Program-made: the position numbers and the translations under genes
Notes under the pieces: generated by a model
The model's input: only the letters and a program-made list of their open reading frames with translations
What the model was told of the DNA's origin: nothing
The model's database searches: none
Shown here: positions 1 through 22,808 of the stretch, piece by piece
Position numbering within the stretch: the stretch's first letter is position 1
Layout: every line of letters starts with the position of its first letter
Origin: a virus
Strand: one strand, 5' to 3'
DNA length: 22,808 bases
Virus record (IMG/VR): IMGVR_UViG_3300029787_000358
Coordinates: 1-22,808 of that record

Positions 1-89
1 ACCAGCTCGTCAGCCCCGGTGGAGCGCAGGAGATTCACGCTCCCAGCCAGTCGGCCCCGCTGCCGGATGACGAGGTGATCCCCTTTTAG
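1..89 (+). CDS. ssb: Single-stranded DNA-binding protein, C-terminal end (partial)
   Basis: Only the last 28 codons are inside the window (frame beginning at base 3, stop TAG at 87-89). The peptide is Pro/Gln/Ser-rich and ends in DDEVIPF. A disordered Gly/Pro/Gln linker followed by an acidic tip ending in Ile-Pro-Phe is the hallmark of bacterial and phage SSB proteins (the E. coli protein ends DDDIPF); this tip recruits replication and repair partners. The OB-fold that binds DNA would lie off the left edge, so the call rests on the tail alone. Location fits: the gene is on the same strand as a RuvC-like resolvase and a zinc-ribbon protein, that is, a replication/recombination arm. An open frame on the opposite strand over the same bases is judged a shadow. 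Confidence 0.72.
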   Translation, partial: QLVSPGGAQEIHAPSQSAPLPDDEVIPF

Positions 90-248
90 GATCGCGGCAC
101 AGTGTTCTGTTAGCCACCTCTCGGTTTGGGTTGTGTCGCGCATCATTGTCACAGCCGAGTAGCGGTGCTAGGGGACGGCTCGCCCCAAAACGTCATCCTG
201 TGAAAAGGGTGGCGACGAGCCCACTAACCTTCAACCGGAGAACAGACG
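90..248 (+). other. Leader / intergenic region between ssb and the resolvase operon
   Basis: This is the longest non-coding stretch in the window (159 bases). I see no ORF with a ribosome site and no tRNA-like fold. No convincing sigma-70 promoter is visible: TTGTCA at 146-151 with TAGGGG 17 bases later is too weak to call. It holds an imperfect inverted repeat (177-221). The ribosome site for the next gene (GGAG at 237-240) lies at its right end. It probably carries the promoter or leader of the three-gene + strand operon. Confidence 0.4.
177..221 (+). repeat. Imperfect inverted repeat in the leader
   Basis: GGCTCG at 177-182 pairs with CGAGCC at 216-221. Inside it, CC at 183-184 can pair with GG at 211-212 if CGA is bulged. 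The loop is about 30 bases and there is no T-run after it, so it is not a classical terminator. It could be an operator or an mRNA leader hairpin; chance is also possible. Confidence 0.25.
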
Positions 249-512
249 ATGAGAGATTTTACCGACGAGGGCATCGAGGTCGCCCACAGCACCACCTTCC
301 GGTGGTCCCCCGGAATGATGGCGATTGACGAGGACGGGGTCACCGACCGGGTGATGGAGGTGTTTAGCCTCCCCGGCTTTGGTGAGATGGTGCGATGCGA
401 GTATCGCACCTACCCGATCAGCGATGTCATTCCAGACTTGTCTGACGAAGTCACGAGAGCGGCGCTCATGGGTGTTGAGGTCTCGGTTGGCTGGAAGGAC
501 GCGGGGCCATGA
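249..512 (+). CDS. Hypothetical 87-residue acidic protein
   Basis: I do not recognise this protein. It starts at ATG 249, eight bases after GGAG (237-240), and its TGA overlaps the ATG of the next gene (ATGA at 509-512), so the two are translationally coupled. It is rich in Asp/Glu and Val, has one Cys, no signal peptide and no membrane segment, and looks like a small soluble cytoplasmic protein. It begins a three-gene operon with a zinc-ribbon protein and a Holliday junction resolvase, so a role in DNA metabolism is possible by association only. Confidence 0.7.
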   Translation: MRDFTDEGIEVAHSTTFRWSPGMMAIDEDGVTDRVMEVFSLPGFGEMVRCEYRTYPISDVIPDLSDEVTRAALMGVEVSVGWKDAGP

Positions 513-724
513 ACTACGACCGGCTAGAGGACCTTGGTTATCAGCGCTTCGACTGCCACCGATGTGGTCGGAGATGTTGGACTGACACCGCGACCTGCGA
601 CTATTGCAAGCCCTGCTCCGACTGCGGAGAGTACGACGAAGAGGAGATCGGGGGCGACCCCTGCGTCTGCATCCTCGAAGAGCGCAGAGCCGAGTTCGAG
701 GCAAGTGGAGCACCACCTTTCTAG
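509..724 (+). CDS. Cysteine-rich zinc-ribbon-like small protein
   Basis: The protein has 71 residues with nine cysteines (positions 16, 19, 23, 30, 33, 36, 39, 52, 54). They form three C-x2-C knuckles (16/19, 30/33, 36/39) and one C-x-C (52/54), the usual look of a zinc-binding ribbon or treble-clef protein. Its ATG overlaps the upstream TGA, with AAGGA at 495-499 as ribosome site. Its own stop TAG (722-724) lies inside the Shine-Dalgarno sequence of the resolvase gene, so the three genes are coupled. Zinc ribbons of this size in phages often bind nucleic acid or act as adaptors, but nothing in the sequence fixes the target. I infer zinc binding; function is unknown. Confidence 0.75.
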   Translation: MNYDRLEDLGYQRFDCHRCGRRCWTDTATCDYCKPCSDCGEYDEEEIGGDPCVCILEERRAEFEASGAPPF

Positions 725-732
725 GAGCGACG

Positions 733-1254
733 ATGAGATTTGATTACTACAAAGAGCGCGAGGATTCGGTAGGTCCGTCTCGCATCGTGGTCGGCATCGA
801 CCCTGGACCCGAGAAGTGCGGCTTCGCTGTCTACGACGCGGGAGACAAGAAGGTCATCGAGTCCCACAAGGCTATGCCTGTCGAAGAGGCTTTGAGGAAC
901 ATCGACATCTACTCAGGTCGTGCTGGACTCGTGGCGATTGAGCGGGTCCAGTCCTATGGCATCGCCGGGTCCTCGCTGCTCCGCACATCCGAGACGGTAG
1001 GTCGGCTCTGGCAGTGCTCAGAGGACCTCAGACTGCCCACAGTGCTCATCTACCGTCGAGAGGTACTGAGAGGTCTGGACGTGACCGGAAAGGGCAACAG
1101 GGACGCTCTGGTGCGCGAGAGGCTCATCGAGATGCACGGTGGGGAGCGCAGGAAGGCCCAGGGGACGAAGAAGGAGCCAGGTCCGCTCTACGGGGTCAGT
1201 TCGCACGCCTGGCAGGCTCTAGCGGTCGCAGTGGTCGCCGGGATGGGGCAATGA
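733..1254 (+). CDS. RuvC-like Holliday junction resolvase
   Basis: A 173-residue protein of the RuvC/RNase H-like nuclease fold, expected to cut branched DNA before packaging or during recombination. Motif I is VVGIDPGPEKCGFAVYD with catalytic Asp23; motif II is LVAIERVQSYG with Glu70; a basic segment (TGKGNRDALVRERLIE, 118-133) follows as in phage RuvC-like proteins; the C-terminal motif is SSHAWQALAVAV. In RuvC this last motif is (D/H)-x-x-D-A-L-A; here His158 fits the first position, as in Thermus RuvC, but Gln161 replaces the final Asp. The length fits RuvC (about 170). I chose ATG 733 because AGGAG (723-727) sits five bases upstream and the preceding gene ends at 724; the frame stays open upstream to 604 but that part overlaps the zinc-ribbon gene and is low-complexity Arg-rich. 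Confidence 0.87.
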   Translation: MRFDYYKEREDSVGPSRIVVGIDPGPEKCGFAVYDAGDKKVIESHKAMPVEEALRNIDIYSGRAGLVAIERVQSYGIAGSSLLRTSETVGRLWQCSEDLRLPTVLIYRREVLRGLDVTGKGNRDALVRERLIEMHGGERRKAQGTKKEPGPLYGVSSHAWQALAVAVVAGMGQ

Positions 1255-1257
1255 GCG

Positions 1258-1632
1258 CTACTGGGCGAGCTCGAGGCGCACATCGACAAACCCCTTCTTC
1301 GAGCACTTAACGACCCTCTCCTCGAAGGAGAAGAAGTTGTAGCCGGAATCGAAGAGGGCGATGAGCGCGGAGTCTCTAAGGCTAGTCCGAGACTGCCTGT
1401 CCCCGCACCTAGGTGAGATGGACAGGGTGGCCCATATCTCTGGGCGCTTGGCCTCGACTCCGAGGACAAAGCACGCCCCGTCGTCAATCCTGCAGCCCTC
1501 GACCTTCCATCGGGGGTCATCGAACGGAATGCACGGGGGAGCGGCTGGGATGTGGCAGTCGGGCTCCATGACCAGCTTCGTAACCACGGGGTTCGTAGCC
1601 TGTGCTAGGAGCAGAAGACCCCAGAGGAACAT
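1258..1632 (-). CDS. Secreted cysteine-rich hypothetical protein
   Basis: A 124-residue protein that starts with a short hydrophobic stretch (FLWGLLLL, 2-9) followed by AQA-T, a plausible signal peptidase I site after residue 12. The mature part has six cysteines (26, 34, 47, 54, 76, 110), an even number that would suit disulfides outside the cytoplasm. No lipobox Cys is present, so it is not an obvious outer-membrane spanin (Rz1-like) lipoprotein. It is the last gene of the leftward arm and overlaps the gene before it as TAATG (1630-1634). Its stop is three bases from the stop of the convergent resolvase gene. Family not recognised; a role in the cell envelope late in infection is an inference from the signal peptide and the location. 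Confidence 0.65.
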   Translation of the reverse strand: MFLWGLLLLAQATNPVVTKLVMEPDCHIPAAPPCIPFDDPRWKVEGCRIDDGACFVLGVEAKRPEIWATLSISPRCGDRQSRTSLRDSALIALFDSGYNFFSFEERVVKCSKKGFVDVRLELAQ

Positions 1633-2255
1633 TAGACCGAAGAGTTGTCCTGTAGCTCTCGGACAGCCTTCTGGAGTCGCTTGACCTTGCGCTCGATGTC
1701 CTCCGAGTCGAAGTCATCGCCAATCACGACGAGACGCTTCTCGAGCGAGGCGACCTTCGCCCTGGTCTCTTCGAGAGATGCCTCGATCTTAGTGTAGACA
1801 GCCTGACACGACGGAGGAGGCGCAGAGCCCGCACCTGCCATGTCTCGCTGCATCTCGAGCTTCTTCAGCTCAAGCTCGTGCTTTTGCTCTGCGCGCTCAG
1901 AGTAGAAGGACCACGCCTTCTTCCCGCCGAGGACGGCAAGCATCGCAAGGACGACAGCCAGGACCGGAGCGTACTCGCCCCCGATGTCCGAGGCTACGCT
2001 CGTCGCCTGCTCAATCTCTGCGGAGACTGGGATCTCCTCGACTGTCTCGATCTCTTCCTCTTCCATCGGCTTGTCCTTCTTCTTCCTCAGTATTCGGTCA
2101 GCCTCGCGCTCGCTAGGGGCCTCACTATAGATGCGGATCACCGAGCCCGTCTCCAAACTGCAGTCCGAGATGTCGTGGGTCTTGCGCTGGTAGCGGAGCT
2201 CCCCACCCTCGAGCATGACCGCTCGACTGCCTTGCTTCAGCGTGCAGTCAGCCAC
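1632..2255 (-). CDS. Membrane protein with central TM segment and C-terminal coiled coils
   Basis: A 207-residue protein: soluble N-terminal part (1-50, with Cys4 and Cys32), a very basic then very acidic linker (RKKKDK at 57-62, then EEEEIE), a transmembrane segment at about 95-112 (YAPVLAVVLAMLAVLGG), a charged helix (117-137), a Pro-rich break with Cys150, and a predicted coiled coil (151-203). The start is GTG 2255, overlapping the upstream stop as TAGTG; no strong ribosome site is visible, so it is probably coupled. An inner-membrane protein with a long coiled-coil domain recalls inner-membrane spanins, but those have the TM at the N-terminus. Function unknown; I place it in the envelope/lysis cassette by context. 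Confidence 0.65.
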   Translation of the reverse strand: MADCTLKQGSRAVMLEGGELRYQRKTHDISDCSLETGSVIRIYSEAPSEREADRILRKKKDKPMEEEEIETVEEIPVSAEIEQATSVASDIGGEYAPVLAVVLAMLAVLGGKKAWSFYSERAEQKHELELKKLEMQRDMAGAGSAPPPSCQAVYTKIEASLEETRAKVASLEKRLVVIGDDFDSEDIERKVKRLQKAVRELQDNSSV

Positions 2256-2728
2256 TAGCCGAACCGATACAGGAAGGCTGCGCCCTGACGCTTGACCTCT
2301 CCCGCGAAGCGAATAGCCAGAGGGCGAGCCTGCTTCCTTAGATCCAACTGGATGCGCTCAAGGTCGATGTAGCCCTTCTTGTGCTTCGCGCATAGGGCGA
2401 ACCAGACGGGGCACGCCACTACGGCAATCTCAATCGGGTCGAGACCGTACTGTCGAATCTGCTCCCACTCAGTGTCATCCGAGAGGTTGAGCGCTTGCTC
2501 CAGTCTGATGGAGTACTCGACAAGGACCACGCCCTCCCGAGACCTCTTAGTCCGAAGAGCGTATATCTCCTCGTAAAGGTCCAGAACGACCTCTCCGAGC
2601 AGGTTCATCAGAGTCCCACGGTGCTCTTTCAAGCATGTGGCCGCACTAAACCTGCGGGCCATCCGAGCCCGACGACGGTCGTCGTTGCGCCACGAGGCGA
2701 GCTGGAACCATCTCTTCTTGTAAGCCAT
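2255..2728 (-). CDS. Small membrane-associated protein, paralogue A
   Basis: A 157-residue protein with a strongly basic N-terminus (1-26), a helical middle, one hydrophobic segment (about 98-113, DPIEIAVVACPVWFAL) and a basic C-terminal helix. It aligns with the next gene upstream (2805-3218): 29-58 here against 14-43 there share the spaced pattern AA-x2-L-x2-H-x-G-x2-M-x2-L-x2-V-x2-DL-x2-E-x3-L (12 of 30 identical by eye), then RLEQALNL matches RIDQAINF, and both place the hydrophobic segment after an LD pair. The ATG at 2728 has GGAG about seven bases upstream. The pair looks like an old tandem duplication. Family not recognised; holin-like or envelope function is only a guess from the neighbouring cell-wall enzyme. 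Confidence 0.65.
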   Translation of the reverse strand: MAYKKRWFQLASWRNDDRRRARMARRFSAATCLKEHRGTLMNLLGEVVLDLYEEIYALRTKRSREGVVLVEYSIRLEQALNLSDDTEWEQIRQYGLDPIEIAVVACPVWFALCAKHKKGYIDLERIQLDLRKQARPLAIRFAGEVKRQGAAFLYRFG

Positions 2729-2804
2729 GACATCTCCGGTGCTTGAGAGTCAGAGAGCTACCAACGGAACGTCAGCCCCTTCAGCAGGGATTCCCAGAAA
2801 GCCC
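2729..2804 (-). other. Intergenic gap between the two paralogous membrane genes
   Basis: The 76-base gap is the longest inside the leftward arm, where most genes overlap. It holds the ribosome site of the 2255-2728 gene at its left end. I see no stable hairpin, T-run or clear promoter. It may hold a weak internal promoter or simply be left over from the duplication. Confidence 0.3.
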
Positions 2805-3218
2805 TCACTGTTTCGCTTCGAGCCGCTCGATGCGCTTGGCTAGGCGGAACCGCGCAGCCTTCGCCATGCGAGGACCCTTTTCCTTGAGCTTCGACCGGAG
2901 CTTGTCGAGGCGCTTGCCCCGGAGCTTCTCCTTGCGAGCTACCGAGCGGTAGATGCCGAGCGCAGCCAGAGCCACGAAGAAGCTAATCACCCCGTCCAGT
3001 GCTTCCATGATCGGGTCAGGGAAGTTGATCGCCTGGTCGATCCTGTGGGCGAGCTCCGCAGCGAACGCAGCGTCCTGCTCGAAGTGATTGAGGCCCTCGA
3101 CCTCTGGAGATAGGTCAGAGATGACATCGACAAGCTGATCCATCACAAAGCCACTGTGCTGGTTCAGGAAGTCTGCAGCCTTCTGCCGCTTCTCAATGCG
3201 TCGGTCCTTCTTACTCAT
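2805..3218 (-). CDS. Small membrane-associated protein, paralogue B
   Basis: A 137-residue protein: basic N-terminus (SKKDRRIEKRQK), helical region with AADFL and RIDQAINF motifs shared with the 2255-2728 product, a hydrophobic segment at about 74-90 (LDGVISFFVALAALGIY), then a very basic helical C-terminus (from about 91). It overlaps the upstream small membrane gene by eight bases (3211-3218). One hydrophobic span flanked by basic helices would place it in or on the inner membrane. Compared with its paralogue it lacks about six residues between the N and LD motifs. No named family recognised; holin-associated, superinfection-exclusion or envelope function are all possible. Confidence 0.65.
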   Translation of the reverse strand: MSKKDRRIEKRQKAADFLNQHSGFVMDQLVDVISDLSPEVEGLNHFEQDAAFAAELAHRIDQAINFPDPIMEALDGVISFFVALAALGIYRSVARKEKLRGKRLDKLRSKLKEKGPRMAKAARFRLAKRIERLEAKQ

Positions 3219-3444
3219 CGCTAGCTGCCTCCTTCACTTCCTCGACTGCAGCCGCGATCTTCCTGCCCGACTTGATGACCTCGCTGACATCCACGAGGCC
3301 CTGAGCGCCGACGAAGGACAGGACCATCGTCGTCAGGGAGGACAGGGTCTCATCGCTAAGGCCGAGGCCCAGCATGTCGGACCCAGCGACAAGGATGACA
3401 ACGACTAGGGTGAGGATTAGCTTCCTCGAAACAAACTTTTCCAC
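3211..3444 (-). CDS. Holin candidate, small two-span membrane protein
   Basis: From GTG 3444 the product has 77 residues: basic lead (VEKFVSRK), first transmembrane segment (about 9-21), a turn with GLGLSDET, a second hydrophobic segment (about 33-51, ending GAQGLVDV) and a charged C-terminal helix. Small size, two hydrophobic segments and a location just after a cell-wall enzyme fit a holin; the layout basic-SRK, TM, LGLS, TM, GAQG-VD resembles small phage membrane proteins often annotated as holins. I chose GTG 3444 because GGAG (3451-3454) is six bases upstream and the stop of the 32-residue ORF (TGA 3446-3448) abuts it; a TTG at 3474 is in frame but has no ribosome site. Holin function is inferred, not shown. 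Confidence 0.6.
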   Translation of the reverse strand: MEKFVSRKLILTLVVVILVAGSDMLGLGLSDETLSSLTTMVLSFVGAQGLVDVSEVIKSGRKIAAAVEEVKEAASDE

Positions 3445-3445
3445 A

Positions 3446-3544
3446 TCAGACTCCGAAACAAGTTCTGAACACAATCAGCGACAAGACGACTGCCACAATA
3501 GCAGTGAACGTCAGCAGCTCGCGGAAGTCGTCACCATCCACCAT
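3446..3544 (-). CDS. 32-residue single-span membrane peptide
   Basis: A tiny ORF that bridges the gap between the cell-wall enzyme and the holin candidate. It starts at ATG 3544, overlapping the end of the enzyme gene by 14 bases, and ends at TGA 3446-3448, one base before GTG 3444. The product has an acidic N-terminus (MVDGDDFRELL) and then one hydrophobic span to near the end (TFTAIVAVVLSLIVF), followed by RTCFGV. No good Shine-Dalgarno is seen, so translation would depend on termination of the upstream gene. The same frame stays open up to 3670 with a second hydrophobic stretch, but that part lies inside the enzyme gene. A small holin or antiholin-type regulator is possible; expression needs proof. 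Confidence 0.45.
   Translation of the reverse strand: MVDGDDFRELLTFTAIVAVVLSLIVFRTCFGV
3451..3454 (-). promoter_or_regulatory. Ribosome binding site deciding the holin candidate start
   Basis: GGAG on the - strand, six bases before GTG 3444 and inside the last codons of the 32-residue ORF. It favours GTG 3444 over the in-frame TTG 3474. Confidence 0.6.
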
Positions 3545-4118
3545 TGAGGAGCGTGTATGTAAAAGTTTCCCAACCGCGCTCTTTAGCTTGACTGTTGCAC
3601 ACCAACATAAAGCAATCAAAGTCATGAGGACTAGCAAACACTTGGCACCCAGCCGACCACTTGTCCACATTCACAGATCCAAATTCTGACGACGTAGCTC
3701 GATGGCAGTTGATCCCGAACCCAGACCCAGTCTGGATGTTGTCTTGGCTGTACGAAACCTTGGAGTCAAGGTCGTTGTCTCTGTGAACAGCCACCTCAGA
3801 GACCTGAACCAAAGCTTCGTACTTGCCCTTGTGCTTGCCGAGAGCCCAAAGGCCCTTGTACTGGCGGTCAGCCACTACAGCAGCAGTACCCAGCTTGTTC
3901 ATCGGGTGCTCAAGCCAGTAGGTACCAGGGTCCGTAGTGATGGGCCACCACCGGTCAATCCACTGCTCGCCATCCTTGTAGAGGACGTGCATCTCGTCAT
4001 CGAACTTGTTAGGCGTGCCTGCAGGGTTGCGGATCCCAACTAGGTTGAGGTTCCAGTCCCCTTGGGTGAACACCTTGCCGCCGATGGCCTCGACGCGCTG
4101 CAGGATGGGGTGCAGCAT
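3531..4118 (-). CDS. Predicted L,D-transpeptidase-like cell-wall enzyme (endolysin candidate)
   Basis: A 195-residue protein with no signal peptide. The C-terminal part has GFGINCHRATSS, 15 intervening residues, then WSAGCQVFAS: His139 and Ser155-Ala-Gly-Cys158. His...(S/T)-x-G-C at this spacing is the active-site pattern of the YkuD/L,D-transpeptidase fold, with Cys as nucleophile. Upstream it has GLWALGKHKGKYEALVQVSEVAVHRDND (split here around residues 89-116), a conserved-looking beta region. Phage proteins of this layout are usually annotated as hypothetical or endolysin; I infer it acts on peptidoglycan. Position supports this: it comes after the tail genes and before small membrane proteins, the usual lysis slot. 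It overlaps its upstream neighbour as TAATG (4116-4120). It could instead be a tail-associated wall hydrolase. Confidence 0.65.
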   Translation of the reverse strand: MLHPILQRVEAIGGKVFTQGDWNLNLVGIRNPAGTPNKFDDEMHVLYKDGEQWIDRWWPITTDPGTYWLEHPMNKLGTAAVVADRQYKGLWALGKHKGKYEALVQVSEVAVHRDNDLDSKVSYSQDNIQTGSGFGINCHRATSSEFGSVNVDKWSAGCQVFASPHDFDCFMLVCNSQAKERGWETFTYTLLNGGW

Positions 4119-4390
4119 TACTTGCAGCGAGCTCCAGTTGCAGCGCAGATGGCGGCGACATTCTCGCGGACGGTCACGAGGTCGGACTGCATCACACGCT
4201 GCTCCTCGCGCATGGACTCCATCTGGGCCGCTCCGACCGGGTGCGAAGGCAGGCTCGAGTGGACCGACATCGCCTCCTCAAGAGCCACCACGTCAGCCGC
4301 AGTGCTCTCCTGAACGGAGATGAACCCACCCACCGCAATGAGGGTGGGGACGAGGATCGTCACCATTTGGATGATCTGGTCCTTGGTCAT
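4118..4390 (-). CDS. N-terminally anchored coiled-coil protein, lysis-associated
   Basis: A 90-residue protein: short N-terminus, transmembrane segment (about 6-24, IIQMVTILVPTLIAVGGFIS), then a mostly helical, charged tail (28-80) and a C-terminus with two cysteines (Cys81 and Cys89, ICAATGARC). If the N-terminus is cytoplasmic, the coiled-coil tail lies outside the membrane, the layout of inner-membrane spanins or of small phage membrane proteins next to endolysins. ATG 4390 overlaps the stop of the fibre-like gene (ATGA 4387-4390) and its stop overlaps the start of the cell-wall enzyme (TAATG), so enzyme and membrane protein are made together. I cannot assign a family; spanin-like or holin-partner are both possible. 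Confidence 0.65.
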   Translation of the reverse strand: MTKDQIIQMVTILVPTLIAVGGFISVQESTAADVVALEEAMSVHSSLPSHPVGAAQMESMREEQRVMQSDLVTVRENVAAICAATGARCK

Positions 4391-5262
4391 GTGATCTTCC
4401 TCCGAAGCACGCGAATCCTAGTGAAGGTCGCATTCCATGCAGGCTGAGGATTAGCCTGATCGTCATAGAGCGCGGTCAGCATCACAGTCGCGTTGCTTGT
4501 AGTGATGTCGAGGTTTGGGGTCGCTGAAGGGTCAGTGGTTGCACCGTAGTCCATCAGCCCGAAGATTTGGGTCTGGGTGCTAGTCAAGGGGTCTCTAACC
4601 GCAGCACTAGCATCTGCACCGATAGCAAAGCCAGCGGAACCTGCGTACCAGACCATCTCGTGGAAGCCTGGCTCGTTTTGGATTCCTGCGCGCGAGAGGC
4701 TGTAGCGGGCCGCGTCGCCCATCTCACAGTCGGTACCGATTTTGTAGGTGCCGGTGAAATTGTTGTAGTAGAGGACGCGGTTGCATATCCACTTCGTCGT
4801 TGAGGAGGCACCGTCCGAGATTGTCAGTCCGTAGGCTTGATAGTCCTGAGACAACGAAGCGCTTGAGGTCAAGACCTGAATCGCCACAGTGTCCTTGTAA
4901 GACAGCGGATCGCTGCCGGGAAAGAAGTTGGAGATGTTGGTCTGCAACCTAGGGCTCGTCTGCGTTGAAGTGGACTGCCGCGAGTCGCTGTTCCCCGTCC
5001 CAAACTGGACCTGAAAGCCGGTGCCATTGACAACCTTGAGGTCGTCGCAATAGACGCTGTTCGCACCGTTCTTGGCGGTCCATGTGACCCCACTAATCGC
5101 CGTGGTGTCGTTCGTGTTAAGCGAACCCGTGTTTGAGTAGTTCGAGGCGTCCGTAAGGTCTACGTCGTAGAGGACCTCCCAGAGCTCCGCAGCAGCCGCT
5201 GCAGGTGCGGGGGGGACGCTGACGGTGCTTGCAGAGCCGGGTACTTTGACTGAGTTCGCCAT
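4387..5262 (-). CDS. Fibre-like / receptor-binding candidate, paralogue 2
   Basis: A 291-residue protein with a short N-terminal tag MANSVKVPG, an Ala/Pro-rich linker (15-26), a long beta-rich body with many Ser/Thr/Asn/Gly residues, and a C-terminal FTRIRVLRRK. The next gene upstream (5265-6131) has the same plan (MANTVKVPG, Pro/Ala/Gly linker, C-terminal LKRIRILR), and internal pieces match (DTVAIQVL with DLVCVQAF; FHEMVWY with TIEMVYS). The shared N-terminus may dock both proteins to the same virion site while the bodies differ. Size and composition fit a lectin-like or jelly-roll fibre head. AGGA about six bases before ATG 5262. Location after the tail-tip genes supports a host-contact role; no catalytic motif is seen. 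Confidence 0.65.
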   Translation of the reverse strand: MANSVKVPGSASTVSVPPAPAAAAAELWEVLYDVDLTDASNYSNTGSLNTNDTTAISGVTWTAKNGANSVYCDDLKVVNGTGFQVQFGTGNSDSRQSTSTQTSPRLQTNISNFFPGSDPLSYKDTVAIQVLTSSASLSQDYQAYGLTISDGASSTTKWICNRVLYYNNFTGTYKIGTDCEMGDAARYSLSRAGIQNEPGFHEMVWYAGSAGFAIGADASAAVRDPLTSTQTQIFGLMDYGATTDPSATPNLDITTSNATVMLTALYDDQANPQPAWNATFTRIRVLRRKIT

Positions 5263-5264
5263 GA

Positions 5265-6131
5265 TTATCCTAAGCCTCCAGCATCACCCGATGCTCTGAG
5301 AATCCTGATGCGCTTGAGGAAGACATAGAAGCTCGTCCCCGACGTAACTTTAAAAGCACCGAACCCACATCTGGCCTTCGCTGCAGTGAGCGTTCTAGTC
5401 GGCCCAGTGAAGGTTCCACTTCGCCCGATAGCGCTGCTCGTGTAGGTCGTCACATAGCCCAGGTTCGATGTCGTGTTAAACGGTGCAGGGCTTGTGCTTG
5501 CCGAGGCAGAGTGCCCGCCTGTCCCGTAGTTGCTCCAGAAGGAGTAGACCATCTCGATGGTAGTCGGAGCTGACCCAGACTGGGGTGTTTCGACACCTTG
5601 GCCGGAACCCGAGCCCACCTTCCAAACCTGATTGCCATCCTTGTAGAATTTGTCATAGACGAACCACCCGGTGACATCGTCGAGCTCGCCACTATCTGCG
5701 GCCTCATAGATGACCCCACCGAAGCCGTCGAAGTTGGCTGCAGGGGTGACTGCTTGGCTAAAGAAGGCTTGGACGCAGACCAGATCCTTGTCGGTAAAGT
5801 CAGTACAAACATCTGCCAGCTTCGTGCTCACCACCGGAAGGTTGAGGTGAGTGTAGATGTTTGAGCCGCTGCCGGTCGGGGTGATCTTGATCCCACTGCC
5901 ACTCACTGCCTCGACAACTCCCCGAGTAGCCCCTCCATCGCTCTCCTCAACTAACCACGTTGCGCCGCCGAGTGTGAACGTGTCGTCATGGTCGAACTGC
6001 TGGGTGGAAAGAGAGGTGAAGTCAGCGTTGACCTCCTCTGTCCACGCAACTGCAGCCGCACCACCACCTGCAGGGGCCGGGGGAACCTTAGCGCTCGATG
6101 AGCCCCCAGGTACTTTGACGGTGTTCGCCAC
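5265..6131 (-). CDS. Fibre-like / receptor-binding candidate, paralogue 1
   Basis: A 288-residue protein, paralogous to the product of 4387-5262. It begins at GTG 6131 (the codon in the position equivalent to the paralogue's ATG), with MANTVKVPG, a Pro/Ala/Gly linker (15-28), a beta-rich body and a C-terminal FLKRIRILRASGD. The body contains DDTFTLGGATWLVEES-type strands and a DFTDKDLVCVQAF segment. Only two bases separate it from the upstream stop, and two from the downstream start. It is probably a virion surface or tail-tip protein. Tandem duplicates of fibre-like proteins often diverge in the part that touches the host. No named family could be assigned from the sequence alone. Confidence 0.65.
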   Translation of the reverse strand: MANTVKVPGGSSSAKVPPAPAGGGAAAVAWTEEVNADFTSLSTQQFDHDDTFTLGGATWLVEESDGGATRGVVEAVSGSGIKITPTGSGSNIYTHLNLPVVSTKLADVCTDFTDKDLVCVQAFFSQAVTPAANFDGFGGVIYEAADSGELDDVTGWFVYDKFYKDGNQVWKVGSGSGQGVETPQSGSAPTTIEMVYSFWSNYGTGGHSASASTSPAPFNTTSNLGYVTTYTSSAIGRSGTFTGPTRTLTAAKARCGFGAFKVTSGTSFYVFLKRIRILRASGDAGGLG

Positions 6132-6133
6132 GA

Positions 6134-6505
6134 TCAGCTCTCAATGCTGATCTTCTGGAAGGCGATCTCGAAAGAGAAAGCCTTGCTCGCACCCGTGGCA
6201 TCGGACTGCACCGTGTAGCTGGGAGCTCCGAAGATCGGGATGGGAGTCGCCTGCACGTCCGAGGTCTGAGTCACACTCGTGAAGTCGAACTCGACCTGAT
6301 AGGCCAGGGGAGCAGTCGCGAGGGCCGCACCGTCGTAGACGCTCAGGGTGACCTTGCCGCCCGTGGAGGCCAGCTTAGCGGTGACTCCGACGAGCTGGAC
6401 GCCAGCGTCGGCCCAGGTCAGAGCAGACGTGGAGCCGGGGGTCGATGCCGAGGTGGTGACCGACTCAGAGGTCGGCTTGATAAAGAGAGGTAGTGAACGT
6501 GCCAT
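6134..6505 (-). CDS. Small beta-rich structural protein
   Basis: A 123-residue protein made almost entirely of predicted beta strands (many alternating Val/Thr/Ser/Ala), with no membrane segment, one Trp and no Cys. Ribosome site AGGAG lies six bases before ATG 6505. It sits between tail-tip and fibre-like genes, so it is probably a virion decoration or fibre-associated protein. The composition (Ser/Thr/Ala/Val rich, QVEFDFTSV strands) resembles small phage beta-sandwich proteins. No named family recognised. Confidence 0.6.
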   Translation of the reverse strand: MARSLPLFIKPTSESVTTSASTPGSTSALTWADAGVQLVGVTAKLASTGGKVTLSVYDGAALATAPLAYQVEFDFTSVTQTSDVQATPIPIFGAPSYTVQSDATGASKAFSFEIAFQKISIES

Positions 6506-6527
6506 TCGAGTCTCCTATGGCGATGTA

Positions 6528-6547
6528 GCCGGCGCTCGCTAGCCGGC
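6528..6547. repeat. Short inverted and direct repeat in the intergenic gap
   Basis: GCCGGC at 6528-6533 and again at 6542-6547, each self-complementary, with an 8-base spacer (GCTCGCTA). On either strand this can form a 6-bp G+C stem. TAGCCGGC is also a perfect 8-bp direct repeat (6526-6533, 6540-6547). No T-run follows, so it is not a typical terminator; it could slow or attenuate transcription between structural genes or protect the mRNA 3' end. Confidence 0.35.
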
Positions 6548-6552
6548 CTTGA

Positions 6553-7128
6553 TTAGTTCATGTCGATTGCGTGAATCGCGTAGGTCCCGACGATGCCGGT
6601 GATGTTTCCTGTGGACTCCGAGCCGGTAACGAACTGGTTTGTGCCCCACTTGGCCTTGGTCTTGCCGTTGGTGCCCTTATTGTCGATGTTGTCGTAGATG
6701 CCCTGGCCACTCGAATCAAAGTCATCGAGCAGGGTGTTTGACGACGTCGTAGCATTCGCTGCGATTCCGACGCTGGCAGTCGATGAACCAGAGGATGCGG
6801 ACGTGACTGAGATGATCACACGGTCGATGATGAGATCACTGCCGTAAGTGTTCTCGGCGTTGAAGAGTCCTCCGGCAGTCCGGGTCGCGGAGAGGGCTCC
6901 CTTGATCCAGAAGCCAGCGTACTTGCTCATGTCGTCTCGACCGACACCGTTAGCCTTCGAGCTCCCGGCAGCTTTGATCTGCAGCTTGCCCGTCTCGCTG
7001 TTGACCTCGAGGGTGTCTGCGTCGGCTGCGGTCGTCTTGAGCGCCTTGTCGCCAATCGCCTGGGAGGTAATCTCCCCACCTTCCTCTTGGATGGTCAGGT
7101 CACCGATGTAGCTAATTCCGCCTGGCAT
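6553..7128 (-). CDS. Structural / fibre-like protein of the tail-tip region
   Basis: A 191-residue protein starting MPGGISYIGDLTIQEEGG. The middle (about 90-160) has a pattern I associate with a widespread phage protein type: YGSDLIIDRVIISVTSASSG, then ...VGIAANATTSSNTLLDD, then IYDNIDNKGTNGK, ending with a Thr/Gly-rich strand (TGNITGIVGTYAIHAI). These proteins are found near tail or head structural genes and are thought to be beta-rich virion parts; no enzyme motif is seen. Ribosome site TAGGAG is six bases before ATG 7128 and uses the stop codon of the upstream gene. Fibre, decoration or chaperone cannot be told apart from sequence alone. Confidence 0.6.
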   Translation of the reverse strand: MPGGISYIGDLTIQEEGGEITSQAIGDKALKTTAADADTLEVNSETGKLQIKAAGSSKANGVGRDDMSKYAGFWIKGALSATRTAGGLFNAENTYGSDLIIDRVIISVTSASSGSSTASVGIAANATTSSNTLLDDFDSSGQGIYDNIDNKGTNGKTKAKWGTNQFVTGSESTGNITGIVGTYAIHAIDMN

Positions 7129-7137
7129 GAAAGACTC

Positions 7138-9138
7138 CTACTCGTCTTTTTTCTGGTTGAACGCTTCGTTGTCACCCCTGGGCTTGCTTCGAGGCGTGCT
7201 GTGGTCGATGTGGTAACTCGTTATCTGAACCTGCTGTAAGTCAAAGTCAAACCGCATCTTTCTGACCATACCTACATCTGAATTGATGCCAACCATATCG
7301 TACTTGATGGCTTCACCGATTTGTACTCGGAAACTTCGCACCCCGTGCGTGGCTTGAACCGTCCTCTGTGGCTGGGACCGCTCCTCTCCAATCTGCCACG
7401 CAGCCGAAGAGTTGCCGTCGTCACCGTAGTGCTGCCAGTGCTTCATCTTGAGGTCGGTGGTAACAACCTCACCCTCCTTGGTCGGCAACTGCTCAAAGGT
7501 GTCGTTGTGTCGAAACCTTGTCGGTGAGATCATCGGCATGACATCAGGGACTGTGTTCGCGTCTCCAGACGGGATGGGCCAGACCGGAGAGCCGATGTAG
7601 TCGATGGTATCGACTAGTACTTCGTTGGCGTACTTGCCGTCTGAGTTGTTGTACTGGGCGACTGCCGGGGAGTCCGTCCGAGACATGTCTTCGACGCCAA
7701 AGATGTAGTCAGGCTCCGTCGTGAAGCCCGACCTCCAGACCGGGAACCATCGCCAATCGTCAGCCGAGGTGTCGTATCTTTGGGCAAAGTCAAACGGAAA
7801 GCATCGAGCGAGTTCACCGAAGGCTTCTCGAGCCGGGAGCGGCTTGTCTGAGATTTTAGCTGGCACAGTACACGCCATGTTCGCCCAGGGGACCGGCTTG
7901 CTGACTGTGGGGGCGCTGTCTTTGAAGGCCACAATCGACCCTGAGCCCAGAACGTCGTTCCTGTCGAGGAGCTCAGGTCGGGTGATGATGTCCTCTATGA
8001 TCTGCCAGACCGCAGCCCTCACCCCTCCTAGGCTCTTCTTGTAGACGGTAGTGCCCGCCACGATGCCACCGTTAAAGTCGTCGGGGACAACCGACGTGTC
8101 GGGGACGCCGGTCGCCACCCCAGAGACCCTGGCCACTACCCTGGGATAGCTACCCTCCCACCACCTAAACCCGACAGGATTCTGCGGGATTGATGGGTCT
8201 GTCGCAGACGCGAAGAACCTCACAATCGTTCCGATTGGGCCGACGTTTGGGTTTCGGTTCTCGAAGGTCTGGATGTTGGTTGTATTGATGATCGGAAGGG
8301 CATCCGCGTGCTGAGACGCCTCCGAGTTCTCGTACCAAATACTGTCTACGAAGCAGTTAGCCTGTGGAGACACCCAGGCATAGACGTAGTGGCTACCTAC
8401 TGGGCCAATAGGGCTCGTCCTTCGTCCGTAGGGCACGACCTCTTTCCAGACCCAGTTGTCGCTTGTCGGATTGGTGTATGTGGACTCGACAACAGATCCG
8501 TCACCGAAGCTGAGCCCGAGGAACTTGCCCACATGCTCAGGGCTTAGATAGAACTGCGTCGGGTACCAATAGCTTCCTACTGACGGAGCCGTGAACCCGT
8601 CTGTGTTCATTGGGATTCTGCCTTGGGGCCACTGTGTCGTTGAGAGCAGTGGGGCAATGTCCACGACAATCTGGAAGGAGTTTGGACCGATTGATGTCGG
8701 GTCTCTGTCAAAGGACCCACGCCCCATGACCTGGGTGTCTCCAGTGTCCAGATCGTAGAGCCAAATCCTGCAGGTTCGCCCCCTCCACCTTCCGTAGACA
8801 ATGTCCCTGCGGAGTTCTCCAGCCACAGGGACAGAAGCCTGAGACCCTCCAGAGATGTCTACCGAGAAGGTAAGGTCAGAGATCGCTCCGATAGTCTGGT
8901 CGATGTTCCCCATGTCGAGCTCGAGAGAGCACCGATTGAGTCGGGCTTCCCAGACACAGGTGACAGACTTCTCCATCGCAGAGTGGACTGGAGTGGCGAC
9001 GGACAGGCCGCTCCCTGTCCTGGCCTTTGGGCCGCACCAGTGGACTAGACGTTCCAACCCGTTTTCGTCGTGGTAGCTGCCCTCGAAGAGATAGACGAGA
9101 TTGAGCTCTCGCTCTCTGGTTGTCCAGTCAATCGGCAT
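7138..9138 (-). CDS. Tail-tip / hub-like minor tail protein
   Basis: A 666-residue protein, third of the large tail genes after the tape measure. The N-terminus (1-60) looks like a tail-tip start (RERELNLVYLFEG then CGPKARTG), followed by a beta-rich region with WRGRTCRIWLYDLDTGDTQV (118-137), typical of a strand-turn segment in baseplate hub or tail-attached proteins. The middle is rich in Trp and Tyr, and the C-terminus is charged. In siphophages the order tape measure, distal tail protein, tail-associated hub is standard, and this gene has the hub position. No lysozyme, peptidase or other catalytic motif is seen. Its ATG at 9138 overlaps the upstream stop (TAATG). The role is inferred from order and size. 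Confidence 0.65.
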   Translation of the reverse strand: MPIDWTTRERELNLVYLFEGSYHDENGLERLVHWCGPKARTGSGLSVATPVHSAMEKSVTCVWEARLNRCSLELDMGNIDQTIGAISDLTFSVDISGGSQASVPVAGELRRDIVYGRWRGRTCRIWLYDLDTGDTQVMGRGSFDRDPTSIGPNSFQIVVDIAPLLSTTQWPQGRIPMNTDGFTAPSVGSYWYPTQFYLSPEHVGKFLGLSFGDGSVVESTYTNPTSDNWVWKEVVPYGRRTSPIGPVGSHYVYAWVSPQANCFVDSIWYENSEASQHADALPIINTTNIQTFENRNPNVGPIGTIVRFFASATDPSIPQNPVGFRWWEGSYPRVVARVSGVATGVPDTSVVPDDFNGGIVAGTTVYKKSLGGVRAAVWQIIEDIITRPELLDRNDVLGSGSIVAFKDSAPTVSKPVPWANMACTVPAKISDKPLPAREAFGELARCFPFDFAQRYDTSADDWRWFPVWRSGFTTEPDYIFGVEDMSRTDSPAVAQYNNSDGKYANEVLVDTIDYIGSPVWPIPSGDANTVPDVMPMISPTRFRHNDTFEQLPTKEGEVVTTDLKMKHWQHYGDDGNSSAAWQIGEERSQPQRTVQATHGVRSFRVQIGEAIKYDMVGINSDVGMVRKMRFDFDLQQVQITSYHIDHSTPRSKPRGDNEAFNQKKDE

Positions 9139-10361
9139 TAGCGAATCTGCTCAATCCGAAGAGACCCGGACATGTAGTCCGCACTCTCTCCGACGAAGGT
9201 GTCGAGGGAGTATTCCTGCAGCGCACCCCAAATGAGGAACCCTTTGTCGGCCTCGCTCTGAGCCGTCACGGTGCCGCTAGCTATGTCGTCCCACCTGAGA
9301 GCCCACAGGAGCCCGTCTGCTTTGCCGTGGCGCACTACCCCTTGCACTACCGTCTGATAGTCAGTCGAACCCCAGGAATCGAACGTCAGGGGCACATTCC
9401 AGCGACGGAGTTGGGTGACCGGGTAGTAGTTGTTGATGCCTAGGCCGCGCTGTGGCTGCTGCATCCCGTGTCCAGAAAGCGTCGTGACCGTCCGGGTTCC
9501 GCTCCACGTCCGGTTAAATGCCTTGCATAGGCCGACTTTGTGGCGACGGACCTCGTCCTGATGCCGCCAGATCCACATCCAATAGCGGTAAGAAGATGCA
9601 CTGCCTCCGTTGTGAGCCAACCGAATCTGGTTCTCTGAGTACGTTGGAGCTGGGGAGAATGTCAGGCTGGTTGCCGCACCCGAAGACCACGACTGGACAT
9701 CGAATGCCAGAACGGAGTTGTTCCCGTAGACCTTAATGCTCTGCGTGTCGTCCACCCCACCCGAAGTGTCTACCTCACAAAGCCATGCGTAAAGGTCCGC
9801 ATCGGTGTTCCCCTTGTTGAAGAGGATCATCGTCGTCGTGTCGTAGCGGAACTCGTCAGCGTAAGTGTTCGTAGTCGAGGTCCTGTCAGACGTATCGTCA
9901 AACCCGAGCTCTTTGGCTAGGCTTGTGCCAGTTCCGTCACTGCCATGTGTTCCGGTCTTCCAGCGAAAGTAGACCGTTCCAGAGACTGACGAAAAAACAA
10001 ACTTCCCAGTGTAGTGGTACGAGCAAGACCACGAGGTATAGGGACCGGAAGCCTGCAGCTTTGTTGTGATCTGAGCCGCTAGGTCTACCGGGGAGTAGAG
10101 ACCATAGGGGATGTCGTAGGTCGTGATGGAGCCAGTAGGGGTCGAGCTGATCTCGATGTATCGGTTGCTTGCGTCAACGGTAAACAAGCCGAGAGTGCTG
10201 CCCTGTGTAAAGTCATCCGCCCCCGTAATCCAGCGAACCCTAGGACGAGGGTCGGACACGTTATTGATGTGGTTCCCGTCCCTTGCAAAGTCAAACGAAT
10301 ACCCTGTATGGGCCACGACCTTGCCGTTGAACTTGTCGGTGAGGAAGAAAGCGGTCAACAT
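9138..10361 (-). CDS. Distal-tail-like minor tail protein
   Basis: A 407-residue beta-rich protein directly after the tape measure, the slot of the distal tail protein (Dit) in siphophages. It is longer than most Dit proteins (about 250-300) and may carry an inserted carbohydrate-binding-like domain in the middle (about 45-210, many Ser/Thr/Tyr/Trp). The last third (RRWNVPLTFDSWGSTDYQ, then GFLIWGALQEYSLDTF) resembles the receptor-proximal beta region of tail-tip proteins. The start ATG 10361 overlaps the stop of the tape measure (TGATG). I see no enzymatic signature. Alternative: a minor tail protein not homologous to Dit. Confidence 0.6.
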   Translation of the reverse strand: MLTAFFLTDKFNGKVVAHTGYSFDFARDGNHINNVSDPRPRVRWITGADDFTQGSTLGLFTVDASNRYIEISSTPTGSITTYDIPYGLYSPVDLAAQITTKLQASGPYTSWSCSYHYTGKFVFSSVSGTVYFRWKTGTHGSDGTGTSLAKELGFDDTSDRTSTTNTYADEFRYDTTTMILFNKGNTDADLYAWLCEVDTSGGVDDTQSIKVYGNNSVLAFDVQSWSSGAATSLTFSPAPTYSENQIRLAHNGGSASSYRYWMWIWRHQDEVRRHKVGLCKAFNRTWSGTRTVTTLSGHGMQQPQRGLGINNYYPVTQLRRWNVPLTFDSWGSTDYQTVVQGVVRHGKADGLLWALRWDDIASGTVTAQSEADKGFLIWGALQEYSLDTFVGESADYMSGSLRIEQIR

Positions 10362-12631
10362 CAGACGTACTCCTGCCGGACTCGGTTGCCGTAGGCCAGG
10401 CCCCGCTCCTGTTGGCGAATCAAGTAGTTGTCCACAGACTCACCGAGGACCCTGCCGTCGAGCTCCACGGTGGTCCGAATGGTCTGGGCTCCTCCACCGT
10501 TCTGCATCTGGGCCTTCTGAATGGCAAGCATCTCTGTGATGTGCTTCGTCCCGACCGGGTCGAGGAGAGTCTCGTCGTTTCGCATGACGATGGCGCTGTG
10601 GTTGTTGAGGCCCGCACTCTTGAGCATCTCGGAGGTAATACCTGCGTCACCGATACCCTGAATGCTCGTCCCGATGATGGTGGCGATCTCAGCAGCACCC
10701 GCCGCGCCAATCGTAGCCGCAGCAACAATGTTGGCAGGGAAAGCCGCGACCAACTGCGGGTTTCCGAGCGCGCCCGCAACGCCAGCCGCAGTGTTCACTG
10801 TCGCTGTCGCAAGGGCAAGAGCCTGAGATACATGGAAGAGAGCAATTGCCTGCTTCTTTGCGTTCTCGTCCCCGCCTTCGTACATCGTCATGGCGACTTG
10901 CGAAAGAGAGGCAAACATGTTGCCAATCTGACCGACCATGTCTCCATAAGAGTAGGCAGTATTTACATTGGCTTGAAGAATAGCAGCGTTGGTCTGAGCC
11001 ATCCCGAGCTGGATGTCTCTCTCCATCATCTGTCGCGCCTGAGCGACTCTTTCGTAGTAGACGATTTGGTCTTCCGTCGTCTGCTTTGTGATATCAAGGT
11101 TTTCCTTGGCCTTGGTGACCCGTATTTGATACTGCTCCTCAGCGGCTCGCCTAATCTCAGCAGTAGACCTGTCTAGGAACTCGGACTCTTTTACGATCCC
11201 AGCCTCGAACAGCGTGGAAAGTCGCCCGAGGTCTTCTGCGAACAAAGCCTCTAGATCCGCCCTGACTTGGTGCAGGTGATCAACGTATTCCTCTAGCGCT
11301 TTAGACTCTGCTTTTAGCTGAGCCATGAGGTCCTTTGCCGCTCTAGAAGCTGCCTCCTTCGCTAGCCTGGACTCCTCTGCCGCCCTCTTTCGAGCCGCAG
11401 CCCTAGCTCGAGCCTCTCTTTCCCTTTGCGCCTTCCTGTCGGCAAGCTCTGACTTGATTCGCTCGCGCTCGATTGCAGCAAGCTCCTCCTTAGACATCGA
11501 GACCCACTCTTGGATCACGCCCATGCCAGGCGCGAGGGACAACTCAATCGCTGCCGCAGTGTCGTCGCCCAGAGCCTGGAGGAGCATCCCAGTGCGCTCC
11601 ATCATGCCGGTAAAGGCATCAGGGAGCCCCTTAACGTCTTTGATGAGCTCCTTGCCGTTCCTTGCCAGGGAAATGAAGTCAAGGCTCATGGCGTCTGCCA
11701 TCGTGCCGGTCGCATCAAGGGCTAGCTTTGTAATGCGAATGTAAGCCTCGATGGCAGCAGACAAGACCACGACGGACTTCGCTGCATCCCGCATCGCGCC
11801 AGCAAGTCTCTTTGCGAAAGCCTCGACACCCTCAGTGTTCTGAAGGGTCATCAAGTAGTCCGTTGTGACCGTAGCCAGATGCGTCATCTCTGGGATGAGG
11901 TGCTCTCCGAGCTCGATTCTCAGCCCGCGAAACGCAATCTCAAGGTCGGTCTGGGCGTCGATGAAGGCCTCTGAGTTAGCCAGCATCTCGGCGCTCATCA
12001 CCGCATTCAGTTCTGCGAGGCGTCCCTGAAGCTCCTCGATGCCTGCGGCCCCACCCTCCATGAGGTTCGCCATCTCGGTTCCTGAACGACCGAGGAGGAG
12101 CATCAGGACACCTGTGCGCTCTGCAGACTCGCCTAGGACCTCAGCCTTGTCCGCAAGCTCGAGGAAGACATCGTTGACGGGACGCAGCTTGCCGTCCGAC
12201 TCTGCGATCTCGATCCCCAGAGCAGCAAAGGTCTCTTCGAGCTGACGAGATCCCTGCTGAGCATCGGTCATCACTCGACCGAGCTTCTTCAGACCATTCG
12301 AGACAGCCTTGACGCTGGTTCCCGCCCTCTGAGCCGCGAACTCGTAACCCTGATATTCCTCTGCGGTAACGCCGACCATCCTGGCCTGCTTAGCCATTCG
12401 GTCGCCAAACTTCGCCATCTCGAAGGTGGACTCATCAAGGATCTTGAAGGCCGCACGGAAGGTGGCACCCATAGCCCTGCCCGCCGTATTCAGTGCCTGG
12501 AGCCCTGCCCCCGCAGCAATCATGGCCCCGGCCATCTTCTTGACCGACACCCCGGTCTTCTGGCTTTCCTTCTGGGCCGTTTTCAGCCCGCGAACTAGCC
12601 CCTGTACCTGTGCCCCGATCTTGATGTTCAT
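10361..12631 (-). CDS. Tail tape measure protein
   Basis: A 756-residue protein and the largest gene in the window. The N-terminal third has the TP901-type pattern: VGVTAEEYQGYEFAAQRAG (87-105), FAALGIEI..DGKLRPVNDVFLELADK (135-162), GRSGTEMANLM (181-191). A long charged helical region (about 390-490, Ala/Arg/Glu repeats) is a predicted coiled coil, and an Ala-rich hydrophobic region (about 620-680) could enter the host membrane during DNA ejection. Tape measures set tail length at about 0.15 nm per residue, so 756 residues suggest a tail of roughly 110 nm. It starts at ATG 12631, overlapping the stop of the chaperone T frame (ATGA) with GGAGG upstream. The upstream frameshifted chaperones are the expected partners. 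Confidence 0.92.
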   Translation of the reverse strand: MNIKIGAQVQGLVRGLKTAQKESQKTGVSVKKMAGAMIAAGAGLQALNTAGRAMGATFRAAFKILDESTFEMAKFGDRMAKQARMVGVTAEEYQGYEFAAQRAGTSVKAVSNGLKKLGRVMTDAQQGSRQLEETFAALGIEIAESDGKLRPVNDVFLELADKAEVLGESAERTGVLMLLLGRSGTEMANLMEGGAAGIEELQGRLAELNAVMSAEMLANSEAFIDAQTDLEIAFRGLRIELGEHLIPEMTHLATVTTDYLMTLQNTEGVEAFAKRLAGAMRDAAKSVVVLSAAIEAYIRITKLALDATGTMADAMSLDFISLARNGKELIKDVKGLPDAFTGMMERTGMLLQALGDDTAAAIELSLAPGMGVIQEWVSMSKEELAAIERERIKSELADRKAQREREARARAAARKRAAEESRLAKEAASRAAKDLMAQLKAESKALEEYVDHLHQVRADLEALFAEDLGRLSTLFEAGIVKESEFLDRSTAEIRRAAEEQYQIRVTKAKENLDITKQTTEDQIVYYERVAQARQMMERDIQLGMAQTNAAILQANVNTAYSYGDMVGQIGNMFASLSQVAMTMYEGGDENAKKQAIALFHVSQALALATATVNTAAGVAGALGNPQLVAAFPANIVAAATIGAAGAAEIATIIGTSIQGIGDAGITSEMLKSAGLNNHSAIVMRNDETLLDPVGTKHITEMLAIQKAQMQNGGGAQTIRTTVELDGRVLGESVDNYLIRQQERGLAYGNRVRQEYV

Positions 12632-13490
12632 TTGTTCCGCCTCCGAGCTCGCTCTGATTCAATCTCAGCATGATGGGCAGAGACCAACATTGACTCTGAG
12701 TCAATGATACCGATGGCTTCGATCAATCGCGCATCCTGTTCCGACATAGAACCAGGGTGAGGCAACGACTTGAACCGACTCCACGCACTCCACTCGTGGA
12801 TCGCAGACCACATCCAAGGCTCGCAATCCCGAATCGGGCAGCTCGTCATCCTGCGATCAAAGGGCTGGCAATCCGAAGGTCGGCTCCGAGGCAGCTTGAC
12901 CGGGGTCCTAAACCTCTTCCGGCCTTTACTGTCTGGGTCGCCGTCCAGGCAGCGGGTTCCTCCGCAAGCTCCCCACAGCTTGCACCCGCTCCACCCGGAC
13001 TTCGACCAAAGGGCGATCTCTTCTTTTGTTGGACCGCTCTTAGAGACGTATTGGAAAGCGGCCCTTAGCCTTTTCCCTCGTCCTCGTCCACCGTACCCTC
13101 TCCGATCATGTGACTGCAGAGGTCGGTGGACAAGTCTTCGAGAACCAGAAGAGCCTCGAGAAGCTCGTCCCGACTGGGGACTTCGTCGTTGATGGTGAGG
13201 TCCCGACATCCTACGACTAGGTCCCTCATCATGTTCGCCCGAAACTCGGACATCAGAGTGTTCGCCTCGTGCTGTGATTGCACGATTCCCGCAATCCGCT
13301 CTTCCGATGCGTCCTCTGCGTCTTCTTGAGTCGCCGCAGAAAGCTCGCTGACGCACTTCTGGAGGCGTAGAGATAACTCTAGGTGCCTCGTCCTCCAGCC
13401 ATGCGTGATTGGACGGTACAAGATGACTGCCGTGTCTCCACTGGCGTCCTCCATCTTGAACTCGCGGACATTCCATCTATTCAATTCCAC
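12628..13490 (-). CDS. Tail assembly chaperone GT, -1 frameshift fusion
   Basis: The 141-residue G frame (13065-13490) and the frame that ends at 12628 lie 1 base apart, in the direction of a -1 shift. A slip at GGGAAAA (13071-13077) joins residues 1-140 of G to 147 residues of T, giving a 287-residue GT protein, as in phage lambda gpG/gpGT, where the two forms are needed in a set ratio to load the tape measure. The T part carries six cysteines (fusion positions 170, 176, 181, 208, 218, 223) and a Trp-rich stretch (WMWSAIHEWSAW). T has no good start of its own; the frame is open upstream only because it runs behind G. T ends in ATGA with the tape measure start. Confidence 0.85.
13031..13077 (-). 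promoter_or_regulatory. Programmed -1 ribosomal frameshift signal
   Basis: Slippery heptamer G-GGA-AAA (13077 down to 13071) in the correct zero frame, then a 6-base spacer (GGCTAA, which includes the G stop), then a stem: GGGCCGCT (13064-13057) pairs with AGCGGTCC (13038-13031), eight pairs including one G-U, extendable by two more pairs, with a loop of about 14-18 bases. After slippage the codons read GGG AAA AGG and continue into the T frame. Confidence 0.88.
13065..13490 (-). CDS. Tail assembly chaperone G (unshifted product)
   Basis: A 141-residue acidic protein just before the tape measure, the standard place for tail assembly chaperones. It is helical, with a C-terminus rich in Glu/Asp (EGTVDEDEGKG). 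It starts at GTG 13490, with GGGAG seven bases upstream. The stop TAA (13065-13067) lies six bases beyond the slippery site, so most ribosomes make this short form and a minority make GT. It probably binds the tape measure during tail assembly and is not in the finished virion. No sequence family is named; the assignment rests on location, size and the frameshift signal. Confidence 0.85.
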   Translation of the reverse strand: MELNRWNVREFKMEDASGDTAVILYRPITHGWRTRHLELSLRLQKCVSELSAATQEDAEDASEERIAGIVQSQHEANTLMSEFRANMMRDLVVGCRDLTINDEVPSRDELLEALLVLEDLSTDLCSHMIGEGTVDEDEGKG

Positions 13491-13517
13491 GGTGGTGCTC
13501 CCGTGTTGGGGTTAAGG

Positions 13518-14909
13518 TCAACCGACCATCACAAAAATCTCGTTCTCCGCGCCCGTTCCTCGAGCCTGGCCTGTCATGCTGACAGTGACCTCGTCGCCGC
13601 CACGGTCAAGGTCGGGCTGCTCGAACTGGAACTTAGGGAGCTCGACAGCAAGAATGCCACCTTCTGCCATTCCCTGCTGCGCGTGGATGGAAACCGCAAG
13701 CCGCTCTCGAGCCGCAAGTGCCGCTGCCATTGTAGTCGAGAAGAAGCTCCACCCGTCCAGGGTTGCCGTCACGTTCCGCATCCCGCCGACGTAGCCATCG
13801 ACAACGTAAGCATCGCCGTGGACGTTCTCTCGGTAGATGATGCCCTGGTCGATGTCGATGCTGACCGTCCCAGCCTGGAACTCAAAGCCAGCCACGATGA
13901 GCTGTCCTGAGGTGGCCGGGATTGGCGTCCCTGCGTAGGTCCCGGTGGGGACGTAGGGGGTGAACTGAGACCCGTCAGTGTGCGTTGCTGCTCCTCCACC
14001 ACTGAGGTAGGACTGCCGAGTCGCCACGGTGACCGTGTCGCCCGAGATGCCCGTGACCTTCATGATCTCGTCGTCCACCTTGAAGTAGACAGGGTTTGAG
14101 GCCGAAACGTCTTCTGGGACAACAGCGCCATCAGTGAGGTCAAAGGTGGTTGTTGCCGCACCGAGCGTTCCGCCCGTGTTCAAGGTGGTCTGCGAGAGCA
14201 GGTTGCTCTGGCGAGCGGTGCCGCTGAAGGTCATGCGAGCAGCCTCGTCGCCACCCATCGAGATGTTCTGGCTACCGACCACAGCGCCGATCAGACGGTT
14301 CTGGGAGTTGTTGTTGCAGGCCCAGAGGGTCAGGGCGTCAGGCGTCGTGTCCTTCGCGTCCTTGGGCTTAAAGAGGATCCCAGCACGAATCTTCGCACCC
14401 GAAGCCGGGGAGTTCAGAAGCGGCTCAGAGACCTCAATGCTGGTGTTTGTCGTGACAGCGGTGATGCGTCGGATCTCGAACTCGCCAGTCCCCGAGCCAG
14501 TCTCGAAGAGAGCGGCCTCTCCCACGTTGTAGTTGGTCGTGTCGCCTGTGTTGATGACGCTCTTCGTTCCGCCCGTCGCGGTCACCGCAGCACCAGAGGA
14601 GACGACGGCAGTCCACCCGCCTCCGCTCATCATGTCGGCCCAGTCGGGAAGGGTTCCTCGGTTGGTGACATAGGCGTAGCACTCCATGCTGAACTCAGCG
14701 GTGCGCTTCTGGTTGATGATGCCTAGGGCAGTCGAGGTGCCACGCTTGTCCTCGAACATGACAAACGGGCTCTTGCCGTTAGCCGATGCCGTGATGGCGC
14801 GAATGGCGTCCGTCGCTACGGGGTAGTCGGTAGCAACAGTCTTGAAAGCCGACTGGGGATCCGCGAAAAACTGAAGGTCGCGGCCAATGTCTACGGATGG
14901 TCCGGTCAT
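13518..14909 (-). CDS. Major tail tube protein with an inserted beta domain
   Basis: A 463-residue protein located just before the tail chaperones, the usual slot of the tail tube subunit. Tube-like beta regions lie at about 1-100 (FADPQSAFKTVA, then FSMECYAYV) and about 335-460 (AGFEFQAGTVSIDIDQG, then GWSFFSTTMAAALAARERLAVSIHAQQG, then VTVSMTGQARG). Between them, about 241-318 holds a repeat-like beta module (TTLNTGG..ATTTFDLTDG, then FKVDDEIMKVTGISGDTVTV, then GGGAATHTDGSQF) of a type seen in many phage structural proteins as a surface domain; it would decorate the tail. The subunit is large because of this insert. AGAGGA lies upstream of ATG 14909, around the stop codon of the previous gene. 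Confidence 0.82.
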   Translation of the reverse strand: MTGPSVDIGRDLQFFADPQSAFKTVATDYPVATDAIRAITASANGKSPFVMFEDKRGTSTALGIINQKRTAEFSMECYAYVTNRGTLPDWADMMSGGGWTAVVSSGAAVTATGGTKSVINTGDTTNYNVGEAALFETGSGTGEFEIRRITAVTTNTSIEVSEPLLNSPASGAKIRAGILFKPKDAKDTTPDALTLWACNNNSQNRLIGAVVGSQNISMGGDEAARMTFSGTARQSNLLSQTTLNTGGTLGAATTTFDLTDGAVVPEDVSASNPVYFKVDDEIMKVTGISGDTVTVATRQSYLSGGGAATHTDGSQFTPYVPTGTYAGTPIPATSGQLIVAGFEFQAGTVSIDIDQGIIYRENVHGDAYVVDGYVGGMRNVTATLDGWSFFSTTMAAALAARERLAVSIHAQQGMAEGGILAVELPKFQFEQPDLDRGGDEVTVSMTGQARGTGAENEIFVMVG

Positions 14910-14910
14910 C

Positions 14911-15453
14911 TTAATAGTCCTCTTGCATTCGGACTAAGTAGTCCGTTCGCAGCATCATGTTAGGGGTCGAAGCCTGAATCTCAGGATCGAACGCCAAATC
15001 ATTGGTTTCGATAGTACAGCGAATCACGCGGCCTGTGGCAGCAGTTCCACCGTTGGAAAGTGTCCACCCCTGCTTACCCATCGGGACTCGACGGAGGAAG
15101 ATCTTAGTTAAGGCGTCTCGGTAGCGGCACATAGCCAGGCCCACGTCGGCCTCGCTGCCGTTGATGTTCAGGTCGAGGACCGTCAGCCGAGTCTCGATGC
15201 TCACGTTGATCATCCGAGAGTTTGCTTGCTGCTCCGCAGTGTCGCTCTGATAGATGATCGCCATGTGAGGGAACTGTCGGGACTGCATCCCCTTGGGGTA
15301 GTACTTCTCGAACTGAGAGATGTCGGGAAGCTGTGCGGTCGTGAGCCCCTTCTCCGACCGCATCGTCCCGAGCTGGGCGTTGAGCCCATAGGTGGCGTCT
15401 GTCAGGAACTCTGACATCGCCTCGACCGCAGCCTCTGCTCCGTAGTACGCCAT
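14911..15453 (-). CDS. Tail terminator / tail completion protein
   Basis: A 180-residue protein placed between the head-tail joining genes and the tail tube gene, the usual position of the tail terminator (lambda gpU-like) that caps the tail before joining to the head. The sequence has a helical N-terminus (EAAVEAMSEFLTD), a strand with HMAIIYQSDTAEQQANSRMINVSIETRLTVLD split around 63-95, and a helix RYRDALTKIF (110-119), consistent with an alpha/beta terminator fold. The downstream tube gene starts two bases beyond its stop. The functional call rests mostly on gene order. Confidence 0.65.
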   Translation of the reverse strand: MAYYGAEAAVEAMSEFLTDATYGLNAQLGTMRSEKGLTTAQLPDISQFEKYYPKGMQSRQFPHMAIIYQSDTAEQQANSRMINVSIETRLTVLDLNINGSEADVGLAMCRYRDALTKIFLRRVPMGKQGWTLSNGGTAATGRVIRCTIETNDLAFDPEIQASTPNMMLRTDYLVRMQEDY

Positions 15454-15455
15454 GA

Positions 15456-16151
15456 CTAGCGCCAGGTGCCCTTGATCATCTTCTTGATGGTGGACTTCGC
15501 TGCAGTCGAACTCTCTAGACGAGCCTTCTCTACTGCGTCCTCGACCTCTTTAGAGAAGGCGCGACGACGAGCCAAGACGATGTGAGCCTGCATGATCTGA
15601 GAAGCGGCATAGCCAAAGGTTTTCTTGTCTTTGACATTGAGGTCCGCACGCACCGGAGGACGGGCTCTGCTGTTGACCGGAGCCCTACGACCTCTAAAGG
15701 AGTTGTAGGCTGGGCCGAGTCCCCTGCCGCTCTTGTCGCCTTGATGGGCTACAGCGTAGGTCTCGACCTTTCCGGGCTCACCCGTCGAGGGCCTCATCCC
15801 GATCTCCATGCTCTTCCGGTTTCGACGGTAAAGAGCACCCTGGCCCCCCGAAGTCAGCGCGTTATAGAGCACCCTATCCCGCTGCATTATCGGGCGACCA
15901 GGGCGGTTCTTGCTCTTCCAACCGCTGTAGGTCTTGTCGTCTCCGTAAATCCAGTATTCCCGAACACTGAGAGGAGCAAACTTCGCCCCGGTTGTCGCAC
16001 CCTCACTATCAAAGTGCTGGCGCTCGTGGTTGTAGAACAGCTTTCGGATGTCGGTCCAGCATCGACGCCAGTCCTGAACCTCTTTCGCCCACTCATCGAA
16101 AGCCAGAGTGAACTTCCGAGGATCCGGCTTCATCTCGATAGTGAACTTCAC
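15456..16151 (-). CDS. Phage virion morphogenesis protein (Mu gpG / P2 gpS-like)
   Basis: A 231-residue basic protein with the features of the virion morphogenesis family that helps join head and tail: FAPLSVREYW (58-67), IMQRDRVLYNALTSG (88-102, where the family often has an L-x-x-T/S-G-x-L-x-x-S block), GEPGKVETYAVAHQGDKSG (split 109-127) and a segment of ARPPV type near the C-terminal third, as in the R-x-F/P-x-G pattern of relatives. It starts at GTG 16151, overlapping the upstream stop (GTGA), and its stop TAG (15456-15458) falls two bases before the next ATG. It is positively charged throughout, which suits neck assembly. Confidence in the family is good, exact role less so. Confidence 0.72.
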   Translation of the reverse strand: MKFTIEMKPDPRKFTLAFDEWAKEVQDWRRCWTDIRKLFYNHERQHFDSEGATTGAKFAPLSVREYWIYGDDKTYSGWKSKNRPGRPIMQRDRVLYNALTSGGQGALYRRNRKSMEIGMRPSTGEPGKVETYAVAHQGDKSGRGLGPAYNSFRGRRAPVNSRARPPVRADLNVKDKKTFGYAASQIMQAHIVLARRRAFSKEVEDAVEKARLESSTAAKSTIKKMIKGTWR

Positions 16152-16642
16152 AGGTCATCCCCGTCTTGGAAGGCAGGCGGCACAGCGTACTGCCGGTCGC
16201 CCGTTCCAGGGGTGTAGTCGAAGTCAGGATCGGAGTCCTCAGTCCAGTTCGACTTAGACCAGATAGAAGGTCCTGTAGTCGTCCCTGTGGCTCCGTTGGC
16301 GATGAGATAGGTACGTTGGCTCCAAAGCTGCTCTAGGAGCATCTCTCCGCGCGCTATGAGCTCGTCTGCGGTGGCCTTGCCGTCAGCTCCGATGGAGCCC
16401 TTAGCCAGAAGGATGTTCCCACTGGCCAGAAACATCTCAGCAGTCTGAGCAACGTTCTCTGCGATGCTTGATGCGGTGAGGGTGTCACCCATCCCGGCAG
16501 CAATGAAGGCGAGGCGCACTTGGTTGTACGCCTTCGCCCAAATCACATTGCCCTGGGTGAGGGTCGGGGTCGTGCTCGAGGAGAGCGTCCCCAACTGGGG
16601 AGCCATGCTCGTGGCAGTCGCGATGTCAGCGTTGTATGCCAC
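16148..16642 (-). CDS. Head-tail connector / neck protein candidate
   Basis: A 164-residue protein in the head-tail joining block. The first two-thirds is helical, with small side chains (AENVAQTAEMFLASGNILLAKG), and the C-terminus is an acidic, aromatic tail (YTPGTGDRQYAVPPAF then DGDDL). It starts at GTG 16642 with AAGGAG seven bases upstream. Its stop overlaps the next gene (GTGA). Neck adaptors of this size are mostly helical, so the position and composition fit; no family is recognised with certainty. Confidence 0.6.
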   Translation of the reverse strand: MAYNADIATATSMAPQLGTLSSSTTPTLTQGNVIWAKAYNQVRLAFIAAGMGDTLTASSIAENVAQTAEMFLASGNILLAKGSIGADGKATADELIARGEMLLEQLWSQRTYLIANGATGTTTGPSIWSKSNWTEDSDPDFDYTPGTGDRQYAVPPAFQDGDDL

Positions 16643-16653
16643 GGGTAGACTCC

Positions 16654-16827
16654 TTACTCGGCGGCTTCTGCCTTGGCCTTCTTCTTCTTAGGTGCGGCCT
16701 TCTTCAACTCCGCAGCGCCGCGACGGATGAGCCGCTCCGCGTTGTCGTCGTCAACCTCGATCTGCTCACCGGCTTTGAGCTCGATGCCCTCGATCTCGAT
16801 GTCGCACTTCAGAATCAACCTAGGCAT
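16654..16827 (-). CDS. Small 57-residue acidic/basic head-module protein
   Basis: A short gene hidden between its neighbours: ATG 16827, stop TAA 16654-16656, overlapping the upstream gene by eight bases, with GGAG in good position upstream. The N-terminal 40 residues (LKCDIEIEGIELKAGEQIEV, then DDDNAERLIRRGAAE) have the pattern of small phage proteins that lie near capsid genes: a beta-hairpin with an x-G-x3-x-A-G turn, a run of Asp/Glu, then a helix ending in GAA. The C-terminus is a Lys/Ala tail (KKAAPKKKKAKAEAAE) that could contact DNA or the acidic capsid surface. The neighbour (16820-17185) starts with a similar hairpin-helix module. Function unknown; probably part of head completion or capsid decoration. 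Confidence 0.7.
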   Translation of the reverse strand: MPRLILKCDIEIEGIELKAGEQIEVDDDNAERLIRRGAAELKKAAPKKKKAKAEAAE

Positions 16828-17185
16828 CGGATGCCTCCAGTTCCCCGAGTCGCTCTTCGATCAGATCCTTGCCACCCTTGCGACCATCGGCCTCGTGCAT
16901 CTCGAGCAGAAGGTCGGTGTCGTCAATGTCCTTGAGGACATTCGGCAGAAGCCGAAGGGGGACGTTGGTAATCGAGGAGGGCTCCGAGGGGTCGAAACCC
17001 GAGACTGCGGTCCCACGTCCCTGCTTTACAGGCTCAGGACGGACAACCACCTTCTCTTCGACTAGGCCGACCACCCCGGCATCGAGGAGACTCTGCATCT
17101 CCTCGATGGCCGGAACAATCGAACCTGCGGGATACATAGTCCCGTTGTAGATAACTGCCTGACCAGGCAAAACTTCGTAAGTCAT
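16820..17185 (-). CDS. Head-module protein with hairpin module and helical C-terminus
   Basis: A 121-residue protein. Residues 9-43 (AVIYNGTMYPAGSIVPA, then helix IEEMQSLLDAGVVGLVEE) match the module at the start of the next, 57-residue protein: strand, x-G, strand, A-G turn, helix ending in G. The middle is a linker and the C-terminus has RLLPNVLKDIDDTDLLLEMHEAD then RKGGKDLIEERL, two charged helices. AGGAG lies seven bases before ATG 17185. It lies between a fibre-like domain protein and the neck genes, and probably belongs to the head completion set. No family name is certain. Confidence 0.65.
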   Translation of the reverse strand: MTYEVLPGQAVIYNGTMYPAGSIVPAIEEMQSLLDAGVVGLVEEKVVVRPEPVKQGRGTAVSGFDPSEPSSITNVPLRLLPNVLKDIDDTDLLLEMHEADGRKGGKDLIEERLGELEASDA

Positions 17186-17206
17186 AGGGGTGCTCCTAAT
17201 TCCTTA

Positions 17207-17542
17207 TTACTGGATGATGGCCCAAGCGGTTCCGTTGCAAACAACGAAGTGTCCCTTGGTCGCGTCAATGGTCCCAACCGAACTATCGTCTGCTGAGTTT
17301 CGGATCGTCAGAGCGTGGGTCGCCCCAGCCTCGTTCTTGATGTAGAAAAACGAGCCCTGGGATGCGGCCTCACTCGGCATGACCACGTTGCGCCCCGCTC
17401 CGTCCGGGTCCAGAGCCAGGAACTGAGCGTCCTGATTCGTGACCGTGAAGGAACCACTGAGCGTATGGACCGAGTACCCCAGGCGAACCCGGAGACCATT
17501 CTCCGGGTTACTGGGGACGCCTTTGTAAAGAAGAGTAGCCAT
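17207..17542 (-). CDS. Head-associated fibre or decoration-like protein
   Basis: A 111-residue protein. From about 40 onward it has a beta pattern seen in many phage structural proteins: LALDPDGAGRNVVMPSEA, then GSFFYIKNEAGATHALTIRNS, then VGTIDATKGHFVVCNGTAWAII, ending in a strand. This repeat-like layout (a value strand, an A/S turn, an N-A strand, and a C-terminal aromatic strand) is common in trimeric fibre and capsid-surface domains. A perfect ribosome site, AAGGAGG, precedes ATG 17542 by five bases. It directly follows the major capsid gene, so it may coat the head as a short fibre. Confidence 0.62.
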   Translation of the reverse strand: MATLLYKGVPSNPENGLRVRLGYSVHTLSGSFTVTNQDAQFLALDPDGAGRNVVMPSEAASQGSFFYIKNEAGATHALTIRNSADDSSVGTIDATKGHFVVCNGTAWAIIQ

Positions 17543-17552
17543 GACTACCTCC

Positions 17553-18509
17553 TTACGAGACGACGGTCGTGTAGAGGTAACCGAGGTCCGTGGTCGGGGC
17601 CGCGAACTGGTCGTTCCACGTCATGTCAAGCTGCTCGACGTAGGGAGTCGGCTCCCAGCGACGAACCGCACCGTCCGAGGAACCCTGGAAGCGCCAGCGC
17701 TGCAGGCACGACTGCGGGGTCATCGGGGAAGGCGAGGGACGGAGTCGAGCGAAGAGCAGACTGCCACCCCAGATGAAGTCCTGGGAAGCTGTCTGGCCCT
17801 CGACCGCAGTGTTCGCCACAGCCTTGCCGACGTAGATGGTCTCCACGTCCAGGGCACGAGCGAGGTCGTCGTTGGTCAGAAGACCGACGCGGCTGCTGGT
17901 ACGCGAGCAGTACTCAAGGATGAGCGGGTGCTGGCGAAGAGCCTTGAAGACGCTGTAGCCCATGATGGCGACGTTGGGGACTTCGCCACTGTTCTTGATG
18001 ATCGTGTCACGAGCCGTCTGGGCGGTGCTGATCGGGTCAGAAGCAGCGTTGTCGAAGCGGTCGGCTCCAGCGAGAGCAGCCGTCTTGCCAGCGAAGACCG
18101 TAGCCGAGAAAGCGACGGCAGCAGCCTGGCGCTCTCGGTTGATCATGCACTCGCGAGCGAGGACTGCAGTGTTCGCCTGGCGCAGGTTCAGCCCGTTGCC
18201 CTGGGCGTAAGCCTCAGAGGTCTTCGAGAGCTGAACACCCAGTCCGTTGGCGTCCACTTCCCAGCCGTCAACCTTGCTGACGCTGGTGCTGATGCGGAGA
18301 GGGGAAGCCTGCCCGTCAGCGATCACCATGTCGTGACCGGGGGAAGCCGAGGCAAAGCCGCCTTCCACGTTGTAGAACTTCCCGGTCTTCGTCGCAACGT
18401 CAACCGAGGGGAAGATGTCTTGGGCGATGAAGCTGCCGAGCTGAGGACCGAGGAGACGCGCGTAGCGCGTCAGCATCACGTCCTGAACAAATCCATGAAC
18501 ATTTGCCAT
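17553..18509 (-). CDS. Major capsid protein
   Basis: A 318-residue protein that follows protease/scaffold and decoration genes in the classic order of an HK97-fold head module. Typical parts: N-terminal helix region (VMLTRYARLLGPQLGSFIAQDIFPSVDV), a charged loop, the P-domain (NVAIMGYSVFKALRQHPLILEY, about 179-200, a NHP-like motif with R-Q-H-P), and VGLLTNDDLARALDVETIYVGKA (split around 208-230), then a WGG/LLFARL strand block. These are common in the capsid proteins of phages with DUF935 portals. The C-terminus has LDMTWNDQFAAP. AGGAG lies nine bases before ATG 18509. Calling the gene the capsid protein rests on order and this pattern; no structure was modelled. Confidence 0.85.
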   Translation of the reverse strand: MANVHGFVQDVMLTRYARLLGPQLGSFIAQDIFPSVDVATKTGKFYNVEGGFASASPGHDMVIADGQASPLRISTSVSKVDGWEVDANGLGVQLSKTSEAYAQGNGLNLRQANTAVLARECMINRERQAAAVAFSATVFAGKTAALAGADRFDNAASDPISTAQTARDTIIKNSGEVPNVAIMGYSVFKALRQHPLILEYCSRTSSRVGLLTNDDLARALDVETIYVGKAVANTAVEGQTASQDFIWGGSLLFARLRPSPSPMTPQSCLQRWRFQGSSDGAVRRWEPTPYVEQLDMTWNDQFAAPTTDLGYLYTTVVS

Positions 18510-18532
18510 CGTAGTGGTCTCCTAAATACCGA

Positions 18533-18931
18533 TTAGGTCGAGAGGTAAGAAGGCGACCAGAGGAAGGCTCCGATGTCACCGTTCACATAGGTTTCGAGCG
18601 CAATGCCGAAAGCGTGGTTGTTGGCACCACCACCGTGGGCTCCGTCAACCTGCACAGCCTTGCCAGCAGCGTCCGAGCCAGCGAGGTTGCCAGCAGTAAT
18701 CGCGCCACCGCACTTGACCTTGATGATCTGGCCCACCTGAACGGGGACGTAGATCGGGTCGGAGGCAGTCCCGACACCAACATCGTTGGTGAGAGCTCCG
18801 ATGGGGAGCTGGGTCGAGCCCGTCAGGGTGATGTCGTCGTCACCGTTGGGGCGAACGAGATGGTACTCCTTGCTGGAGAGGTCTTCGTTGCACTTGCGGG
18901 TCAAGATATAGGGGTCGAAAGGTACAGACAT
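18533..18931 (-). CDS. Capsid decoration protein (DUF2190-like)
   Basis: A 132-residue beta-rich protein just after the protease/scaffold gene. It has a short acidic N-terminus, repeated Gly/Val strands (QVGQIIKVKCGGAITAGNL), and a Gly/Ala/Asp turn (DAAGKAVQVDGAHGGG) followed by AFGIALETYVNGDIGAFLW. This arrangement (control strand with AG turns and a final G-D-I-G motif) matches the small decoration proteins (DUF2190-type) that sit on head shells and stabilise them. AGGAG lies seven bases before ATG 18931. Its stop TAA is 23 bases from the major capsid start. Confidence 0.72.
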   Translation of the reverse strand: MSVPFDPYILTRKCNEDLSSKEYHLVRPNGDDDITLTGSTQLPIGALTNDVGVGTASDPIYVPVQVGQIIKVKCGGAITAGNLAGSDAAGKAVQVDGAHGGGANNHAFGIALETYVNGDIGAFLWSPSYLST

Positions 18932-18941
18932 CGTCTATCTC

Positions 18942-19463
18942 CTAGGAGTCGAGGGTCTCGGCCTCGTAGGCCGCGATCTTGGTGGGGTCGGAAAGGACAA
19001 TCTGCATCGCTCGCGCGAATGCAGCAGCCGGGTCAAGGCCCTCTTCTTCAGAGAGCTTCTCAGCGAGAGCCGAGCACTGGGCGGAAACGGTGCCGCGCTC
19101 AATGCGCTCAGCGTCAGTTCCGGCCTTGCCGATCTCCGTCACGCTGATGCGGTTCTCGAAGTAGGCACGGTTGGCGCGCTCTTCGCCGCAGTGGGTGTAG
19201 ATCTCAAGGTAGTCGTCGCGCTCAGAGGCAGCGATTCGACCGTCAGCGCAAGCGCGATCAAGCATACGCTCAATCTCCTTGGCCTCAAGGTCGTCAAACT
19301 TCGCCTTGATGGCGTCTCGGTCGGTGGTCACCGTGTCCAAAGCCTCAGCCAGCGCGTCAGCCTTCTCGGCACGCTCGCGGAGAGCCTGGATCTCAGAAAG
19401 GATCTCAACCTCGCCAGCACCCTCGCCAAGAGCGAGAGTCTCAGAAATCAGCTTGAAGCTCAT
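18942..19463 (-). CDS. Nested scaffold protein (internal start in protease gene)
   Basis: The last 173 codons of the protease gene can be made separately from ATG 19463, with AGAGG (19470-19474) six bases upstream, as lambda Nu3 inside gene C and Mu gpZ inside gene I. The product is a mostly helical, charged protein: MSFKLISETL, then EVEILSEIQALRERAEKADA (coiled coil), a TTDRDAIKAKFDDLE segment, and a helical C-terminus. Scaffolds of this type assemble the capsid and are removed by the protease. The site lies exactly at the junction of protease and scaffold domains, which argues against chance. Confidence 0.6.
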   Translation of the reverse strand: MSFKLISETLALGEGAGEVEILSEIQALRERAEKADALAEALDTVTTDRDAIKAKFDDLEAKEIERMLDRACADGRIAASERDDYLEIYTHCGEERANRAYFENRISVTEIGKAGTDAERIERGTVSAQCSALAEKLSEEEGLDPAAAFARAMQIVLSDPTKIAAYEAETLDS

Positions 19464-20345
19464 CTCGTTCCTCTTTTCAGATGCAGCGACAGGCTCCATG
19501 CCCGCCACAAAGGGTTCATTGGTGAGAGTTCCGCCAATCAAGGCCCACTCTCCGAGCTTTTCGCCCGTCTTCTTCGACCGAGCTCCCTGTGCAGGGACAG
19601 CCTCGATGCTAAATCCATCGAACTCGCCAGCGCGAATCCGACGCTTTGCCTCTTCCGTCCACCGGACAGAGCCCATCAGGCTCATCGTGCCGTCGTCGTT
19701 GGCGCGAACGTGAACGTCGATGATGCGCCCAGCAGCCTTTGTACTCTCCGCGTCGAGAGCACCCGACATAGAAGCGTGGTTGTAGCCGACAGGAGCACCC
19801 GTCGCGAACCAACCTTCAGACTTGATGAGGGAGTATCCCCGAGCCATCGACTCGATGTCCGAGGCCGACAGGTTGACTCGACGGTCAGAGGCGCGTCCGT
19901 AGTGACTGCCAGAGCGAGCGAGCTCGATGACCTTCTCAACCGACACGTCATCAAGGCGAAGAGCGTCAGACCAGTCGGCCATCTGCATCTCTTTCTCGTC
20001 GTCTTCCATGCTACGGGCTCGCTTCATCTCCTCGTCTACTTTGTCGTAGTCGTCCATAGCCTCTTCGCGAGTGCCCTCGAGCATCTTGCGGCCTTCAGCC
20101 TGGACCCTAGAGATGATCTCCGGGGAGAGATTAGCCTTGGGGGCCTGTGCGATGGCGTTCCGAAGGTGCGGAAGGTCGATCTGACCCTTCTCATCACGCA
20201 CCGGGAAGTAGCGAAGAGACCGAGGGGTCGTGCGACCGTCGCCGTCCTTCTCACCGCCGGGGGCGATGTAGAGGAAAGCAGAGTCGGGCAGGTCGTTGAT
20301 GTACGCCGTGCTCCACTCAGCCATGTACTCTTTTTTGTCCATCAT
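18942..20345 (-). CDS. Capsid maturation protease fused to scaffold (Mu gpI-like)
   Basis: A 467-residue protein that frees the scaffold during head maturation. Order of parts: a domain at about 11-90 (WSTAYINDLPDSAFLYI, then TTPRSLRYFPV, then DLPHLRNAIAQAP) that I recognise from phage head proteins but cannot name; an acidic linker (100-120); the Mu gpI-like serine protease (about 128-290) with PVGYNHA (catalytic His190), GFSIEAVP (Ser246) and LIGGTLTNEPF (269-279); then an acidic coiled-coil scaffold (about 295-467). AGGG precedes the double ATG at 20345/20342. An internal start for the scaffold is likely at Met295 (see the nested feature). Its stop TAG lies in the ribosome site of the decoration gene. 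Confidence 0.82.
   Translation of the reverse strand: MMDKKEYMAEWSTAYINDLPDSAFLYIAPGGEKDGDGRTTPRSLRYFPVRDEKGQIDLPHLRNAIAQAPKANLSPEIISRVQAEGRKMLEGTREEAMDDYDKVDEEMKRARSMEDDEKEMQMADWSDALRLDDVSVEKVIELARSGSHYGRASDRRVNLSASDIESMARGYSLIKSEGWFATGAPVGYNHASMSGALDAESTKAAGRIIDVHVRANDDGTMSLMGSVRWTEEAKRRIRAGEFDGFSIEAVPAQGARSKKTGEKLGEWALIGGTLTNEPFVAGMEPVAASEKRNEMSFKLISETLALGEGAGEVEILSEIQALRERAEKADALAEALDTVTTDRDAIKAKFDDLEAKEIERMLDRACADGRIAASERDDYLEIYTHCGEERANRAYFENRISVTEIGKAGTDAERIERGTVSAQCSALAEKLSEEEGLDPAAAFARAMQIVLSDPTKIAAYEAETLDS
19470..19474 (-). promoter_or_regulatory. Internal ribosome binding site for the nested scaffold
   Basis: AGAGG on the - strand, six bases before ATG 19463, at the protease-scaffold boundary of the 18942-20345 gene. 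Confidence 0.5.
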
Positions 20346-20402
20346 GGTCCCTAGTGTGCGGAAAAAGCAGCAAGGTCCGCAAGGAAGGCCAGACCAAGGA
20401 AA

Positions 20403-20615
20403 CTAGAAGTCGTCGGTGGAGATGCCTCTTCGCTCAAGCCATCGGCTGCGATAGGGCTCCGATGCCGGGGGGATGTTGTTCGCTTCCCTCAGATAGCGGA
20501 CACCCTCTGGGCTAATGGTCTCACCCCGCTCGTGGGCGATGACCGAGACGACGTAGTCGGGGTATTGACCAATGCCTTCCGGCAGGTCTTTCCTCTTTGG
20601 TCGCCCCCCAGCCAT
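20403..20615 (-). CDS. Small basic protein between minor head and protease genes
   Basis: A 70-residue protein from ATG 20615, which overlaps the upstream stop as TAATG (20613-20617). A longer frame starts 33 bases upstream but would run inside the minor head gene. It has a basic start (AGGRPKRKDLPEG) and a helix-turn-helix-like middle and end: GETISPEGVRYLREANNIPP (43-62 of that frame, about 32-51 here) followed by YRSRWLERRGI. The 'V-x-Y-L-R...N-I-P-P' pattern resembles small phage DNA-binding helix-turn-helix proteins. A DNA-binding protein in the head module would be unusual; a small packaging or head factor is the other choice. Confidence 0.6.
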   Translation of the reverse strand: MAGGRPKRKDLPEGIGQYPDYVVSVIAHERGETISPEGVRYLREANNIPPASEPYRSRWLERRGISTDDF

Positions 20616-21472
20616 TACTCGAAGAGTCCGATGACGAGGCAGTTGCACATCGCGTCAGCCACGCACCAGCTTGCTGGGGTCGCGTAGGTCGGAAGCTCAG
20701 AGGCCGGGAAGGTGTCGCCGTCCCTCTCCATGCAGGGGCCACAGCTCACCGACTCTGCCAGATTTGAGTAGATGTATCTCTCAACTCCTGCAGACCGCAG
20801 CCCTTGTGCTCTCCCAAGCCCGTAGGTCAGGTTGGAGGCTTGCTGCGCGAGTCGTTTATCAACTCCAACAGATAGAGCAGCAAGGGCTGCGGCAACAGCA
20901 GGCCCCGAGACTCTCGCAGGCGGTACCGCTCCTCCGACTCCAGCAGATTGTACAGCGTTGATGGCGACTCTCTGAATTCGCTCTGCAGCCTCTTTCGCTG
21001 CCATCGCTGCAGTTGAGAAAATCGCTTCTTCTGGGACGATCTCGTCAATGTACGTCTCTTCTTGTCCAGCCGCTGGCTTTGGTGCCTTGACCGGGTCTGC
21101 AAACTTGAGGTCCAGAGCAGTTTGGAGCTGCTCTGAGGCCTTCTTAGCTTCAATCTGTCGGACCAATTTGTTTGACCATGCCACTGCTGGGTCTCCTCCC
21201 CAGAGAGCCCACGCAACTCGACCAGGCGATGGGAAGCCAGGCTCACCGGGACTGAACCCCTTGCCCTTCTTATCCACCTCGTGTCGAGCCAACCAGGCCC
21301 GCATTTTAACGGCTTTATCTCGGCTAATCGGCTCTCCGTTAGCCATCCGACGCGCCCACGAAACTGTCGCGGGGACAAGTCCGTCGCCGCTATGTCCCTG
21401 CTTGTGCCACTCCAAACCCTTCTTGAGTTCGGCGCGAACCCCAGCAGGGGGCTTGAAGTTGATGTCAGCCAT
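20615..21472 (-). CDS. Minor head protein, MuF C-terminal half with an accessory N-domain
   Basis: A 285-residue protein. Residues 6-105 form an accessory domain (GVRAELKKGLEWHKQG, then AWLARHEVDKKGKGFSPGE, then PSPGRVAWALWGGDPAVAWS) that I know from several phage head proteins but cannot name. From about 150 the helical MuF C-half follows, ending in YIYSNLAESVSCGPCMERDG (233-252) and CVADAMCNC (270-278): Cys244, Cys247, Cys270, Cys276, Cys278 form the cysteine cluster of the Mu gpF/SPP1 gp7 family. Minor head proteins of this family sit at the portal and help DNA enter the host. The gene overlaps the portal gene by eight bases, with AAGAAG upstream of ATG 21472. Confidence 0.78.
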   Translation of the reverse strand: MADINFKPPAGVRAELKKGLEWHKQGHSGDGLVPATVSWARRMANGEPISRDKAVKMRAWLARHEVDKKGKGFSPGEPGFPSPGRVAWALWGGDPAVAWSNKLVRQIEAKKASEQLQTALDLKFADPVKAPKPAAGQEETYIDEIVPEEAIFSTAAMAAKEAAERIQRVAINAVQSAGVGGAVPPARVSGPAVAAALAALSVGVDKRLAQQASNLTYGLGRAQGLRSAGVERYIYSNLAESVSCGPCMERDGDTFPASELPTYATPASWCVADAMCNCLVIGLFE

Positions 21473-22808
21473 TCTTCTTAGACTCAGACTTGCGAGGATG
21501 GCCGGCAGGAAGAAGGTCGTTGTCGGTGATGTACTTCGAGTCGCCGGGTCTTCCGGTCCTCACGAGCCGAAGGAAGGCATTGACGCGGGCCATCGCCCAC
21601 TGACCTCGAGTCATCCCCGGTCGGTGAGAGACGCTGAACGCTCCTGCGCCACGTCGATAGACAGCCTTGAGCATCGAGAGAGTCACGCGCTTCGACTTCG
21701 CCTCACCGTGCTTCTCATTGTGCTCTGCGATCTTGTTCTGCAGAGCCTTCTCTGTGCTCTTCGAGACTTCGATCTTAGCCTTTCCCGAAGCGGTAGCGCT
21801 CCCAGGCTGATTCTTCCTAGAGCCGGTTCGTCGCTCGTCGGGCTCTGCTGGCTGACTCTGCTCCGCGTCGTCGTTTAGCTTGATCTTGTCGCCCTTCATC
21901 TCAGGGGTGACTTCCTGCTCTTCGATCTCGACGGTCAGGCTAGGATCCTTCTCTTGCCGTTCGAGCTCGCGCTCCACAGCCTTGATGCCCTTTTCGTAGA
22001 CCTCACGAAGCTCGTCAATCAGCATCTCTTGAAGTTCATCGACCCGAGGCACCGGGACAGCCATCATCTCGTCCACAGTCTCGAACTCGGTGAGGCTCTC
22101 TGTGTACTCTTCGATGATGCTGTTTCGCCACCTAGTGATGGTGTCAGCGATAGCCTTATTGGCCTCGTCCTTAACTCCACCGACCTCCGAGTAGCGGACA
22201 GACCGCTCGACAGGGCGAACCTCTCGACCTCGAGGTCCCTCAAGGTACATGTCGGATTCAATCCGGTCATTGAGGGCGACGTGGTTGCAGCTAGAACTGC
22301 ACTCGTGGAGCATCTCTTCTTCACGTCGAGCTTGCTCTTCTCCACGACTAGAAACAGATGGCTCCGACCCCGGAGGGGGGGATTCGGGGTCGGAGCTCTC
22401 TGCTGGCTCATCACCGGGCTCTACTGGCGCGTTGTGCCCTGGACCTGTCGAGGGATCCACGTCGATGGGCCGAGCTGCGTTGTCCACTCGTTGGGGGAGA
22501 GAGAGGACATCGCGAATCTTAGCTTCAATCTGATCGTCTGGGGTAACAACCCCAGCGTCCACTGCAGTCTTGACTGCTTCAACCAACTGTTTCGGATCGC
22601 CAACCCGAATCTCGCCGGCCTGAATGTAGGGGTACTCGGTGACACCCGTGAAGTTCCAGTTCACCAGTCGCTTGATGATGGCGTGAGGACCCTGCGACAT
22701 CGTCGTTGCGATGCTGTTCGCAGCCTGCTGGAGCGCCATCGTGTAGTGGTCGAGCTGCCCCTGGATGAGCGAGTAGGCCCCGGCAGATTCTCCCGTGAAC
22801 AGGAACTG
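21465..22808 (-). CDS. Portal protein C-terminus (partial) with MuF N-half and accessory domain
   Basis: The frame runs through the right edge with no stop (447 codons in the window); ATG 22739 is an internal Met. The first part (TGESAGAYSLIQGQLDHYTM, then AIIKRLVNWNFTGVTEYPY) and the following AVKTAVDAGVVTPDDQIEAKI look like the end of a DUF935-type portal. After a Pro/Ser/Glu linker, residues 140-265 (numbered from Met 22739) are helical and match the N-half of MuF minor head proteins: VRPVERSVRYSEV, then helices with IIEEYTESLTEF, then MLIDELREVYEKGIKAVERELERQ. The last 75 residues are another accessory domain (LKAVYRRGAGAFSVSHRPG, WAMARVNAFLRLVRTG, ITDNDLLPAGHP). The terminase should lie off the right edge. 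Confidence 0.75.
   Translation of the reverse strand, partial: QFLFTGESAGAYSLIQGQLDHYTMALQQAANSIATTMSQGPHAIIKRLVNWNFTGVTEYPYIQAGEIRVGDPKQLVEAVKTAVDAGVVTPDDQIEAKIRDVLSLPQRVDNAARPIDVDPSTGPGHNAPVEPGDEPAESSDPESPPPGSEPSVSSRGEEQARREEEMLHECSSSCNHVALNDRIESDMYLEGPRGREVRPVERSVRYSEVGGVKDEANKAIADTITRWRNSIIEEYTESLTEFETVDEMMAVPVPRVDELQEMLIDELREVYEKGIKAVERELERQEKDPSLTVEIEEQEVTPEMKGDKIKLNDDAEQSQPAEPDERRTGSRKNQPGSATASGKAKIEVSKSTEKALQNKIAEHNEKHGEAKSKRVTLSMLKAVYRRGAGAFSVSHRPGMTRGQWAMARVNAFLRLVRTGRPGDSKYITDNDLLPAGHPRKSESKKNG

Follow-up and report, generated by a model that had tools for sequence, protein, structure and literature searches.

The tail assembly chaperones gpG and gpGT of phage lambda are produced through a −1 ribosomal frameshift at the sequence G_GGA_AAG, a mechanism which is in itself ordinary and well known. 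A g-t frameshift is also described in the haloarchaeal siphoviruses HCTV-1, HCTV-2 and HCTV-5, which are considered here from a review description alone. The locus discussed here comes from a 22.8-kb virus record of IMG/VR, and the whole stretch analyzed, 22,808 nucleotides, is called the window. Two of its genes, named G and T after their lambda counterparts, were proposed in a preliminary description to be joined by a −1 shift of the lambda G/GT kind, and comparative data support this proposal: the slip site, its phase and both reading frames are kept in homologues, and the same junction is found in unrelated phages. It is thus highly probable from the sequence comparisons that a programmed −1 ribosomal frameshift at the heptamer GGGAAAA gives the two products G and GT, and this frameshift would add to the tail chaperones a family that is missed by the current PHROG and Pfam profiles.

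Gene Organization and Protein Families

The minus strand of the window carries a structural operon composed of a portal-like gene, a Mu-type head maturation protease, the major head protein (phrog_1005), neck-type genes, the presumed major tail protein (MTP), G, T, the tape measure protein (phrog_8462) and tail tip genes, among which the neck, MTP and tip genes are named by their position; the presumed MTP has no match in PHROG or Pfam. G and T are two overlapping open reading frames between the presumed MTP and tape measure genes, the second in the −1 frame relative to the first, and the order is MTP-G-T-tape measure (Table 1). G starts with GTG, accompanied by a Shine-Dalgarno-like sequence GGGAG, and ends with TAA (13067-13065), while the stop codon of T at 12628 overlaps the ATG of the tape measure gene (12631). 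On the strand opposite to the operon, positions 604-1254 (+) encode a Holliday-junction-resolvase-like protein (phrog_1770, 4e-12). A comparison of the window with locus L007 gave identities of 98% for the presumed MTP and 91% for G and T, but only 39% for the tape measure protein, and from this drop a recombination break near the border of T and the tape measure gene is likely.

Table 1. Features of the G-T region and their positions in the window.
Feature	Position	Strand	Basis
Slippery heptamer G_GGA_AAA	13071..13077	−	sequence; conserved in relatives
6-nt spacer GGCTAA, holding the G stop codon	13065..13070	−	sequence
Possible stimulatory 3′ hairpin (10 bp, loop of 14 nt), adjoining the G stop codon	13031..13064	−	predicted fold; synonymous null, P 0.02; comparable stems in 21/29 loci, none in the nearest relative
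G, putative tail assembly chaperone, 141 aa	13065..13490	−	ORF; position between presumed MTP and tape measure genes; AlphaFold pLDDT 81; weak fold matches
T domain, −1 frame, 147 codons past the slip	12628..13071	−	frames; 31 relatives; amino acid sequence conserved in −1 frame downstream of the slip
Predicted GT fusion of 287 aa (140 in common with G + 147)	12628..13490	−	inferred from heptamer and frames
282-codon ORF in the T frame, out-of-frame ATG, open through all of G into T	12628..13476	−	0/284 potential −1 stops used (ten clade members); TGA 0 against 20.6 expected
Tape measure protein, 756 aa	10361..12631	−	PHROG 8462 tail length tape measure protein, E 2e-26
Presumed major tail protein, 463 aa	13518..14909	−	position only

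Neither G nor T gave a significant match to PHROG or Pfam, and no relatives were obtained when both were queried against phage records, when a T profile was searched against genome contigs, or when T was compared with solved structures. The fold modeled for G, in contrast to the low-confidence model of T (pLDDT 65), could be compared with known structures: many weak matches in BFVD are named tail assembly chaperone (E 0.009-0.3), and in the PDB the HK97 chaperone 2ob9 comes second with an insignificant E of 0.39. The VIA-align rows for G are within the range of common helical arrangements and were left out of the comparison. By profile, G lies outside every listed chaperone family. In layout and signal the G-T pair resembles lambda G/GT, and G would belong to a tail-chaperone family not recognized by PHROG or Pfam, a new family of a known kind.

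The Slip Site

The zero-frame codons at the end of G are GAG GGA AAA GGC TAA, and the heptamer (minus strand 13077-13071) is in phase with them, as had been described; past the slip the −1 frame reads GGG AAA AGG CTA AGG GCC and so on. All the coordinates given in the preliminary description proved correct, namely those of the heptamer, of the 6-base spacer that includes the G stop, of the stem starting at 13064 (put at 8-10 bp, and found to be 10 bp, 13064-13031) and of a T frame running on in the −1 direction to the tape measure start (open to 12628); its account of two products which share 140 residues and split at the end of G likewise agrees with the GT predicted here. From these features we infer slippage in the cell as follows. 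Most ribosomes would finish G at the TAA codon, while a minority, with the peptidyl-tRNA on GGA and tRNA-Lys on AAA, would slip one base back onto GGG AAA and read AGG CTA AGG onward to give GT. By analogy with lambda, G would coat the tape measure protein and the T domain would recruit the major tail protein, and neither G nor the T domain would be kept in the virion.

The heptamer alone is not rare, since the window has one GGGAAAA where 1.75 would arise by chance, and this figure speaks for an alternative in which G and T are made as two independent proteins, with the heptamer and the hairpin there by coincidence. The features of the heptamer that go beyond chance are its position and its conservation in relatives. 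There are 16 in-phase sites of the form XXXYYYZ in 6657 codons, and of these only the one in G has a stop within 20 codons. Moreover, the slip site, its phase and the junction are conserved both in homologues and in unrelated chaperone genes, as described below; coincidence is contradicted by these comparative data and its probability is practically negligible.

Slip Site in Related and Unrelated Phages

The relatives were fetched by protein homology to G or T, and the heptamer was not used as a query; wherever their junction was readable, both frames and a slip site at this position are retained. In the 31 loci found by T homology the slip site is always at the same place, as GGGAAAA in 25, GGGAAAC in one and GGAAAAA in five, with both frames kept in all of them; thus the comparison of homologous heptamers which the preliminary description had called for came out in favor of the shift, with a variant heptamer in six loci. 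G ends 3-5 codons past the start of the slip site, with T in the −1 frame, in 31/31. Because several of the loci are near-duplicates, the independent lineages are estimated by us at about 15-20. The GGA and AAA codons at the slip site are invariant in all ten members of the window's clade, although these are minor codons (GGA, 22% of Gly; AAA, 18% of Lys). Synonymous conservation has its peak around the junction, with 1.75 times expectation at the end of G and 1.72 times at the beginning of T, a level that some MTP windows also approach (about 1.7). The T protein is itself conserved, with identities of 73-96% in near relatives and about 40% in remote ones.

Natural variants of the junction (GGAAAAA, a lost stem or a moved stop) reveal which parts of the signal are dispensable. 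In a sub-clade of five loci (L036, L037, L038, L039 and L052, near base 2995), GGAAAAA replaces GGGAAAA and both frames are kept; this is a weaker slip site, so the sub-clade constitutes a natural test of such a site. The ‘twofive’ motif class is listed among annotated backward shifts by PRFect, and by its description GGAAAAA would fit it. In four other loci (L041, L042, L043 and L046) the stop codon of G lies two codons further downstream (GAGTAG), still after a retained heptamer, and the downstream stem is weak.

The frames of the window's clade alone do not prove that T is entered at the heptamer, because the T frame is open upstream of it too. Apart from the relatives, a scan for the sequence GAGGGAAAARRCTAAGGGC gave L014/L015 and L019, phages with a G and a T that show no sequence relationship to those of the window. 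In L015 (7655-8418, −) and L019 (6739-7475) the 19-base junction GAGGGAAAARRCTAAGGGC is identical to the window's; G matches known tail assembly chaperones (phrog_344, 2e-6, in L015 and phrog_313, 1e-9, in L019), T of L015 has a match in phrog_337, a tail protein family, and downstream of T lie tape measure genes in both. The −1 frame meets a stop immediately upstream of the heptamer, one codon away in L015 and zero codons away in L019, so that T in these phages can be entered only at the heptamer. Of the sequence evidence that the motif works as a shift site, this closure of the frame is the strongest.

Downstream Hairpin

The hairpin of the window pairs 13064-13055 with 13040-13031 and folds to −15.2 kcal/mol (RNAfold), an energy matched by 3 of 200 dinucleotide shuffles. 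In a second comparison, with a null of resampled synonymous codons that leaves the T peptide unchanged, the stem has −15.4 against −7.8 ± 3.0, and its P value is 0.02. Among 29 loci, 21 fold to −10 kcal/mol or better, with a mean z of −0.95 against the synonymous null. The 5′ arm of these stems is usually GGGC straight after the stop codon, which is in part a consequence of the Leu-Arg-Ala conserved in T, and its pairing partners lie at varying distances. However, the nearest relative, L003/L006, whose G and T are 94-97% identical to those of the window, folds to −5.2 only and has no comparable stem, and weak stems are also seen in L029, L033, L041-43, L046 and L015. The stem as the key signal was therefore rejected. 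From the comparison of loci, a downstream stem appears to be favored but dispensable and is not conserved in detail, and the hairpin may help the shift.

The preliminary description had taken the strength of the stem as a sign of an efficient shift, which is not supported by a nearest relative without a comparable stem and by a family mean about 1 SD better than the synonymous null; since the stem is favored but not required, no shift efficiency can be deduced from it. It had also held that relatives which lose the stem or the heptamer while both frames stay open would speak against the shift. As for the stem, L003/L006 are such relatives; the slip site stays in them, and the shift itself is not refuted.

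Open T Frame across G

The T frame was described as having no start of its own, and this is not strictly true, for it can be traced back without a stop as far as an ATG (13476) that lies 14 bases inside G, which makes a frame of 282 codons. Across ten clade members, at positions from G codon 5 onward where a T-ending codon would create a −1 stop, such codons are used in 0 of 284 cases, as compared with 162/698 (23%) elsewhere in G. When seven roughly independent lineages are taken, the figures are 1/209 against 116/512 in G, and 16-18% against 20-26% in T, the MTP and the tape measure gene; the Fisher test for the seven lineages gives 6e-18, a value overstated by relatedness. In the −1 register of G, TGA occurs 0 times against 20.6 expected and TAA 0 times against 5.6, whereas TCA, TCT and TCG are not depleted (TCA, 13 against 8.3 expected), and the +1 register contains a normal number of stops. 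An antisense gene as the cause was rejected, because TCA is frequent in the −1 register and the antisense frame is consequently not open. A general codon-context bias was rejected as well, since the −1 stops observed and expected, summed over ten lineages, are 93/107 in the MTP, 48/67 in T and 176/216 in the tape measure gene but 3/47 in G. Nor is the avoidance a general property of G genes, because no depletion is found in lambda G (12 against 9.3), L015 or L019. Stops in the −1 frame are also scarce in a small gene elsewhere in the window (16820-17185, −), with 2 present for an expectation of 7.2 (P 0.003), which may be chance among the 26 genes tested.

The out-of-frame ATG is present in all ten clade members by way of the third base of G codon 5 (AGA, ACA, CAA or AAA, whose usage elsewhere is 9-19%), and in three of them a −1 UAG stands immediately before it. 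The weight of this conserved ATG is lessened by the frequent preference for A in early codons. In remote family members the avoidance of −1 stops is weaker and stops occur in several. In five loci (L038, L052, L040, L044 and L047) G contains −1 stops or the ATG is missing, but the slip site and T are retained. Conservation of the hidden frame at the protein level is modest, somewhat above controls in one test and not separable from T in another.

The stop-free frame from G codon 5 into T and the ATG at G codon 5/6 in 10/10 would be accounted for if translation from this ATG gave a 282-aa protein with T as its C-terminal half, and T were not made by a slip at the heptamer. Such a start, however, has no Shine-Dalgarno sequence at the usual distance, the sole GGGAG serving the GTG of G. 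The five loci just mentioned and the closure of the −1 frame immediately before the heptamer in L015 and L019 also argue against it, as does a protein-level conservation only weakly above controls, and the frozen codons of the heptamer would be left unexplained; T from its own start instead of by the shift is very improbable.

A shift at the heptamer thus stays the preferred explanation of GT, and a reading which adds to the frameshift without replacing it supposes two routes: the heptamer gives GT, and a second, weaker route, either an internal start or an early shift, gives T with an Arg/Gly/Ser-rich N-terminal half from the other frame of G. The strength and specificity of the −1 stop avoidance and the near-normal state of the flanking genes speak for two routes, while a protein-level signal clearly beyond controls and a ribosome-binding site are both missing and several clade B relatives tolerate stops; on balance the second route is possible but somewhat unlikely. 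In the same way we consider only tentatively that in these uncultured phages the T frame is selected to stay open across G from the conserved ATG, as a hidden overlapping gene of 282 codons or as an early second entry, either of which would yield, in addition to GT, a form of T whose N-terminal half is a different one. Read most specifically, the open frame would encode a hidden overlapping product that also contains the T domain; this reading is rather doubtful. If the open frame is translated, there would be a third tail-chaperone product, and the textbook model of two products would be incomplete for these phages.

Comparison with Known Systems

The window differs from lambda in several points. 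No sequence similarity of its G and T to those of lambda was detected in the search against phage records, the seventh base of the heptamer is A instead of G, and the stop codon of G comes just 6 nt past the heptamer. In addition, lambda G contains 12 stops in the −1 frame, while G of the window's clade has none past codon 4. On the other hand, the −1 direction, the re-pairing on GGG AAA and the position of the shift at the end of G are common to the two systems, the lambda order V-G-T-H corresponds to the order in the window, and T is open to the tape measure gene in both. The haloarchaeal siphoviruses HCTV-1, HCTV-2 and HCTV-5 differ from the window in their hosts and genes. The chaperones of PHROG 344 and 313 in L015 and L019 are unlike those of the window in their unrelated protein sequences and in a T frame closed directly before the heptamer, and they are like them in the junction GAGGGAAAARRCTAAGGGC and in the arrangement before the tape measure gene.
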